Assembly: GCA_027064525.1 (NCBI GenBank)
Contig: JAMOPJ010000008.1
Coordinates: 1 to 64,000 of the forward strand
Origin: Archaeoglobaceae archaeon
GTDB taxonomy: Archaea > Halobacteriota > Archaeoglobi > Archaeoglobales > Archaeoglobaceae
Direction: 5' to 3'
DNA length: 64,000 bases
Shown: positions 1-64,000 of the stretch, piece after piece
How the letters are laid out: every line of letters begins with the position of its first letter
How positions within the stretch are numbered: the first letter of the stretch is position 1
Notes under the pieces: model-generated
Database searches by the model: none
Seen by the model: only the letters and a program-made list of their open reading frames with translations
What the model was told of the DNA's origin: nothing
Program-made: the position numbers and the translations under genes

Positions 1-71
1 TCCAAAACCTCAATAGCTTTTACCTGAATCTCAAAGGTTTCGAAGTCTTCTACAATTTCTTCAGATTTCAT
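1..71 (-). CDS. partial protein of unknown function (5' end only)
   Basis: An ATG at 71-69 on the minus strand opens a frame that stays open to the left edge of the window (23 codons seen, acidic, beginning MKSEEIVEDFE). It is divergent from cbiA. The region between them (72-166) is AT-rich and can hold promoters for both. Too little protein is visible to name a family, and it could be a chance open frame. Confidence 0.4.
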   Translation of the reverse strand, partial: MKSEEIVEDFETFEIQVKAIEVL

Positions 72-166
72 CAATCTTTAAATAATATCCCAGCTACCTC
101 AATTAAATCATAAAAGGGTCAGCATCAATTAGATTCAAGTTAAATTTAATTAGTGAGGTTCAAAGT

Positions 167-1477
167 GTGTTACTAACCATGAAAGCCGTTGTGATAGGTG
201 GAACTAAAAGTGGAGTTGGAAAGACTACTGTCGCTTTGTGCATAGCTTCAGCCTTAAAGAAGAGAGGATTCAAAGTTCAACCTTTTAAAGTGGGACCCGA
301 CTTTATAGATCCTACCCATTACAGTTTCTGCGATTATGCTGTCAATTTAGACGTATTTATGATGGGAGAAAAAGGAGTGTTAAGATCATTTGCCAAATGG
401 ATGACGAACAAGGATTTCGGAATTATTGAAGGAGTTATGGGACTCTTTGATGGCTATAGATTTACTGATCATTCTTCCACAGCCCACATCGCAAAGCTCC
501 TAGGTGCTCCAGTAATCCTTGTGATGGATATTAGAGGTATGTCGCTATCAGCTTTGGCAGTTTTTGAAGGCTACAAAAACTTTGATAGGGACTTAAATGT
601 GGTTGGTGTTATTTTTAACGGCTGTTCCAAAATATTATACCACAAGCTCAGGAGATTATTCGAGGAGCGTGGATACGATGTATTCGGTTACATTCCCAAA
701 AGTGAGGAACTTAGAATTGAGAGCAGACATCTTGGATTAATTTTAGGTAATGAGGCTAAAAAAGATTGGAGAATCTTCGCTGAATTCGGCGAACGATACT
801 TAGATATTGATAAAATCTTAGACATGGCTAATGTTAGCGGGCAGATGGAGAACTATTGTGAAGATGAAGCCGGGAGGGGAGGTAAAAATAGGAAGATTAC
901 ATTGGGCATACCGTTTGATTCGGCATTCGCATTTTACTATCGCGACAATCTAGAAGTTCTGAAGGAATTTGCTAATTTGATCTTTTTCTCTCCGTTAAAA
1001 GGGGAATGGATTGAATGCGATGCATACTACTTGGGAGGAGGGTATCCGGAGCTATACCCGGAGCTTAAAGACTTCGGAAAGTTTATGCGGAAGGAGGCCG
1101 AAGATTGCAAGCTTATATATGCGGAATGCGGGGGGATGATGTTTCTTTCGAGGGGTATAGAGGTTGAAGGTAAGCGGCTAAAGATGGCTGGAGTTCTCGA
1201 TATAGACATCGTATTCACGAAAAGGCTTCAAGCTTTGGGATACGTTAAGGGAGATGTTATAAGGGACAATCCATTTATCATCGGAAGTTTTAAAGGACAC
1301 GAATTTCATTACAGTTACGCTTTGCCAGATGAGGATGTCAGATTTGCTTTTAAAACCGATGGCAAGGGAATTAAAGACGGATTGGATGGAGCTCTGGTAT
1401 ATAACACGTTGGCCGGATACACGCACATTCACTTCTTCTCAACTTCCTTGAAACGGTTCTTTAACGATCGTAGATGA
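167..1477 (+). CDS. cbiA: cobyrinate a,c-diamide synthase (CbiA)
   Basis: Glutamine- and ATP-dependent amidation of the a and c carboxylates of the corrin ring, in the cytoplasm. The 436-residue protein has the two-domain CbiA layout. An N-terminal P-loop of the dethiobiotin-synthetase type (GTKSGVGKT, about residues 12-20) is followed by the KVGPDFIDP and EGVMGLFDG motifs. The C-terminal class I glutamine amidotransferase has its nucleophile in YAECGGMMF (about residue 322) and a final histidine pair near FHYSYA/THIHFF. GTG at 167 is preferred because GAGGT (155-159) lies seven bases upstream; ATG at 179 is the alternative. It stands just before the cobalt transporter operon but is separated from it by a promoter. 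A Ni-sirohydrochlorin amidase (CfbB) role is the main alternative, disfavoured by the cobalamin context. Confidence 0.9.
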   Translation: MLLTMKAVVIGGTKSGVGKTTVALCIASALKKRGFKVQPFKVGPDFIDPTHYSFCDYAVNLDVFMMGEKGVLRSFAKWMTNKDFGIIEGVMGLFDGYRFTDHSSTAHIAKLLGAPVILVMDIRGMSLSALAVFEGYKNFDRDLNVVGVIFNGCSKILYHKLRRLFEERGYDVFGYIPKSEELRIESRHLGLILGNEAKKDWRIFAEFGERYLDIDKILDMANVSGQMENYCEDEAGRGGKNRKITLGIPFDSAFAFYYRDNLEVLKEFANLIFFSPLKGEWIECDAYYLGGGYPELYPELKDFGKFMRKEAEDCKLIYAECGGMMFLSRGIEVEGKRLKMAGVLDIDIVFTKRLQALGYVKGDVIRDNPFIIGSFKGHEFHYSYALPDEDVRFAFKTDGKGIKDGLDGALVYNTLAGYTHIHFFSTSLKRFFNDRR

Positions 1478-1480
1478 AAA

Positions 1481-1493
1481 AAATATATAAACC
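1481..1493 (+). promoter_or_regulatory. TATA box of the cbiM-cbiP operon
   Basis: AAATATATAAACC lies just after the cbiA stop codon. Its centre is about 25 bases before the middle of the inverted repeat at 1500-1517, so transcription would start inside that repeat. It is the last obvious promoter before the tightly packed genes reaching to 10174. Confidence 0.6.
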
Positions 1494-1499
1494 AATCGT

Positions 1500-1517
1500 A
1501 GTCAAATTTTCTTGATC
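1500..1517 (+). promoter_or_regulatory. putative cobalt/cobalamin operator, cbiM copy
   Basis: AGTCAA-ATTTTC-TTGATC matches the consensus AATCAA-N6-TTGATT at 10 of 12 arm positions, with the same six-base spacer ending in C as the copies before btuF and cobN. It lies over the predicted start of transcription, as expected for a repressor site. The regulator is not identified. Confidence 0.5.
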
Positions 1518-1545
1518 ATAAGTAAAGTAAATTGGAGGTGATAAC

Positions 1546-2205
1546 CTGCACATAGCGGAGGGGTTCTTACCGCCACAGTGGTGCATATTTTGGTATATCA
1601 TAGCAATACCAGTCGTGGCTTACGGAGCTTGGAAGGCTAAGAGGTTGATCGACAAAAATTCGAACAACAAGGTTCTGCTCGCGGTCGCTGGGGCATTTAT
1701 ATTCGTTCTTTCCGCTATGAAGATACCGTCGGTAACCGGAAGCTGTTCACATCCAACCGGAACCGGAATTGCAGTGGTTCTGTTCGGCCCAGCCATAACG
1801 GCGTTTCTTTCAGGCATAGTTCTGTTGTATCAGGCGTTGCTACTTGCACACGGTGGAATCACTACACTTGGAGCGAACATAGCTTCGATGGGAATAATAG
1901 GCCCATTAGCCGGATGGTTAGTTTACAGGGCAACGAAGAATTTCGGATTAATCCCGGCAACGTTCTTCGCTACCGTGATAGCGGACTGGGTAACCTATGT
2001 TGTAACGTCTCTCCAGCTTGCGTTAGCTTTTCCGTCTGGTGTTGGATTTCAGGGAGTTTTATCCTCCGCTCTGAAGTTCATGGCGATATTTGCGGTTACC
2101 CAAGTGCCAATAGCCATAGTCGAGGGAGTGGTTGCAGTATTTCTCATGCGATATCTTGTCCAGCTGGAGGACATAAGATCTCTAATTGCGGAGGTGAGAG
2201 CTTGA
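1546..2205 (+). CDS. cbiM: cobalt ECF/ABC transporter S component CbiM (CTG start)
   Basis: Membrane substrate-binding component of the CbiMNQO cobalt importer, about 219 residues with several hydrophobic helices. Read from CTG at 1546 the protein begins with HIAEGFLPP directly after the initiator. In CbiM/NikM proteins the amino terminus and the second-residue histidine bind the metal, so this start is functionally required. GGAGGTG at 1534-1540 is five bases upstream. No ATG, GTG or TTG gives that terminus: the GTG at 1538 is out of frame, and GTG at 1615 would delete the metal site and the first helix. MKIPSVTGSCSHPTGTG is the typical central motif. It overlaps cbiN by four bases. Confidence 0.9.
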   Translation: MHIAEGFLPPQWCIFWYIIAIPVVAYGAWKAKRLIDKNSNNKVLLAVAGAFIFVLSAMKIPSVTGSCSHPTGTGIAVVLFGPAITAFLSGIVLLYQALLLAHGGITTLGANIASMGIIGPLAGWLVYRATKNFGLIPATFFATVIADWVTYVVTSLQLALAFPSGVGFQGVLSSALKFMAIFAVTQVPIAIVEGVVAVFLMRYLVQLEDIRSLIAEVRA

Positions 2206-2450
2206 AGTTCCTAACTCTGCTCATAGCGTTAAGCCTGATAATGGCTGAAGCTTGGGTGGGAGCAGACGAAAAGGCTGTGGAAGAGATCGCAAAGATAAAA
2301 CCAGACTACCAGCCTTGGTTCAATCCGATTTGGGAGCCGCCAAGTGGTGAAATTGAAAGCCTTCTATTCAGCTTGCAAGCTGCGATTGGGGCACTTATAA
2401 TCGGATATATCTTAGGTTATTACAGGGGAAAATCGCATGGAAACCCTTGA
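2202..2450 (+). CDS. cbiN: cobalt transport protein CbiN (TTG start)
   Basis: Small accessory subunit of the cobalt importer, 82 residues, with two hydrophobic segments (near residues 1-18 and 55-75) and an extracytoplasmic loop rich in charged residues that includes the CbiN-like YQPWFNPIWEPPSGEIESLLF stretch. TTG at 2202 overlaps the cbiM stop codon and follows GGAGGTGAG (2190-2197). The frame is also open further upstream, but that part is a shadow of cbiM. Its position between cbiM and cbiQ is the standard gene order. Confidence 0.88.
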   Translation: MKFLTLLIALSLIMAEAWVGADEKAVEEIAKIKPDYQPWFNPIWEPPSGEIESLLFSLQAAIGALIIGYILGYYRGKSHGNP

Positions 2451-3162
2451 GGTTATCCAGATCAAGTCGAAGAAAATTATCGGAGGAGATTTGAAGATTA
2501 TCTTCGTTTTTCTATCTTTAATGATAACCGTTAGCTCCCACTGCTTCACGCAGATCGTAGCTCTCATAACATTTTCAATTCTATCGATTCACGCCGCCGG
2601 AAGGGAATTCCTCAAATTAATGAAGATTCCTACGATATTCCTCATTCCGACCGCATTTGGCTTGATGATCACGGAAGGTAAGCCGATCATTCAATTCGGA
2701 TGGTTTGCGATTACTGAGGAAGGAATAAAAACTGCTCTTGCGGTTTTAATTAGGGTGTTAGCATCATTCTCAATACTGGCCTATCTGATCCTAACGACTT
2801 CAATTCCGGAGATGGTAGCATTCCTGAAAAGGCTCAAGCTACCAAGCATCTTCGTAGAATTATCCCTCCTGATTTACAGAAACATCCAGATACTTCTGAA
2901 TGAACTTAAGAGGTTGGAAATATCATCTGAAACGAGATTGGGAAACATAAGTAAGCGAGCCATGCTTAGAACATCCTCAATGCTTGCATATACGATATTT
3001 CTTAAAACACTCGATAGAAGTAAGAAGCTTGAGCTTGCTATGAACTCAAGATGCTATTCCGGACATTTTCCGGTAAAATCTGAAAAGAGCTACGGATATC
3101 CAATTGCGACGCTTTGCATTTTCCTTCTCGTCATGGGGTGGTTCGTTCATGTTAGCCGTTGA
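2437..3162 (+). CDS. cbiQ: cobalt transporter transmembrane protein CbiQ
   Basis: Energy-coupling transmembrane (T) component of the cobalt importer, 241 residues, with several predicted helices and a cytoplasmic helical region. Family features are the LEISSETRLG stretch and the AMNSRCYSGHFP motif (about residues 200-211), which resembles the Ala-Arg-Gly-type coupling motifs of T components that dock on the ATPase. It overlaps cbiN by 14 bases and cbiO by 14 bases, so it is translationally coupled. Confidence 0.9.
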   Translation: METLEVIQIKSKKIIGGDLKIIFVFLSLMITVSSHCFTQIVALITFSILSIHAAGREFLKLMKIPTIFLIPTAFGLMITEGKPIIQFGWFAITEEGIKTALAVLIRVLASFSILAYLILTTSIPEMVAFLKRLKLPSIFVELSLLIYRNIQILLNELKRLEISSETRLGNISKRAMLRTSSMLAYTIFLKTLDRSKKLELAMNSRCYSGHFPVKSEKSYGYPIATLCIFLLVMGWFVHVSR

Positions 3163-4021
3163 AACGGTCAATCTCACGTTTAAGTATGGGGATATAACTG
3201 CACTTAACTGTGTTAACTTTAAAGCGAAGAAGGGGGAGGTTACGATCGTTCTGGGCCCAAACGGTGCTGGAAAAACCACCCTACTCATGCACCTAAATGG
3301 CCTACTGAAACCGCTCAAAGGAGTTGTTAAGATATTCGGAAAGGAGATAAGGTATGACAAGAAAAGCCTGATGAAACTCAGAAGGACTGTTGGGTATATT
3401 TTCCACAATCCCGACGATCAGATCATAGCTCCTACGGTTTGGCAGGATGTAGCATTTGCTCCGATGAATTTAGGACTAAAGAATGTCGATGAGGTTGTGG
3501 ATAGAGCTTTGAGGTGGATGGGTATAGAACATCTCAAGGATAGACTCTGTAACACGCTGAGCAATGGAGAGAAGAGAAGGGTGGCAATAGCTGGAGTTTT
3601 GGCCATGGATCCAAAGATCGTTATAATGGACGAACCGACTGCCGGATTAGATGGATTCGGTGTTAGAGAACTTATTGAAATTATTGAGAGGCTGAAAAGA
3701 GAGAAAAAAACTGTTATAATCTCTACTCACGATCTGAGCTTCGCAAACGAGGTTGGAGACCACTTTGCGGTTATGTTCGAGGGTAGAATAGTCTATGAGG
3801 GGGATTTCGTTCCCAATGACGTTGCAAGGAGATTCGGGCTCAGAGGGGTTTACGGTAGGCTAATCGTAAATAAATCGAGTTCGAATACCCCAGAGTTAGC
3901 TTTAATCGAAGCATTGAAGGGGAAAAAAGTGGTTATTAGCCGTAAAGACTTTAGGAGAATTGAAGGTTTACTTGATGGTCTTCCCATCAGGGTTGAGTTC
4001 CATGAAAGCCACAAAGGATGA
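3149..4021 (+). CDS. cbiO: cobalt transporter ATP-binding protein CbiO
   Basis: ATPase of the cobalt importer, 290 residues. Seen: Walker A GPNGAGKTT (about residues 36-44), a Q-loop region HNPDDQ, signature LSNGEKRR, Walker B VIMDEPTAGLD and the switch histidine in STHDLSF. The C-terminal 60 residues are a family-specific tail. ATG at 3149 is chosen because the protein then starts with the usual short strand before the A-loop; the frame is open 45 bases further upstream inside cbiQ. The 3' end overlaps cbiT. Confidence 0.93.
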   Translation: MLAVETVNLTFKYGDITALNCVNFKAKKGEVTIVLGPNGAGKTTLLMHLNGLLKPLKGVVKIFGKEIRYDKKSLMKLRRTVGYIFHNPDDQIIAPTVWQDVAFAPMNLGLKNVDEVVDRALRWMGIEHLKDRLCNTLSNGEKRRVAIAGVLAMDPKIVIMDEPTAGLDGFGVRELIEIIERLKREKKTVIISTHDLSFANEVGDHFAVMFEGRIVYEGDFVPNDVARRFGLRGVYGRLIVNKSSSNTPELALIEALKGKKVVISRKDFRRIEGLLDGLPIRVEFHESHKG

Positions 4022-4487
4022 AGTGATCGGAATTCTCTTTGCAAAGCTTAAGCCAAGGAAGGAGGATGTTTTTGCTGACATAGGTTGTGGAAGCTGTGCC
4101 GTGTCTAACTTCTTTGCGGATTACGTTTCCAAAGTATATGCTGTGGATGTCGATGAGAATGTGATTAGAAGTGCTAAAGTTAAGGAAAATGTCAAGCTAC
4201 TGCACATGCACGGCTTAGAATTCTTAAGGAATTACGATTACGATATAGTCTTCTTTGGAGGAACCAAGGATATTGAAGAGATGCTTGAAGTTGCAAGCAG
4301 AAAGGCTAGGAAGATTGCTGTAAATCTTGCAAGAATCGAAATGGCCTGTAAGGTTATTCAAGTTATGAAGAAATTAGGCATTTTCGAAGAAGCTTTGATC
4401 GTTAACATTTCAAAGAACTACGAGTTGGCCGGACTTACTGCTTTTAGGCCGATAAATCCGATATTCATGGTTGTAGGTGGTGTATGA
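3975..4487 (+). CDS. cbiT: cobalt-precorrin C15-methyltransferase/decarboxylase CbiT
   Basis: SAM-dependent class I methyltransferase that methylates C15 and decarboxylates the C12 acetate side chain in the anaerobic cobalamin pathway. In about 170 residues the fold is compact: the ATKDEV helix, then motif I ADIGCGSCAVS (about residues 34-44), YAVDVDEN with an acidic residue for the ribose, and FFGGTKDIEE. ATG at 3975 is preceded by GAAGGT (3962-3967); ATG 4002 and TTG 3960 are alternatives. It starts inside the end of cbiO and overlaps cbiL by four bases. Confidence 0.87.
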   Translation: MVFPSGLSSMKATKDEVIGILFAKLKPRKEDVFADIGCGSCAVSNFFADYVSKVYAVDVDENVIRSAKVKENVKLLHMHGLEFLRNYDYDIVFFGGTKDIEEMLEVASRKARKIAVNLARIEMACKVIQVMKKLGIFEEALIVNISKNYELAGLTAFRPINPIFMVVGGV

Positions 4488-5086
4488 TGCTGTTCGGTGT
4501 AGGTTTGGGGCCAGGGGATCCGAAGCTAATAACCCTTAAAGCTGTTGAGGTTCTTAAAGCTGTAGATGAGGTGATAGTTCCAGGGAAACTTGCAGAGTCG
4601 CTTGTTAAGCACATAGTAAAGCCTCGTGTGGTGGAATTTCCAATGGGTAGGAGTAAGGAAGTCACTGCCAAACTAGCGGAGGAGCTTGCAGATAGATGCG
4701 TTAAGGAAGACATAGCGTTCGCATGCTTGGGAGATCCGATGTTCTACTCCACATTTCAGCATCTTGTTGAAGAGATATTCAAAATAAATCCGAACGTTGA
4801 AATTGAGATAATTCCAGGAGTACCAAGTTTTACGACCGTATTCTCAAAAATAAAGAAATTCATAGACATTCCGATGCTCGTAACTACGCTTAAAGACGAT
4901 GATATCGGATGCATCGTTGTCTTAAAAGCTACGAAGCCTAAGGAAACATGTGAATTCCTTAAGAAGATGGGAATGAGAGAATTTTACTTAGCGGAGAGGA
5001 TGTTCATGGACGGTGAGAGGATTGAGAAAATTGACGAACCTCCAGAGAGAACGGACTACTTTACGATCGTCGTTGGAATGAGGTGA
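4484..5086 (+). CDS. cbiL: cobalt-precorrin-2 C20-methyltransferase CbiL
   Basis: Member of the tetrapyrrole (uroporphyrin-III C/corrin) methylase family acting at C20. The 200-residue protein has the family loop GLGPGDPKLITLKA at the N-terminus, CLGDPMFYSTF (about residues 80-90) and the EIIPGVPSFTT segment. The STF-type loop after GDP is characteristic of CbiL/CobI rather than CbiF or CbiH. The start ATG overlaps the cbiT stop, and a second ATG follows immediately. Confidence 0.9.
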   Translation: MMLFGVGLGPGDPKLITLKAVEVLKAVDEVIVPGKLAESLVKHIVKPRVVEFPMGRSKEVTAKLAEELADRCVKEDIAFACLGDPMFYSTFQHLVEEIFKINPNVEIEIIPGVPSFTTVFSKIKKFIDIPMLVTTLKDDDIGCIVVLKATKPKETCEFLKKMGMREFYLAERMFMDGERIEKIDEPPERTDYFTIVVGMR

Positions 5087-5091
5087 TAACC

Positions 5092-5799
5092 CTGAAGGTA
5101 TACTTTATAGGCTTCGGGCCGGGAGATCCCGAGTTGTTGACAGTCAAAGCTTACAAAATTCTTAAGCAAGCCGATTTGATAATCTATCCCGGTTCACTGA
5201 TAGACGAAAAATTCTTGAAAGAGTTTAACGGGAAAAAGGTCAATAGCTACGGAATGAAGCTTGAAGAGATAATAGAATTAATTGAAAGTAACGTTAAAGC
5301 TGGAAAGGTCGTTGCGAGAGTTGTAAGCGGAGATCCTTCCATATTTTCAGCTTTAAACGAGCAGATCGTTGAACTTGAAAAAAGGGGCATCGAATGCGAG
5401 GTTGTTCCCGGGGTAAGTAGCGTTTTTTCAGCCTCTGCAGCTTTAAAAACCGAGCTTACGATTCCTTCCGTCTCGCATGCGGTTGTAATACTTCGACCCG
5501 CTGGTAGAACCCTTAACAAAGACTATTTAGAGGAATTTGCGAGGATCCCCTGCACTCTCGTCATTTTGCTCGGGGTTGACAAGATTGAAGAAATAGCGGA
5601 GAGGGTTGGAAGGATTAGAGGATGGGACGAGCCAGTTGCAGTTGTTTATCATGCATCAAGAGAGGATGAGAAGGTTATAAGAGGAACACTTGGAGATATA
5701 GCGGAAAAGGTCAAGAAAGCGGGAATGAGAAGAACAGCCGTTATAATAATCGGCAAGGTTTTGGAAAGAAAGGGTAGGAGGTCTGTCCTATACGCATAG
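5092..5799 (+). CDS. cbiF: cobalt-precorrin-4 C11-methyltransferase CbiF (probable CTG start)
   Basis: Corrin-ring methylase acting at C11, about 235 residues. Motifs are FIGFGPGDPELLTVKA at the N-terminus, RVVSGDPSIFSAL (about residues 75-87) and EVVPGVSSVFSAS, all as in CbiF. Reading from CTG at 5092 gives the usual KVYFIG beginning. The in-frame GTG at 5083 is part of the ribosome binding sequence GAGGTGAT itself and is therefore a poor start. The sequence before the CTG (AGGTGATAACC) is nearly the same as that before the CTG of cbiM. It sits immediately after cbiL and overlaps the cbiG coding start. Confidence 0.9.
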   Translation: MKVYFIGFGPGDPELLTVKAYKILKQADLIIYPGSLIDEKFLKEFNGKKVNSYGMKLEEIIELIESNVKAGKVVARVVSGDPSIFSALNEQIVELEKRGIECEVVPGVSSVFSASAALKTELTIPSVSHAVVILRPAGRTLNKDYLEEFARIPCTLVILLGVDKIEEIAERVGRIRGWDEPVAVVYHASREDEKVIRGTLGDIAEKVKKAGMRRTAVIIIGKVLERKGRRSVLYA

Positions 5800-6485
5800 C
5801 AGTATTGGGGTTTGAAAAAGACCGTGAAAAACTTAAGAAGATTGCGAAGTTCCTTAACGCAGATATTGTGATCTATCGTCCGGGAATATTCGGTGACCTA
5901 ATGAGTAAATTCGACTGTATAGTTGCCTACATGCCCACTGGTATAGTGGTTAGATCGATTTGTCCTCACATAAAAAGTAAGTGGGTAGATCCGGCCATCG
6001 TGGTTATAGATAAACCCATGAGATTCGCAATCCCCCTACTCGGAGCCCATCACAGAGCAAACACCATTGCAGAAAAACTCAGAGCTTTGGGCTTAACACC
6101 AGTTATAACAACCTCAGCGGAGTTTTCAGATGGACTTTGCATAGGAATAGGTTGCAGAAAAGGAATCAGTTCGGATGAAATCCTGAAAGCTATTCATTCA
6201 GCGTTAGATGAGATTGGAGCTAATTTGGATGATGTGAGACTAATCGCAACCATCGAACTGAAGAAAAATGAAAAAGGTTTAATTGAGGCCGTTGACAGCA
6301 TAAAAAAGCCTCTAATGTTCATTTCAGCTGAAGAGATAAATAAAATGGACATTAGAGAAACAAAAGCCACTATGATAGGAGTTAAAAATGTTGCAGAGGC
6401 TTGTGCCCTGTTTTATTCTAAAAAGAAAGAGCTAATTTTGCCAAAGAGAGTTTACGGAGGTGTAACCGTTGCAATCGCGAGGTAA
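5790..6485 (+). CDS. cbiG: compact cobalt-precorrin-5A hydrolase CbiG (non-standard start)
   Basis: Opens the delta-lactone of cobalt-precorrin-5A, releasing the C20 carbon as acetaldehyde. About 226-231 residues, shorter than bacterial CbiG: the N-terminal part (YMPTGIVVRSICPHIKSKWVDPAIVVID) and the C-terminal CbiG_C part (GIGCRKGISSDEI, about residues 121-133) are joined with little of the usual middle domain. The first beta strand (RIAVLGF) begins upstream of the TTG at 5805. GGAGGT (5777-5782) has ideal spacing to ATA at 5790, so ATA may be the initiator, with TTG 5805 as the alternative. The frame is closed by TAG at 5775. It overlaps both neighbours. Confidence 0.85.
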   Translation: MRIAVLGFEKDREKLKKIAKFLNADIVIYRPGIFGDLMSKFDCIVAYMPTGIVVRSICPHIKSKWVDPAIVVIDKPMRFAIPLLGAHHRANTIAEKLRALGLTPVITTSAEFSDGLCIGIGCRKGISSDEILKAIHSALDEIGANLDDVRLIATIELKKNEKGLIEAVDSIKKPLMFISAEEINKMDIRETKATMIGVKNVAEACALFYSKKKELILPKRVYGGVTVAIAR

Positions 6486-7218
6486 ACTCTATGTGGTCGG
6501 CATAGGCCCGGGAGATCCAGAATTGCTAACGCTTAAGGCTAAAAGAGTTCTGGAAGAGTCGGAATTTATCTTAGGTCATAAAACTTACGTTGAAAGGATT
6601 CGTTACATGGTTAAAGGGAAGATCATCGAAAGCAAGATGGGCGAAGAAGTGGAAAGGGTTAAAAAAGCCGTTCAGCTTGCTAAATCACATACTGTCAGCC
6701 TTGTCAGTGGTGGAGATCCGTCCATATACGGTATGGCCTCACTCGTCGCCGAATACGTTTATTCTTTGGGTTTAGATATCGATTTTGAGGTTATTCCAGG
6801 AGTTACTGCGTTATGTTCGGCTTCTCCACTTTTAGGCTGTGCTGTAAGTGGAGATCATGCTGTGGTAAGCTTAAGTGATCTGCTTACACCTTGGGAAATC
6901 ATAGAAAGGAGACTTAGAAGTGCATTGAAGGGTGATTTCGTGGTAGTGATATACAATCCATCCAGTAGAAGGAGGGTCGATAAACTGGTGAAGGCTATGG
7001 AAATCGTGCTGGAAATTAGAGGTAACGTTCCGATTGGAGTTGTGAAAAATGCAACTCGAAGCGGGGAGGAGGTATTTATCACGTATCCCGAGGATATAAT
7101 GAAGGATCCAAGTAAAATCGATATGCATACGATTTTGTTTGTTTCGAACTCTGAAACAATGATTTTAAATGGGAAGATGATCACACCACGAGGTTATTCA
7201 AGGAAATACAGGTGGTAA
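6469..7218 (+). CDS. cbiH: cobalt-precorrin-3 C17-methyltransferase CbiH (TTG start)
   Basis: Corrin methylase that adds the C17 methyl group and drives ring contraction. It has 249 residues with GIGPGDPELLTLKA at the N-terminus, SGGDPSIYGMA (about residues 80-90), EVIPGVTALCSASPLLG, and the CbiH-typical YNPSSRRR motif (about residues 162-169). TTG at 6469 follows GGAGGTG (6456-6462) with a six-base spacer and overlaps the end of cbiG by 17 bases. Confidence 0.92.
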   Translation: MQSRGKLYVVGIGPGDPELLTLKAKRVLEESEFILGHKTYVERIRYMVKGKIIESKMGEEVERVKKAVQLAKSHTVSLVSGGDPSIYGMASLVAEYVYSLGLDIDFEVIPGVTALCSASPLLGCAVSGDHAVVSLSDLLTPWEIIERRLRSALKGDFVVVIYNPSSRRRVDKLVKAMEIVLEIRGNVPIGVVKNATRSGEEVFITYPEDIMKDPSKIDMHTILFVSNSETMILNGKMITPRGYSRKYRW

Positions 7219-7219
7219 T

Positions 7220-8383
7220 ATGGAGATGGGTGCCTATAGTGATGAAGCTAAGGAAATCGTGGAAAGGAGTTATAGTATAGTGGATAAATTCGTTAAAGGA
7301 AATAGTTTGGAGGATTTCATTCTTAAGAGATGCATAATGGCAACAGGCGATCCTTCGATAAAAGATATCGTTGTATTCAAAGATAATCCCGTTGAGGCAG
7401 GGATTGGAGCGTTACGCAACGGTGCACGCATAATAGTCGATGTATCGATGGTTAAAGCTGGAATCAGAGGATACTACAACGTTTTAGTTGCTGTTGAGCA
7501 TGCGGATCTTCAAGCTAGAATTAGAGTCCGAGATGGATTTTACAAGCTTAAAGATGTTGTTGATGGGTGCATAATTGCAATCGGTAATTCACCAGCGGGA
7601 GCTATGGCTGTATATGAGCTATGCAAAATGGGATACAGGCCATCTCTGATCATAGCGACTCCGGTTGGATTCGTCAATGCTGGTGAATCCAAGGAGCTGA
7701 TAAGGAAGCTCGACATTCCTTCTATAACGACTGTAGGCAGTAGAGGTGGAAGTAACCTATGCGTTGCTATAATTAACGGGATAATCGATCTTGCTCGCGA
7801 AAGAGGTTATTTGAGATCCGAGAAGGGAGTAATCATCGTAGGTGTTGGTCCATCGAAAGGATATCTAACTGAGAGAGCTATAGAAGAGATTCAGAAGGCG
7901 GATATCATATATGGGAGTAAGAGAGCATTCGAAATAGCAAAGAGGTGGATAAGATGCAACACCGTAGAAATAAAGAGATTTTGTGAAGATGTCTATAAAG
8001 CGATCGAGGAGGAAGGTAAGAGAAGGAGGGTGGTTGTTCTTTCAACAGGAGATCCGATGGTCGTTGGATTGGGTAAACGGATTAAGGGTAACGTGGTTCC
8101 GGGGATTTCCTCTATTCAGCTTGCATTGGCAAAGCTCGGAGTTGATTTGACTGAAGTCGTGGTAATCGATGGACATGCGAAAGATTGCATCGAAGAAGTT
8201 AGGAAGACTTTTGAAATCGGCAGACACGCTTTAATTTTAGCCTATTCAAAGTTTAATGTCGAAAAATTGAGAGAATTTGCAGATGTTATCGTTTTGGAGA
8301 ATTTAGGGTATGAAAATGAAAGAGTTTGCGAAGATTGTGAGATAAAATCAGATCTTGTAATTCTATTTGCAAAAAGGAGGTGA
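7220..8383 (+). CDS. cbiC/cbiE: cobalt-precorrin-8 methylmutase / cobalt-precorrin-7 C5-methyltransferase fusion (CbiC-CbiE)
   Basis: One 387-residue polypeptide with two pathway enzymes. Residues about 1-200 are Cbi[11 protein letters not shown], the [12 protein letters not shown] motif, [10 protein letters not shown] and the [14 protein letters not shown] catalytic region that moves the C11 methyl to C12. Residues about 205-387 are CbiE, a tetrapyrrole methylase: [41 protein letters not shown]. The linker is only a few residues (RSEKG). The frame is continuous and I see no internal start with a ribosome binding site. CbiT, the C15 enzyme often fused to CbiE in other organisms, is separate here. 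Confidence 0.93.
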
Positions 8384-8387
8384 TATC

Positions 8388-8777
8388 GTGAGAGGTTTAG
8401 TTATAGTTGGACACGGAAGTCAGTTGCCGTATTATAGAGAAGTTATGGAGTTACATAAGGAAAGAATTGAAAAGACAGGTCTTTTTGATGAAGTGAAACT
8501 AGCTTTCGCGGCTCACAACAGAAAACCCACTGTGGATGAAGTTATAAGGGAGATGAAGTCCGAAGTTATTTACGTAGTTCCGCTGTTCATAGCCTACGGA
8601 ATACACACGACCAAGGAACTCCCAAAGGCATTGGGTTTTAAGGAAGGAACGGGTGTAATAGAAGGTGAATTTGACGGCAAGAAGGTAATACTCTGCGAAC
8701 CGATAGGTAAGGATATTTTCGTAACGTATGCAATCCTGAATGCTGTCTTCAGATTTAATGAAACATGCCAGCGCTGA
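8388..8777 (+). CDS. cbiX: small sirohydrochlorin cobaltochelatase CbiX
   Basis: Inserts cobalt into sirohydrochlorin at the start of the anaerobic pathway. At 129 residues it is the single-domain archaeal type (CbiXS), which works as a homodimer. The metal-site histidines are in VGHGSQLP (about residue 9) and [10 protein letters not shown] (about residue 70). GTG at 8388 follows a full ribosome binding site, GGAGGTGAT (8376-8384); the longer in-frame version starting inside cbiCE is less likely. No histidine-rich tail is present. It overlaps cbiP by 13 bases. Confidence 0.9.
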
Positions 8778-10174
8778 TGATTGCCGGAACCTCAAGTCAT
8801 GTTGGAAAGAGCGTAATTGTCGCAGCTTTGTGCAGAATACTGAGTAAAATGGGATACAACGTCGCACCTTTCAAAGCCCAGAACATGAGCTTAAATTCAT
8901 TCGTAACAAAGGATGGTAAAGAGATTGCAATCGCTCAGGCTTTTCAGGCTAAGGCTTGTGGAATCGAGCCCAATGAGCTAATGAATCCAATTTTACTTAA
9001 ACCAAAAGGGAACAAGATGTCACAGCTCGTTGTGCTTGGTGAGGCTGTAAAAGATGTCTCAGCTTTTGAATATTACAAAGAAGTTGGATGGTTGCGGAAA
9101 ATTGTCGAAGAAGCATATAGGAGGCTTGAGGAAGAGTTTGACATGATAATTATCGAAGGAGCGGGAGGAATTGCAGAGATAAATCTTTACGACAGAGACA
9201 TTGCAAACATAGGGATTGCAAGGATTGCTAACCCCTCTATTTTTATCGTAGGAGATATAGACAGGGGAGGAGTTTTCGCCTCACTCTACGGCACATACAG
9301 GCTATTACCGGAGGATATAGCTAATCTCGTTAAGGGGTTCATAATAAACAAGTTTAGGGGCAACATGGCACTTCTGAAAAGTGGGATTGAAAAGTTAGAA
9401 GATATTACTGGTGTTAGGATTCTGGGAGTAATTCCATTTGTAGATATAACCTTTACACCAGAAGATTCCCTGAGTTTGGAGGATTGGAATTGCGGAGAGG
9501 CCAGAATAGGCATAGTGAGGTTTCCTAGGATTTCGAACTGGACAGATTTCGAATACCTAAAGCCAGCTGGGATAAAATTTGTCTGGAAGAAAGACGACCT
9601 ATCCGAGTTCGATATAGTAATTCTCCCAGGAACGAAGGATACGATCGCAGATCTTAAGGAGCTTAAATCGGCTGGAATGGATGAAAAGATCAAAAAGATT
9701 GCCGGAAAAATACCCATTATAGGTATTTGCGGTGGTTACCAAATGCTGGGCAAGAAGTTAATCGATAGAGGTGTGGAGCATGGTAACGTCAGAGCGAAGG
9801 GTTTGGGTTTGCTCGATGCTGTAACGGTCTTCGATGAGTTTAAGAAAAGAACAGTTCAAGTCGTGAAAACTGTGACAGGAGATGCTGTGATAATCGATAA
9901 AATAAAGGGTCAAAAGGTTTGGGGCTACGAAATTCATAAAGGGAAGACTTTTGCAAGCAAACCAGTGTTTGAAGACGACGGCTGTGCGAGTGATGATGGT
10001 ATGGCCTGGGGAACGTATCTGCATGGTCTATTCAGCAATGAAAACATTTTAAAGGCTGTTGCGGATTATTTAGGCATTAAACTCGCTAAAACCAAAGATT
10101 GGATAGACAAATTTGCGGAGATAGTTGAGAAACATGTGAACATAGAACTAATGATAGATACAGCTGAACTGTAA
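8765..10174 (+). CDS. cbiP: cobyric acid synthase CbiP/CobQ
   Basis: Glutamine-dependent amidation of the b, d, e and g side chains of adenosylcobyrinate a,c-diamide. In 469 residues there is an N-terminal P-loop region GTSSHVGKS (about 8-16) with the [11 protein letters not shown] motif and [11 protein letters not shown], and a C-terminal glutamine amidotransferase with nucleophile in [10 protein letters not shown] (about 320) and the WGTYLHGLF histidine. It is the last gene of the operon; about 350 bases without a gene follow. Confidence 0.93.
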
Positions 10175-10490
10175 CCAATCCCCATAGGAAGGCTTAACTC
10201 GAAATCATAACGGTGAGGACTCTCTAAAATCCATTACATCATTGATCCCATCTTCATTCCTATCTTTCGTTTTTTGAAAGGATTTGGACTGAGGATGTTT
10301 CTTTTTTGAATTAATGTTCACAGTTGAGAAACAACATTTATGAAATGATTTTACTCAAATTTTAACGAATAGACAGTTTTATCCCCCCATCTATCCAAAA
10401 TTTTTCTGAATTCTGAAATCTGAGCAATAAACGATTGCCTTTGGAAGGATACATCTTTCTTCCAATTTTTCGATGATTATCGCAGAAAGA
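10175..10490. other. intergenic region between cbiP and btuF
   Basis: About 315 bases, very AT-rich, with no credible gene. The minus strand has a short frame (about 10207-10317) containing an Asp-x-Asn-x-Asp-Gly-type stretch, which is too short to call. T-rich runs near 10260-10275 on the plus strand may end cbi transcription. Confidence 0.4.
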
Positions 10491-10499
10491 TTTTTAAAA
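10491..10499 (+). promoter_or_regulatory. TATA box of the btuFCD operon
   Basis: TTTTTAAAA is centred about 28 bases before the btuF ATG at 10524, fitting a leaderless or very short-leader transcript. The inverted repeat AATCAA-N6-TTGATT overlaps its 3' end and the predicted start site. Confidence 0.55.
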
Positions 10500-10524
10500 T
10501 CAACATCACTTGATTTAAAATCAA
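10498..10524 (+). promoter_or_regulatory. putative cobalt/cobalamin operator, btuF copy, with three alternating half-sites
   Basis: AATCAA (10498-10503), six bases, TTGATT (10510-10515), then AAATCAA again (10518-10524). The second pair forms the perfect 15-base palindrome TTGATTTAAAATCAA that ends on the A of the btuF start codon. The first pair has the same arms and spacer length as the sites before cobN and cbiM. Confidence 0.6.
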
Positions 10525-11609
10525 TGAAATTTGATAAAGTCCTTTTAGTGTTGTTGGCACTCGCACTCTTAGGCTGCACACAGCATAGCTCCGATCAAGT
10601 TGAACACGGAATCGTAAAGTTCGCCAAGAACTTTCAGATCGAATTTCACGACGGATACAAGATTCTCAAGGTGAAGGAAGATGAAACTTGGAAAACCTAC
10701 ATCCTTTACTACGATAAACCTCCCGAAGGTGTTGAAGGTATTCCGATTAAGATTCCGATAAAGAGAATGGTCGTGATGTCTTCAACGCACATAGCACAAC
10801 TTGAAGCCATAAACGGAACAGATGCCGTCGTTGGATTTATGTATGGGGGTAGATACAAGCTTTACTTCCCAGATGTCGTCGAAAGGCTTGAGAAGGGAGA
10901 GATAGTGGACTTAGGATCACCGAACGCTCCGGATTACGAAAAGCTAATCGAACTTAATCCAGATATCGTGATAATCTACGTAACGAGTAGCAACGAAAAG
11001 GTTAGGGAGAAACTAAGAGAATTGGGCATAAATTACATAGTAGACAGCGAATGGCTCGAAAACGATCCTCTGGGAAGGGCTGAGTGGGTAAAATTCTTTG
11101 GAGCTCTCTTGGATAAAGACGAGGAAGCCGAGGAATACTTCAACAGAATTGTCAAAAATGTTGAGGAAATCGAAGAAGCGGTTAGTAGCGTCGAAGAGAA
11201 GCCGAACGTTTTATGGGCTTTGATATACAAAGGGAGGGTTTACGTTCCAAGAGGGGACGGTTATGTTGCCAAAATGATAGAATATGCCGGAGGAGATTAC
11301 CTGTTCAAAGATGTCAACGGAACAGGAAGCGAAATAATAAACATCGAGGATCTATTACTCAAAGGACAGAAAGCGGATGTCATGATATACTCCTCATACT
11401 ACGTCAAAAGCTTAGACGACATAAAGAGGAAGGAACCAAGAATGGCAGATTTAAAGGTTTTCAAGGAGAGAAAGATCTACAACATAACTCCAGATTACTG
11501 GCAACTCGGATTGCTACATCCAGACATCGTTATAAGAGATCTTGCCGCAATTCTTCATCCTGAGCTCTTCAAAGATTACGAGCCAAGGTTCTTCGTGAGG
11601 TTAACATGA
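10524..11609 (+). CDS. btuF: cobalamin-type ABC transporter substrate-binding lipoprotein (BtuF-like)
   Basis: Extracytoplasmic binding protein of the FecB/BtuF (periplasmic-binding type III) family, 361 residues. A lipoprotein signal with lipobox LLGC (cysteine about residue 18) anchors it to the membrane. The body has two lobes, with VVVMSSTHIAQLEAIN and YEKLIELNPDIVIIY typical of the family. ATG at 10524 places the signal at the very N-terminus; the frame is open 51 bases upstream but that extension would precede the signal. B12 as substrate is inferred from the shared operator and the adjacent pathway; iron-siderophore uptake is the alternative. Confidence 0.85.
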   Translation: MKFDKVLLVLLALALLGCTQHSSDQVEHGIVKFAKNFQIEFHDGYKILKVKEDETWKTYILYYDKPPEGVEGIPIKIPIKRMVVMSSTHIAQLEAINGTDAVVGFMYGGRYKLYFPDVVERLEKGEIVDLGSPNAPDYEKLIELNPDIVIIYVTSSNEKVREKLRELGINYIVDSEWLENDPLGRAEWVKFFGALLDKDEEAEEYFNRIVKNVEEIEEAVSSVEEKPNVLWALIYKGRVYVPRGDGYVAKMIEYAGGDYLFKDVNGTGSEIINIEDLLLKGQKADVMIYSSYYVKSLDDIKRKEPRMADLKVFKERKIYNITPDYWQLGLLHPDIVIRDLAAILHPELFKDYEPRFFVRLT

Positions 11610-12577
11610 GGATCAAATTTGTAATTTTATCTTTTATCTCGATTATTTCAATTTTTGTAGGAATTCTCGCTGGCTCAGTTCACGCCAGTATTCACGACTT
11701 ATACGATTATTTGAAAGGCAAGCAAGATGTTAGGGGATACATAATTTGGGAGGTGAGAGTTCCGAGAACGCTTGGTGCTTTTTTAGGAGGTGCATGCTTA
11801 GCTGTAAGTGGTTTGCTACTTCAAACGTATTTCAGGAATCCTCTAGCTGGCCCGTATGTGCTCGGAATATCCTCCGCAGCTTCTTTAGCTGTAGCACTGT
11901 GCATTTTGGCTGGGATGGGAATACACAACGTTGGTATAGTCGGCTCAGCGTTTTTGGGGTCTATGCTCGCAACTGTATTGATCCTGTGCTTAGCTACCAA
12001 GGTGAGAAATGCGGTAACCCTGTTAGTAGCTGGACTTATGCTCGGATACCTCTTTTCGGCTTTTGAGAAGATACTCATAACACTTGCCGAAAGCCAGAAG
12101 GTTCATCAGTTCATACTGTGGACATTCGGAAGCTTTTCCGGCATAACTTGGGATAACTTGGAGTTAATTACAATCTTAGGAATTCCGGCAATGATGCTCG
12201 TATTTACACTTTCAAAACCGCTTAACGCTCTGCTTTTAGGCGAAGAATATGCTAGAAGTATGGGTGTAAATGTGAAGGCTGTTAGAATGGTTATCGTTAC
12301 TTTATCGAGTTTCTTAACGTCTCTTGTAACTGCGTTTGCCGGAATAGTTGCATTTGTCGGCTTGGCAACACCCCATATGGCGAGGCTACTTTTTAGGACA
12401 TCCGATCACAGGATTCTAATTCCGACGACGATACTGTTGGGAGCGATTGTGACGGTTTTGTGCGACATAATTTCAAGGATTTTGCTGTATCCTGTCGAAC
12501 TTCCTGTGAGTGTTGTGACATCCATGTTTGGAGCACCCATTGTCATTTACCTCGTGATTAAGAGGAGGAGGGTATGA
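11606..12577 (+). CDS. btuC: cobalamin-type ABC transporter permease (BtuC/FecCD family)
   Basis: Integral membrane permease, 323 residues, with about ten hydrophobic helices. Family motifs are WEVRVPRTLGAFLGGACLAVSGLLLQ (about residues 47-72), NPLAGPYVLGISSAASLA and the cytoplasmic L-loop region FVGLATPHMARLL that contacts the ATPase. The start overlaps the btuF stop by four bases and the end overlaps btuD by four, so the three genes are translationally coupled. Confidence 0.92.
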   Translation: MRIKFVILSFISIISIFVGILAGSVHASIHDLYDYLKGKQDVRGYIIWEVRVPRTLGAFLGGACLAVSGLLLQTYFRNPLAGPYVLGISSAASLAVALCILAGMGIHNVGIVGSAFLGSMLATVLILCLATKVRNAVTLLVAGLMLGYLFSAFEKILITLAESQKVHQFILWTFGSFSGITWDNLELITILGIPAMMLVFTLSKPLNALLLGEEYARSMGVNVKAVRMVIVTLSSFLTSLVTAFAGIVAFVGLATPHMARLLFRTSDHRILIPTTILLGAIVTVLCDIISRILLYPVELPVSVVTSMFGAPIVIYLVIKRRRV

Positions 12578-13728
12578 TGCTTGAGGTGAGTAAACTCTCG
12601 GCAGGTTATTCGAACGCCGTTTTGGCTGGAATAGATCTGAACGTTGAAAGGGGTGAGATCCTCGGAATAATCGGCCCAAACGGTAGCGGAAAATCCACAC
12701 TGCTGAAGACGATTTCAGCGATCTTAAAGCCTATGAACGGTGTGGTTTATTTAGACGGGAAGAACGTTCACAAACTGAAACCGTCAGAACTTGCAAAAGA
12801 GTTGGCGATAACAACCACCAATAGATCGGACGTAGGGTTTCTGACGGGATTTGAAGTTGTAAGCTTGGGGAGGTATCCCTACACCGATGCCTTCGGAAGG
12901 CTAAGTGAAAGGGATGTGGAAATAGTAATGGAAGCCTTAAGGCTTGTGAATGCGGAGTACCTTGCAGACAAGCCTTTTTCTGAGATGAGCGATGGTGAAA
13001 AACAGAAGATAATGATTGCAAGGGCTCTAGCTCAACAACCCAAAGTCCTGCTTTTGGACGAGCCTACGAGTTTCTTGGATGCAAAGCATAGGGTTGAGAT
13101 CCCTCTAATACTTAGAAGGATTGCGAACGAGAAGGGGATTGCGATCGTGCTTACCACCCATGACATAGAACTCGCAGTCAGGATATGCGATAGGATTGTG
13201 ATGGTGAAAGACGGCAGGGTAGTTGCCGAAGGGTATGCCGAAGATTTAGATTCCGAAATTGTAAAGGAGCTTTACGGTATAGGTGTTGCCGAATTTGACC
13301 CGTTTTTGGGCACATTCGAGCTTAAAGGTGAAGGTAGAGCTAAAATTCACGTTGTGTGTGGTGGTGGAAGTGGTGCGAGGGTTATGAGACTCCTCACCAA
13401 GAACAGAATTCCATTTACGGCTGGTGTTATACACGAAAACGATATAGATTTCTACATAGCCAAGCATTGTGCTGTTGGGGTTGTGAAGGAAAGACCTTAC
13501 GAGGAGATCAGAGACGAAACATTGGAAGATGCTTTTAGATTGGTTGAAAATTGTGATCTCGTTGTAGATACCGGCTTCCCGATCGGAAAAATCAACGCTA
13601 GGAATTTGGAGGTTTTAAGGACTGCAAAAAGAGTTTACAGTCTCAGGAGTAAGAAAGAGCTTGAGAAAATCGATTTAGATGCCGAAGTTATAAGAATGGC
13701 CGATCTGTTAAAAATCTGCAAATATTAG
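12574..13728 (+). CDS. btuD: cobalamin-type ABC transporter ATPase with extra C-terminal domain (BtuD-like)
   Basis: ATPase of the BtuFCD importer. Residues about 1-245 are a normal FecE/BtuD domain: Walker A GPNGSGKST (about 36-44), signature MSDGEKQK, Walker B LLLDEPTSFLD and switch histidine TTHDIEL. Residues about 255-384 are an additional domain starting KIHVVCGGGSGARVM, a glycine-rich strand-loop-helix followed by alternating strands and helices, much like a Rossmann-type half-barrel. Such tails occur on some archaeal and clostridial BtuD-like ATPases as I recall, but I cannot name a function. It overlaps the end of the opposite nitrilase-like gene by 21 bases. Confidence 0.88.
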   Translation: MMLEVSKLSAGYSNAVLAGIDLNVERGEILGIIGPNGSGKSTLLKTISAILKPMNGVVYLDGKNVHKLKPSELAKELAITTTNRSDVGFLTGFEVVSLGRYPYTDAFGRLSERDVEIVMEALRLVNAEYLADKPFSEMSDGEKQKIMIARALAQQPKVLLLDEPTSFLDAKHRVEIPLILRRIANEKGIAIVLTTHDIELAVRICDRIVMVKDGRVVAEGYAEDLDSEIVKELYGIGVAEFDPFLGTFELKGEGRAKIHVVCGGGSGARVMRLLTKNRIPFTAGVIHENDIDFYIAKHCAVGVVKERPYEEIRDETLEDAFRLVENCDLVVDTGFPIGKINARNLEVLRTAKRVYSLRSKKELEKIDLDAEVIRMADLLKICKY

Positions 13729-14397
13729 TTCTTCGTCGATTTTCTCAGCTTCTGCTATTATTCCTTCCTTAGATAAAATTACGCTCTTCGTTCCGAATTT
13801 TTTACCGTTCCAAACACCGATCCTCGAAACCTTCGCGACGATGACATCAAAAGCTTCTGCTATCTTCTTCGAAATTGGATGGCCTTTGACGGGTGGATGA
13901 TTTGGATCGCTCAGCGAGATTGGTAGGAATATGATGTCGCTTATGCTCGCAACCTCTTTAACGGTATCCCAGTTGAGGCAATCGGCGCATATCAAAAAAC
14001 CGACCTTATCGAATTCCGTTTCTATAACGGTAATGCTTTTTCCGGGCTTTATTCCCGCTTTTATCTCATCCTTCGTTGGATTTATCTTTCTGTATTTAGC
14101 TACTATCTCTCCACGTCTTAAGACGTAGCATGTGTTGTAATATCCCTTTTCAACGACTGTTCCGGCCACCACATAACCGTCGAAGTTACGGGATGCTTCA
14201 ATAAGTTCATCAAGCACATGAGAAGTTATTCGATATAGCTCGAATGCCGAATGCTTCCTGAAAAATTCACCGGGGATTGCGAAGAACTCCGGAAGGCATA
14301 TGAAGTCTGCTTTAACGTTTTCTATTACCTCGCAAGCTCTTCTGACATTTTCCTCGACGCTACCCCTATCGAGCATCTGGAACAGACAGATCTTCAT
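13708..14397 (-). CDS. carbon-nitrogen hydrolase (nitrilase superfamily)
   Basis: Cytoplasmic amidase or nitrilase-family hydrolase, 229 residues. The catalytic triad is visible: Glu in CLPEFF (about residue 37), Lys in KYRKINPT (about 103) and Cys in LICADCLNWD (about 139). The glutamate and lysine motifs are standard; the substrate is not predictable. It is shorter than typical omega-amidases (about 260-280) because the C-terminal strands are trimmed. It converges on btuD with a 21-base overlap and may be independent of the cobalamin genes. Confidence 0.8.
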   Translation of the reverse strand: MKICLFQMLDRGSVEENVRRACEVIENVKADFICLPEFFAIPGEFFRKHSAFELYRITSHVLDELIEASRNFDGYVVAGTVVEKGYYNTCYVLRRGEIVAKYRKINPTKDEIKAGIKPGKSITVIETEFDKVGFLICADCLNWDTVKEVASISDIIFLPISLSDPNHPPVKGHPISKKIAEAFDVIVAKVSRIGVWNGKKFGTKSVILSKEGIIAEAEKIDEELIFADF

Positions 14398-14627
14398 GTT
14401 ACCACCAGCTTAGGTGTATTCTAATGTGAGCTATTAATGAATTAAAGGTGTTGTTACTACTGTAGTTCAGTCCTCTAAATTACCTTGAACAACTTCTGCG
14501 ATTAGGATTTTACAACAGATACAACTTTGCTGAATATGCGTCCAAATACTTACTCCGGCGATTTTTGAAGCGTTCCTCGGTAAAGATGTTCAGAGCTATT
14601 CAATTATCGCTTTTGTAAGCTTAAAGG
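14398..14627. other. gene-free spacer
   Basis: About 230 bases. Short open stretches exist on the plus strand near 14500-14630, but none has a start, a ribosome site or a recognisable motif. I see no feature that can be supported. Confidence 0.4.
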
Positions 14628-17600
14628 TTAGATTTCCTCCTCAAGATATCCATCAATTTCGGCATAAACTTCCTCTATCTGTTCTATCATACTTTCATCT
14701 GCATTCCAAAGTCCCCTCTTATAAGCTTCCAGCAACCTCCTCGCAATCTCTTCAACAGCGTATGGGTTGTTGTCCATAAACCACCTTCTCATTTCATCGT
14801 TGAGCACGTATCTATTCGCTATTTCATCAAATATCCAGTCATCGACTACTTTAGCCGTCACCTGCCAGCCGAAGAGGTTTACGACTCTCTTCATGATGTC
14901 TCCAGCACCCTTGTAGCCGTGTTTCTTCATCCCCTCAACCCAATTCGGATTTAGCAGAGTTTTCCTAACTACCCTTTCGATCTCCTCCCTACCATCGACG
15001 ATCTTTGTAAATTCTGGATTTCTTGTATCACCTATCAGAACCTTCGGCTTTCTTCCCGTCAACTTTTCCACCGTTAACGCCAAGCCACCTTGAAAGGCAT
15101 ATGGACAGTCATCGTCCAAGATATCCCATTCATCTGTGTAGTGATTTCTTACAACCGCTCCGACGTTTTTTAAGCCAAGCTTGAACTCATCCTCAGCCCT
15201 AACTCCAAAAACATCCTTTCCGTAAGCGTAGTAACCCCAATTTATGTAAATTTCAGCCAACTCTTTCTCATCTTGCCAGTGAGACGAATTTATCGCATGA
15301 TTAACTCCAGCTCCGTAGCTTCCGGGCTTATCGCCGAAAATTCTATGCCTCAAACCCTCCAAAAAGTGCTTTTTGACGTAGTTCATCTCTAAAGGCTCAT
15401 CCAAGCTCGCAACCTTAGCGACAGCCTCATCTATCATTTCAACCAGATTCATGAACGTATCTCTGAACAATCCACTGATTCTAACTACAACGTCCACCCT
15501 CGGACGCTTCAGCTCTTCAAGCGGGATTATCCTAAGCCCTACAACTCTATCTCCATCCCAAACGGGCTCAACTCCTAAGAGGTAAAGGATTTCGGCAATC
15601 TGCTCACCGTCGGTATTCATCGGATCGCTACTCCACTCAATGAAAGCGATCGTTTCAGGAATTTTACCTTCCTCCTCAATCAGCTTTTGAATCAGTTGAT
15701 CTGCAAGCTTCTTTCCAACCTCCCACGCTGTCTTTGACGGAATTGCACGAGGATCAACAGAGTAGAAGTTGAATCCCGTCGGTATAGCTTCAATCCTACC
15801 CCTCGTTATGTCTCCAGAAGCAGATGGCTCGATGAATCTACCTTCCAAGGCTTTGAGTAGATTTTCCATCTCCTTAATACTTTCAAGTCGATTTCTAACT
15901 TCCCTACGCATTCCTTCAATCTCATCTCTCGCCTTTTCAACAGCTCCCCTCAAAAACTCTGGATATTCCCCTTTCCTAATCATTCTCAGAATCTCGCTAA
16001 GTGTATAACCGTTAAACTTCTTTGATGGATTCTTTAACACTTCTGCGTAGTCGATTCCAAGTTTTTTCAGAACAATTTTCTCAGGTCTAACTATCGCGTT
16101 GACAAACTCATCTATAGCCGATCTATCAACCCTACCGAACACATGCAGACCGTAGTTGTAAAGCGATTCGTTCTGCTCCAAAATCTTCGAATGCAATTTT
16201 AGTGCCGACTCATCAAAGTTTTCTCCGTTAATTTCAAAATTATGCTTCTTTGCAAGCTCAATGATTCGTTTCTTAGCAACATCGCACTGATCTTTTAACC
16301 CTCTCTCCTTAGCCTTAAAGTATTCTTCCAAAGCAATTTCAAGTTCCTCGTAGCGATTCGACGACTTCATTGGAGGTGGTAGATGGTCGATTATCGTCGC
16401 ATATCCCCTTCTCTTAGCCTGAGTTCCCTCCGCCGGATTATTAACTATGTAAATGTAGATGTTTGGGATGCTACGCAGGCATATATCCGGATAACATTCA
16501 TCCGACAATCCAACGCTCTTGCCGGGCAACCACTCGACGCTTCCGTGCTTCCCTACGTGAATGACAGCATCAAAATTCTCGTTTATAAATCTGTAGAACG
16601 CATAATAATAATGCGGAATGGGCAATGTGGGATCGTGTATGAGCTTGTGAAAGTCTTCAGGATTGAACGTTTTAGCTCTCGGCGGTTGTATTGTGACGAA
16701 AACCTTCCCAAAAGATATCCCCGGTATTCCAATGCTCTCGAATTTTCCCCAAGTCTTTAACATGCCCTTTCTAACTTTATCGGGAAGCTCTTCGAACCAT
16801 CTTGAATATGTCTCCTCATCGACGATAAAAGCGTAATTTGAATTGTAATTCCAGGCACCTTCCCACATTTGCTTCTGCTCTAGGAACATCCTTGCCAATT
16901 CCTTGCCATTTGTCGGAATATTCTCGACATCGTATCCTCTTTCTTTCATAGCTCTCAAAATCTCGACAACGCTTTCGAATGTGTCCAATCCAAGTGCAGT
17001 TCCTACATTCGCTTCAGTATTTCCGATATCCGAAATGTGCAGAACTATTGCCACTCTCTTATCAAAATTGTCCATCCTTCTGAGCTTAAGCCATCTTTCA
17101 GCCTGTTCGACAATCCTTTTAATTCTCTCTTCAATCGGAACCGATTTAAGAATTGTTGGAGTTCTTATCTCAGCCGAAAATACGGTGGGATTTATTACTC
17201 CGTTGAACTCCGGCAACGCAACTGCCATTGATGTTGTTGCGATGTTCAATCCCTGCGGATTGTTTTTCCACTCTTCAGGGCTATTTGCATAAATCTCTAT
17301 GATGTTAAGAATTGGCACATCCAACTGCTTTAAAAGCTCGACATCCCTGCTAACTCTGAAGTATAAACCCCAAAGCAGAAGGGAGATTATTGGTTTATCA
17401 TCGACAAAGAAATACTTTTTTATTGCTTCCTCAACACCTGGCATTCCAACACTCTTATCGGGAAAGGTCATCGTAAATACCGGAATTACTCCAATCTCCC
17501 GCCTTTCAAGTTCGTTTATTAACATATCGATGTGGGCGGTATTTTTGAAAAGATATCTTGCCCTATAAAACAGTAAACCGACGAGATCACGATAATTTAA

Positions 17601-18074
17601 ATATTTTTCATACCATCTCAAGTATTTCTTAACATCTTCAAAAAATCCACCCTTCGGATGGTATATTCCATTCCAAGGCATCTGCTTCGGCTTTTCAACT
17701 TCTATACTCTCATCAAAATACCGCATAACAAATCTAACAAAATTTTTGAGGTTTTCAATACCATCGTAGGCCAGATAAAGATTTAAGGTTTCGTAATCCT
17801 CCTTTGGAATTGTCGAATGTTCGTCGACACTCGATTTGAATGCGATGAAGATTTTATCTTCGACGTGTTTGATGATTTCCCTTTCCCAATTTCCCTTTCC
17901 CATCTGATTTATTATGATTGCATCGTATTGCGATATATCTGGTAACTGGTTCGTCCGATTCAAGCTTTGAACGTCTTTTATCGTTATTTTAAAATTCGGA
18001 TATTCATTCTGAAGTTCTTCGACTGCTAAGTGAAAATGCTGGGAGTTCCAAGCTATAATTAGTATCGACACCAT
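14628..18074 (-). CDS. cobN: CobN/magnesium-chelatase H-type metal chelatase subunit
   Basis: Large tetrapyrrole-binding subunit of an ATP-dependent cobalt chelatase (CobN/ChlH/BchH family), 1148 residues against about 1,250 in bacterial CobN. Family stretches seen include VIHVGKHGSVEWLPGKSVGLS (about 530-550), the downstream AIVRPEKIV region, SSDPMNTDGEQIAEILYLLG and VVVRISGLFRDTFMNLVEMID, with NWGYYAYGKDVFG near the end. ATG at 18074 follows AAGGTG by eight bases; an in-frame ATG nine codons upstream would swallow that site. CobS/CobT or ChlI/ChlD partners are not in the window. Its own operator copy links it to the cobalt regulon. Confidence 0.9.
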   Translation of the reverse strand: MVSILIIAWNSQHFHLAVEELQNEYPNFKITIKDVQSLNRTNQLPDISQYDAIIINQMGKGNWEREIIKHVEDKIFIAFKSSVDEHSTIPKEDYETLNLYLAYDGIENLKNFVRFVMRYFDESIEVEKPKQMPWNGIYHPKGGFFEDVKKYLRWYEKYLNYRDLVGLLFYRARYLFKNTAHIDMLINELERREIGVIPVFTMTFPDKSVGMPGVEEAIKKYFFVDDKPIISLLLWGLYFRVSRDVELLKQLDVPILNIIEIYANSPEEWKNNPQGLNIATTSMAVALPEFNGVINPTVFSAEIRTPTILKSVPIEERIKRIVEQAERWLKLRRMDNFDKRVAIVLHISDIGNTEANVGTALGLDTFESVVEILRAMKERGYDVENIPTNGKELARMFLEQKQMWEGAWNYNSNYAFIVDEETYSRWFEELPDKVRKGMLKTWGKFESIGIPGISFGKVFVTIQPPRAKTFNPEDFHKLIHDPTLPIPHYYYAFYRFINENFDAVIHVGKHGSVEWLPGKSVGLSDECYPDICLRSIPNIYIYIVNNPAEGTQAKRRGYATIIDHLPPPMKSSNRYEELEIALEEYFKAKERGLKDQCDVAKKRIIELAKKHNFEINGENFDESALKLHSKILEQNESLYNYGLHVFGRVDRSAIDEFVNAIVRPEKIVLKKLGIDYAEVLKNPSKKFNGYTLSEILRMIRKGEYPEFLRGAVEKARDEIEGMRREVRNRLESIKEMENLLKALEGRFIEPSASGDITRGRIEAIPTGFNFYSVDPRAIPSKTAWEVGKKLADQLIQKLIEEEGKIPETIAFIEWSSDPMNTDGEQIAEILYLLGVEPVWDGDRVVGLRIIPLEELKRPRVDVVVRISGLFRDTFMNLVEMIDEAVAKVASLDEPLEMNYVKKHFLEGLRHRIFGDKPGSYGAGVNHAINSSHWQDEKELAEIYINWGYYAYGKDVFGVRAEDEFKLGLKNVGAVVRNHYTDEWDILDDDCPYAFQGGLALTVEKLTGRKPKVLIGDTRNPEFTKIVDGREEIERVVRKTLLNPNWVEGMKKHGYKGAGDIMKRVVNLFGWQVTAKVVDDWIFDEIANRYVLNDEMRRWFMDNNPYAVEEIARRLLEAYKRGLWNADESMIEQIEEVYAEIDGYLEEEI

Positions 18075-18092
18075 AATCAAAACACCTTGATT
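18075..18092 (-). promoter_or_regulatory. putative cobalt/cobalamin operator, cobN copy
   Basis: On the plus strand AATCAAAACACCTTGATT: exact AATCAA and TTGATT arms around a six-base spacer, identical in arms and spacing to the site before btuF. It lies directly before the cobN ATG, covers the ribosome binding sequence AAGGTG, and spans the start point predicted from the TATA box at 18108-18119. Confidence 0.6.
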
Positions 18093-18107
18093 TTTGAACA
18101 AATTTAG

Positions 18108-18119
18108 TTTATTAAAAGC
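18108..18119 (-). promoter_or_regulatory. TATA box of cobN
   Basis: On the minus strand this reads GCTTTTAATAAA. It is centred about 25 bases before the middle of the inverted repeat at 18075-18092, giving a short leader that still contains a ribosome binding site. Confidence 0.5.
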
Positions 18120-18369
18120 TTACCATTGATAGTCCTGAAATTATCCATCCTGATAAAAATCCGGCACGGTTTGCTGGATGGAAAACTATAAAAATGGACA
18201 TTTTAGATGCCTTTTCCAATTCTAAGAAGCAAGAAATGTCAGAAAAGATAGGAAATAAGCTTACGGAAATGTTCCCGACGATCTCTGGACTTCTCTGTTT
18301 GAGAACAGAGTAAACTACGATCTCGCAATTGTTGGACATGCTGTTTTTGTCTATGAGGTTATGGTTTGA
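18114..18369 (+). pseudogene. frameshifted gene fragment of unknown family
   Basis: On the plus strand a frame from about 18114 reads into HPDKNPARFAGWKTIKMDIL and a lysine/glutamate-rich helix, and stops at 18313. The next frame continues with protein-like sequence (NYDLAIVGHAVFVYEVMV) and stops at 18369. The coding-like text passes from one frame to the other near 18290-18310, as in a frameshifted remnant. There is no start region; the segment overlaps the cobN promoter. I do not recognise the family. Confidence 0.4.
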
Positions 18370-18391
18370 GAACTAAAGATCATAGCAACAA

Positions 18392-18718
18392 TTAAAACTC
18401 TTTGAACTGCTGAAAGTAATGGGACTGGGTATGGTAAGTAAGGTTAGGAATAAAGAATCTCCATACGTTGTAGGCGGTAGGGATAAGATGAGTTTCAACG
18501 AATTTGGAGTGAGAAGAACGGGATTTTATACAATCCTAAAACTTACGCTTGATAACGGAAAAGACTGTTTCAACCATCTGTCTCTTACCGTACAATCCAA
18601 TTATACGGTAGAATAACCATCTAAGGAAGATGCTAATTCTTTCCAAGGATTTGTAACAACCTACTCTTCTAATAAGTTTAAATATGGCTACATCCTCGTT
18701 ACTCTCACTACCTCCCAA
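18392..18718 (-). pseudogene. C-terminal remnant of a DDE transposase
   Basis: The minus-strand translation contains LYGKRQMVETVFSVIKRKF, matching the region around the catalytic glutamate of IS4/IS5-group transposases, where the motif is normally R-x-x-V/I-E-T-x-F-S-x-x-K-R. Right after KRKF comes an in-frame TAG where a glycine is expected. The same frame then goes on with SRSSHSKFVETHLIPTAYN, resembling the usual transposase C-terminus, to a TAA at 18392. The N-terminal two thirds are missing. No intact inverted repeats were found. Confidence 0.6.
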
Positions 18719-18767
18719 TCATATCATCCCTTACCATATCCTTTTCAACAGAGCAGTAGCAAAACGT

Positions 18768-18780
18768 TTATTATAATTTT
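18768..18780 (+). promoter_or_regulatory. TATA box of the isoprenoid operon
   Basis: TTTATTATAATTT lies 16-28 bases before the ATG at 18796, fitting a leaderless transcript of the isopentenyl phosphate kinase gene and the two genes behind it. Confidence 0.5.
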
Positions 18781-18795
18781 GTCCAGTTTTTGACG

Positions 18796-19533
18796 ATGCT
18801 GATTCTGAAAATAGGTGGATCGGTGATAACGGACAAGAGTGTTGGAGCTGTGAACAAGGCCAAGTTTGAGGAAATCGAAAGAATCGCGAGGATGATCGCT
18901 GAGAATCTGAAGGATGAGCTCGTTTTAGTTCACGGTGTTGGCTCGTTTGGCCATCCGCATGTCGTAAAGTATAGATTGGATGAGAAGAAGAACATCAACG
19001 GCGTCGCGGTAACACATCTTTCATGCGTGAGCTTGAACATGATAGTTTGCGGTTATCTCCATCAGTTTGGCTTGAATCCCGTTCCAATTCACCCCCTTTC
19101 ATCTTTTAAGATCGTTGATGGGAAACTCGTTTTCGATGTAGAGCTCATTAAGGCTCTGATCGATGAAGGATTCGTTCCCGTCGTTCATGGAGATATGGTT
19201 TACAATTTAACCGAAAAGAAATTTGAGATTCTTTCGGGTGATAGAATAGTCGTCGAGCTTGCAAAGGTTTTAAAGCCTAAGGCGGTAGGCTTTGCCACGG
19301 ATGTCGAAGGTGTCCTTTTTGATGGAAAGGTTTTGCCGGAAATAACGAGAGAAAATGCTGAAGAGATTTTGAAGGGAATAGGAGAGGACAAATCGAAGTC
19401 TGACGTTACGGGAGGTATGTTGGGGAAGATAAGGTCGATATTGGAGATAGGCGTCGATGCGAGGATATTCCACGCAAAGGATTTGGATAGATTTTTGAAG
19501 GGAGAGGAAGTTGGAACACTCGTGAGGGGTTGA
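18796..19533 (+). CDS. ipk: isopentenyl phosphate kinase
   Basis: Phosphorylates isopentenyl phosphate to isopentenyl diphosphate in the archaeal mevalonate route. An amino-acid-kinase fold protein of 245 residues with KIGGSVITDK (about 4-13), the catalytic-histidine region LVHGVGSFGHP (about 49-59), VVHGDMVYN and FATDVEGVLF with the C-terminal KSDVTGGMLGKI loop. ATG at 18796 is 16-28 bases after the TATA box. It is the first gene of a three-gene isoprenoid set. Confidence 0.93.
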   Translation: MLILKIGGSVITDKSVGAVNKAKFEEIERIARMIAENLKDELVLVHGVGSFGHPHVVKYRLDEKKNINGVAVTHLSCVSLNMIVCGYLHQFGLNPVPIHPLSSFKIVDGKLVFDVELIKALIDEGFVPVVHGDMVYNLTEKKFEILSGDRIVVELAKVLKPKAVGFATDVEGVLFDGKVLPEITRENAEEILKGIGEDKSKSDVTGGMLGKIRSILEIGVDARIFHAKDLDRFLKGEEVGTLVRG

Positions 19534-19537
19534 TATC

Positions 19538-20614
19538 TTGAGGACATCAAGCAGAAAGCTCGATCACATAAAGATATGCCTTGAGGAGGAGGTCGAATCG
19601 GAATATACGGGTTTCGAAGATGTCATGCTGATCCATAAGGCACTGCCGGAGATAGATTTCGGTGATATAAATACCGAAGTCGAATTCTTTGGAAAAAGGC
19701 TCTCCGCACCACTCTTGATAGCTTCTATGACCGGAGGACATCCGGATACGAAAGAGATCAACAAGAACCTCGCAATTGCCGTTGAGGAAATGGGAATTGG
19801 AATGGGCGTTGGAAGTCAGAGAGCTGCTATAGAGGATGAAAGCGTTGCGGACAGCTTTACCGTGGTGAGGGATTTTGCTCCGAAAGCCTTCATATACGCG
19901 AACGTCGGACTGCCTCAGGTTTTGGAGCATGGGGTGGAGTTCGTCGAGAAGGCTGTGGAGATGATAGATGCAGATGCCGTAGCCATTCATCTGAACTTCC
20001 TTCAGGAGATCATCCAGCCTGAAGGAGATTTAAACGCTAAAGGAGGTCTTGAGGCGATAGAGGAGGTTTGCTCATCGATAAACGTGCCAGTGATAGTCAA
20101 GGAGACCGGAGCGGGAATATCGAGAGAGATTGCGATAAAACTCAAGCTTGTGGGGGTCGATGCGATAGACGTTGGAGGAAAGGGAGGGACGAGTTGGAGT
20201 GGTGTTGAGGTTTACAGGGCGAGCGGGATAGCCAGAGATGTCGGCTTGGACTTCTGGGACTGGGGAATTCCCACCGCTTTCTGCGTTGCCGAATGCTACG
20301 ATGTTCTCCCCGTAATAGCCACTGGCGGGCTTAGGAGTGGGCTCGATTTGGCCAAAGCTTTGGCTTTAGGGGCGGAACTGGGTAGTTCAGCGTTGCCTTT
20401 CCTCAAAGCTGTGGATGAAAGGGGAGCTGAGGGCGTGAAGGAGCTCGTGGAATACTACATCCGAGGGCTAAAAACTGCAATGTTTTTAACTGGATGCAAG
20501 AGTGTATATGAGTTGAGAAAAATCACGATATTCATAACTGGGAAGTTTAAGGACTGGCTTGAGCTGAGGGGTTACGATTTGGCGAAGTTTTGCATGAGCA
20601 GAGAGGTGAGATAA
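19538..20614 (+). CDS. fni: type 2 isopentenyl-diphosphate delta-isomerase
   Basis: FMN- and NAD(P)H-dependent interconversion of IPP and DMAPP. The 358-residue TIM-barrel protein has the N-terminal SSRKLDHIKICLEE segment, APLLIASMTGGH (about 56-67), GVGSQRAAIE, AIHLNFLQEIIQPEGD with the Q/E active-site pair, and VGGKGGTSW for flavin binding. TTG at 19538 is four bases after the ipk stop with a GAGG sequence upstream. The stop codon overlaps the next start (TAATG). Confidence 0.94.
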   Translation: MRTSSRKLDHIKICLEEEVESEYTGFEDVMLIHKALPEIDFGDINTEVEFFGKRLSAPLLIASMTGGHPDTKEINKNLAIAVEEMGIGMGVGSQRAAIEDESVADSFTVVRDFAPKAFIYANVGLPQVLEHGVEFVEKAVEMIDADAVAIHLNFLQEIIQPEGDLNAKGGLEAIEEVCSSINVPVIVKETGAGISREIAIKLKLVGVDAIDVGGKGGTSWSGVEVYRASGIARDVGLDFWDWGIPTAFCVAECYDVLPVIATGGLRSGLDLAKALALGAELGSSALPFLKAVDERGAEGVKELVEYYIRGLKTAMFLTGCKSVYELRKITIFITGKFKDWLELRGYDLAKFCMSREVR

Positions 20615-21576
20615 TGGACATAAAGAAGGAGGTTGCTAAAAGGGCTGAGATAGTCAACAAGGCTATAGAGGAATATCTACCGATCAAGGAGCCTGAAGGA
20701 CTTTATAAGGCTTGCAGACACCTCATAAGGGCTGGTGGAAAGAGACTTAGGCCTGTTTTGAGTCTCATATCTGCTGAAGCCCTCGGTAAGGATTGGAGGA
20801 GAATATTGCCCGCTGCGATAGCCATCGAAACCATTCACAACTTCACTCTGATTCACGATGACATAATGGACAGGGACGAGATGAGGAGAGGTGTGCCAAC
20901 TGTTCACAAGCTCTTTGGGGAGGAAACGGCCATACTGGCCGGAGACACACTTTTTGCTGAAGCTTTTAAGATAATCACGAAATGCGATGTTGAGGCGGAG
21001 AATTTGGTTAAAGCCACTGAGATGCTCGCTGACGTCTGCGTCAAAATTTGTGAAGGGCAGTTCTTGGACATGATCTTCGAGCAAAGGGATTTCGTCAGCG
21101 AGGAGGAATACCTTGAGATGGTTGAGAAGAAGACCGCCGTGCTCATAGCTTGCTCATGTTCAATGCCCGCTCTCCTCTTCGGTGAGAGAAGTGAGATAGT
21201 CGAAGCTCTTTGGAATTTCGGACTTTTGAGTGGTATAGGCTTTCAGATCCATGACGATGTTCTCGATTTGATCGGAGGGGAGAAGATTGGGAAGGATTGG
21301 GGAAGCGATCTGGTTGAAGGCAAAAAGACCCTCGTCGTAATAAAGGCGATGGAGATGGGAGTTGATATTGAAATCTTCGGAAAAGGCAAAGCGACTAAGG
21401 ATGAGATTGCGAAGGCTGTTCAAAAGCTTAAGGATTGCGGAGCGATAGACTACGCATCTAAAAAGGCGAAAGAGTTCGTTGAGAGAGGAAAGGATCATCT
21501 AAAGCTTTTGCCAGATTCGGAAGCCAAGACCCTTCTGATGGCGATTGCAGACTACTTGGTTACGAGAGAATATTAG
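20614..21576 (+). CDS. idsA: geranylgeranyl diphosphate synthase (polyprenyl synthase)
   Basis: Elongates DMAPP with IPP to the C15/C20 prenyl diphosphates used for archaeal lipids. 320 residues with GGKRLRP (about 42-48), the first aspartate-rich motif HDDIMDRDE (about 83-91), and the second IHDDVLDLIG (about 213-222). ATG at 20614 follows GAGGTGAG; the frame continues 24 bases upstream inside the isomerase gene. Chain length cannot be fixed from sequence by eye, though the organism needs C20. Confidence 0.92.
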   Translation: MDIKKEVAKRAEIVNKAIEEYLPIKEPEGLYKACRHLIRAGGKRLRPVLSLISAEALGKDWRRILPAAIAIETIHNFTLIHDDIMDRDEMRRGVPTVHKLFGEETAILAGDTLFAEAFKIITKCDVEAENLVKATEMLADVCVKICEGQFLDMIFEQRDFVSEEEYLEMVEKKTAVLIACSCSMPALLFGERSEIVEALWNFGLLSGIGFQIHDDVLDLIGGEKIGKDWGSDLVEGKKTLVVIKAMEMGVDIEIFGKGKATKDEIAKAVQKLKDCGAIDYASKKAKEFVERGKDHLKLLPDSEAKTLLMAIADYLVTREY

Positions 21577-21616
21577 GCATAAGAATTTTAAACAATAAAA
21601 CGTGTTTTTTGTTAAG

Positions 21617-22822
21617 ATGAAAGTTCGCAAGGTTACGCGTTCGCTCGTGAGCGTGGCTTTGTTTCTGCTCGGCTGGGGAATAATCACAACTTCATACGAG
21701 TTGATCGCTGTTTCCGCCATTCCACTACTGTTTTTAGCAATTCCCTACCACGTTTCCACGCAAGTCGATTACGCCAAATTGTCGGGAGGAGATCATATCG
21801 GTGAGGAGCTCGAAGCCGAGATAAAGCTTAAAGCAATCGGATTTGGAATTCTGAAGGTAATGCATGAACTTCCCGATCACTTCGAGCTCGTTGAAGGTGC
21901 TAACGCCGTTGCTGCCTTCGTTCTTGGGAGGGCGGATGTCATAATAAGATACAGGGCGAGGCCAATGAGGAGGGGACATTACAGGCTCGACAGGATTATC
22001 CTCGAGATCGAGCATCCATTTTTGGCTTGGAAAAAGGTCGATGAGTTGAGAGTAGATTTAGAGTTGGACGTAAAGCAGAAGCTCAGAAAGATAACCAAAG
22101 TTGAGACCCTTAGAGGCGTTGCGAGGTCACCGATGCCGGACGTAGATATTTCCAAGATAGGAGTTCCGGGAACGGACTTCAGGGAGATCAGGGATTACGT
22201 TGCTGGAGATCCTATGAAGTTCGTGAACTGGAAAGCTACGGCGAGGAGAGGTAAGCTCATGGTGAACCAATATGAAGTGGAGGGAAAGAAGGCTGTTTGG
22301 ATATTCTTGGATGCAAATCCATACATGACCTTTGGAAAGAGCGTTCGAAACTATCTGGAATGTGGGATAGAGATAGCCAACGCATTGGCCTACTACTTCA
22401 TTTCGAGAGGCCATAAGGTCGGGCTTTACGTAATAGGGCACGGGATAATTCTCTATCCAGATGTTGGCAAGAGGCAGTTCAAGAGGATAAGCGAAGAGCT
22501 CATGAGAACGGAAGTTGGAGAGGAGAGCGTCGATCATGCTTTTGAGAACTGTAAGAAGTTGTTAGCTATATACAAGCCCCTGATAATTCTGATAACCCGT
22601 CCTGAATATTCAAAGCCATCGAGGTTTGTGTCCGAAGCTATGAAGGCGAAGATTCTCGTTCAAGTTATAGCTTTGAAGGGAGCTGTAGAAGGCGACGAGT
22701 TCGCTCTAACTCTTTTCGAAATCCTCAGGAGATCGGCCTTCAAAAGCTTGAGGAGGGCTAACCTGATTGAGTGGGATATTGAGAAGCCGGTGAGGCAGTT
22801 AATGGCGAAGGTGGTTAGATGA
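21617..22822 (+). CDS. DUF58 domain protein with N-terminal membrane segment
   Basis: 401 residues. Two hydrophobic helices near residues 12-45 are followed by an immunoglobulin-like stretch and then the DUF58 core: GTDFREIRDYVAGDPMKFVNWKATAR (about 200-225) and a von Willebrand-like fold. DUF58 proteins usually sit beside MoxR ATPases and membrane proteins and are thought to act in assembly or secretion. No MoxR gene is next to it here; a small membrane protein overlaps its end by four bases. A TATA-like TTTTAAAC lies near 21585. Confidence 0.8.
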   Translation: MKVRKVTRSLVSVALFLLGWGIITTSYELIAVSAIPLLFLAIPYHVSTQVDYAKLSGGDHIGEELEAEIKLKAIGFGILKVMHELPDHFELVEGANAVAAFVLGRADVIIRYRARPMRRGHYRLDRIILEIEHPFLAWKKVDELRVDLELDVKQKLRKITKVETLRGVARSPMPDVDISKIGVPGTDFREIRDYVAGDPMKFVNWKATARRGKLMVNQYEVEGKKAVWIFLDANPYMTFGKSVRNYLECGIEIANALAYYFISRGHKVGLYVIGHGIILYPDVGKRQFKRISEELMRTEVGEESVDHAFENCKKLLAIYKPLIILITRPEYSKPSRFVSEAMKAKILVQVIALKGAVEGDEFALTLFEILRRSAFKSLRRANLIEWDIEKPVRQLMAKVVR

Positions 22823-23394
22823 AGATCAAGATCTTGAACCTGATACTCGCCGAAGTGGCGGTTTTCATAGCGGTAAGCGTTGCTGAGACTTCTCCTTTGG
22901 CAATATTCATTCCAACAAAATTTCTATATCTGATCGCAGTTTTGCCTCCAGTCTTTCTGTTGCTGGGAAGAAATCCGTTCGATTTTCCGCTCTTCGTCGT
23001 TCTAATGGCTATAGCTTCCGCGAAGGTTCTCGCGAATTCGGAGATATTTTACTCTTTGCTCGATGCTCTATACTACTTGGGATTCAGAAGCCTTTCAGAG
23101 AACCTTAACTCTATGTTTTTAGCATACAAATCGAATCTGAACCTTTCAACCCTTTCGGCTTTGGTCGTTCTGTTCTGCGTGGCTCAGATAGCTTGGAACA
23201 TCGAGGATAAGCTTAGGGAGCTCAAACTTGAGATCGGCTATCCTCTAGCGGTGTTGGGAATAGTAGCCTTTGCGATATACCTCTTCTATCCTCTCGTTCT
23301 TTCTATTCAAGCTTACGGATTTCCACTCCTCTTCCTTGGTCTGATCGGGGTAGCTTTGATCATGGTTGCAACTTACCTCTTAGCTTCAACGTAA
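22819..23394 (+). CDS. multi-pass membrane protein, partner of the DUF58 protein
   Basis: 191 residues, mostly hydrophobic, with about five to six predicted helices separated by short charged loops (EDKLRELKLE about residue 130). I recognise no family. The ATG overlaps the stop of the DUF58 gene, so the two are translationally coupled and probably act together at the membrane. Confidence 0.75.
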   Translation: MKIKILNLILAEVAVFIAVSVAETSPLAIFIPTKFLYLIAVLPPVFLLLGRNPFDFPLFVVLMAIASAKVLANSEIFYSLLDALYYLGFRSLSENLNSMFLAYKSNLNLSTLSALVVLFCVAQIAWNIEDKLRELKLEIGYPLAVLGIVAFAIYLFYPLVLSIQAYGFPLLFLGLIGVALIMVATYLLAST

Positions 23395-23427
23395 CCGTTA
23401 TATTTGTTGCGGTAGTTCTCTTTAGAA

Positions 23428-24990
23428 ATGGACATCCTCAGCATCGTTAAGGAGGGAGAGAGGGAAAACATCGAGTTTAAGGAGTATCTGACCTCTTACC
23501 ATTTAAAAGAAAGTCGCTTTCAAGAGTTGGCCTGTCAGATGAATCACAGGATAATCATGGGGAGAGGAAAGGCATTATACGTTATAGGTGTTTCCGATTC
23601 TGGCGAGCTCAAGGGGATTAGCGATGAAAGGTTCGATGAGACGGTTCGAATTCTGAGAAAGCTTGCGAAGGAGATAGGTGCTGAGATTAAATCGGTTGAG
23701 AAATACAGCGTTGGTTCTGGTTATGTCGGACTTGTGGAGATAGTTAAAAGCAAGGCTAAGGAGCACATAATGATAGGAACCGCCGGGCATGTTGATCACG
23801 GTAAATCGACGCTTGTTGGATGTCTGATTACAGGTAAGCCGGACGATGGGGATGGAGCTACTCGGATATATTTGGATGTTTTGAAGCACGAGATAGAGAG
23901 AGGGCTGAGTGCCGATTTGAGCTTTGCTGTGTTCGGATTTAAGGATGGGAAGCCTATAAAGCTTAAGAATCCGCTAAGTAAGAGCGAGAGAGCATGGGTT
24001 GTGGAAAATGCAGACAAGCTGATATCCTTCGTCGATACGGTTGGGCATGAGCCTTGGCTTAGAACTACAATAAGGGGGCTTTTGGGGCAGAAGATAGACT
24101 ACGGATTGCTCGTTGTGGCTGCGAACGATGGAGTGATGAGGACAACGAAGGAGCATTTGGGAATCCTTTTGGCGATGGATCTTCCGGTTATAATCGTGAT
24201 CACGAAGATAGATATGGTTTCCGCTGAGAGGGTTGAAGAGGTAATCGGGCAGATTTCGAAGTTGCTGAAGACTGTAGGTAGGATCCCCTTCGTCGTCAAG
24301 GATATTGGGGACGTTAAGAAGGCTTCGAAGCTGATCGGCAGGGGACTAATAGTCCCAATTTTAAAGACCTCCTCCATAACGCTCGAAGGCTTTGACCTAC
24401 TTGAGGAGCTCTTGTTCAGGTTGCCCAAGAGGGGGAGCAAGGGTAACGACTTCCTGATGTATATCGACCGCATATACAAGATCACTGGAGTTGGGACTGT
24501 GGTTAGCGGGAGTGTGAAGTCTGGGGAGATCAGCGAAGGGGAGGAGGTTTACATAGGGCCATTTCAAGACGGCAGCTTCAAGCGTGTGAGGGTTCTCAGC
24601 ATGGAGATGCACTACTATAGGGTCAGCAAAGCGGAAGCTGGAGATATCGTCGGAATAGCTCTGAAGGGAGTAAGGTTTGACGAGCTAAGGAGGGGTATGG
24701 TTCTGCTTAAGAAAGAGCCTCACGCCGTCTGGGAGTTCGAGGCGGATGTTTACGTCTTCAGCCATCCGACCCGAATAAGGAGAGGGTATGAGCCGGTTAT
24801 TCACATAGAGACGATCTCAGAAGCGGTGGTTTTCGAGGACATGGACAGGGAATACATGAAGGCCGGAGACAGAGGGAGGGTTAGAATTCGGTTTAAGTAT
24901 CATCCGCAGTTCGTGTATGAGGGACAGAAGTTCATATTCAGGGAAGGAAGGAGCAAGGGGATGGGAGAGATAATCAGAATTTTCGTCTGA
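23428..24990 (+). CDS. GTPBP1-like translational GTPase
   Basis: EF-Tu/EF-1A-related GTPase, 520 residues. An N-terminal region of about 115 residues (ENIEFKEYL..., ALYVIGVSDSGELKG) precedes the G domain, as in GTPBP1/2. Nucleotide motifs are GTAGHVDHGKST (about 120-131), DTVGHE (G3) and ITKIDM (G4); beta-barrel domains 2 and 3 follow with ITGVGTVVSGSVKSG. In eukaryotes the family takes part in ribosome-associated mRNA quality control; the archaeal role is not established. ATG at 23428 has a TATA-like TTATATTTG about 25-30 bases upstream. Confidence 0.85.
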   Translation: MDILSIVKEGERENIEFKEYLTSYHLKESRFQELACQMNHRIIMGRGKALYVIGVSDSGELKGISDERFDETVRILRKLAKEIGAEIKSVEKYSVGSGYVGLVEIVKSKAKEHIMIGTAGHVDHGKSTLVGCLITGKPDDGDGATRIYLDVLKHEIERGLSADLSFAVFGFKDGKPIKLKNPLSKSERAWVVENADKLISFVDTVGHEPWLRTTIRGLLGQKIDYGLLVVAANDGVMRTTKEHLGILLAMDLPVIIVITKIDMVSAERVEEVIGQISKLLKTVGRIPFVVKDIGDVKKASKLIGRGLIVPILKTSSITLEGFDLLEELLFRLPKRGSKGNDFLMYIDRIYKITGVGTVVSGSVKSGEISEGEEVYIGPFQDGSFKRVRVLSMEMHYYRVSKAEAGDIVGIALKGVRFDELRRGMVLLKKEPHAVWEFEADVYVFSHPTRIRRGYEPVIHIETISEAVVFEDMDREYMKAGDRGRVRIRFKYHPQFVYEGQKFIFREGRSKGMGEIIRIFV

Positions 24991-25030
24991 TATCGACAAA
25001 GTTATATAATTTTGTCTCAACATTAGTTCG

Positions 25031-25351
25031 ATGGAGACAAGAGAGATAATCCTCAGCGTTCTGATGATGATATCCGCCGTAATACTCACGTATCGATGGC
25101 TGTCTCTGGTTCACAACGATGTCGATTTTGTAGTGGTTTTCTTCGCTTTTCTACTTACGTTCTCGTTGGGATCTCTTCTTCTAAGCATGATGTTCAGAAT
25201 GAGGAGGACCGTTGAAGAGCTTGAGAGCACCAAGAGGATGATCGCTGCAAATGCGGAGGAGTTAGAAAAGAGATTCGAGGATAAGTTGTTCGTCTATGTG
25301 AGGGAGTTGGAGGAGAGATTGGATGAGATCCAGAGAAGAATGTATCGGTGA
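25031..25351 (+). CDS. small membrane protein with coiled coil
   Basis: 106 residues. Two hydrophobic helices (about 8-24 and 31-55) are followed by a charged alpha-helical tail with heptad character (TVEELESTKRM...EELEKRFEDK...ELEERLDEIQRR). No known family. A TATA-like TTATATAATTTTG lies near 25001-25013, fitting a leaderless start at 25031. It overlaps the next small gene by 29 bases. It probably forms an oligomer at the membrane (inference). Confidence 0.65.
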   Translation: METREIILSVLMMISAVILTYRWLSLVHNDVDFVVVFFAFLLTFSLGSLLLSMMFRMRRTVEELESTKRMIAANAEELEKRFEDKLFVYVRELEERLDEIQRRMYR

Positions 25352-25535
25352 CCTGAAGCTGACGATCTCTCGCATATACTTTCCGACGATATTTTTGAGT
25401 TCGTTCGTCTTGAGCTTTGTTGTGTGCTACTACGTTTGTTTCAATATCGTTTATTCCGTTTTGTTCGGTTTCACGTTGGCCGTAATCATTCTGTTACTGG
25501 TTAAACCGAAGATAGAAGCTCTTCTGATGAAATGA
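25323..25535 (+). CDS. small membrane protein, 70 residues
   Basis: The N-terminus is charged and then two hydrophobic helices follow (about 17-38 and 40-62), ending LLLVKPKIEALLMK. It overlaps the preceding small membrane protein gene by 29 bases and converges on the nicotinamidase gene with a 35-base overlap. No known family. The hydrophobic pattern and tight coupling support a real gene, but the short length leaves doubt. Confidence 0.55.
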   Translation: MRSREECIGDLKLTISRIYFPTIFLSSFVLSFVVCYYVCFNIVYSVLFGFTLAVIILLLVKPKIEALLMK

Positions 25536-26043
25536 TCTCCGTCCTTAGAACCTTCTCCATGTGATTTATTCCGTATTCGTAGTCGTAATCGTTCAGAGCG
25601 GTCGTGCAATCTTTCAGCACGACGACTTCGTAGCCCCTCATCACAGCATCGGCTACTGTGTGAAGGACACATATGTTCGTAACAACTCCACCAACTGCAA
25701 TCCTCTTCGCTCCAAGCTCTCTTAACGTTAAATCAAGATCTGTGCCGAAGAACGCTGAATATCTTCTCTTCTTTACATAGTAATCGTTCGGCTTGGGATC
25801 TAGCTCTTCTATTATTTCCGCACCTTCACTTCCAGCTATGCAGTGCTTGGGCCAGATCTTGAATTCAGCATCGTCCTCTCGATGCCAGTCTTGGGTGAAG
25901 ATGATCGGAATACCCTTAGACCTCGCCCAGTCTACTACCTTCTTCAACGGTTCGAATATATTCCTAACGTGCTCTCCTATGAACAGTGCTCCGTTCTCGT
26001 AACAGAAGTCCTTCTGCATGTCAACAACTATTAACGCATCCAT
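25501..26043 (-). CDS. pncA: nicotinamidase / isochorismatase-family hydrolase
   Basis: Hydrolyses nicotinamide to nicotinate for NAD recycling. 180 residues with the catalytic triad Asp8 (VVDMQKDF), a lysine near 91-92 (VKKRRYSAFFGT) and Cys125 (VVTNICVLHT), plus the metal site DWH (52-54) and a later histidine near 68. All fit archaeal nicotinamidases. The gene is read from the minus strand and its 3' end overlaps a small membrane-protein gene. Confidence 0.9.
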   Translation of the reverse strand: MDALIVVDMQKDFCYENGALFIGEHVRNIFEPLKKVVDWARSKGIPIIFTQDWHREDDAEFKIWPKHCIAGSEGAEIIEELDPKPNDYYVKKRRYSAFFGTDLDLTLRELGAKRIAVGGVVTNICVLHTVADAVMRGYEVVVLKDCTTALNDYDYEYGINHMEKVLRTEIISSEELLSSV

Positions 26044-26092
26044 AGAGCAAGTTAAACGGATCGGTATTTATACTCATCGAACACGTGTTCGG

Positions 26093-27097
26093 TTAGAGGA
26101 TTCCAATACCTTTGATGGTTATCTCGTTCCCATCGAAGCTTACGACATCACCCAAGAATGTGTTTATCACGTATGCGTTGCTCCTCTGATGCAGAGTAAC
26201 TTCAGAAGTCGTGTATCTTGTTTCACCACTTGCAACAGCTGAGAATGGCATTATCTGATCTGCCAAATGTCTGTCGAAAACAGCATCCGCTTTCAGCTCA
26301 TTCAAAATTTCGTATGCACACTCCTCTCCAACTTTCTCGGCTCTCTTTCCCTTTTCCCCCAAAGCACTTCCTCCCTTGTATCCACACCAGAGCGTTATTC
26401 CACTTCCTATAGAAACGCCTTTGCGAACTTCGATGTCTATCTCTGCCCTGTAGCCTTCCAATTCGAGAACCTTCTTTGCGGATTTAGCTTGTCTCTCAGC
26501 AACGTTCCTCGGCAGATTCTGACAGTGACTTATTCCCCTAACGATGTCGCAAGGTTCTTCGCTGAATTCAACCCCTCTAAGCTTCGAAGGTTCGACTATG
26601 ACCTTCACTTTACCTCCTCCTTTCGGGTAGTATCCCCTCGCTATGAGCTCGATATCGACATTGGCTCCAAGCTCCTTCAGAGCTTTGAAAGTCACGTTCT
26701 TGACGTAATCAACGGGTGGAGACCACTTTACATCCGTTCCGCCTCTAATATCAACAACGCTTTCTCTTTCAGATGCGAGAAGAGGGAGGAGAATCGTTTG
26801 AAGGATGAGCGTGACGCTTCCCGCAGTCCCGATATCAATCCTAAAGTTGCCACCCTTCAAACTTTTGGGCTTGAAAACAATCTTTGTAGAGCCAAGCTTC
26901 AGTCCTTCCACTTCCGCCTCGCTTATCAGCTTCGCAGCCTCAACGCCTTTGAGGTGTTGCATAGCTAAACCCGGCTTTGGCCTGTTTGCCCTTATGTTGT
27001 AAACTTCAACTGGCTTTCCGGTTATACAGGATAGTGCTATGGCGGTTCTTAAAATCTGGCCTCCTCCTTCGCCGTAGCTTCCGTCGATCCTTATCAT
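26093..27097 (-). CDS. rtcA: RNA 3'-terminal phosphate cyclase
   Basis: Converts RNA 3'-phosphates to 2',3'-cyclic phosphates through an adenylated histidine. 334 residues with IDGSYGEGGGQILRTA at the N-terminus (about 4-19), NIRANRPKPGLAMQHL and GGTDVKWSPPVDY (about 118-130); the C-terminal histidine in DRHLADQIMPF (about 297) is the adenylation site. ATG at 27097 gives the canonical start; the frame extends 13 codons upstream without family similarity. It is divergent from the next gene. Confidence 0.93.
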   Translation of the reverse strand: MIRIDGSYGEGGGQILRTAIALSCITGKPVEVYNIRANRPKPGLAMQHLKGVEAAKLISEAEVEGLKLGSTKIVFKPKSLKGGNFRIDIGTAGSVTLILQTILLPLLASERESVVDIRGGTDVKWSPPVDYVKNVTFKALKELGANVDIELIARGYYPKGGGKVKVIVEPSKLRGVEFSEEPCDIVRGISHCQNLPRNVAERQAKSAKKVLELEGYRAEIDIEVRKGVSIGSGITLWCGYKGGSALGEKGKRAEKVGEECAYEILNELKADAVFDRHLADQIMPFSAVASGETRYTTSEVTLHQRSNAYVINTFLGDVVSFDGNEITIKGIGIL

Positions 27098-27169
27098 CGC
27101 CCCTTCTGATGATGAGCGGCTATTAACCTTTACCAAAAGTTTATTTACTTGATTAATTTATTTTAACCA

Positions 27170-27844
27170 ATGGTGCTCGATCTCATCCCCAAATTTGAAG
27201 GCAGAAGGATCAGAATAGTTTACGATCAAACGTATCCTGCTGTGAGCTTGGTTTTTTATCACATCCTACCTGAGTTTAAATCGAAGAGGATTGTAATCGG
27301 CGTGTATTCAGATACGACCTGCAGGAAGCTTAAGGAGCACTACAAGTTCATATCAAAGCACGCTCCGGAAATTGCAGAGATTCTCGATAAGGCATACTTC
27401 ATAAAGATTGGGAGAAGGGATACCATTCCCTTCGGAAGATTATACGACTTCATTCCAGAAGACATGCTGAGAAAAGAGTTCGACAGATTGGAAATAGCGA
27501 TTAGCAAACTTAGAGAAAACGATCTCGTTTTGGTTTTCGGATTCTACCTGATGTTCGCTATCTACGGTAAGTGGCTACTCAGGGAGCTAATAAAGATAGT
27601 GGATTCATTGCCCGAAAACCTCACGCTCGTTTCCATCAGCCCCTACGGGTTATACGACTACAACACGACGAGAATTATAGAGAGGTTCTTCGACGTTGTT
27701 ATAAGAATCGTAAAAGAAGAAGAGCCACTCGATTTTGGTCAGGACATCTATATAATAGGTATCGAGGAGAGCATTACGAGGGAGATCAAGCCTGGGTTCG
27801 AGAGGTTTAAGATTCTGCCAGATGGAAGGCTTTCGAAGCTATAG
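27170..27844 (+). CDS. protein of unknown function, possibly DUF257-like
   Basis: 224 residues, soluble, with alternating hydrophobic strands and helices (IRIVYDQTYPAVSLVFYHIL, KRIVIGVYSD, NDLVLVFGFYLMFAIYG, NLTLVSISPYGLYDY). The pattern recalls RecA/KaiC-fold proteins that have lost the P-loop, and I suspect the archaeal DUF257 group, but this is not certain. No catalytic motif is visible. It has its own promoter region opposite rtcA and converges on the cysteine-rich gene, overlapping by six bases. Confidence 0.7.
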   Translation: MVLDLIPKFEGRRIRIVYDQTYPAVSLVFYHILPEFKSKRIVIGVYSDTTCRKLKEHYKFISKHAPEIAEILDKAYFIKIGRRDTIPFGRLYDFIPEDMLRKEFDRLEIAISKLRENDLVLVFGFYLMFAIYGKWLLRELIKIVDSLPENLTLVSISPYGLYDYNTTRIIERFFDVVIRIVKEEEPLDFGQDIYIIGIEESITREIKPGFERFKILPDGRLSKL

Positions 27845-28426
27845 CTTGCACATGACCTTTCTACCCTTCCAATCGATTCCGTATATCTCTCTTCCCTCTT
27901 TAAGGGGAATTATCACCTCATCTTCAGCCTCTTCCAGCGAAGATATCCTTCTCACATCAAGTATCTCAAACTCATAAACCTTAATGGCCAAAAACTCTAC
28001 CTTATCCATTTCCTCGCACTCCTTGTTTCTCAAAACAGCTGGCATCAGATTGTATCCGTTTTCAATTTTCTCTCCGTAAACTTCGCCATAGAAAAGCTCT
28101 TGCAGGATCTTGTTGAAGAACCACCAGTCCTCTTCGACAAGCTTCTGCTTCGGATACCTACCCAATACGAATATGACGTTTTCCACGTTCTCCTTCTCGT
28201 GAATCCAGCTACAACCTTTGCAACTCCAGACGTATTCGCCGTGGGATGAGAGAACGAGCTCACCACCCAAATCGTAGAGGAGACACGGATAAAATGGACA
28301 GTAGCAGAAGGTGCAGTCCTGCCCGTTGAAGTGGCAAGGGTAGTATTTGCATTCGTAATTGGCTCCGTATATTCCATCCAAAGCTTTGAAGAGATCTATA
28401 AGTGTCCTCTCTCTCAGCTCGTTCAT
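27839..28426 (-). CDS. cysteine-rich small domain protein
   Basis: About 195 residues. The N-terminal 75 contain a dense cysteine array (CKYYPCHF, CTFCYCPFYPC, WSCKGCSWIHE) of the kind in the archaeal cysteine-rich small domain (PF04071 type), probably a metal or Fe-S site. As I recall, this domain is also found on some archaeal CobD-type threonine-phosphate decarboxylases. The C-terminal 110 residues have no family I recognise. ATG at 28426 follows AAGGTGAT by four bases; ATGs three and two codons earlier lie inside that site. It is coupled to the DUF89 gene upstream. Confidence 0.75.
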   Translation of the reverse strand: MNELRERTLIDLFKALDGIYGANYECKYYPCHFNGQDCTFCYCPFYPCLLYDLGGELVLSSHGEYVWSCKGCSWIHEKENVENVIFVLGRYPKQKLVEEDWWFFNKILQELFYGEVYGEKIENGYNLMPAVLRNKECEEMDKVEFLAIKVYEFEILDVRRISSLEEAEDEVIIPLKEGREIYGIDWKGRKVMCKL

Positions 28427-28431
28427 AAACA

Positions 28432-29298
28432 TCACCTTACCAACATCGCGACCATGTCTCCAACGTTCACGCCTATGTTCTCAGCTACGGGTTCGCACTT
28501 TGCCGTCAGCAGGAACGCTATCGGCTTGAACCTGCTCTCGGACATGCTCTCATAGTTCGCCATACCCTTCGCTATTATTACGTCCGCACTCTCAAGTCTT
28601 TCGAGCGTCTCAGCCGGTAACTCCTCCTCTATGATTCCAACAGCTCCGAGTCCGTTCGTTAGGATCTCATCGGCGATCTTGTCAACTCCCGCTTTTATGG
28701 CATCCTCAAGTGTCGCGTCGCTTATTATCGGCTTTCCTCTCACAACTACAGTGAGCCTCTCGCACAAGTTCTTTATCTCCTTCATAAAGAGCGTGTCTAT
28801 CACTATCTCTCCGCAGTTATCAGTCAGATATACGACCTTCCCCCTGCAGAGCTCCCTTATCTCATCGAGCTGATCTATGGCCAGTCCCTTTTCGAACTGT
28901 GATCTGAAGTATTCCATAAAATCTTCATCCGCCACCCTGTGATCCATAACGCCGTAGTCGAATGTATTGGCTATTATGGAAGCGATGGCGGAAGCCTTGA
29001 ATTTGTCATTCTGCCTTTCAACGAACTCCCTAACCGCTGGCAGAAACCGCATCGCCACTTCGTTTGCCCTTTCCTTAAGCTTTTTGTAGGGATCTTCAAC
29101 TCCCAAAACTTCGTAAACCTTCCTGTGCATGTAAGTGGCTATGTGAGCATTTATCTCCCTCTTCGGATACCTCTCAGCCAATATCTTGAGAGCCTCACCA
29201 ACTGCCTTAAATATCGTCTCATAATCGTCAGTTACCATCTTGCACTCCATATACGTTCTATTTAGTAAACAAGCTGGACATTTGGGGGATATTTTCAT
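28432..29298 (-). CDS. DUF89/ARMT1-family protein (AF1104-like)
   Basis: 288 residues of the DUF89 family, metal-dependent phosphatases thought to remove damaged phosphometabolites. Seen: an N-terminal CPACLLNRT cysteine pair (about 9-16) typical of the archaeal subgroup, NTFDYGVMDHR, and the metal-site VYLTDNCGEIVIDTLF (about 154-169), with KGMANYESMSE near the C-terminus. It is followed immediately by the cysteine-rich gene; the true substrate is unknown. Confidence 0.88.
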   Translation of the reverse strand: MKISPKCPACLLNRTYMECKMVTDDYETIFKAVGEALKILAERYPKREINAHIATYMHRKVYEVLGVEDPYKKLKERANEVAMRFLPAVREFVERQNDKFKASAIASIIANTFDYGVMDHRVADEDFMEYFRSQFEKGLAIDQLDEIRELCRGKVVYLTDNCGEIVIDTLFMKEIKNLCERLTVVVRGKPIISDATLEDAIKAGVDKIADEILTNGLGAVGIIEEELPAETLERLESADVIIAKGMANYESMSESRFKPIAFLLTAKCEPVAENIGVNVGDMVAMLVR

Positions 29299-29311
29299 GC
29301 TCGACTTTCGA

Positions 29312-30256
29312 TCAGACGTATATTAAAGCTAACGGAATTCTCGAATAGTCCTCCAACTCGACGACCTTTTCCCAAATCTTGAGGCATCTGCAATCCAAAT
29401 CCTCGAATATCGAGGGATCTTGGGTTAAAGAGAAAGCCCTTATCGCTTTTGCCACATCTTTATCGCATTTCCCGCAGTTGTGAGGCCCTCTACTCTTTCC
29501 ATAGGCTACGGGATCGCACATCGCTTCGATTTCAGCGTTTCTCAGAACTTCGACCGCACTCCAGAGCCACGGTGGACGATACAATCCTTTAAACCATAGT
29601 CTTTCAACGTAGGTTCCAGATTGAACGTTGGTCGGGTTTATCGATACGATGTCAGCCAAACCCCTTACAGCTTTGATCGACTTCAAAACATCTCTAATGG
29701 CTTCACCTTCCGACAGAAACGGAGGCTTGAGCAGAAGGTAGGCCTTAACTCTGACTCCGTGAGATCTTAGCATTCTCGCAGCTCTTCTGAAGTCTTCGAA
29801 GCTGAAGCCCTTGTTTATGCAGTGCTCTCTGATGAAATCATCTGCAGTTTCGAGTCCGATTCCAACTTCGGTTGCGAAATCGAGAGAAGAGAGCTCTTCC
29901 GCCGTTTCCTCGCTTACGAACTCTGGTCTGCTTTCAACTATAAGCTTCCTGATTTTACCGCTTAGGGATTTGTAAACGAAGCTCCTAAACTCCTTTGGGA
30001 TTTCATTTGAATCCAAGAAGCTTCCGGAAGTGAATATCTTGACTACTTCGGCTCCATTCAGCTTATTCAAAGCGATTCTGAACTGCTCGATGAGATCCTT
30101 CATCGTTACATCTTTGGACGTATCCTTCTTGTATCCGCACATTAAGCATCGATTCCAGTAGCAACCCTTCGAACGGAGTATAATCGTTAGGCAATCCACT
30201 ATTTCTCCGTCCAGTCTTTCCTTCTCAACCCAAACTGCGACGGGCTTCAATACCAT
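29312..30256 (-). CDS. radical SAM protein, RaSEA-type (archaeosine biosynthesis)
   Basis: 314 residues. The iron-sulfur cysteines are in GCYWNRCLMC (CX4CX2C, about residues 31-40), a spacing different from the classical CX3CX2C. The rest follows the TIGR01210-type layout with EVGIGLETADDFIREHCINKG and a C-terminal cysteine group (CGKCDKD, DCRCLKIW). RaSEA acts with ArcS to convert lysine-modified preQ0 in tRNA to archaeosine. ATG at 30256 overlaps the rhomboid gene by ten bases; TTG at 30250 has better spacing to GAGGAG. Assignment to RaSEA is by recalled family resemblance. Confidence 0.78.
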   Translation of the reverse strand: MVLKPVAVWVEKERLDGEIVDCLTIILRSKGCYWNRCLMCGYKKDTSKDVTMKDLIEQFRIALNKLNGAEVVKIFTSGSFLDSNEIPKEFRSFVYKSLSGKIRKLIVESRPEFVSEETAEELSSLDFATEVGIGLETADDFIREHCINKGFSFEDFRRAARMLRSHGVRVKAYLLLKPPFLSEGEAIRDVLKSIKAVRGLADIVSINPTNVQSGTYVERLWFKGLYRPPWLWSAVEVLRNAEIEAMCDPVAYGKSRGPHNCGKCDKDVAKAIRAFSLTQDPSIFEDLDCRCLKIWEKVVELEDYSRIPLALIYV

Positions 30257-31041
30257 CTCCTCTTGAGCTTCATTATCTTGCCCATGTATATTCCAACTAT
30301 CAATCCGGCCAAATGCGAAACGTGTGCTATTCCAGTCTGCATCGAGAACGGCAGATATATTATGTCGTATAGGGCAAAGAGGAGTATCGCCCACCTTATG
30401 TTGAGCGGAATCGGCAACGGAACGAATATGACGACATTCATGTACGGAGCTATCATCGCCAAAGCACCCATGACTCCGAATATAGCTGCAGAAGCTCCCA
30501 AAGCTGGAATGAACGGGTTCGTGTAGAAAGCGTAAGCTAAATACGCTAAGTTTCCAGCTATTCCGGATATGAAAAAGATCTTGAGGTAGTTTTTACCTCC
30601 GACCCTTCTTTCAAGCTCGGAGCCGAAGAATAGGAGGACGAACATGTTGATGAAGTAATGCCCGAAGCCCGCGTGGTCGAACATGGCTGTAATTATCTGC
30701 CATGGCATTCTGAAGACAAGAACGGGAGTTAGAGCAAGATAATAGTCCACGATACTCCCAAACAGAAGCTTGATGAAAAAAACGACGGTGCATATTCCTA
30801 TGATTATGTTGTTCCAGCCGTAGGCACCTACTCTCCTAACAGATCTCCTAACCGGAATCGAAATTTCTACCGGTCTTTCTTTCTTCACCTTCACGGGAAC
30901 ATTCCAGTATTCCTCATCTCTCCTTATTCCTGGGCAATTGTGCTTCTCCGGCAATCTATGTTCCGCACAAAACGTTCCACCACAGTATTTGCATTTATAC
31001 GGAAGATACTCCTCCTTACCACACACATCGCATTTTGCCAC
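30247..31041 (-). CDS. AN1 zinc finger-rhomboid intramembrane protease fusion
   Basis: 264 residues. The N-terminus is an AN1-type zinc finger: cysteines at about 4, 7, 17, 20 and 25, histidines at 28 and 34, cysteine 36. After a basic linker comes a six-helix rhomboid domain with the catalytic serine in ALGASAAIFG and histidine in GIAHVSHLAG; FDHAGFGHYFINMF is the typical helix-2 motif. GTG at 31041 is placed by CTATAAATATATCC on the minus strand (31059-31072), about 25 bases before it. The frame extends far upstream but only as a shadow of the biotin-carrier gene. Confidence 0.87.
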   Translation of the reverse strand: MAKCDVCGKEEYLPYKCKYCGGTFCAEHRLPEKHNCPGIRRDEEYWNVPVKVKKERPVEISIPVRRSVRRVGAYGWNNIIIGICTVVFFIKLLFGSIVDYYLALTPVLVFRMPWQIITAMFDHAGFGHYFINMFVLLFFGSELERRVGGKNYLKIFFISGIAGNLAYLAYAFYTNPFIPALGASAAIFGVMGALAMIAPYMNVVIFVPLPIPLNIRWAILLFALYDIIYLPFSMQTGIAHVSHLAGLIVGIYMGKIMKLKRRWY

Positions 31042-31058
31042 TCTAAGAGATTCTGTCC

Positions 31059-31072
31059 GGATATATTTATAG
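31059..31072 (-). promoter_or_regulatory. TATA box of the rhomboid gene
   Basis: CTATAAATATATCC on the minus strand, a near-consensus archaeal TATA element about 25 bases before GTG 31041. It fixes the start as leaderless. Confidence 0.6.
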
Positions 31073-31114
31073 ATTTTCAAAAGGTTTATTATCGATTGAT
31101 CATGCGGAAATGGG

Positions 31115-31510
31115 ATGAGAAAGTTCACGATCGTAGTGAACGGTATGGAGTATAAGGTTGCCGTGAAGAGGATTACGAGAACGCTGTATAGGGTTAGGTT
31201 TGGTGACAAGGTGACGGATGTTCTCGTTAGAGAAGACAAGGTAACGGTAGCGAAGCCAAAGATCGAAGAGGAGAAGAAAGAGATCGAAGTGGTAGAAGGA
31301 GAGGCAATAAAGGCGATGTTGCCCGGTGTCGTTACGAAGATTTTGGTGAAGGAGGGAGACGAGGTAAAGGCTGGAGAGACCGTTATGATTTTAGAGGCTA
31401 TGAAGATGGAGAACGAGGTCAAGAGTCCAAAGGATGGTAAGATAAAGCAGATACTCGTCAAGGAAGGCGACAGAGTAGAGGCTGGAGACATCCTTGCCGT
31501 GATGGAATGA
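31115..31510 (+). CDS. biotin carboxyl carrier protein
   Basis: Carrier subunit of a biotin-dependent carboxylase or decarboxylase, 131 residues. The C-terminal 70 residues are a biotinyl domain with the modification lysine in EAMKMEN (Lys97), followed by the usual strand pair ending AGDILAVME. The N-terminal half (VVNGMEYKVAVKRI, acidic linker EEEKKEIEVVEGE) is typical of pyruvate or oxaloacetate (de)carboxylase carriers. Partner subunits are not in the window. Confidence 0.9.
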   Translation: MRKFTIVVNGMEYKVAVKRITRTLYRVRFGDKVTDVLVREDKVTVAKPKIEEEKKEIEVVEGEAIKAMLPGVVTKILVKEGDEVKAGETVMILEAMKMENEVKSPKDGKIKQILVKEGDRVEAGDILAVME

Positions 31511-32016
31511 GAAGAATACTACTACTGTTAGCTATCTTCGCACTGTTGGGATGCGCCGGAAAGCCGATTCAGGGGAATCTATCGGTTAGAATAGTAGTCC
31601 TTGATATCTATCAACCTACGAAGGTTGAAAGAGGATTGGCTCCCTCAATCGGTGAGATCAACGCAAAGACGATAGATCTGAGAACTAAGAGTGTCGAAGT
31701 GAAACCTAACGAAACGATAATGGTTGACGGCTGGCTCGTCTCGAAACCCTACAAGATAAACGATAAAAGATTCTACTACTGCGGAAACGTCACGATCGAA
31801 GTGTATGAGGCTAAGGTCGTAAAAGGTGGCTGGTCGCGCGTTTCGAAAGGATTGGGCAAGAGACTTTGCACGTCAAAGGTATTCCTTCCACCCAATGCGA
31901 GCGTTCACTTTAAGCTCGTCATAACGGGGCTGGAGAAAGGTAAAAACACCTTAGCGATCGTTGCGGAAGGGGAATGGTGGAGGGGTTGGACGTTTTTAAA
32001 CGTTACCGTCGGCTAA
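31507..32016 (+). CDS. lipoprotein of unknown function
   Basis: 169 residues with a lipoprotein signal (MRRILLLLAIFALLGC, lipobox LLGC at about 13-16), then a beta-rich extracytoplasmic domain with several N-glycosylation-type sequons (NLS, NET, NVT, NAS) and a cysteine pair. The start overlaps the biotin-carrier stop by four bases, but a functional link is not obvious. No family recognised. Confidence 0.7.
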   Translation: MRRILLLLAIFALLGCAGKPIQGNLSVRIVVLDIYQPTKVERGLAPSIGEINAKTIDLRTKSVEVKPNETIMVDGWLVSKPYKINDKRFYYCGNVTIEVYEAKVVKGGWSRVSKGLGKRLCTSKVFLPPNASVHFKLVITGLEKGKNTLAIVAEGEWWRGWTFLNVTVG

Positions 32017-32046
32017 GTTTTTATTCAATTCTGAGCAATTGGAAAT

Positions 32047-32973
32047 GTGCTCAAATGCGATCTGTGTGGAAGAAGGGCCGTAATTCATCAGAGATACGCT
32101 AACAGACATCTCTGTAAGAGACACTTCATCGAGCACTTCGAGAGGAGAGTAAAGTATGCGGTAAAGAAGTTCGATATGATCGAGAAGGGGGACAAGATTG
32201 CCATAGCGTTGAGCGGTGGAAAGGACAGTGTGACTCTTACTTTCGTCTTGAACAAGCTTTATGGGCACAGAAACGACTTGGAATTCGTCGCAATAACGAT
32301 AGATGAGGGAATAGAAGGCTATCGTCCCCCTACGGTAGAGATAGCTCGGAAAATCACCAAGGAACTCGGAATAGAGCATGTAGTGGTTTCTTTTAAGGAG
32401 AACTTCGGAATGACGCTCGACGAGATGGTCAAGATCGGGGAGAAGAAGCCTTGCACTTACTGTGGAGTCTTTAGGAAGTATCTGCTCAACAGAACTGCAA
32501 GGGAGTTGGGTTGCACAAAATTGGCAACAGGCCACAACTTGGATGATGAAGTTCAAACGATCCTTCTGAACTTTTTGCAAGGCGATATAGCGAGGCTTGC
32601 GAGGCTAATCCCCCAGAGAGTTCAGAAAGGTCTTGTAATGAGGATAAAGCCGTTCAGGGAAGTTTACGAGAAGGAAGTAGTTGTTTACGGTTTGCTTCAC
32701 AACCTACCGATGGATATGAACGAGTGCCCATACAGTCATTTCCCAGTTAGGGATGTCGTCAGGGATTTCATCTACACGTTCGAGGAGAAGTATCCGGGGA
32801 GGAAGTTTTCCATAATGAGGAGCTTCGAAGCTTTAATTCCGTGCTTAAAGCAGATGTTTCCACAGATAGATCTGAACGAATGCGAGAGGTGTGGAGAGCC
32901 GACGCCGAAGAGAATATGTCAGGCTTGTGTTCTGCTCGAAGAGCTCAGGAGCAAGTTAGGTGAAACTTCTTAA
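32047..32973 (+). CDS. tRNA 2-thiolation enzyme, TtuA/Ncs6 family
   Basis: ATP-pyrophosphatase that thiolates tRNA uridine. 308 residues. An N-terminal zinc finger (CDLCGRRAV...CKRHF) and C-terminal zinc finger (CERCGEPTPKRICQAC) flank the PP-loop ALSGGKDS (about 53-60). Active-site cysteines lie in PCTYCGVFRK (about 138-141) and near TGHNLDDE, and ECPYSHF is typical of the group. GTG at 32047 is about 25 bases after a T-rich TATA-like GTTTTTATTC. Its 3' end overlaps the opposite flavoprotein gene by 18 bases. Confidence 0.9.
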   Translation: MLKCDLCGRRAVIHQRYANRHLCKRHFIEHFERRVKYAVKKFDMIEKGDKIAIALSGGKDSVTLTFVLNKLYGHRNDLEFVAITIDEGIEGYRPPTVEIARKITKELGIEHVVVSFKENFGMTLDEMVKIGEKKPCTYCGVFRKYLLNRTARELGCTKLATGHNLDDEVQTILLNFLQGDIARLARLIPQRVQKGLVMRIKPFREVYEKEVVVYGLLHNLPMDMNECPYSHFPVRDVVRDFIYTFEEKYPGRKFSIMRSFEALIPCLKQMFPQIDLNECERCGEPTPKRICQACVLLEELRSKLGETS

Positions 32974-34008
32974 AAATCGCTCGATCGCAATTTTCTTTAT
33001 TTTATAGATCAGCTTCATCGGTTTGGAGATCAGTCTACCTTTGTAAACGAGTATAGCTCTGCCTTTTGCCAGCATTATCATTGCAATAGGCTTATCCAAG
33101 CTCGATCTGATTCTGTATCTCGTTAGCCTATCTCCCTTCAAGATCCTCTCAACGTTCTTCGCAACGTGTTTAGCTTGCATTTCAGCTTCCAAGGCAGTCT
33201 TGGTCGCGATGTGTCCATCTATATTCACGAAAGCACAGTCCCCAATCGCAAAGTATCCGTTTGCTCTGAGGAATGGATCAACCTTTACCCATCCCTTTTC
33301 CTTCGGAACGTCCAGATTTTCAACGAAGCTTGAAGGTTTAAGCCCAGCACACCAGATTACCATATCTCCGTAAATCTTACCTCTGCTCGTGATCACTCCA
33401 TCATCATCGACCTTTAGCACGGTTGTGGAGGTCTCAACTTCGATCCCATCTTTTTTCATTATTTTATATACAAAATTGGAAACTTTTGGACTAAAGGTGG
33501 GTAGAACCCTGTTCATGGACTCCACAACGCGGACATCGAACCCCAACTCGGCAAGCTCAAGGGCAATCTCAACGCCCGTTATGCCCGATCCTACCACTAC
33601 AACCCTTTCAGCTTTATCCAAAGCTTTTTTAGCCTTGAGAGTCGCTTCGAGCGTGTTCACATTGTGCGTCAACTCTGCATCCTTTATTCCATAGTAGTTC
33701 GTTTCTGCTCCTACTGCAAGAACTACGATATCGTATTCGATCAGCCTTCCCTTTTCTGTCACTATCAACCCGTTTTCCACGTATTTCGCTCTATCTCGAA
33801 CGAATTCAACTCCAGCCCTATCACAGAACTCATCTATTTTTACGCACAAAGAGCTCTCGTCCACCTTATCGCTGAGGAGCTCTGGCAATAAAGCTTGACA
33901 GACCATAACTCGCTTTGGCTCGATGAGGGTGATGTTTAGAGGTAGCTTGGATGCATGCCTGAGGAACTCCATTCCGGCCATTCCGCCCCCTGTAACAACT
34001 ACATTCAT
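32956..34008 (-). CDS. FAD-dependent NAD(P)H dehydrogenase (NDH-2-like)
   Basis: 350 residues with two Rossmann motifs, VVTGGGMAGMEF (about 4-15, FAD) and VVVGSGITGVEIA (about 137-149, NAD(P)H), and the C-terminal FAD contact YFAIGDCAF (about 252-260). The C-terminal basic amphipathic stretch (KPMKLIYKIKKIAIERFLRSF) may attach it to the membrane, as in type II NADH dehydrogenases. A sulfide:quinone-type role is less likely because no catalytic cysteine pair is evident. Substrates are not known. Confidence 0.8.
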   Translation of the reverse strand: MNVVVTGGGMAGMEFLRHASKLPLNITLIEPKRVMVCQALLPELLSDKVDESSLCVKIDEFCDRAGVEFVRDRAKYVENGLIVTEKGRLIEYDIVVLAVGAETNYYGIKDAELTHNVNTLEATLKAKKALDKAERVVVVGSGITGVEIALELAELGFDVRVVESMNRVLPTFSPKVSNFVYKIMKKDGIEVETSTTVLKVDDDGVITSRGKIYGDMVIWCAGLKPSSFVENLDVPKEKGWVKVDPFLRANGYFAIGDCAFVNIDGHIATKTALEAEMQAKHVAKNVERILKGDRLTRYRIRSSLDKPIAMIMLAKGRAILVYKGRLISKPMKLIYKIKKIAIERFLRSFT

Positions 34009-34113
34009 GTCCGCACCTTATTATCTATTCGTTAAAGATTTTGTTTGATAAGCGAGTCTGGGTGTATTTAAGTTTATCGTAAGCTAAATTTACGTTCTGA
34101 GCAATTGAATGTG

Positions 34114-34998
34114 ATGAAGATTCAGATAATGGGTGCTGGAGCCTTGGGCTGTCTTTTCGGATACTTCGTTCAGAAGGCCGGTTACGATGTCGTTTTCGTG
34201 GCGAGGGGAAAGCAGTTAGAAGCTTTGAAAATTGGATTGAGGATTTCTGGACTGATCGAAGATGAGGTGAAGGTTAAAGCGGTAGGAAAGCCAGAGAATG
34301 CGGACATTACGTTTGTCACCGTTAAGGCCTACGATACAGAAGTTGTGGCTAAACAACTTGCCGAGGTGAGGTGTGGGATAGTCTGCAGTCTTCAGAATGG
34401 GATAGGAAACGAGGAGATTTTGATGAAGTATCTGAGGAAAGTTATAGGAGGAGTAACGACCTACGCTTCCAATCTGATCGAATACGGACATATCGAGTTC
34501 GCTGGAGAAGGAGAGACGTTCGTAGGCGATTTGAGCGGTGAGATCACGGAAGATGTATCGACCGTAGTTGAAGTTCTAAGGAGTTCGGGCATAAACGCCA
34601 AAGCGGTGAACGACATAAGGAAAAGGATATGGCTCAAGGCCGTGATCAACTCTGCAATAAACCCGATCACAGCAGTATGCAGATGCAGGAACGGAGCGGT
34701 GGTGGAAATTCCGGAACTTTGGAAGATAGCGGAGAGGATAGCTAAAGAGGGAGAAGAGGTCATGAGGACTTTGGGCTTCGAAGTTGAAGGAATCGTGAAT
34801 ATTGTGAGAGATGTTGCCATCAGAACGAAGAACAATCGCTCTTCTATGCTGCAGGACATCGAGAGAGGCAAGAGGACAGAGATAGATTTTATAAACGGTG
34901 CTATAGTTAGGACTGCGGAGGAGTTGGGGATAGATGTTCCCTTCAATAGGTTGATGCTCATGCTCGTTAAGGGAGTTGAGAGACTTGAACTGGATTGA
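34114..34998 (+). CDS. panE: 2-dehydropantoate 2-reductase (PanE/ApbA family)
   Basis: NADPH-dependent reduction of ketopantoate on the way to coenzyme A. 294 residues with MGAGALGCLFGY (about 5-16), VTVKAYDT, the LQNGIGNEE motif (about 88-96) with its conserved asparagine, the catalytic lysine region RIWLKAVINSAINPITA, and SSMLQDIERGKRTEIDFING near the C-terminus. ATG at 34114 is the first family-like start; GTG 34111 and TTG 34105 are in frame. Confidence 0.9.
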   Translation: MKIQIMGAGALGCLFGYFVQKAGYDVVFVARGKQLEALKIGLRISGLIEDEVKVKAVGKPENADITFVTVKAYDTEVVAKQLAEVRCGIVCSLQNGIGNEEILMKYLRKVIGGVTTYASNLIEYGHIEFAGEGETFVGDLSGEITEDVSTVVEVLRSSGINAKAVNDIRKRIWLKAVINSAINPITAVCRCRNGAVVEIPELWKIAERIAKEGEEVMRTLGFEVEGIVNIVRDVAIRTKNNRSSMLQDIERGKRTEIDFINGAIVRTAEELGIDVPFNRLMLMLVKGVERLELD

Positions 34999-35440
34999 AG
35001 TGTTGCTGGTCTCAGCTCTGCCATTCTCGGAGCTTAGAGGTGGTCTGCCTTTGGCCATCTATTTAGGACTCGATCCGATTAGGGCATACATCCTATCCGT
35101 CATCGGCAACTTTTTGCCGATTCCATTTCTGTTGCTCCTCTTAGGAGCGATCGAGAAATTAGCTTTGAGAACACATTTGGCATCCTTATACACCAAGATC
35201 GTTGAGAGAACTGAAAAGAGGAAGGGTCTGGTTGAGAGATACGGCTACTTGGGATTGATAATGTTCGTAGCGATACCCCTTCCGTTCACCGGAGCATGGA
35301 CTGGATGTCTCTTAGCTTTCTTGCTCAGACTGAACAGAATCAAGGCCACAATCTGCATATTGGTCGGAATCCTGATAGCGGGATTGATAGTTCTCACCAC
35401 GAGCGTTGGAGTTTTGAGCATAGCCGTGCGACAGCCTTAA
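34985..35440 (+). CDS. small multidrug export-type membrane protein (COG2426 family)
   Basis: 151 residues with four to five hydrophobic helices and the family signatures LPFSELRGGLPLAIYLGL (about 14-31) and AIPLPFTGAWTG (about 95-106). Such proteins are annotated as small multidrug export proteins, though transport activity is little tested. TTG at 34985 is nine bases after GGGAG; the TTG at 34976 touches that site. It overlaps the end of panE by 14 bases. Confidence 0.82.
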   Translation: MNWIEVLLVSALPFSELRGGLPLAIYLGLDPIRAYILSVIGNFLPIPFLLLLLGAIEKLALRTHLASLYTKIVERTEKRKGLVERYGYLGLIMFVAIPLPFTGAWTGCLLAFLLRLNRIKATICILVGILIAGLIVLTTSVGVLSIAVRQP

Positions 35441-35465
35441 AATTACCCAAGTATAACTCTTTAGG

Positions 35466-36458
35466 ATGCTGAAAGAAGCAAAGCTATACCGAAGGGTTGG
35501 AAATAAAATTGTCTGCCAACTCTGCTGGAGGTTTTGCAAGATATCCGATGTTGGATTCTGCAGAACCAGAATAGCCAAAGATGGCAAGCTATTCACTCTC
35601 ACCTACGGAAATCTGAGTGCGATCGAAAGCCGGCCGATGGAGATAAAGCCGTTCTTCCACTTCAAACCGGGCAAAACTACGCTCACCTTTTCGACATACT
35701 CATGTAACTTGGATTGTCCATGGTGTCAGAACTGGCACATCTCAAAGGTAGATCCACCTAAGGTCTTCAGCTACGTGAGTCCGGAGGAATTGGTCGAAAA
35801 AGCTCTGCTTTTTGGGGACATAGGATTATGTGCGAGCTTCAACGAGCCGACGTTACTCTTTGAATATCTTTTAGATGCTTTCAAGCTCGCGAAATCGAGA
35901 GGGCTTGTGAATACGATGGTTTCGAACGGTTTCATGACACCCATGGCTTTGAAGATGCTGGGAGATGCTGGGTTGGATGCGATGAACATCGACATAAAGG
36001 GAAACGACGAAGTTTATGAGAAGTTCTGCGGTGGAAAGGCGAAGTTCGTCTGGAGAACGGCAAAAAAGGCTGTAGAGCTTGGAATTCATGTGGAGATTGT
36101 AAATCTGATCGTCACCGATGTCAACGACAGCGAGGACATCATCGCCGAAATCATCGATAACCACCTCAAGCACGTTGGAAGCAGAATACCAATCCACTTC
36201 ACGAGGTATTTCCCAGCGTATCTATTCAAAAATCCTCCGACACCAATTTCTACGCTTGAGAAGGCGATAGAGATGGCAAAAAGAGAGGGGATAGAGTTCG
36301 TTTACATTGGGAACGTCCCGGGGCATAGAAATGAGAACACGTTCTGCCCGAAATGCAATGAGTTGCTGATCAAAAGATACTCATATAAGGTTTTAGAGAA
36401 CAGGATTAAGAGAGGGAGATGCCCCAATTGCGGATACGAGATTCACGGTATCTGGTAA
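35466..36458 (+). CDS. amrS: AmmeMemoRadiSam-system radical SAM enzyme (AmrS-like)
   Basis: 330 residues, related to pyruvate formate-lyase activases. An N-terminal cysteine cluster (CQLCWRFCKISDVGFC, about 18-33) precedes the radical SAM motif CNLDCPWC (CX3CX2C, about 79-86), then ASFNEPTLLFEY and NIDIKG. A zinc ribbon (FCPKCNELL ... GRCPNCGYEI) closes the protein. The usual partners (AMMECR1 and MEMO proteins) are not in the window. The target reaction of this system is not established. Confidence 0.87.
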   Translation: MLKEAKLYRRVGNKIVCQLCWRFCKISDVGFCRTRIAKDGKLFTLTYGNLSAIESRPMEIKPFFHFKPGKTTLTFSTYSCNLDCPWCQNWHISKVDPPKVFSYVSPEELVEKALLFGDIGLCASFNEPTLLFEYLLDAFKLAKSRGLVNTMVSNGFMTPMALKMLGDAGLDAMNIDIKGNDEVYEKFCGGKAKFVWRTAKKAVELGIHVEIVNLIVTDVNDSEDIIAEIIDNHLKHVGSRIPIHFTRYFPAYLFKNPPTPISTLEKAIEMAKREGIEFVYIGNVPGHRNENTFCPKCNELLIKRYSYKVLENRIKRGRCPNCGYEIHGIW

Positions 36459-36466
36459 AAAAATAC

Positions 36467-38110
36467 TTATTGGGCTTTCTCCTTGAGTACTGAAGGAACG
36501 ATCTTCTTGAGCTTGCCATCCTCTATCAACCGTTTGAGTTCCTCGACGAGCTTGAACTTCTGAACTTTCCCTCTTCCGCTGACTGGAAATCTGTCGGTGA
36601 CATAGACGTATCTTGGAACCTTCGCACTTGCGATCTTTCCGTAGCAAAAGTCCACGATCTCCTGTGGGTCGAGCTTTACACCATCTTTCGGAATTACCGC
36701 CGCAGCAACGACCTCTCCCAAATCTCCGTCTGGAACTCCAACTATAGCTACATCCTGAACTTTCTCGAACTGCCTTATGAAAGTCTCAATCTCTATCGGA
36801 TAAACGTTGAAACCTCCGACGATTACTAGCTCCTTCTTCCTTCCCTTAAAAGTTATGTAACCTCTCTCATCCATGACGCCTAAATCGCCAGTGTAGAGCC
36901 ATCCGTTCTTGATAGTCTTCGCTGTTAGCTCGGGCATTTTGTAGTAGCCCTTCATGACGTTGTATCCCCTACATATGATCTCTCCAACTTTTCCTGGTGG
37001 AAGCTCTCTGCCATTGTCATCAACTATCTTGACTTCTATATCTGGAAGTGGTTTTCCTACGGTTTTGACTCTGTCTTCTATGCTATCATCCAAGCTCGTC
37101 ATCGTTATGCCCGGAGAAGCCTCCGTAAGTCCGTAGGTTATACAAAGGTTACAGCCCATCTCATTAAGCACAGCCCTCATTAGATCTTCTGGACAAGGCG
37201 CTCCAGCCATTATACCTGTTCTAAGTGAGGAAACGTTGTAGTTCTCCATTCTGAATAGCCTGAGCTCTCTAACGAACATCGTAGGCGTTCCGTGGATCAT
37301 CGTGCACCCATACCTTTGTATGGTCTCAAGTGCATCTCTCTCGTTGAAAACCAAGAGCGGAGCGATCGCACCGCCAAAGCAAGCCATCAGCGTTATCGAC
37401 ATGACACAGCCGAAGCAGTGGCTAAACGGAACTGGCACAACGAGCTTGTCCCTGTCGGCGACCTTCAAGTTCTCTCCCTGATCGTATGCGTTCTTTATTA
37501 TCTGATACTGGCTGAGCATGACACCCTTCGGAACTCCCGTAGTTCCAGAAGTGTATAGGATCAGGCAGACGTCATCTGGATCGACGCTGTTCACGAGGCC
37601 GAGAAATTCCTCATCTTTCTCCCAGCCCTTTCCGAGTTCGAGTAGTTCTTCGAACGTTAGTCCGTCTAATGCTTTTGCTTCATCTTCATCTCCAGCAACG
37701 ATCACATGCTCAAGCTTCGATAGCTTTGGCTTGATCTCCTTCAACATTTCGACGAACTTCCACTTGCCGACGGTCTTATAGGTTATGATCGCCTTCGAAT
37801 CCGAGTGACCTATGATGTGTTCCGCTTCGACCGTCTTGTACCAGTGGTCCACCGGAACCAAGACTGCTCCGAGCATCGGAACGCTCCACCAAGTAACGAC
37901 CCACTCTGGAAGGTTCTGCATCCATAGACTGACCTTATCGCCTTTTCTCACACCGAGCTTGTATAATCCATAGGCAAGTCTGTTTGCCATTTCGAATAGC
38001 TCGGAATAGGTAATCACCTCATCCTCAAACAGCACCGCCGGATTATCTGGAAACTTCTCTGCAATCCTTCCGAGCATCTGCCTGAAATTCTCTCTTGCCC
38101 TGTATGGCAT
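36467..38110 (-). CDS. AMP-forming acyl-CoA ligase
   Basis: 547 residues of the ANL superfamily. Motifs: the phosphate loop LILYTSGTTGVPKGVM (about 182-197), YGLTEASPGIT (about 330), YTGDLGVMDERGYITFKGRKKELVI (about 412-436) with the hinge aspartate/arginine, and the C-terminal catalytic lysine in PVSGRGKVQKF. Probably activates a fatty or aromatic acid. ATG at 38110 is four bases after GGTGAT; an upstream ATG at 38122 overlaps that site. It lies 55 bases downstream of a second acyl-CoA synthetase in the same direction. Confidence 0.9.
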   Translation of the reverse strand: MPYRARENFRQMLGRIAEKFPDNPAVLFEDEVITYSELFEMANRLAYGLYKLGVRKGDKVSLWMQNLPEWVVTWWSVPMLGAVLVPVDHWYKTVEAEHIIGHSDSKAIITYKTVGKWKFVEMLKEIKPKLSKLEHVIVAGDEDEAKALDGLTFEELLELGKGWEKDEEFLGLVNSVDPDDVCLILYTSGTTGVPKGVMLSQYQIIKNAYDQGENLKVADRDKLVVPVPFSHCFGCVMSITLMACFGGAIAPLLVFNERDALETIQRYGCTMIHGTPTMFVRELRLFRMENYNVSSLRTGIMAGAPCPEDLMRAVLNEMGCNLCITYGLTEASPGITMTSLDDSIEDRVKTVGKPLPDIEVKIVDDNGRELPPGKVGEIICRGYNVMKGYYKMPELTAKTIKNGWLYTGDLGVMDERGYITFKGRKKELVIVGGFNVYPIEIETFIRQFEKVQDVAIVGVPDGDLGEVVAAAVIPKDGVKLDPQEIVDFCYGKIASAKVPRYVYVTDRFPVSGRGKVQKFKLVEELKRLIEDGKLKKIVPSVLKEKAQ

Positions 38111-38165
38111 AACTATCACCATCTTTAATTATATTTCTCAAATCGTGAGAGATTGAATTAATAAA

Positions 38166-39908
38166 TCATTCGCTTTTAAGTTCGGGAAAGTCGCTATAGA
38201 AGTATTCGTGCTCGCCTCTTTCTCCTTTCTTTCTCTTCTCCTCTTCGAGCGCTCTTAGTTCTACTCTCCTGATCTTACCGCTTATCGTCTTCGGCAACGA
38301 ATCTACGAACTCTATTATCCTTGGGATCTTGTACTTCGCAAGTATTCTCTTGCAGTGCCTGAATAGATCCTTCGCCAACTCCTTCGACGGTTCGTATCCG
38401 GGCTTCAAAACCACGAACGCCTTGACTATCTGCCACCTTATGGGATCTGGGCTACCAACCACTGCCGCTTCAGCTACTGCAGGATGTTCTAGTAGCGCAC
38501 TCTCAACTTCGAATGGGCCGACTCTATAGTCCGAAGTTTTTATCACATCATCAGCCCTTCCGACGAACCACCAGTATCCGTTCTTGTCGAAGTAGGCCTT
38601 ATCTCCGGTGTAGTAGTAATTATCAACAAAGGCATCTTCCCTGTCCCTACCTAAGTATCTGACGAACAGCCCGATCGGTCTCCACCTGCTCAGCCTGACG
38701 ACGATGTGTCCCACCCTGTTCGGCTCATTTATTTCCTTTCCGTCGTCATCTACGAGCGTTATGTCATACATGAATGTGGGCTTTCCGAAGGAACCGGGAA
38801 TTATTTTTCCACCCTTAAACCAAGGCGGATTTCCTATCATCGCTGTGCTTTCGGTCTGACCGTAGAAATCCCTGATCTCCGTTCCAGTATATTCTTTCCA
38901 CCTTTCGAAAATCTCTGGATTGAGAGGTTCTCCAGCGCTCACTACATCCCTCAACTCCTCGAATTTGAACTCTGAAAGATCAAGCAACATGAACATTCTC
39001 CACGCCGTAGGTGGAGCGCAGAACGTGTTTACTCCGTAGCTCTCGATTGTTTCGAGATATCTCTTCGCATCGAATCTGGTAAAGTGCACGCCCAAAACCG
39101 TAGCTCCAACGCTCAGAGGTGAGAAGAATGAACTCCAAGCGAACTTAGCCCATCCCGGAGCGCTGAGGTTGTTGTGAACATCTCCGGGCTTGCAATTAAT
39201 TATGCACGCTGTTATCAAGTGTCCAACTGGGTAAGATGTGGCGGTATGCAGAACGCCTTTAGGCAATCCTGTGGTTCCAGAGGTAAAGAAGCAGAATATG
39301 GGATCGTCCGCCATCGTATTTGCACCTTCGCAGTTTGATTTTTCCGATCTGATGTCATCATACGATTCCCATCCACTCCTATCTCCTACGACGAGCTTGA
39401 CCTTCGGTTCGTTCTTCAGGGCTTCATCTATTATCTTAGCAGACTTCTCGTCCGCTATCACGGCATCGGGCGGGCACACCTTGAACCTGTATTCGAGATC
39501 TCTTGAGGTGAGTATGTTCGCCGTCGGAACGCCCACAAATCCTCCCTTCACGAACGCGTAGTGCGTGAACCACACCTCTGGCAGTAGAGGCGTCATCACG
39601 TGGAGGTATCCGCCCTTACCGATTCCGTGATCCTTTAAGTAGTTTACGAGTCTGTTTCCCTCCTTCGCGAACTCACCGTAGCTGAATTTCCTTTCCTCTC
39701 CGGTTTCCATGTCTACCCACAAGAGTGCGGTCTGATTTTCTCTCTCTTTCACGTGAATACCCTCAAATATCTCATCAGCCCAGTTGAAATGCTCGATCTT
39801 CATTGAATTTAGTCTTCTGAAGAATTCCTCCATCTTTCTGGCTTTTTCGTCGTTGTCTTCCATCTTTACAAGTTCTACAAATTCTCTGAAGATCTCCCCG
39901 AGCGCCAT
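38166..39908 (-). CDS. AMP-forming acyl-CoA synthetase (medium-chain type)
   Basis: 580 residues, ANL superfamily, closer to acetyl/medium-chain acyl-CoA synthetases. Seen: FCFFTSGTTGLPKGVLH (phosphate loop, about 207-223), DFYGQTESTAMIGN (about 345), YYYTGDKAYFDKNGYWWFVGRADDVIKTSDYRVGPFEVE (residues about 433-470), and catalytic lysine in LPKTISGKIRRVE. ATG at 39908 is about 27 bases after a minus-strand TATA-like CTTTTAATATC, so leaderless. Substrate unknown; in Archaeoglobales such enzymes serve fatty-acid or short-chain acid catabolism (inference). Confidence 0.9.
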   Translation of the reverse strand: MALGEIFREFVELVKMEDNDEKARKMEEFFRRLNSMKIEHFNWADEIFEGIHVKERENQTALLWVDMETGEERKFSYGEFAKEGNRLVNYLKDHGIGKGGYLHVMTPLLPEVWFTHYAFVKGGFVGVPTANILTSRDLEYRFKVCPPDAVIADEKSAKIIDEALKNEPKVKLVVGDRSGWESYDDIRSEKSNCEGANTMADDPIFCFFTSGTTGLPKGVLHTATSYPVGHLITACIINCKPGDVHNNLSAPGWAKFAWSSFFSPLSVGATVLGVHFTRFDAKRYLETIESYGVNTFCAPPTAWRMFMLLDLSEFKFEELRDVVSAGEPLNPEIFERWKEYTGTEIRDFYGQTESTAMIGNPPWFKGGKIIPGSFGKPTFMYDITLVDDDGKEINEPNRVGHIVVRLSRWRPIGLFVRYLGRDREDAFVDNYYYTGDKAYFDKNGYWWFVGRADDVIKTSDYRVGPFEVESALLEHPAVAEAAVVGSPDPIRWQIVKAFVVLKPGYEPSKELAKDLFRHCKRILAKYKIPRIIEFVDSLPKTISGKIRRVELRALEEEKRKKGERGEHEYFYSDFPELKSE

Positions 39909-39952
39909 CAATTTTCGGACTGGTTATGAACTGATATTAAAAGCTTTGCAAA

Positions 39953-39962
39953 CCTTTATATT
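39953..39962 (+). promoter_or_regulatory. TATA box of the SAM synthetase gene
   Basis: CTTTATATTC is centred about 30 bases before ATG 39988. The acyl-CoA synthetase promoter lies back to back with it on the other strand. Confidence 0.5.
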
Positions 39963-39987
39963 CATCCTCCTACCCTAAGCTTTTGCT

Positions 39988-41187
39988 ATGAGAAACATTT
40001 ATGTCGAAAGGCTCATTCACGTTCCAGTTGAGCAGCAAAAGATCGAGATCGTCGAAAGAAAGGGCATTGGACATCCCGACAGCTTGGCTGATGGGATTGC
40101 AGAGGCTATGAGTCGAGCTTTGAGCAGAGAATACATAAGGAGGTTTGGAGTGGTCTTGCATCACAACACCGATGAAACTCAGATCGTCGCCGGCAAGGCT
40201 AAACCTGCTTTTGGAGGTGGCGAGCTCATTCAGCCGATATTCGTTTTGCTCGTCGGCAGGGCTACGAAGGAGTTCGAAGACGTTAGTATCCCTGCAGATA
40301 GAATAGTTCTCAGGGCTGCTAAGGATTACATAAGGAGTGCGATGGCCAATTTGGATCCAGATACCGACATCATATTCGACGTTCGAATTGGGGAGGGTAG
40401 CACCGATCTCAAGGATGTCTTTGCGAGGAGAAAGGGAGAGGTTCCGATGGCGAACGATACATCTTTCGGTATAGGATTTGCGCCGTTTACAGAAACGGAG
40501 AACTTGGTTTACAACGTCGAAAGGAGGATATACAACGAATTCAGAAAGCAGGAGAGGGCCATTGGAGAGGATGTCAAGGTGATGGGGCTTAGGGAGAATG
40601 ATAGGATTACGCTGACCGTCGCTTGCGCCTTCATAGACCGATACGTCAACAACATCAAGGAGTATATTGCGGTGAAGGAGGAACTTACGAACTGGATCAA
40701 AGAGATAGCAGGAGAATACACTGAGAAAGAGGTGAACATCCATGTGAACACCGCAGATGATTACGAGAGGGAGTGTGTTTATCTGACGGTCACTGGAACT
40801 TCAGCAGAGCAGGGAGACGACGGAAGTGTAGGGAGAGGAAATAGATGTAACGGTTTGATTACGCCCTGCAGGCCGATGAGCATGGAAGCATCGAGCGGAA
40901 AGAACCCAATAAACCATGTCGGCAAGATCTACAATCTGCTGGCGAACTTCATAGCTAAAGACTGCTACGAAAACATCGAAGGAATAGAAGAGGTTTACGT
41001 TAAGATTCTGAGCCAGATCGGAAAGCCGATAAACGAGCCTCGTGCCCTAAGCATTCAAATAATTCCGAAGAAGGGTTACGAGGTCGAAAAGATGGAAAAG
41101 CAGGCTATAGAGATAGCTGAAGGTTGGTTAGACAACATTCTGAAGATTACGGATATGGTTATAGAAGGAAAGGTCAGCACGTTTTAA
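39988..41187 (+). CDS. mat: archaeal S-adenosylmethionine synthetase
   Basis: Makes SAM from methionine and ATP. The 399-residue protein is of the archaeal MAT class, unrelated at first sight to bacterial MetK. Motifs: [20 protein letters not shown] (about 24-43), [32 protein letters not shown] (about 271-288), [13 protein letters not shown] and [13 protein letters not shown]. It would supply the many methyltransferases and radical SAM enzymes in this window. Confidence 0.95.
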
Positions 41188-41194
41188 ACTCTTT

Positions 41195-41602
41195 TTATTC
41201 AAGCACTGTGATCTTAAATCCCAATTCTTTTAGCGGATTAAGATCCTTATCAAACGTTAGAATTTCCGCGTCTTCATCACTGCAAGCTATTAGAATGTCC
41301 AAGTCCGGAACTTCCATACCCCTAAGCATCAGTTCGGCTTTCACGCTGGAAGCACTTTTTACAACATCTAAAACGACTGGAACTACTGTCAGAGGCTTCA
41401 GCATATCTTTGATTATCATCATCTCCTTTGCATTACCGTGCTTTTTCCAGACGTAGTTAGCTCCTACGAGCAACTCGTATACCGTGAGCGAGCTGACGAT
41501 TATATCTTCGCATTCTTCTTTTCGCTCCTCTAAAGCATCTACAGCCATTTTGTTACCTTTTTTAATCTCGATTAGGAATGAAGTATCGAGTATGATCTTC
41601 AA
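41195..41602 (-). CDS. vapC: PIN-domain ribonuclease toxin (VapC-like)
   Basis: 135 residues with the PIN acidic residues: ILDTSFLIEI (Asp5 region), a glutamate in TVYELLVGA (about 44), VPDLDILIACSDEDAEILTFDKDL (about 96-120) with two more aspartates. It is probably a tRNA- or rRNA-cutting toxin of a toxin-antitoxin pair, held inactive by the upstream gene product. The start overlaps the antitoxin stop by four bases. Confidence 0.85.
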   Translation of the reverse strand: MKIILDTSFLIEIKKGNKMAVDALEERKEECEDIIVSSLTVYELLVGANYVWKKHGNAKEMMIIKDMLKPLTVVPVVLDVVKSASSVKAELMLRGMEVPDLDILIACSDEDAEILTFDKDLNPLKELGFKITVLE

Positions 41603-41811
41603 AATCTCACCCTGAAACTCTTTCTTATTTCCTTAGAGATTCTCTCCAATTCATCTTCATATCCCGTTTTCTCAGCAGATTTAATTAGCATGTCAATCCT
41701 TTTCTCCACATTTCTTTTTATCAACTCGTCTATAATGGCGCTGAAGCTCTTCCTTCCCTTAATCCTAACGAGCTTCTCGTAAACGTCATCCGATATCGTT
41801 ATGGTCTTCAT
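41599..41811 (-). CDS. vapB: VapB-type antitoxin (DUF217-like)
   Basis: 70 residues: MKTITISDDVYEKLVRIK (N-terminal DNA-binding strand and helix), then KSFSAIIDELIKRN and a charged C-terminal helix for toxin binding. ATG at 41811 is about 27 bases after a minus-strand TATA-like element (41832-41847), so the 14-codon upstream extension of the frame is not used. It is cotranscribed with the PIN gene. Confidence 0.8.
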   Translation of the reverse strand: MKTITISDDVYEKLVRIKGRKSFSAIIDELIKRNVEKRIDMLIKSAEKTGYEDELERISKEIRKSFRVRF

Positions 41812-42059
41812 GTTTCGTGTGTTGTAAACGAAAGTATAAAAATATGACCTCAAATAAAGTATTAACTGAACGATGAGAACACCATTTCGTATAGCTGTCT
41901 GAGCATTCTGATAGATTTCTTAGCCGTATGGTATTATCCAAATTTTTGTTTCTCTTCGTTCCAGTTCCTAAACAGTTCGATTATTTCACCGGCCTTAGAG
42001 ATCTTTAAATGAACTTAGATTGTGAGGAGCTTAAGGCTTAAGATAAAGAAATAAAAAAA

Positions 42060-43019
42060 TTAGACCTGCTCGAAGGCCTTCTGCAACGGAGGAACGACCT
42101 GCTTCTTTCTTGACATCACACCGTCAAGCCAGACGCTCTTGCCCTCAAGCTTCTTGCCGAATGCAATCTCTACGACCTGCGGGAAGTCTGTGATAACCAG
42201 TAGCTCCGTTCCTTCCTTCATGATGTCCGTGAGCATCAAGAAGATTCCCGCATAGCCTCCCTCTTCCTTCATCTTCTTCATCTCTTCGTAGATCTCGTCG
42301 ACTCTGTCCTTGATGAGGTTCAAGTCGATGAGCTCGATCTGGCCAATTCCAACCTTCTTTCCAGCCATGTCGAAGTCCTTGAAGTCTCTCGTTATGATGT
42401 CTCTAGCACTCAGCCCGCTCACGTCGGATAGCTTCGACTTGACGTCGATTCCAAACTTCGTTATGTCATCGATTCCGGCAATCTTCGCGAGCTCCTCAGC
42501 AATTGCCTTGTCCATGTCTGTGGTCGTGGCGGACTTGAATATCACCGTGTCACTGAGAATCGAAGCGAGCATCAATCCGGCCATCTCTTTCGGAATCTCG
42601 ATTCCTGTCCAGTCGAAGAGCTTCTTGAGGACTGTTGCAGTGCATCCGACCGGGAAGTTCACGAAGAGGATCGGATTTGGAGTCGTTACATCTCCGATCT
42701 TGTGGTGATCGACGATCGCGATTATCTCAGCCTTATCCAAATTGTCTGGAGCCTGAGTCTTCTCGCTGTGATCTACGAGAGCGATCTTCTTACCCTCAGC
42801 ATCGGTCATTATCTCTGGAGTTGAAACTCCGAACGTTTCGAGGACGAATTTGGTTTCGGGGTTCGGCTCACCCTGAATAACCGGCACAGCCTCTCCATCG
42901 ATCTTTATCAATCCACCCTTTTCCTTCCACTGGTTCAGCAGATAGGCAAACACGATTGCAGAACAGACCGAATCCGTGTCCGGGTTCTTGTGCCCGACAA
43001 CATACACCTTGTCAGCCAT
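42060..43019 (-). CDS. ppaC: manganese-dependent inorganic pyrophosphatase (DHH family)
   Basis: Hydrolyses pyrophosphate to drive biosynthesis. 319 residues. DHH motifs: VVGHKNPDTDSVCSA (about 7-21), LVDHSEKTQAPDN, the VDHHKIGD metal site (about 107-114) and SDTVIFKSATTT (about 156-167), with the C-terminal DHHA2 domain ending SRKKQVVPPL. It ends 12 residues after SRKKQVV, near the usual family length. Confidence 0.95.
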   Translation of the reverse strand: MADKVYVVGHKNPDTDSVCSAIVFAYLLNQWKEKGGLIKIDGEAVPVIQGEPNPETKFVLETFGVSTPEIMTDAEGKKIALVDHSEKTQAPDNLDKAEIIAIVDHHKIGDVTTPNPILFVNFPVGCTATVLKKLFDWTGIEIPKEMAGLMLASILSDTVIFKSATTTDMDKAIAEELAKIAGIDDITKFGIDVKSKLSDVSGLSARDIITRDFKDFDMAGKKVGIGQIELIDLNLIKDRVDEIYEEMKKMKEEGGYAGIFLMLTDIMKEGTELLVITDFPQVVEIAFGKKLEGKSVWLDGVMSRKKQVVPPLQKAFEQV

Positions 43020-43081
43020 GTTGCTATGATGACATTGCTAATAAATAACATTTTCGAATTTTTTTGATTTCGAGGCATTTC

Positions 43082-43762
43082 TTAACGGCTATATCGGTGG
43101 GATAGAACCTTCCACTTCGTAAGCACACCTCTTCCAAGTTTTTCGACCGAAATAAGTTCAAGCTCTATAGGCGGGTTGAAGGATGAGCCATCGACTACAG
43201 TTGGAGCTTTTGCCCCGCCTACTATCATGTTTCCGTAATATACGTGGATCTCATCCACGAGTCCCTCCTTGAGAAGGCCGTAGTTGAGCGTTGCTCCTCC
43301 TTCGACCATAACCCTCCTAACTCCGATCTCATAGAGGTATTTCATGAGAGCAGTCAGATCCACTTTGTTTTCGCCAAAGATCACGACATCAGCTTTTTGC
43401 CTCAGCCTTTCGATTTTGTTTCGATCTGCGAGCTTGGATACTGCAACTATAGTCTTAGCCTCATCGCTTAGGATTTTAGCATTTAAGGGGATTCTGCATC
43501 TGCTGTCCACTACCACTCTGATTGGATTCTCTGCCCTTCCTTGCTCGACTCTCCACCTTCTAAGCTCTTCACTCTTAACCGTCAAACGGGGATCGTCGGC
43601 CAGAACAGTGCCGATTCCAACCATTATCGCATCGCTCTCAGCCCTAAGTCTGTCGACTCGTTTAAAATCCTCATCACACGAAATCTTGAGTTGTCTCCTG
43701 CTCTCGTCGCTTATCTTACCATCAACGCTTGAGGCTATGTTTATGAAGACGAAAGGCTTCAC
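43082..43762 (-). CDS. 2,5-diamino-6-ribosylamino-pyrimidinone 5'-phosphate reductase
   Basis: NADPH-dependent reductase of archaeal riboflavin/F420-precursor synthesis (RibD C-terminal/RIB7 family), 226 residues. Seen: FINIASSVDGKIS (about 5-17), IMVGIGTVLADDPRLTV (about 46-62), PIRVVVDSRCRIPLNAKIL, and VMVEGGATLNYGLLKEGLVDE (about 152-172). It is stand-alone, without the deaminase domain of bacterial RibD, as usual in archaea. Confidence 0.92.
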   Translation of the reverse strand: MKPFVFINIASSVDGKISDESRRQLKISCDEDFKRVDRLRAESDAIMVGIGTVLADDPRLTVKSEELRRWRVEQGRAENPIRVVVDSRCRIPLNAKILSDEAKTIVAVSKLADRNKIERLRQKADVVIFGENKVDLTALMKYLYEIGVRRVMVEGGATLNYGLLKEGLVDEIHVYYGNMIVGGAKAPTVVDGSSFNPPIELELISVEKLGRGVLTKWKVLSHRYSR

Positions 43763-43792
43763 ATTGGAATGTGGACGGATCGATATTTCAAT

Positions 43793-45034
43793 TCATCTTT
43801 CCAGCACGACTATGAACTCTCTGTTCATCGTCTCTACACTATCTCCTCTCACGTTGGAGGGACTCGATTTCTTTGGAAGTCTTTTACTTGGGATTTCTCT
43901 GACAATCGTCTCAAGATGTCTGTATCCCAAACTCTGAAAGATCTCGGACATTATGATGTCCGTCGGAACGTTGATCTTGCAGACAGTTCTGTTGCCAACC
44001 ACGAGAGCGATCACAGAATCGTCCGATAAAGCTGACGCTATCTTCTCTCCAGCGATCTGAAAATCTTTAAAGAATGAGTAAACGTCCAAAGCTCTCTTTT
44101 CATCTCTCTTCCTTATCGTATCGAGAACCTCGTAGAGCGTTGGCGATTCTACATCGCTCAGAATCCTCTTAGCCCTAATACCGCCGAGCGAAATCTTGTC
44201 AATGTTTCTGATCTTCTCGTAGTCGAATCCGAGCCATTGGAGGGAGAGTCGGGAGAACTGGCCGTAGGCAACGGTAGTCCTCGAGTCCCCATAGGGAGGA
44301 GATGTCAAAACCATGTCTGCGGAAACATCTATTCCCTTCCTGACATCATCTAAGAACACCCCTGCGGATACCGATTTCCCAGCGAGTTTTGGGTAGTATT
44401 CGACGGCAAGTCTAACGTTTCTGTGTAGGATTTCTAAGAATATGCCTATAGCGTTCGGATTCCAATTTTTCAGCTTCGATTCTGGAATTCTGAAGAGCTT
44501 ATATTCTCCATCTCTCGTGTTGCTGACCTTTCTTATCGTTTCGCTAAAAGCTACCAGTAAGAATTCTCTGGTGTCCTCATCTTCAACTTCATCGATAACG
44601 CTTTTGATGAACGCGAGCTGTTTGATGACCGAAGGCTTGAACCAATAGTCGATGTTGAAGAATTTCGGCGTTTCTACTTCCTCGAAGACTTTAGGATTAA
44701 AATGAGCCATAGAAAGTTTTTCTTCCACACTCTCAGCTTTGGAGATGAGGGTTCTCACATTCAGGGGGGTTATCTTGACTTTTGAAATCAGAACCGCGAG
44801 CGGATTTATATCGTAGCCGAAGGCGTTCTTACCGCTCAAAATACTCTCAACGAGAACGGTTCCCGACCCGCAGAACGGATCCAAAATCGTTTTCTTATCT
44901 TTCCCATACTTTTCGATCAACCTCTTTGCGATCTGAGGTAGCATCATCGCCGGATATGTGTGAATACCATGAATTCCAATCTTTGCGGTCTCTCCTCTGA
45001 AATCCCAGCTTTTGTCTCTGACTCTCAGCATCAT
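43793..45034 (-). CDS. DNA methyltransferase, probable N4-cytosine or N6-adenine type II
   Basis: 413 residues. The SAM-binding motif DPFCGSGTVLVES (about 52-64) comes first and the catalytic TSPPYGDSRTTVAY (about 252-265) second, with some 190 residues between, which is reversed from the common SPPY-first order. TSPPY favours N4-cytosine methylation. A ribbon-helix-helix gene overlaps its start by four bases and a probable restriction endonuclease gene lies upstream, giving a restriction-modification set. A tRNA or RNA methyltransferase is possible but less likely. Confidence 0.8.
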   Translation of the reverse strand: MMLRVRDKSWDFRGETAKIGIHGIHTYPAMMLPQIAKRLIEKYGKDKKTILDPFCGSGTVLVESILSGKNAFGYDINPLAVLISKVKITPLNVRTLISKAESVEEKLSMAHFNPKVFEEVETPKFFNIDYWFKPSVIKQLAFIKSVIDEVEDEDTREFLLVAFSETIRKVSNTRDGEYKLFRIPESKLKNWNPNAIGIFLEILHRNVRLAVEYYPKLAGKSVSAGVFLDDVRKGIDVSADMVLTSPPYGDSRTTVAYGQFSRLSLQWLGFDYEKIRNIDKISLGGIRAKRILSDVESPTLYEVLDTIRKRDEKRALDVYSFFKDFQIAGEKIASALSDDSVIALVVGNRTVCKINVPTDIIMSEIFQSLGYRHLETIVREIPSKRLPKKSSPSNVRGDSVETMNREFIVVLER

Positions 45035-45210
45035 CCATTCACCTTTTCCTTCAATTTTTCCGACAGTATAGATTTTTCAGAGAGCCAAGCTATTATGATG
45101 TTCCTGACCACTTCCGAATCACTTGACCCCATCACACCTTTGAGCCTTTGAATGAGTTCATACTGTTCCTTTGTGAGTATGACCTGTATCCTAACGCTTT
45201 CGCTACTCAT
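45031..45210 (-). CDS. ribbon-helix-helix (CopG-like) DNA-binding protein
   Basis: 59 residues: a strand RIQVILTKEQYELIQRLK, helix, turn, then SDSEVVRNIIIAWLSEK, the MetJ/Arc/CopG fold. ATG at 45210 follows GGTG by six to seven bases; a GTG four codons upstream is the alternative. It lies between the putative restriction gene and the methylase, with its stop overlapping the methylase ATG, and may control their expression (inference). Confidence 0.75.
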   Translation of the reverse strand: MSSESVRIQVILTKEQYELIQRLKGVMGSSDSEVVRNIIIAWLSEKSILSEKLKEKVNG

Positions 45211-45246
45211 AGAATACACCAAACATATTTTGATATCTGTGATATA

Positions 45247-45990
45247 TTACTCTTTTGAAAGTATTTCTTTCAAAAATTTTGGCAAGTATGATAGTGGATA
45301 AAACACGTTCTCAGCTTTATTTTTCACGATAAGCTTTTTAAATTGCTCATAGACTTTATCTGGAAGAAAAACGACTCTCATTCCTTCATCGAGCATGGCT
45401 CTAATCTTATCCTCCCCAAAATCTGTCTTATCGCTTATGCAAACGAATACAGCATTCTTAAACTTTAAAAATATCGATGTGTCTTCCCTCCATCGCTCCC
45501 TTAAAGTTCTTTTGATCGCAATCGCCACAGCGTTATCTGGATCGTTTATCAAAGCTTCCCAATTTGGAACAGCAATGTCTGGCAGATACTCCTCCTTTTT
45601 CTTCTTCCTCAAGACTTCGCACTCTATACCTTCGAACTCTTTCAACGCGATTTGCAAAATCTTCTCCGCTGAACTACCAGCTCTTGCCCTCCTTATGTTC
45701 GGTAGATCGCTTGCGATTCTCTCCTGAACCAGCCTTGCAATGTGCTTTATTAACTCGTCGATCAGTCGTTCCTTATCTTCGATCGCTTTAATTTCTGCTG
45801 GAATGCTGTCCTTCAAATAGGATGCTATGGCTTCAAGTTCTTCGTTTAAATACACCTGATGTGCCAAATTTTCGAGCAAGTTGACGATCTCAGAAAAGCT
45901 CATCGAATCGTTAATCCTTTCCTTCAGCAATTCCTTGGCATCATTTAAAATTTCATCAACCGACTTTATCCTCTCCGAGATTTTCTTCAA
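45247..45990 (-). CDS. putative type II restriction endonuclease (PD-(D/E)XK-like)
   Basis: 247 residues. The first 100 are helical. The core has YLPDIAVPNWEAL (about 143-155), followed after about 18 residues by AIAIKRTLRERWRED (about 170-184). The K-R-T-L-R-E-R-W stretch recurs in type II restriction enzymes, where the lysine completes a PD-x-x-K site. TTG at 45990 follows GGTGAT at good spacing; no ATG is available. Its place beside the methylase supports the call, which rests on a recalled motif. Confidence 0.65.
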   Translation of the reverse strand: MKKISERIKSVDEILNDAKELLKERINDSMSFSEIVNLLENLAHQVYLNEELEAIASYLKDSIPAEIKAIEDKERLIDELIKHIARLVQERIASDLPNIRRARAGSSAEKILQIALKEFEGIECEVLRKKKKEEYLPDIAVPNWEALINDPDNAVAIAIKRTLRERWREDTSIFLKFKNAVFVCISDKTDFGEDKIRAMLDEGMRVVFLPDKVYEQFKKLIVKNKAENVFYPLSYLPKFLKEILSKE

Positions 45991-45994
45991 CCCA

Positions 45995-46684
45995 TCACCC
46001 CTTCAAAAGCTCCTCAAGCCTTTTCTTAGCCTCTTCGACTCTCTTCCTATCTTTTCCGGAGAACTTTATTATGACGTAGCCGGGCTTCGGATATGAGCCG
46101 ATCTGAACGTCTTTAAACTCCTCGACGACCCTATTCAACTGATTCAGAATTCTCTCCTCGTAACCCTCAACTCTGAGCGTTGTCTCGTAATACTCCTTCT
46201 CCCCGAACCTCGGCAGAATCTTCTCAAAAACGTCCTCCATCTCAGCCGGAACTCCGGGCATAACCGCAACATTCTCAACTACATAGCCCGGAGCTACGCC
46301 TACGTCGTTATCAATAACCTCGGAACCTTCGGGAAAAGTGCAGACCTTTTTCAAAGCCTCCTCATTTGCATCGGGATATTTCCGCCTTAGCTTTTCGAAC
46401 ACGTCCTCGTATAAAACGAGCTTTCTACCCAAAGCCTTCGCTATGCCTTCCGTCGTGACATCGTCGTGCGTCGCTCCCAGACCACCGGTGACGAGCACGA
46501 AATCTGCCTTTTTTCTTGCCCTATCTACCTCTTCGGCGATGTCTTCAATAATGTCCGGCACGGTTATGATCCTGATAACCTTATGCCCTTTGTGTGTAAG
46601 TCTTCGAGCCATATAGGTGGCGTTCGTATTAGAAATGTCACCACTGAGGATCTCGTTACCCACGCTGACGATTATAAATTCCAT
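45995..46684 (-). CDS. CinA-like molybdopterin-binding-fold nucleotide enzyme
   Basis: 229 residues of COG1058, the N-terminal domain of CinA without the amidohydrolase part. Motifs: IIVSVGNEILSGDISNTNATYMARRL (about 4-29), VLVTGGLGATHDDVTTEGIAKALG (about 63-86) and VAVMPGVPAEMEDVFEKI (about 139-156). Bacterial relatives hydrolyse ADP-ribose and FAD. It ends five bases before the restriction gene start, so the two may share a transcript. Confidence 0.9.
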   Translation of the reverse strand: MEFIIVSVGNEILSGDISNTNATYMARRLTHKGHKVIRIITVPDIIEDIAEEVDRARKKADFVLVTGGLGATHDDVTTEGIAKALGRKLVLYEDVFEKLRRKYPDANEEALKKVCTFPEGSEVIDNDVGVAPGYVVENVAVMPGVPAEMEDVFEKILPRFGEKEYYETTLRVEGYEERILNQLNRVVEEFKDVQIGSYPKPGYVIIKFSGKDRKRVEEAKKRLEELLKG

Positions 46685-46758
46685 GCGATTTTATAGGTTT
46701 GGAAAAAGAAAAATTTTGCGATGGTCGTCTTGACTTTATCCGAACACCTTAATCGTTT

Positions 46759-47442
46759 CTACTCGGTGACAAACTTCGTGACCAGATTCTTGGGTATCAA
46801 CTCGAATAGCATCTCCTCACTGAACGAGAGTTCAACAGCCTCCTTAAACTCAACTTCAGCGAACTTGTAGCTTGGACATGTCACATAGAATTCCTTCGAG
46901 AAGTGTTTCGCAGTTAAGGCTAGGGGAAGGGTGCCGGTCTTATTGATGAACGCATCCTCAAGAACGGCATCCGCCCCAACGACTACAACATCGCAAGCTC
47001 TAACGGCGTAGCTTATTGCCGAATCTGGGAAGGTTGTAGCCAACAATCCCCTTCCCCTCAAAAACCTCGCCATCTCCAAACCCTCTCTGCCGGGTGTGGA
47101 TTCCAAAACGATTACATGCTTAGCCTTAAGTAGTGCCTTTTCGACGATGTGACTCCTGCTGATAGTTGCGACGACCTTACCCTCAACTATCTTCTCTAAA
47201 TTCTTCACACACCTTTCGTCCATCTCATCAATTTTAGCTTCGATTTCGGAAACGGCCTTTCCTTCTTCGATCTGCTTCAACAACCACTTAAGTCCAGCCA
47301 TCGCCTTATGCACGGAATAAACCTTCTTGCAGATCTCAATCCTTTCGCTCTTTTTCTTAGTCTTCTTAAGAAGCTCGATCGTCATTCTGATAATTTTCGA
47401 CTGACCGCTTGATCTGTCCTTGAGAATCGTCTCAAGATCCAT
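46759..47442 (-). CDS. eIF2B alpha/beta/delta-related protein
   Basis: 227 residues of the IF-2B/methylthioribose-1-phosphate isomerase/ribose-1,5-bisphosphate isomerase superfamily. An N-terminal helical region is followed by ATISRSHIVEKAL, VLESTPGREG (about 113-122), ISYAVRACDVVVVGADAVLEDAFINKTGTLPLALTA (residues about 139-175). It lacks the cysteine used by the sugar-phosphate isomerases, so a regulatory role is likelier. ATG at 47442 is about 25 bases after a minus-strand TATA-like element near 47460-47470; the frame extends five codons upstream. Confidence 0.82.
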   Translation of the reverse strand: MDLETILKDRSSGQSKIIRMTIELLKKTKKKSERIEICKKVYSVHKAMAGLKWLLKQIEEGKAVSEIEAKIDEMDERCVKNLEKIVEGKVVATISRSHIVEKALLKAKHVIVLESTPGREGLEMARFLRGRGLLATTFPDSAISYAVRACDVVVVGADAVLEDAFINKTGTLPLALTAKHFSKEFYVTCPSYKFAEVEFKEAVELSFSEEMLFELIPKNLVTKFVTE

Positions 47443-47489
47443 GATGGTATTTGGCAAACGATATTATTTTTACCTTTTGAAATTCCTTC

Positions 47490-48134
47490 ATGATCGACCT
47501 CCACACTCACTCGGTTTTCAGCGATGGTGAGTTGATTCCTTCCGAAATAATCAGAAGGATGGCAGAATTGGAGAACGAAGGTTTGGCAATCACAGATCAC
47601 GCGGACTTCTCGAACATAAGCTGGATCATGCAAAATCTGAGAAGGTTCATGGACTTCAGAGATGACTACGAGCTGGACGTTCTGTTTGGAGTTGAGGTCA
47701 CACATGTGCCTCCGAAGCTGATTGGCAGAGCTGTTGAGTTGGCTTGGAAGGAGGGTGCAGAAATAGTTATAGTTCATGGCGAAACCATAGCCGAGCCGGT
47801 TAAGGAGGGGACAAACTTTGCTGCAGTTCAGGAGGAGATCGATATCCTTGCCCATCCCGGATTGATAGATGTCAAAACCGCGGAACTTGCAAAGGAGAAT
47901 GGAGTATATCTGGAAATTTCGGCGAGAAAGGGACATTGTTTAACGAATGGACACGTGGCAAAGATTGCGCAAGAAATCGGATGCAAGCTTGTGATAAATA
48001 CAGATGCCCATTCTCCGAGCGATTTCATAGACACGCAGACAGCCATAAAGATTCTAAGGGGAGCTGGTATTGTGGATATTGAAGAAGTTCTTAACAACTC
48101 TAAACGAATTATAAAGAAAAAACTGCGCCATTAG
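47490..48134 (+). CDS. PHP-domain phosphoesterase
   Basis: 214 residues with a metal-dependent PHP site: DLHTHSVFSDGEL (about 3-15), ITDHADFSN (about 35-43), FGVEVTHVPP, VIVHGETIAEPV, ILAHPGLID (about 118-126) and NTDAHSPSD (about 170-178). Histidinol phosphatase-like, but the substrate is not fixed by sequence. It is divergent from the eIF2B-like gene. Confidence 0.87.
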   Translation: MIDLHTHSVFSDGELIPSEIIRRMAELENEGLAITDHADFSNISWIMQNLRRFMDFRDDYELDVLFGVEVTHVPPKLIGRAVELAWKEGAEIVIVHGETIAEPVKEGTNFAAVQEEIDILAHPGLIDVKTAELAKENGVYLEISARKGHCLTNGHVAKIAQEIGCKLVINTDAHSPSDFIDTQTAIKILRGAGIVDIEEVLNNSKRIIKKKLRH

Positions 48135-48181
48135 TTTGCACGCCAAAAAGTTTTAACAGTATAAAGCGGATACATATTAGC

Positions 48182-49135
48182 ATGGAAATAAGAAAGCTCC
48201 AACTCATCGGCGGTTCCAGTTATATGATCAGTCTGCCAAAAAGCTGGATTAAAGAAAACAACCTGAATCAGGGTGATGAACTGATTTTACAAGTGGATAA
48301 GTGTGTAGTGAAGATATATCCTAAGAAGGGTAGTGATAATATTTTTAGAGTCAAGATCGATAAAATCCCAAGAGTTGATGATAAGTTCTTGAAGAGGTTC
48401 ATATACGCTCTATACATTCAAGGCCCGGATGAGATCATCATCGAAGATACGTTATCGCCGAAAATAATCACGAAGCTCAGCGAGATAGTTAGAGATCTGA
48501 TAGGAATGGAAATCATCGATGTAACGGATTATAAGGTTGTTATGAAGTGTCTCACCGCTTCGGACTTCGACATTGGAGGTGTTATAAGGAGGATGGGTCA
48601 GATTGTCATAGAGATGATAGATGTCATCGAGGATTTCCTCAGAAGGAGAAATCCGTCAACTTTAAGCATGATTCCCAAGCTTGAGGAGGAAGCCGACAGA
48701 TTTTATCTATTGGCAGTTAGACTTGAGCACAAGCTCCTGAAGGAGATCTCATGCCCAACGAAGTGGAGCGAGATGAAACAGCTTTTGGGCATGAGGATAG
48801 TTGCAAAGTTGCTCGAAAAGGTTGCAGATGCACTGTATGACACCTCTGAGTTCGTTTTGAATGTTGACGATGGTGAGATTCTCCCGATTTTGCTCGATTT
48901 GAGAAGGACATTCAAGATTGTCTTGGACTCATACTTCAACGGGAACGTCGTCGTTTGCGAGGATGGAATAGAGATGGCTGAGGAGCTTGAGGAGAGAATC
49001 CTGAAGGCAAGGGGCATCAATGATGGCGTTCCTTGTAAGTTGGCTTTGGAATCTCTTCTCGAAGCTTGCAGACACGTCAAATCGATCGGGGAGATAGCTT
49101 TTAATAAAGCGGTCAGAGAAACGATCATGGTGTGA
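48182..49135 (+). CDS. AbrB-PhoU phosphate uptake regulator
   Basis: 317 residues. The first 45 are a SpoVT/AbrB-like DNA-binding domain (IRKLQLIGGSSYMISLPKSWIKEN, with GDELILQVD). The rest is a helical PhoU-like region with two repeats (VIEDFLRRRNPSTLSMIPKLEEEADRFYLLAVR about residues 145-180). Archaeal proteins of this type are thought to regulate phosphate transport. A TATA-like TTTTAACAGTATAAAG lies about 25 bases before the ATG. It is followed after three bases by the UPF0212 gene. Confidence 0.85.
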   Translation: MEIRKLQLIGGSSYMISLPKSWIKENNLNQGDELILQVDKCVVKIYPKKGSDNIFRVKIDKIPRVDDKFLKRFIYALYIQGPDEIIIEDTLSPKIITKLSEIVRDLIGMEIIDVTDYKVVMKCLTASDFDIGGVIRRMGQIVIEMIDVIEDFLRRRNPSTLSMIPKLEEEADRFYLLAVRLEHKLLKEISCPTKWSEMKQLLGMRIVAKLLEKVADALYDTSEFVLNVDDGEILPILLDLRRTFKIVLDSYFNGNVVVCEDGIEMAEELEERILKARGINDGVPCKLALESLLEACRHVKSIGEIAFNKAVRETIMV

Positions 49136-49138
49136 TTT

Positions 49139-49480
49139 ATGCCGAACTATCTCGTAGTTTTGCAAGGTGCATGGATAGTCAGGAATGCCAGAACGATAAA
49201 GGATGCGATGAACATAGCGGTTGCCGAAGCTGGAAAGAGGTTGCATCCGGATCTGGACTTCGTTGAGATAGATGTAGGCGTTACTCAATGCCCGAAGTGT
49301 GGAGAAAACCTTAAGAGCGTATTTATGGTAGCAGGAACGGCTTTGGTTGGGTTGATATTCGAGATGAAGGTTTTCAACGCTCAGAGTAAGGAACACGCGG
49401 CGAGAATTGCGAAGTCTGAAATCGGTAAGAGGTTGCAGAGAGTTCCGCTTGAAGTTTTGGAGGTAGTAGAAATAGATTAG
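49139..49480 (+). CDS. UPF0212/DUF555 protein
   Basis: 113 residues, an archaea-specific conserved protein of unknown role: [20 protein letters not shown] at the start, a CPKCGE cysteine pair (about 45-50) that may bind zinc, and [16 protein letters not shown] at the end. It directly follows the AbrB-PhoU gene and overlaps the end of the opposite PfkB kinase gene by four bases. Confidence 0.85.
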
Positions 49481-50346
49481 ATCAATCTGTCAACTTCTTC
49501 TCTCTTTGGGAAGTTTCTCGCTCCGTAGTGCTGGATGTTGTAGCTTGCGACGAAATTTCCGAGTTTGAGGCATTTTTCGAGTGGCAAATTCTTCAAAAAT
49601 CCGTAGAGAAATCCAGCAGAGAACGCATCTCCCGCTCCAGTTGTATCGATCACCTTCTCAACTTTGAAGGCCGGCTGATAGAACTCTCCATCTTTCGTAG
49701 CTGCCTTGCTACCTCTGCTTCCGAGCGTGATCACCAATACTTCGATGAGTTCAAGAAAATCCTTTTCACCCACTCCGAGGCTCTTAAATTCTGGTTCGGA
49801 GATTATCACGAGATCCGTGAACTTCAAAAGCTCCTTGAGCTTTTCGAATCCCAATTTTGTATATGGATAACCGGGATTCAGTATCACGAACTTCCCGTGC
49901 TCTTTCGCCTTCATCGCGATCTCCAAATGAACTTCAAAGCTTTTCTCTGACGGAAAAGGATCTAAGTAAAAGTAATCTACATCTTCGTAATCTCTCTCGC
50001 TTATGTCCAGTTCAACTATACCAGAAGCGTTCGGATGAACGAAGAAAGTTCGTTCTCCATGCCTATCGACGTAAACGTCAACTCTTCCAGTTAGATCGTG
50101 CGTGACGTTCAGCTTAAGCTCCACTCCTTTCATGCTCTCGATGAAGAACTCGGCGTTTTCATCTCTGCCGATTGTAGAATAAAATCTACATCTTACTCCA
50201 AAACTTGCCAATCCCGCTATGACGTTCGCACACGCCCCTCCGGGCATCCTTATAAAGTTCTTGACTATTGCATGTCCTCCCCTCTGCGGATACTCATCGA
50301 TCGCATATATGTAATCGACCAACGCTGGCCCAACTCCAGCGATCAT
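49477..50346 (-). CDS. PfkB-family sugar or nucleoside kinase
   Basis: 289 residues of the ribokinase fold. [18 protein letters not shown] (about 33-50) is the substrate-side signature and [20 protein letters not shown] (about 233-252) the C-terminal PfkB signature with the catalytic aspartate in GAGD. Substrate is not predictable; adenosine/nucleoside and sugar kinases share this pattern. It is divergent from hel308. Confidence 0.88.
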
Positions 50347-50405
50347 GGTCGAGCCTCAACTTCGAACCGATAAGCTTTTCCTTAATCTCTCGAAACTTCA
50401 AATGG

Positions 50406-52454
50406 ATGGATGTCGATGAGCTTAGAGATCATCTGTCGAGCTACGTCATTGAAGTTCTAAAGCAGAACGGTATTCTAAAGCTCTTCCCTCCTCAGGCTGA
50501 AGCTGTTCGGAGGGGTCTGTTTGAGAGGAAGAACATGGTGATTGCCATACCTACTGCGAGCGGAAAGACACTGATTGCAGAGCTCGCAATGGTTAAGGAG
50601 ATTGTAGAAGGTGGAAAATGTCTCTACACCGTCCCGCTTAGAGCCTTGGCCAATGAGAAGTTCGAAGAATTTAGAAAGTGGGAAAAGATCGGAATAGAAG
50701 TTGGAATAACCACCGGCGACTACGAATCGAAAGACGAGTGGCTTTCGAGTAAAGATATAATTGTTGCAACGGCTGAGAAGGCCGATTCCTTGCTTAGAAA
50801 TAGAGCGAGCTGGATGAAAGAGATCACGTGCCTCGTCGTGGATGAGATACACCTCTTGGATTCAGCTGATAGAGGGGCAGTTTTGGAGGTTCTAATTGCG
50901 AAGATGAGGAGGATGAATCCAGAGCTTAGGATTATAGCTTTATCCGCCACGATCCCGAATGCGGATGAGATCGCGGAGTGGCTTAACGCCGAACTCGTCC
51001 GAAGCGACTGGAGACCAGTTCCTCTCTACGAAGGCATTTTCGTGAACGGAAGGGTAGAGCTCTATTCCGACGGCTCTCTTGTCGATATCAAAACGGTAGG
51101 CAAAAATCTTGAGGATTTGGTGGAAGATTGTTTGAAAGAAGGAGGGCAGGTTCTGATATTCGACTCGACGAGGAGAAATGCTGAGAACACTGCTCTAAAG
51201 CTTGCAAAGATTACGGCCAAGCATTCCGATCTGAACGAGCTAAAAGAAATCGCAAAGTTCGTTTTGGAAGAGAACGATGGGGAGATGAGTAGAAAGCTTT
51301 CGGAATGTGTTGGCAAGGGTTGCGCATTTCATCACGCTGGACTGCTCAATTCTCAGAGGGTAGCTGTGGAGAATGCTTTTAGAGAGGGCAAGATCAAAGT
51401 CGTTTGTGCAACCCCTACGCTCTCGGCAGGAGTCAATCTACCTGCGAGGAGAGTCATAATAAAGAGCTACTATAGATTCGACGGGTTTTCAAAGCCTATT
51501 AAAGTCATGGAATACAAGCAGATGGCCGGAAGGGCTGGAAGGCCGGGAATGGATGAAAGAGGAGAGGCGATCTTAATCGTTAGGGGTGAGGCTGAGAAGG
51601 ACAGAGTTCTCAAGAGGTTTATCTTTGGGGATGTGGAGAGGATAAGGTCGAAACTCGGAGCTGAGAATCATCTCAGATTTCACAGCCTGTCTCTGATTGC
51701 GGAGGGCTTCGCAAATAGCTTGAAAGATCTTGAGGGGTTCTTCGCTCAGACATTCTTCTTCCACCAGAATGAGATTCCTCTAACTTACGAGCTTGAAAGG
51801 GTTATTCTTCAGCTCGACAGCTGGGGTATGGTTGAATTTGACTACGACAACATCGAGCCTACGAGATTGGGACAGTTGGTGTCTAAGCTTTACATAGATC
51901 CGCTGACCGGCTACATTTTCGTTGAAGAGTTATCCGAAAACTTTTCTGACTTCGAGGCGCTGTTCCTCATAAGCAGAACTCCGGATATGGAGAAGATATA
52001 CGTCAGAAAATCCGACTTAGGATGGCTGAGCGATGAGGCTCTCACTCATGGAATACCTCTCAACGATTGGAGCCTTAGAGAGCTGAAAACGGCTCTATGC
52101 TTGCAAGATTGGATAAACGAAGTAGATGAGAATGTCATTTGCTCGAAGTTCGGCATAGCCCCCGGAGATCTCAGAAGGTTAGTAGAAACGGCCGAATGGC
52201 TCGCGAACGCTTTGGCAAGAATCGCAGAGTTTTTGGGTATAAAGGGACTTGACAGGTTGGTTTTGAGGATCAGACATGGTGTCAAAGAGGAGTTGCTCGA
52301 GCTCGTCGAGCTAAAGGGAATCGGAAGGGTTAGGGCGAGGAAGCTGTTTAGAGCAGGAATCAGGAGTAAAGAAGATTTGCTAAGGTATAGGGACAGACTT
52401 CCAGCTTTGCTCGGCAAAAGGATCGCTAAGAATGTTCTCGAGCAGTTGCTCTGA
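50406..52454 (+). CDS. hel308: DNA repair/replication-restart helicase Hel308
   Basis: Superfamily 2, 3'-5' DNA helicase that unwinds forked DNA, 682 residues. LFPPQAEAV (Q motif, about 26-34), IPTASGKT (motif I, about 48-55), DEIHLLD (motif II, about 146-152), LSATIPN (III), [15 protein letters not shown] (V, about 342) and [15 protein letters not shown] (VI, about 366) are all present. The C-terminal ratchet and helix-hairpin-helix ([17 protein letters not shown]) follow. ATG at 50406 gives the usual Hel308 N-terminus; the longer upstream frame is antisense to the kinase. The 3' end overlaps the opposite methyltransferase by 29 bases. Confidence 0.96.
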
Positions 52455-53007
52455 TGCAAACGACATCGTTCCCATACTTCAAATCCGCAAATTCGATACG
52501 ATCGATCTCAAATCCGGAAAATCTTAGCATTGCTGAGATTTCATCGACCGAAAGAAGTCTTGCTTTACTGTAAAAGGGACTGTCTCTTCTTTGTATGTAT
52601 TCTCTTCCAAGCTTTGAATCCGCCGGAACTTCGCAGATGACAACTGACTTGCCGACTCTGTGAGATTCCTCCAAAGCTTTCAGAGGATCGTCGAGGAAAC
52701 AGAGGGTGAATGCAAATAGAACCAAATCGAAAGTTCCATCTTTGAATGGTAAACTCCTTGCGTCGGCCTTTATCACTTCGATTCCCCTCAACTTTGCGAG
52801 CTTAAGCATAGCGTTCGCTAAATCAACTCCGTAACGGATTCCAAGCTCCTTCGCAAATCTGCCAGTTCCAACTCCAATCTCAAGTCCGAGCTCAAATTTC
52901 CCAGCAACCTCTCTTATGAGCTCAACTTCTTTCAGAAAGATCTCCCTGTTGCGATCATACCAAGAGTCGTATCTCTCAGCAAATCTGTCAAAAATTTCGA
53001 TGATCAT
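52426..53007 (-). CDS. class I SAM-dependent methyltransferase
   Basis: 193 residues. [19 protein letters not shown] (about 5-23) is the UbiE/Methyltransf_11-type cap, followed by [15 protein letters not shown] (about 41-55, motif I), [28 protein letters not shown] (residues about 79-106), and a late helix-strand. Substrate unknown. It converges on hel308. Confidence 0.85.
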
Positions 53008-53020
53008 AAAAATTTGGAAA

Positions 53021-54427
53021 TTAGCTTCCCTTCTTCTCCCTCTTCAATATACTTTCCGCAGCTATTAGTCCAGTAACCGCAGCACCAACGATTCCTCTGC
53101 TTATCCCTGCTCCATCGCCAATCGCATAGATGTTCGGGATGTTGGTCTCCATCTCCGGGCTGACCTTCAGTTTTAATGAGTAGAACTTGATCTCGGGGGC
53201 GTAAAGCAGAGTAGAATCGTCAGCTACTCCCGGAATGACTTTATCCAAAGCCTCCAAAGCGTCGAGGATATCATCCACAACCCTTCCCGGATAGGCCAAA
53301 CTTATGTCTCCCGGAATTGCAGTTTTTAGAGTTGGCTGGACGAGGCGGTTGTTCTTTATTCTTCTCTCCGTGCTTCTTCTACCCAAGCGAAGATCCTTGA
53401 GCCTTTGAACGATCGGATTTCCACCTCCAAGCTTCGTCGTTATTCTCGCTAAGTCCCTCCCCCACTCGTTGGGATACTCGAAAGGCTCCGTGAATTCATA
53501 GTGTCCGAGCAGAGCGAAGTTGGTGTTGTTCGTCTTCTCCTTAGCCTTGCTATGTCCGTTGACCAAACAGAAGTCTCCGTAATCTTCCCTTATGACCCAT
53601 CCCCTCGGACACGTGCAGAACGTTCGAACGTAATCGTCGTGTCTCTTTGTGAGTATCCTCAGTTTTGGATCGTAGATAACGGATGTTATCTCATCCATGA
53701 TCGAAGCCGGAACTTCAACCCTTACTCCGACATCTATGGCCTTGGCGTTTTCGCTCACCGCAATGTTATACTTCTTGACCCACTTTTCGAGCCACTCCGA
53801 ACCTCCTCTTCCAACACCCAAGATTAGGTAGTCGTATTCGTATTGCTTTCCGTCGTGTAGGGTTATCTTCTTTTCCTTTGGATTTATGTCCACGACCGTT
53901 TTCCTCGTGAAGATCTTGACCCCGTTCTCCTTTAGATACTTCTCGATGCTCTTTATAACCTTTGGAAGCTCATCACTTCCAACGTGTCTCTGCTTGAGAG
54001 GAACGAACTCGATTCCAGCAGCGTTGGCTCGTCTTAGAAACTCCTCGATCTTATCCTTATCCGTTCCGTAAACATCATTGGGAGCTCCGTGCTCTAAAAA
54101 TATCTTGTCAACTTCATCCATCTTCTTGAGGAGGTATTCAGCGTCGATTAAATCTATCAGATCTCCACCGACGGTATAGCTTGAGGGATACTCTGGAATT
54201 GCATAGTTGAGTTTACCGTCAGAAAGGCCACCAGCTCCGCCTACTCCAAAAGTTATGTTACACGGTTTGCACTTCGTGCAAAAGCTCTCTGCAAGATCGC
54301 TCGGACACTTCCTTTTGTCTATATCTCTACCCAGCTCAAAGATAGCGACCTTTAGCTTTCCCGCAAGTTTGTATGCGGCAAACAAACCTCCCGGCCCGGC
54401 TCCAACGATTATGACATCGTATTTCAT
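53021..54427 (-). CDS. FAD-dependent oxidoreductase (COG2509-like)
   Basis: 468 residues. N-terminal dinucleotide site DVIIVGAGPGGLFAAYKLA (about 4-22), CPSDLAESFCTKCKPC cysteine group (about 41-56), GVGGAGGLSDGKLNY (about 61-75), central YLILGVGRGGSEWLEKW, and C-terminal IPNIYAIGDGAGISRGIVGAA (about 430-450). The cysteine group close to the flavin site could hold an Fe-S centre. Members are called FAD-dependent dehydrogenases; reaction unknown. It stands 46 bases after thiD on the same strand. Confidence 0.83.
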   Translation of the reverse strand: MKYDVIIVGAGPGGLFAAYKLAGKLKVAIFELGRDIDKRKCPSDLAESFCTKCKPCNITFGVGGAGGLSDGKLNYAIPEYPSSYTVGGDLIDLIDAEYLLKKMDEVDKIFLEHGAPNDVYGTDKDKIEEFLRRANAAGIEFVPLKQRHVGSDELPKVIKSIEKYLKENGVKIFTRKTVVDINPKEKKITLHDGKQYEYDYLILGVGRGGSEWLEKWVKKYNIAVSENAKAIDVGVRVEVPASIMDEITSVIYDPKLRILTKRHDDYVRTFCTCPRGWVIREDYGDFCLVNGHSKAKEKTNNTNFALLGHYEFTEPFEYPNEWGRDLARITTKLGGGNPIVQRLKDLRLGRRSTERRIKNNRLVQPTLKTAIPGDISLAYPGRVVDDILDALEALDKVIPGVADDSTLLYAPEIKFYSLKLKVSPEMETNIPNIYAIGDGAGISRGIVGAAVTGLIAAESILKREKKGS

Positions 54428-54472
54428 ACATTTCTAGGCTCTTCTGACAAAGTATATTTAAGATTTTTTATG

Positions 54473-55216
54473 CTAAACGTTTACCACCTTTAAGCATCTA
54501 CCAACTTCGGCAGAATTTAGAATAGCCTTATAAACGAACTCTCTTGCCCTCCTACAGGCCTCTCTTAAGCTCAAACCTTTCGCAAGGTAACATGTAATGG
54601 CCGAACTGTAAACGCAGCCCGTTCCATGTATCTCTGATCTGACGATCTCTCCTTCGATCACGAACACCCGTCCAGAATCGAACACTATATCCATTCCACC
54701 CAAGCTTCCGCCGGTAATCACTACCGAGCATCCGAACATATCAGCAATAGATCTCGCCGCCCTTTCGGCCGATTTAACGTCTCTAACCAATATTCCCGAA
54801 AGCTTCGAGGCCTCATCTGCGTTCGGTGTTATGACATCGCAGACTTCTGCGAGAATGGAATAAACATCCTCTCCGGAAAATTCAAAGCCTACAGTTGCTT
54901 TTATTACTGGATCTACGACCTTTGGTATCTTTAAATCCTTTATTAGCTTTGCTATGGCTTTTGCAGATCTTTTGGAGCAGACGAGTCCAACCTTTATGCC
55001 GGCCAATTTTAGATCGTCCAAAACGGCTGAAATCTGCCTTTCGATGCATTCTGCCTCGATCTCACGAATTCCGTTTACTCTGCATGTATTCTGAAACGTT
55101 ATAACCGTCACGACTGAAGAAGGAAAGAAACCCAAGGCTCTTATCGTTTTAACGTCTGCGAGGATTCCAGCACCGCCGCTCGGATCCAAGCCGGCTATAG
55201 CCAGCACACTCTTCAT
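54473..55216 (-). CDS. thiD: hydroxymethylpyrimidine/phosphomethylpyrimidine kinase
   Basis: Thiamine-pyrimidine kinase of the ribokinase fold, 247 residues: LAIAGLDPSGGAGILADVKTI (about 5-25), VVDPVIKATVG (about 100), ITPNADEASKLSG (about 129-141), VVITGGSLGG and the catalytic HGTGCVYSSAI (about 198-208) with Gly-Thr-Gly-Cys. It lacks the ThiN domain fused to ThiD in several archaea. It follows the PAP2 gene by one base. Confidence 0.92.
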   Translation of the reverse strand: MKSVLAIAGLDPSGGAGILADVKTIRALGFFPSSVVTVITFQNTCRVNGIREIEAECIERQISAVLDDLKLAGIKVGLVCSKRSAKAIAKLIKDLKIPKVVDPVIKATVGFEFSGEDVYSILAEVCDVITPNADEASKLSGILVRDVKSAERAARSIADMFGCSVVITGGSLGGMDIVFDSGRVFVIEGEIVRSEIHGTGCVYSSAITCYLAKGLSLREACRRAREFVYKAILNSAEVGRCLKVVNV

Positions 55217-55217
55217 A

Positions 55218-55952
55218 CTATCCCATCCTATTTCCGATGTAGTTGGGAACGAAACATCCCAAGAAACTCAGAATTGGGTATGCTATAGGTAACTGCTCGA
55301 TTGAGCCGAGGAATAGAACGGAGATACCGATCAAGAACAGCAGAAACCTAAGCCTCAAATCCTTCGGAAGATTGTAATCCATAAAATCGACTGATAATAT
55401 ATGAGCAACTCCGAATCCCAATAGATACCCGCCGATCTTGAACGAGTAGAGTCCGATTAGGGGATAAAGGCCGAAGATAGCGAATGACGATATTACGACT
55501 CCCAAAAGCTTCAAATTTCTGTTAAGATTCAGTTCGATCGAATATGCCAAGAATCCTATTGCGATTCCGATCACGAACCCTCCAACGACGTCTCTGATGT
55601 AGTGAACTCCCAACATTATCCTCGAAGTCCCTATGAGCGCGATGAAAACGAAGGCAACTGCGAAGAACCAGATCCTTCTTATTCTGAAGGCCAAGTAGCT
55701 CCAAAATGTGGTTGAAACTGCCGTATGCCCGCTTGGGAATCCGTAGCCGCTTGCGGGAGCTTTCCAAAGATATTTGGGGGGTCTCGGAAGCTTGAGAACG
55801 TTCTTTAGGGTTATGACTGTCAAACTGCTTAGAAGAAGAGCACAAAACAGTCGCCACCCGAATTTTCTATCCACCATGAAGTAGATGAACGGAACGAAGG
55901 CAAGATAAGCCTTTTCTTCACCCAATTCCGTGATCAGCAACCAGATGTTCAT
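55218..55952 (-). CDS. PAP2-family membrane phosphatase
   Basis: 244 residues with about six to eight hydrophobic helices. The three PAP2 motifs are complete: KLPRPPK (about 54-60), FPSGHTAVST (about 72-81) and SRIMLGVHYIRDV (about 110-122). The enzyme probably dephosphorylates a lipid or polyprenyl diphosphate at the outer face of the membrane. It overlaps hisS by four bases. Confidence 0.9.
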   Translation of the reverse strand: MNIWLLITELGEEKAYLAFVPFIYFMVDRKFGWRLFCALLLSSLTVITLKNVLKLPRPPKYLWKAPASGYGFPSGHTAVSTTFWSYLAFRIRRIWFFAVAFVFIALIGTSRIMLGVHYIRDVVGGFVIGIAIGFLAYSIELNLNRNLKLLGVVISSFAIFGLYPLIGLYSFKIGGYLLGFGVAHILSVDFMDYNLPKDLRLRFLLFLIGISVLFLGSIEQLPIAYPILSFLGCFVPNYIGNRMG

Positions 55953-57178
55953 ATGACATCTAAAAGCTCTTCCATGCTAACAGTCTTCTGTTCGCCACTC
56001 TTCAGATCCTTCACGGCCACCTTTCCATCCCTAAGTTCTCTCTCACCTACTATCACCGCCAAATCCGCGTTTATGTCGTTCGCATAGCTGAGCTGCTTCT
56101 TAACGTTTCTCTCCATAACATCCGTAACGACAACCGCCCTATTCCTCAGCATACTCGCGATCTTAAAAGCTTCACCCTCCAAACCTTTGAAGCTCACGAC
56201 GACTACCTTTTTCTTCCGCACAACTTCAACTTTGCAGATTTCAGCGATCCTATCGAAACCTAAAGCGAAGCCCGTAGCTGGTGTATCATCTCCTCCAAAC
56301 AGATGGGCCAAGCGATAGCTTCCTCCTCCGCATATCTGATTCTGAGCACCTAATCCTTCTCTGGCGTAAGCTTCGAAGACTACACCGGTGTAATAATCCA
56401 ATCCCCTCGCAATTCCAAAATCGAGCTTGTATTCAACGTCTAAAGCGTCAAGTATATCGCAAACCTTCTCTATGTGGCTGAAGTCAAAATTCGGGATTAT
56501 TTCCCTTGCAGACTCGATGATATCTCTACTTCCAACGAGTTCGACCAACGAGAATATCGAATCTCTCAGATCCGAATCAACTTTTGTCTCATCCAAGTAA
56601 CTCTCCAAGCCTTCGATGTCTTTCTTGTCTATGAGCCTCATGATCTTCGAAGCAACGTTTTCGTCCAAATCCCTAAGCAGATGTCTCAACAAGCCTACAT
56701 GGCCTATGTGCAGATCGAATTCGATCTTCAGCTCGTCCATTATCCTGTATGCGAGAGATATAACCTCGGCATCTGCCAAAGGAGAGGCAGAGCCTATCAG
56801 CTCAACTCCAAACTGCCAGAACTCTCTGTATCTTCCCTTCTGTGGTCTCTCATACCGGAAGCAATTTGCGAAATAGTAGAATCGCAACGGTTTCGGCATT
56901 CCAGTGCATTCGTTTACGAACATCCTAATCACTGGAGCCGTAAGCTCAGGTCTTAAGGCGAGATCTCTTCCACCCTTATCCTTGAACGCGTAGATCTCCT
57001 CAATTATCCCCTCACCAGATTTTATCGTAAAAAGCTCCAAATGCTCGAAAGTTGGTGTTAAAACTTCTCTGTAACCGTAGCTCTCTGCAATTCTCCTCAT
57101 GACTTTCTCGATCGCCCTTCTCTTTTCCATCTCATCTGGCAGAAAGTCTCTCGTTCCTCTCGGTCTTTCGATTTTCAC
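55949..57178 (-). CDS. hisS: histidyl-tRNA synthetase
   Basis: Class II aminoacyl-tRNA synthetase, 409 residues. Seen: RPRGTRDFLPDEMEKR (about 5-20), PTFEHLELF (motif 1 end), LRPELTAPVIRMF and FRYERPQKGRYREFWQFGVE (motif 2, about 108-127), the histidine-specific GLDYYTGVVFE (about 260-270) and GFALGFDR (motif 3). The anticodon-binding domain closes the protein. GTG at 57178 lies about 26 bases after a minus-strand AATTTTTAAAC TATA-like element. Confidence 0.95.
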   Translation of the reverse strand: MKIERPRGTRDFLPDEMEKRRAIEKVMRRIAESYGYREVLTPTFEHLELFTIKSGEGIIEEIYAFKDKGGRDLALRPELTAPVIRMFVNECTGMPKPLRFYYFANCFRYERPQKGRYREFWQFGVELIGSASPLADAEVISLAYRIMDELKIEFDLHIGHVGLLRHLLRDLDENVASKIMRLIDKKDIEGLESYLDETKVDSDLRDSIFSLVELVGSRDIIESAREIIPNFDFSHIEKVCDILDALDVEYKLDFGIARGLDYYTGVVFEAYAREGLGAQNQICGGGSYRLAHLFGGDDTPATGFALGFDRIAEICKVEVVRKKKVVVVSFKGLEGEAFKIASMLRNRAVVVTDVMERNVKKQLSYANDINADLAVIVGERELRDGKVAVKDLKSGEQKTVSMEELLDVI

Positions 57179-57227
57179 GGCTCAAGCTTGGCGATATCTG
57201 TTTAAAAATTTGCTCAAAAGTTAAACT

Positions 57228-57240
57228 ATTTATAAGACCT
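57228..57240 (+). promoter_or_regulatory. TATA box of the ASCH gene
   Basis: CTATTTATAAGAC is 15-27 bases before the ATG at 57255, on the opposite strand to the hisS promoter; the two genes are divergent. Confidence 0.5.
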
Positions 57241-57254
57241 GCATAGCTAAGGTT

Positions 57255-57578
57255 ATGGACAGAATAAACTTCGACGCAGAATACGTCAGACCGATAATAA
57301 GGGGCGAGAAGGTTACAACGATTAGAAGAGGGATTAAGAGCTATCCTGTTGGTAGAATCGTCGATCTCACGGTAAACTACACTCCGTTTGCAAGGGCGAA
57401 AGTTGAGAAGGTGGTCGTAAAAAGGGTCAGCGAGCTTACGGATGAAGATGCAAAGAGGGATGGCTTTGGCAGTAGGGAAGAGCTCATCCAAGCTCTGCGG
57501 AGGATCTACGGAGACATCAAGGAGAACGATTTCGTTACGATCGTCCATTTTGTGGTTGTTGAGAGCTACGTCAGATGA
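57255..57578 (+). CDS. ASCH-domain protein (COG2411)
   Basis: 107 residues: INFDAEYVRPIIRGEKVTTIRRG (residues about 4-26, the typical ASCH lysine/threonine/arginine segment), a VGRIVDLTV strand and the C-terminal DFVTIVHFVVVE strand. ASCH domains resemble PUA folds and probably bind RNA. It precedes purM by 36 bases on the same strand. Confidence 0.83.
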   Translation: MDRINFDAEYVRPIIRGEKVTTIRRGIKSYPVGRIVDLTVNYTPFARAKVEKVVVKRVSELTDEDAKRDGFGSREELIQALRRIYGDIKENDFVTIVHFVVVESYVR

Positions 57579-57614
57579 TATAAAGTAATAAAGTAAGCGG
57601 GAGAACGTTCAAGC

Positions 57615-58613
57615 ATGGAGAAGTTCAGCTACGCTAAGGTGGGAGTAGATATATTTCAGGAGGAGAGGGCTGTCAGAGCTCTAACGAGCCAAATAAAACA
57701 TATTCGAAGCGGTTTTGGCAGACCGATCTTGATGGGACACTATGCGAGTGTTTTAGATTTTGGCGAGTTTGGGGTTGCAATTACGACAGATGGAGTTGGG
57801 ACTAAGATAATGGTTGCAGAGAAGCTTAACAAATTTGACACCATTGGAATAGACTGCGTGGCGATGAACGTTAACGATCTCGTAGCGATTGGAGCGGAGC
57901 CGATAGCAATGGTCGATTACATTGCAACTTTCAAACCCGACGAGAGGATAATGGCCGAAATTGCTAAGGGATTGGAGAAGGGATGTGAGATTGCGAACGT
58001 AACTCTTGTAGGCGGTGAGACGGCAACTCTGCCGGATCTAATCAAGGGCTGGGATCTCGTAGGAACTGCGATAGGCGTTGTCGATAAGGATGGGATCATA
58101 ACTGGCAAGGATATTCAGCCGGGAGATGTAATCTTTGGGATTCCAAGCTCTGGGATCCACAGCAACGGCTTAACGCTTGCGAGGAAGGTTATAGAGAGTG
58201 CAGGTTACAGCTACACCGACGAATTCGAAAACGGTAAGACTATTGGCGAAGAGCTTCTAACACCTACGAGAATATACGTTAGGGAGATCCTGCAAGTGAT
58301 TAAAAATTACGAGGTTCATGGACTTGCACACATAACTGGGGGTGGTCTGCTCAATCTCAAGAGGCTTAAGAAGGTCAAGTTCGTGATAGATGACCCCCTA
58401 CCACCGCAGAGCATCTTCAAGTTCATTCAGGAGTTGGGGAACATCGATGATGACGAGATGTTCAGGACTTTCAACATGGGTATGGGTTTTGCCATCGTGA
58501 TGCCCAAAGAGGAGGCTAAAAAACTCGAGAGCTCTGGAATTATCGACGGCAAAATAGTAGGATACGTTGAGGAGGGAGAAGGGGTTTTCGTCAAAGATTT
58601 AAGAATAGATTAG
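57615..58613 (+). CDS. purM: phosphoribosylformylglycinamidine cyclo-ligase
   Basis: AIR synthetase of purine biosynthesis, 332 residues: YAKVGVDI at the N-terminus, [12 protein letters not shown] (about 57-68), [22 protein letters not shown] (residues about 83-104), [12 protein letters not shown] (about 135-146), [15 protein letters not shown] (about 174-188) and [10 protein letters not shown]. It overlaps the opposite DUF5611 gene by four bases. Confidence 0.95.
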
Positions 58614-58918
58614 TCCTTCTCGACCTCCTTTTTTAGTAACTTCTGTCTCTCCTTTGCCGTGTATCCGGTTAATTCCTCCAAGAACTTGTTATAAGTCTTA
58701 ATGGTCTGAACCGCCACATCCTCTGGCACGTTCGGATTCGTCTTCGATTCTGCGTAGAGCTTCTTATCCTTTAGCCAGAGCCTGAGCTCTTCTATGGCTC
58801 CGAACCTAACGATGTAAACGTCACCGTCCTTCTCGAACTCGCCGAAATGCTTTACGATCATCTCTTCCAATCTCTCCTGCGTGGGCTTGAAACCTCTCTT
58901 GAATCTGTATTCTCTCAT
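58610..58918 (-). CDS. small conserved archaeal protein (DUF5611-like)
   Basis: 102 residues, charged and soluble: [20 protein letters not shown] at the start, a mixed alpha/beta middle ([28 protein letters not shown]), and a helical lysine-rich tail. I believe it is the archaeal DUF5611 group; role unknown. It is divergent from the PAC2 gene and convergent with purM. Confidence 0.72.
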
Positions 58919-58961
58919 GCCGATAAGCTATGGAAAAGGATAAATAAGCTTTTATCAATTC

Positions 58962-59699
58962 ATGATCATGGAAGATTTTGAAACTAAGATTGTAGTCGAT
59001 AAAGTGGATGTTAGGAATCCTGTTGTCCTCACAAGCTTTCCCGGAATCGGACTCGTTGGGACTATAGTATCTTCGCACTTCATAATGGAGTTGAACTTGG
59101 AACAGATCGGTGTGATCGAGTCAAAGAGCATTCCTCCGATAGCATCTCTTATGGATGGGATAATTCTGCCGCCTATAAGGATATATCAGTCCGCTGACTT
59201 GGGTTTCGTCTTGATCCACTCCGACGTCCCAATTGTTCCTTATGCAACTTACGAGATGAGCCAGAAGATAGTCGAATGGGCGATCGAGATAAACGCAAGA
59301 AGGATATTCTCATTAGCAGGAGTTGCGACGTTCGAAGATAAGAAGAGGGTTTTTGGAGCAGCAACTTCAAAAGAGTTGCTTGAGGAAATAAAAGATTACG
59401 TCGAAATTTTCAAGAGTGGAACTATCTCTGGTATTGCCGGTTCGATTTTAAACGAATGCGTTGCTAAGAAGTTCCCCGGCTTGGCCTTGCTTGGGGAAAC
59501 TTTAGGCTTCAATCCCGATCCGAGGGCAGCGGCAGAAGTTATAAATGTCCTGAACAAGATGTTCAATTGGGATATCAGCGTGGAGAAGTTGATCAAAGAG
59601 GCCGAGATGATAGAGGCTCAGATGCAGAAGCTTGCGGAACAAGCCAGAATGCACGAAGAGAAGGCTATGAAGAGAGAAGAGCTTCCTATGTATGGGTGA
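58962..59699 (+). CDS. proteasome assembly chaperone (PAC2) family protein
   Basis: 245 residues: VVLTSFPGIGLVGTIVSSHFI (residues about 21-41), IPPIASLMDG, PPIRIYQSADLGFVLIHSD and GIAGSILNECVAKKFPGLALLGET (residues about 163-188), all typical of archaeal PAC2 proteins. A helical charged tail (AEMIEAQMQKLAEQARMHEEK) follows. ATGs at 58962 and 58968 are both possible; a TAAATAAG TATA-like element at 58941-58948 suits 58968 for a leaderless transcript. It is coupled to the DUF473 gene. Confidence 0.87.
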   Translation: MIMEDFETKIVVDKVDVRNPVVLTSFPGIGLVGTIVSSHFIMELNLEQIGVIESKSIPPIASLMDGIILPPIRIYQSADLGFVLIHSDVPIVPYATYEMSQKIVEWAIEINARRIFSLAGVATFEDKKRVFGAATSKELLEEIKDYVEIFKSGTISGIAGSILNECVAKKFPGLALLGETLGFNPDPRAAAEVINVLNKMFNWDISVEKLIKEAEMIEAQMQKLAEQARMHEEKAMKREELPMYG

Positions 59700-59704
59700 T
59701 GGTC

Positions 59705-60094
59705 ATGAGATGTTTGGTCATCACCGGAGTTTCCAAAAGAACTCTCGACGAGCTGATGAGGAGAATCGCCAGAACTATTGAACTGAGAAGTGCCCACAAC
59801 GTTGCTACGGCTTTGAAAGCTGAAGTTGGGGATAAGGTTTTTTTGACAACTTCAAAGCTACACGACGTTGATAGAGGGACTGTAGGAATAATCGCTGAAG
59901 TCGTTGGCAAAGAGGTAATATCTCATTCCTTAGTTTTCGCTTCTGAGAGCATGATTCAGGAGAGCGAGATGACGGTCGTGAGGCTAAAGTTGGATGTGAG
60001 AGGTGTTGGAAGGATAATAAAGCTTTACAATGCCGGAATTCTTGATACAACGGAGGCTGACGTTGTAGAAGTCAGCTACTTTGATGCTCGCTAA
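59705..60094 (+). CDS. DUF473 archaeal protein
   Basis: 129 residues of an archaea-restricted family: RCLVITGVSKRTLDELMR at the start, then KVFLTTSKLHDVDRGTVGIIAEV (residues about 46-68) and a C-terminal strand region. ATG at 59705 follows GGTGAT by five bases and lies just after the PAC2 stop. The upstream extension of the frame overlaps the PAC2 gene and is not used. Function unknown. Confidence 0.82.
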   Translation: MRCLVITGVSKRTLDELMRRIARTIELRSAHNVATALKAEVGDKVFLTTSKLHDVDRGTVGIIAEVVGKEVISHSLVFASESMIQESEMTVVRLKLDVRGVGRIIKLYNAGILDTTEADVVEVSYFDAR

Positions 60095-60202
60095 TCTTTA
60101 GTAATATTATTTTATTTTAAGAAATTTTTAAATTTTTAAATAATAAAAAACTGTTGGAAATGTTCACTATCTGGAGGAATCCTACGTTAAAACATCAAAA
60201 AA
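60095..60202. terminator. AT-rich convergent spacer, likely two-way terminator
   Basis: DUF473 (plus) and the cytochrome (minus) end on either side of about 108 bases with repeated T- and A-runs (for example around 60110-60152). In archaea T-runs terminate transcription, so both transcripts could end here. No hairpin is needed or seen. Confidence 0.4.
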
Positions 60203-61027
60203 TTAGGAGTAGTTGTAATTTACTCCCGGAACTTCTCCGGGCCACGTGATGTTCGCTAAGTTTGTGGCACCGGCTCCAGTTGTGTTACCGTAAACTATTG
60301 CCCACGCCGTTCCGTTGGGCGTCCAGTTGGTGATAGTCCAGTTGTGTGGCCCGTATGGTGTTATTATGTTATCACCAAGCGTTATGTTGAACTCTATGCT
60401 CCTCGCGTGAGTCCAGTTTATCTTAACCGGAACTGCAGTGTGGCAGGCTATACAAGCTTCATTTTCACCTCTAAGCGTTGAGTTGTTCGCCGCCTCTCTG
60501 ACAAAAGCCAAGTGAGCTGCATACTTTCCGGTGTCTTCAGGATCGCTGGTTAAACCGAAACCACCAGCTGCTGGAACTTCATAAAAGCTTCCATGACACT
60601 TCTCGCATGCGGAGTACTCTGGATAACTCCAATGACCCTTTACTATGCCGGAATCGTAAGTGTATGTAAGTTTATGGCAGTCCATACACCTAACAGTCGC
60701 CGCAGCATGAGCCTGAACACCTGGTGTGTATGATGTGTAACTACCGCTTACGCTCGCGAACGTGTAGTTACCCCACTTATAGTATATTCTGTGACAATGG
60801 GCGCACTCCATTCTACCATATCCGGTTTCACCAGTATGTGGTCCTAAGTGGGCGTCCATCTCTTCGGCTATATCGGCATGGCACTTTTCACAAGGGACAT
60901 CGTTACCGGTTCCACTCAAGTTATACCAGTAGTGCTGACCGGCGAATAATGAGACGGTGTTGGGTAAAACTACCAACCCAGTTGCGGCGAGGATAATCGT
61001 TATGAGCAGGAATTTGGCTATGTTCAT
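60203..61027 (-). CDS. secreted pentaheme cytochrome c
   Basis: 274 residues with an N-terminal signal or anchor helix (about 5-28). Five CxxCH haem sites have their cysteines at about 46/49, 75/78, 114/117, 141/144 and 192/195. Further histidines (for example in DAHLGPHTG, QAHAAA, KGHW, AAHLAF) can serve as distal ligands. The last 80 residues lack haem sites and are rich in N-x-T/S sequons, suggesting heavy N-glycosylation outside the cell. A GGAGGGTG ribosome site and a minus-strand AAAAAATATATACTC TATA element (about 61060-61073) precede it. An extracellular electron-transfer role is inferred. Confidence 0.88.
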   Translation of the reverse strand: MNIAKFLLITIILAATGLVVLPNTVSLFAGQHYWYNLSGTGNDVPCEKCHADIAEEMDAHLGPHTGETGYGRMECAHCHRIYYKWGNYTFASVSGSYTSYTPGVQAHAAATVRCMDCHKLTYTYDSGIVKGHWSYPEYSACEKCHGSFYEVPAAGGFGLTSDPEDTGKYAAHLAFVREAANNSTLRGENEACIACHTAVPVKINWTHARSIEFNITLGDNIITPYGPHNWTITNWTPNGTAWAIVYGNTTGAGATNLANITWPGEVPGVNYNYS

Positions 61028-61170
61028 ACCGCACCCTCCTAAATCTACGTTAAATACAAGAGTATATATTTTTTACTAAATAGTGTATCTAATTGATCAA
61101 TATTACTATAACCACTATCATCATCGTAAGTTGCACAATCTTTAATTATTGTTCAATGCAAATCTTCGCC

Positions 61171-61635
61171 ATGCCATCACCGATGGACATCTACAAGCTC
61201 CTTCCGAAGACGAACTGCAAGCTGTGCGGTGAACAGACGTGCATGAGCTTTGCTTTCAAGCTGATTAGAAAGGAGAAGAAGTTGGAAGACTGCAAACCTC
61301 TCTTCAGTCCAGAGTTCGAGGAACAGAGAAAGAAAATTGAAGAGATGCTAAAGGTCGTTGAAAAAGCCACGGAAACGGGGCTCGTAGTAAATGAGGATCT
61401 GTGCATAGGTTGTGGTAACTGTGTTGTGGTTTGTCCCGTTCACGTTTATGAGGATCCCGAGGGGGCTGGTTCAGGCTTTGGTGTTAGGCTTGATAATCCC
61501 ATACTTAGAGTTGAGAACGGGGTCGTTAGGGTTGTAGATGTCGGTTTGTGTAGGAGGTATAAGGAGAAAACGATCTGCGTTGCGTGTAGGGAGAACTGTC
61601 CTACCTCAGCAATAGCGTTTTTGGAGGAGTTATGA
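61171..61635 (+). CDS. polyferredoxin-type Fe-S protein of the Fwd cluster
   Basis: 154 residues. An N-terminal Fes domain (LLPKTNCKLCGEQTC, cysteines about 16, 19, 24 and 41), like that of CdhE and related corrinoid proteins, is followed by two ferredoxin-like clusters: cysteines 78/81/84/88 and 127/136/139/143. It probably carries electrons to FwdB. ATG at 61171 is about 25 bases after the TATA-like TTTAATTATT (61141-61150); ATG 61156 is in frame. It is one base before fwdB. Confidence 0.85.
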   Translation: MPSPMDIYKLLPKTNCKLCGEQTCMSFAFKLIRKEKKLEDCKPLFSPEFEEQRKKIEEMLKVVEKATETGLVVNEDLCIGCGNCVVVCPVHVYEDPEGAGSGFGVRLDNPILRVENGVVRVVDVGLCRRYKEKTICVACRENCPTSAIAFLEEL

Positions 61636-61636
61636 T

Positions 61637-62770
61637 ATGTGGGTCTGCACGGGTTGTTCGTGTTTGTGTGATGATGTAGAAATCGAAGGAAATAACGTAA
61701 AGCATGCGTGCAGGATAGGAGCTGGAATCATCCTCAATCGTTCCGTTGCAAGAGCTGAACCTCTCATCGAAGGAAGAAAAACGGATATGGATTCCGCCAT
61801 TGAGAAGGCTGTGGAGATTTTGAAAGATTCGAAGGGTGTTGCGATTTACGGCTTGAACAATTCAACGCTCGAAGCTCAGAGGATTGCAATAAAACTCGCG
61901 AAGAAGCTCTCCGCATACGTTGACAACGGTTCGAAGTTCGAGAAGTTGGCGGAGATGATCTTGAACAAGGAGATCCCTTCAACTACGCTTGAAAACGTGA
62001 AGGATTACGCATACGTCATATTCTACTGGGGGTGCGATGTTCACAACTCCATGCCGAGGCACATGTCGAGATACACTTACTATCCGAGAGGGAAGAAGAG
62101 ACAGAGAGGATACGAAGAGGACAGGTTTTTGGTCGTTGTGGATGTTAGAAGAAGCCACACCGCAATGCTCGCTAAGAAGAATGCAGTCTTCATAAAAACG
62201 GACGATGACAGAAAACTCGTTCGTGAATTCGTAACAGCTTTGGAAGGTGGAATAGCAAGCGGAGATGTTTTAAGAGTTGTCAAGGAGCTGAAGAAATCGG
62301 ATTTTAACGTCATATTCGGTGGAGAGGGATTGATAAAAGGATTGGGCAACGAATTTGAAGAGTTCGTCAAACTCGTGAACAGCGTGGGCTACTTCATCCC
62401 CGCGGACTATCGCACGAATTCGATGGGGTTCTTCAAAAGCATTTTCGAAGCTGGAATCTCTAAGGCGAACTTTGAGGATCTACTCATCGATGAGACTATA
62501 GATACGGCAATCATCGTAGGTGACGACCCTCTGAACTCAATGCCTTTCGAGATCGCCAAAAGGCTTGTGAAGCTTAAATTGATAGTTATAGATCCCAAAG
62601 TTAGCTTTACGTCAAAGATAGCAGATGTGGTAATTCCTTCGGCTATATCAGGAGTCGAATGTGGAGGAAAGATGCTTAGAAGTGATTTCGTGGAGGTTGA
62701 GCTGAAACCCGTCTTTAAGTCGGAATGGGATGACGTTGAGATATTGAAGAGTATTTTGGAGGGATTGTGA
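61637..62770 (+). CDS. fwdB: formylmethanofuran dehydrogenase subunit B (FwdB/FmdB)
   Basis: Catalytic W/Mo-pterin subunit that reduces CO2 to a formyl group (or the reverse) in the C1 branch of the acetyl-CoA pathway. 377 residues against roughly 430 in methanogens. N-terminal cysteines 4, 7, 11 and 25 bind a 4Fe-4S cluster. FYWGCDVHNSMPRHMSRY (about 129-146) holds the metal-ligand cysteine (Cys133), followed by DVRRSHTA. ATG at 61637 follows GGAGGAG by seven bases. The pterin-dinucleotide domain is the separate next gene. Confidence 0.92.
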   Translation: MWVCTGCSCLCDDVEIEGNNVKHACRIGAGIILNRSVARAEPLIEGRKTDMDSAIEKAVEILKDSKGVAIYGLNNSTLEAQRIAIKLAKKLSAYVDNGSKFEKLAEMILNKEIPSTTLENVKDYAYVIFYWGCDVHNSMPRHMSRYTYYPRGKKRQRGYEEDRFLVVVDVRRSHTAMLAKKNAVFIKTDDDRKLVREFVTALEGGIASGDVLRVVKELKKSDFNVIFGGEGLIKGLGNEFEEFVKLVNSVGYFIPADYRTNSMGFFKSIFEAGISKANFEDLLIDETIDTAIIVGDDPLNSMPFEIAKRLVKLKLIVIDPKVSFTSKIADVVIPSAISGVECGGKMLRSDFVEVELKPVFKSEWDDVEILKSILEGL

Positions 62771-62771
62771 A

Positions 62772-63137
62772 ATGCTGAGGTTCGCAAAATTTCTCAAGAA
62801 GGTGGAGCTGAGGCTCATCACGTATAGAGACGGATTTCAGGTATCGGTTGCGAGAAAAGACAAGTTCAGCGACGAATTCATTGAAAAATCTGCGGTAATA
62901 ATCGTTCATCCCGATACGGCAAAAACCTTTGGATTCAAGGATGGGCAGATAGTCAAAGTTTCCGCAAATGAGAGATCTGCAAATTTAAGGCTTAAAGTTA
63001 GCGAGATTGCTCCGGAGGACGGAGCATTGATGCCTAAAAGCATCTACTCGTGCTATCTGTTTTCGGACAAGATAACCATCGAACCGACGGATGGCGAAAT
63101 TACGACGCCGAACGAACTTCTCGAAGTATATACGTAG
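62772..63137 (+). CDS. fwdD: formylmethanofuran dehydrogenase subunit D (FwdD)
   Basis: 121 residues, a molydopterin-dinucleotide-binding barrel as in the C-terminus of formate dehydrogenases: VIIVHPDTAKTFGFKDGQIVKV (residues about 42-63), LRLKVSEIAPEDGALMPKS (about 73-91). GGAGGG (62758-62763) precedes the ATG, which is one base after the fwdB stop. FwdA and FwdC are not in this operon. Confidence 0.88.
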   Translation: MLRFAKFLKKVELRLITYRDGFQVSVARKDKFSDEFIEKSAVIIVHPDTAKTFGFKDGQIVKVSANERSANLRLKVSEIAPEDGALMPKSIYSCYLFSDKITIEPTDGEITTPNELLEVYT

Positions 63138-63218
63138 TTATTATTTAGTGTTAATAATCGATTAGACAATAATACTGTATAACCCATGATTTAAAATGAC
63201 AGATATTTCAAAAGAGAA

Positions 63219-63231
63219 AAGTATATAATCT
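63219..63231 (+). promoter_or_regulatory. TATA box of cdhA
   Basis: AAGTATATAATCT lies 24-36 bases before ATG 63255, with the ribosome-like GGGGCGGGG between. It marks the cdh operon as a transcript separate from fwd. Confidence 0.5.
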
Positions 63232-63254
63232 ATAATGTTAGATCTGGGGCGGGG

Positions 63255-64000
63255 ATGGTAATGGATCTCAGAGAGGGTTTTATCGTTCTCGATGACATGA
63301 GGAATGTCACGATTCGAATAGGGAAGATCGTCGAAGAGGATGAATGGGAACCGATGGGACCAACGCCGAGACCGCACATCCTCGACCTGAGATACTGGGA
63401 TCAAAAGCTCTTGGAGAGATACGAACCATTCTATGCTCCAATGCAAGATTTCTGTAACCTCTGCACGATGGGGCCTTGTGAGCTGTCGCACAACAAGGAA
63501 GGAGCCTGTGGTCTCGATCTGAAAACTCAGAAGGCAAGACTTGTGGTTTTAGCATGTTTAATCGGAGCATCATCTCATACCGCTCACGCGAGGCACTTGG
63601 TTCACTACTTAATTGAGAAATTTGGGCCAGATTATCCGATCGACTTGGGGAGCAACGTGAACATCGAAGCTCCAAACATAAGGCTCGTTTTCGGAATAAG
63701 GCCAAAGACGATCGGAGATTTAGAGCAGGTTTTGGATTACGTCGAGCAAGAGCTTGTCAGGGTTCTTCACACCACTCATACGGGCCAAGAGGAGAGCTAT
63801 CTGGACTATGAGTCCAAAGCCTTGCACGTCGGAATGCTCGACCACGTTGCCATGGAAGTGGCAGATATAGCTCAGATTGTGGCGTTCAACTATCCGAAGG
63901 GAGATCCTGACGCTCCGCTAATAGAGACCGGATTCGGAGTTCTCGACCCGAACAAGCCCGTAATTCTTGTGATCGGACACAACATCCTTCCAGCGAGGAA
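63255..64000 (+). CDS. cdhA: acetyl-CoA decarbonylase/synthase alpha subunit CdhA (5' part)
   Basis: Carbon monoxide dehydrogenase subunit of the archaeal ACDS complex; 248 codons are visible and the frame runs off the window. The N-terminus reads MVMDLREGFIVLDDM. The Fe-S cysteine group CNLCTMGPC followed by a further cysteine in EGACG (about residues 72-92) is typical of CdhA, as are IGASSHTAHARHLVHYL and VLHTTHTGQEES. It makes or splits acetyl-CoA together with a corrinoid Fe-S protein, the main user of the cobamide made by the left part of the window. Confidence 0.94.
   Translation, partial: MVMDLREGFIVLDDMRNVTIRIGKIVEEDEWEPMGPTPRPHILDLRYWDQKLLERYEPFYAPMQDFCNLCTMGPCELSHNKEGACGLDLKTQKARLVVLACLIGASSHTAHARHLVHYLIEKFGPDYPIDLGSNVNIEAPNIRLVFGIRPKTIGDLEQVLDYVEQELVRVLHTTHTGQEESYLDYESKALHVGMLDHVAMEVADIAQIVAFNYPKGDPDAPLIETGFGVLDPNKPVILVIGHNILPAR

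Follow-up and report, generated by a model that had tools for sequence, protein, structure and literature searches.

Background

In bacteria, B12 genes are largely controlled by riboswitches. The regulons of these cobalamin riboswitches cover B12 and cobalt transport, corrin synthesis and B12-linked enzymes, and the ribonucleotide reductase under such control is usually the B12-independent one. To our knowledge, little is known about the control of B12 genes in archaea: among the matches listed from the open-licence literature, none describes an archaeal B12 operator of the kind reported here, though previous comparative genomics of prokaryotic B12 metabolism may have touched on one.

Ss-LrpB, an Lrp/AsnC protein of Sulfolobus solfataricus, has the 15-bp palindromic consensus 5'-TTGCAAAATTTGCAA-3' and occupies three juxtaposed sites in its own promoter (PMC4046817, in excerpt), and archaeal Lrp targets are described as clusters of sites spaced by two or three turns (PMC2995911, in excerpt). 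The SahR and SamR proteins of Proteobacteria (ArsR family) have palindromic operators of 20 and 24 bp that share ATC-10 nt-GAT and control a cofactor-cycle regulon of methionine/SAM genes (PMC4239095, in excerpt).

Here, we describe an array of alternating half-sites that stands at the promoter of a btuF-like gene of an Archaeoglobaceae archaeon and recurs at B12 and cobalt genes of the family; the stretch analysed, 64,000 nucleotides of contig JAMOPJ010000008.1, is referred to as the window. Among named records, those nearest to this genome are Geoglobus and MAGs of Archaeoglobaceae. In its gene set the array resembles the cobalamin riboswitch regulons, but it consists of DNA half-sites in the core promoter, has no Rfam match, and its genes include the B12-dependent ribonucleotide reductase. 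With the Ss-LrpB operator it shares a 15-bp palindrome with TTG...CAA ends, adjacent sites and the setting in an archaeal promoter (PMC4046817, PMC2995911, both in excerpt); it differs in the inner bases (TTGAY, versus TTGCA in the excerpted Ss-LrpB consensus), in half-sites that alternate at 12 and 9 bp with N6 dyads commoner than N3 dyads (48 versus 36 of 99 promoters), and in its targets, which are B12 genes. The operators of SahR/SamR are palindromic too and serve a cofactor-cycle regulon, but the tandem 21-bp repeat is a feature of the array and none is seen for SahR/SamR in the excerpt of PMC4239095. Operator arrays of transcription factors as such are known; what appears to be new is the sequence of this array, its alternation at 12/9/12 bp and its association with a B12 regulon throughout an archaeal family.

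Two tandem dyads at the btuF promoter

The gene behind the array encodes a btuF-like substrate-binding lipoprotein of 361 amino acids (10524-11609, plus strand; PF01497, E 1.4e-26; lipobox LLGC). It is followed on the same strand by a btuC-like permease (11606-12577; PF01032, E 1.9e-85; best NCBIfam match BtuC NF003001, E 2.6e-65, below cut-off) and a btuD-like ATPase (12574-13728; best NCBIfam match NF007082, corrinoid ABC transporter ATPase, E 4.3e-68, below cut-off), and a cobN-like cobaltochelatase subunit is encoded on the minus strand (14628-18074; TIGR02257, E 3.3e-251, over cut-off). These matches agree with the gene names given in the initial annotation of the locus. Upstream of btuF, profile searches found a cobB-cbiM-cbiQ-corrin-synthesis cluster with cobQ. 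A protein of the CN_hydrolase family (PF00795) is encoded between btuD and cobN (13708-14397, minus strand); by eye, similar ORFs are seen near arrays in two other genomes, G008 (L259 10025-10723) and G022 (L252 4943-5635).

From position 10490, the btuF promoter reads ATTTTTAAAATCAACATCACTTGATTTAAAATCAATGAAATTTGATAAAG. The putative TATA box, TTTTTAAAA (10491-10499, plus strand), is followed by four half-sites: AATCAA (10498-10503), TTGATT (10510-10515), AATCAA (10519-10524; its final base opens the btuF ATG at 10524) and TTGATA (10531-10536; within codons 3-5 of btuF). The whole array, AATCAA-N6-TTGATT-N3-AATCAA-N6-TTGATA (10498-10536), thus extends from the TATA-like element to codon 5 and consists of two N6 dyads with their centres 21 bp apart: the second, AATCAA-N6-TTGATA or AATCAATGAAATTTGATA (10519-10536), lies exactly 21 bp downstream of the first. 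Half-site 2 is common to the first N6 dyad and to the N3 dyad, the 15-base palindrome TTGATTTAAAATCAA (10510-10524; a single central base flanked by arms of 7 bases), which is the junction of the two tandem N6 dyads and, at 15 bp with an A/T-rich centre, has the size of an Lrp/AsnC-type dimer site (13-15 bp). The initial annotation had three alternating half-sites and this palindrome at the btuF start, all exactly where we find them; the fourth half-site was absent from it.

Judged by the usual archaeal distance between TATA box and start site, transcription would start near position 10520 and the btuF mRNA would be nearly leaderless. The frame of btuF is open further upstream, to an ATG at 10473 (extension 10473-10523), and would then include the TATA-like element and the array; the signal peptide favours the start at 10524.

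Within the window, the palindrome TTGATTTAAAATCAA is found at a single location, with 0.04 matches expected at up to one mismatch. The dyad AATCAAN6TTGATT alone is not significant in the window at up to two mismatches (6 matches versus 7.16 expected; 73 of 100 shuffles reach 6). In the whole genome, the pattern WDTCAAN6TTGAHW has 13 sites, while its reversed control has 4. Two of these 13 sites are at btuF and one is at cobN, and eight of the other ten lie inside ORFs of at least 60 codons. The four-half-site core TCAAN6TTGAN7TCAAN6TTGA has one exact match in the window, and its three matches with up to three mismatches are the promoters of btuF, cbiM and cobN, versus 0.71 expected (sd 0.87); three or more matches came up in 5 of 100 shuffles. 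For the pattern TCAAN6TTGAN5TCAATG with two mismatches, in which the third half-site stands at a spacing of 5 and not at the 7 of the array, counts were not clearly above those of the reversed control.

In the initial annotation, the alternating half-sites of btuF could allow two dimers to bind or the two spacings to compete, with a graded response that cobN and cbiM would lack; the exclusion of cobN and cbiM is wrong, as both promoters of the window carry degenerate arrays. At cbiM, this is AGTCAA-N6-TTGATC-N3-AGTAAA (1500-1526, plus strand), and at cobN AATAAA-N6-TTGTTC-N3-AATCAA-N6-TTGATT (18075-18113, minus strand), which ends directly before the ATG at 18074.

Conservation among btuF orthologues

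We compared 13 btuF orthologues, including that of the window, around the start codon and in register. TTGA of half-site 2 is present in all 13. Eleven have an exact TTGA-N7-TCAA, formed by half-sites 2 and 3; in the remaining two, half-site 3 is altered to TCCA (G004) or lost (G012). A loss of the third half-site in all close relatives, which the initial annotation had named as refuting its proposal, is thus not seen. The TCAA core of half-site 1 is exact in nine of the 13 and changed to TAAA in G001 and G002 and to ACAA in G021 and G030. Anywhere in the promoter, TCAA-N6-TTGA is found in 11 of 13 orthologues: in G001 and G002, where half-site 1 became TAAA, the N6 dyad is formed by half-sites 3 and 4. 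Half-site 4 is in register in four of 13, all from the genus of the window (G000, G001, G002, G004); most other genera have a TCGA/TTGA-like word one base nearer.

Half-site spacing at B12 and cobalt promoters of the family

From 55 Archaeoglobaceae genomes, 99 promoters were collected by protein orthology: 13 of btuF, 11 of cobN (orthologues at ≥59% identity; 29 genomes have a CobN match), 30 of cbiM (39 genomes with a match, 30 with loci used) and 45 of nrdJ. The cobN start in G001 was placed via the motif and agrees with the independent match start. Two of the more distant CobN relatives inspected carry an N6 dyad far upstream, at -282 and -291 (L166, L169).

Two spacings stand out. TCAA-N6-TTGA is present in 48 of the 99 promoters and TTGA-N7-TCAA in 36, each with a mean of 0.5 and a maximum of 3 in 200 local shuffles; at the remaining spacings from 0 to 21, no more than 4 (TCAA..TTGA) or 7 promoters (TTGA..TCAA) are reached, and the shuffles have means of 0.4-0.6 at every spacing and a maximum of 5 at any. 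The set leaves aside the nrdJ promoters of G006 (N6 dyad, no N7) and G078 (neither), with which the counts become 49 and 36 of 101. Both spacings occur together in 27 of the 99 promoters, N6 alone in 21, N7 alone in nine and neither in 42. By gene, N6 and N7 are found in 11 and 11 of 13 btuF, 6 and 1 of 11 cobN, 15 and 16 of 30 cbiM and 16 and 8 of 45 nrdJ promoters. When counted by gene and genus, both peaks persist (N6 in 20 and N7 in 15 of 30 cells), and 99 random 190-nt pieces of window positions 19000-64000 have one N6 and no N7. The two spacings of 6 and 3 bases proposed for btuF alone, which correspond to N6 and N7 between cores, thus recur throughout the family.

Like half-sites 21 bp apart, multiple sites two helical turns apart as in a cluster of Lrp/AsnC type, are present for TCAA in 23 and for TTGA in 11 of the 99 promoters. 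A three-half-site array (with TAAA or TAAG allowed) is found in 38 and a four-half-site array in six, with means of 0.02 and 0.00 in 100 shuffles. In the 27 best modules, TCAA is mostly preceded by A or G and TTGA mostly followed by T or C, and all 27, when aligned, have an A/T-rich stretch at the TATA-like position. In more than one genus, the motif recurs at B12/cobalt genes that are not linked to each other: btuF, cobN, cbiM and nrdJ by orthology, and cobT, cbiB, mtaA-like and mtaB-like genes by the model search described below.

At cbiM, arrays are found in eight genera, and 17 of the 30 promoters have three half-sites when TAAA or TAAG is allowed for TCAA; in several of them, half-site 1 is replaced by AATAAA fused with the TATA-like stretch. 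Non-coding arrays of four half-sites with 12/9/12 spacing precede nrdJ in G033, G068 and G066 and a cbiM paralogue in G002 and G015. In genus g5 and in G076, about 110-130 bp separate the nrdJ array from the ATG downstream of it, and the nrdJ promoter of the window's own genome has no array. This nrdJ (contig C51, 14629-18696) matches in three separate stretches within one long frame, and so does that of G001; the split looks like intein insertions.

Model search and extent of the proposed regulon

A sequence-only model, R1, was built from the 27 modules (45 positions) and run on the family, the class and the window's own genome. The class scan returned 51 rows at E ≤0.005, of which 24 were read as training promoters. 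By our reading, 20 of the 27 non-training rows adjoin cobalamin- or cobalt-linked genes (in four, this is the transcobalamin-like operon described below, with an inferred B12 link, and two are non-independent, one being identical to a training promoter and one a match on the opposite strand), six stand beside genes with no clear B12 link, pilins and radical SAM proteins among them, and one was not assigned. Profile searches of genes behind arrays, some of them from weaker matches of the family scan, identified over cut-off the B12-dependent ribonucleotide reductase (NF006417), CobT (TIGR00303), CbiB (TIGR00380), a CbiM paralogue (NF006184) and an MtaA/CmuA-family methyltransferase (TIGR01463), and below cut-off MtaB, CbiF and MtrH-like proteins. 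NicO/HupE-like genes, named by eye, also carry arrays (L271, L350 and L361, the last with no Pfam match). The matches of the family scan were inspected selectively, and many weak ones lie within ORFs or beside unrelated genes. The cobB genes of G002 and G015 were not counted as targets: they precede the cbiM paralogue in the same orientation.

In the window's own genome, the four top rows are btuF on both strands (E 3.5e-5; one of the 27 training sequences), cbiM (E 0.0072, also training) and, with E 0.045, an operon of contig C36; cobN, a non-training sequence, is the seventh row with E 0.35. At 12 further places inspected in this genome, no clear B12 gene was seen. None of the four other genomes of the class has a match at E ≤0.005, which says little, because 22 of the 55 family genomes have none either.

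A putative operator and alternative explanations

The explanation that we favour, with a probability of about 0.7, is that the array serves as operator in a B12/cobalt regulon common to the family, bound by two dimers (or one tetramer) of a putative repressor over the TATA box and the start site. The operator would comprise three to four half-sites (RTMAA/TTGAY) in alternating orientation, with half-site starts 12, 9 and 12 bp apart and 21 bp between like half-sites, mostly positioned right after the TATA box and extending across the presumed start site and, at btuF, into the first codons. As 21 bp are two helical turns, two dimers on the N6 dyads, or instead a series of units that each bind a half-site, would share one face of the DNA. 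The initial annotation had seen room for two dimers, and the half-sites indeed form two N6 dyads 21 bp apart, on which two dimers or a tetramer of the candidate transcription factor may bind adjacently. Since the btuF array reaches from the TATA-like stretch to codon 5, its occupancy would block TBP/TFB and the start site, from which we infer repression: the bound factor would keep TBP/TFB and RNA polymerase off the promoter, and on shortage of corrinoid or cobalt, the probable signal, it would leave, turning on the uptake of cobalt and of B12, the synthesis of corrin and some enzymes that use B12. Not every case fits simple occlusion, given the distant nrdJ arrays of genus g5 and G076 and the arrays at Lrp genes described below, which stand upstream of the TATA-like stretch. 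Several further observations speak against this explanation: 42 of the 99 promoters, that of the own-genome nrdJ included, have neither exact spacing, the cobN array scores poorly with R1, half-site 4 of btuF falls in coding sequence and keeps its register in the window's genus alone, six of the 27 non-training rows lack a clear B12 link, none of the own-genome helix-turn-helix loci searched has an array match, and B12 repressing a B12-using enzyme would be odd physiology. A bolder version, to which we give somewhat less than even odds, is that Archaeoglobaceae control acquisition, synthesis and use of B12 by a new protein regulator that senses corrinoid or cobalt and polymerises on the array. 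How many half-sites are intact at a promoter, from two to four, would then set the tightness of its shut-off, and the array would act as a tunable rheostat where bacteria use the cobalamin riboswitch. Promoters that naturally have two, three or four half-sites provide material on how operator number relates to repression in archaea.

The coding position of half-site 4, in register only in the window's genus, and the 21 promoters with an N6 dyad alone would also fit a simpler arrangement, with the first N6 dyad as sole operator and half-sites 3 and 4 as chance words of an A/T-rich promoter and of signal-peptide codons. We reject this as very improbable, as TTGA-N7-TCAA is present in 36 of 99 promoters versus 0.5 expected and in 11 of 13 btuF promoters, and arrays of four half-sites exist outside coding sequence (nrdJ of three genomes, the cbiM paralogue of two). 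Start-codon context was considered as the cause of the N7 dyad and dismissed: at cbiM, the dyad precedes the ribosome-binding site. Least probable of all, and likewise rejected, is an action of the dyads as RNA, in a hairpin or a riboswitch-like leader. TTGAY and RTCAA are able to pair, and bacterial B12 genes are commonly under riboswitches, but at gathering score Rfam has no cobalamin riboswitch in the window and a tRNA as its sole match over 20 regulon loci, the bases flanking the cores in 37 exact N7 dyads show no clear covariation (T-A 12, T-G 7, C-G 7, C-A 4, others 7), and the position of the btuF TATA box would leave almost no leader. A variant of the operator explanation, in which a cobalt (or nickel/cobalt) metalloregulator binds the array and B12 itself is not sensed, draws on the cbiM arrays in eight genera and on the NicO/HupE-like genes; we consider it unlikely, as the B12-dependent ribonucleotide reductase, cobT, the methyltransferases and btuF would fit a corrinoid response more naturally.

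The binding unit might instead be the N3 dyad (15-bp TTGAY-N5-RTCAA) and the regulator an Lrp/AsnC-family protein, the outer half-sites being halves of boxes two turns away. This is compatible with a B12/cobalt regulon and differs in binding unit and protein. The palindrome TTGATTTAAAATCAA has the length of the Ss-LrpB consensus and its TTG...CAA ends, and by analogy with the three juxtaposed Ss-LrpB sites and with archaeal Lrp clusters, the array may work like such an operator (PMC4046817, PMC2995911, both in excerpt). The N7 spacing alone is kept in nine of the 99 promoters, but the N6 dyad alone in 21. Further support comes from an Lrp/AsnC protein (PF01037, E 1.9e-15) whose gene has a four-half-site array upstream in five genomes, with exact cores in G024 and G014 and degenerate ones in G033, G068 and G066; in G016, an array stands beside an N-terminal piece of the gene. 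Against this, relatives of this protein at ≥45% identity are present in 10 of 55 genomes and the window's genome has no close one (best match 28% identical), and by eye, no array was seen before the gene in G067 and G006. Moreover, the Lrp gene is followed by a methyltransferase-like gene (L388-L392) and, in G066, G033 and G068, a divergent MtaA-like gene of the URO-D family lies beyond the array, so the array may serve the methyltransferase operon or the divergent gene. In the window's genome, 30 loci with 37 HTH_24 matches were searched, and none has an R1 match at E ≤2. We consider the N3 reading rather unlikely. Because the window's genome has no close relative of it, the Lrp protein is a lead and not an identification. 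For the family-wide operator that we favour, the array offers an exact bait to fish out its regulator and predicts targets throughout the family.

Poorly annotated genes beside arrays

The array would tie several poorly annotated genes to B12: a small Cys-rich protein, pilins and a transcobalamin-like operon. A conserved protein of 51-53 amino acids (MGCxxCxxY...FPxW...CGxF) starts beside an array in several genera (L381 2432-2593, L374, L385, L270), directly behind it in L381, L374 and L385; the L381 copy has no Pfam match, and the protein perhaps handles metal or corrinoid. In G016 (L365), a BlaI-like wHTH gene, named by eye, stands beside an array that also faces a small Cys-rich ORF, and this arrangement with the Cys-rich ORF recurs in other genera. 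Arrays also adjoin clusters of archaeal pilin-like genes in several genera (L259 10883-11634, L248, L252, L279 and L280; the Pilin_N profile was checked at L259).

The operon on contig C36 of the window's genome (8000-20000; L243 699-6952) lies behind its array and encodes a beta-propeller protein, a DUF4430 and squalene-cyclase-like toroid protein, and BtuF-like and BtuC-like (FecCD) proteins. The toroid protein matches DUF4430 with E 6.6e-14 but does not reach E 0.05 against transcobalamin, while the G002 orthologue has a match to transcobalamins 1 and 2 among solved structures, in their C-terminal domain (E 6e-4). Judging from these sequence matches, the operon possibly encodes a surface B12-capture system. 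Operons like it are also found at L244, L245, L246 and L254.
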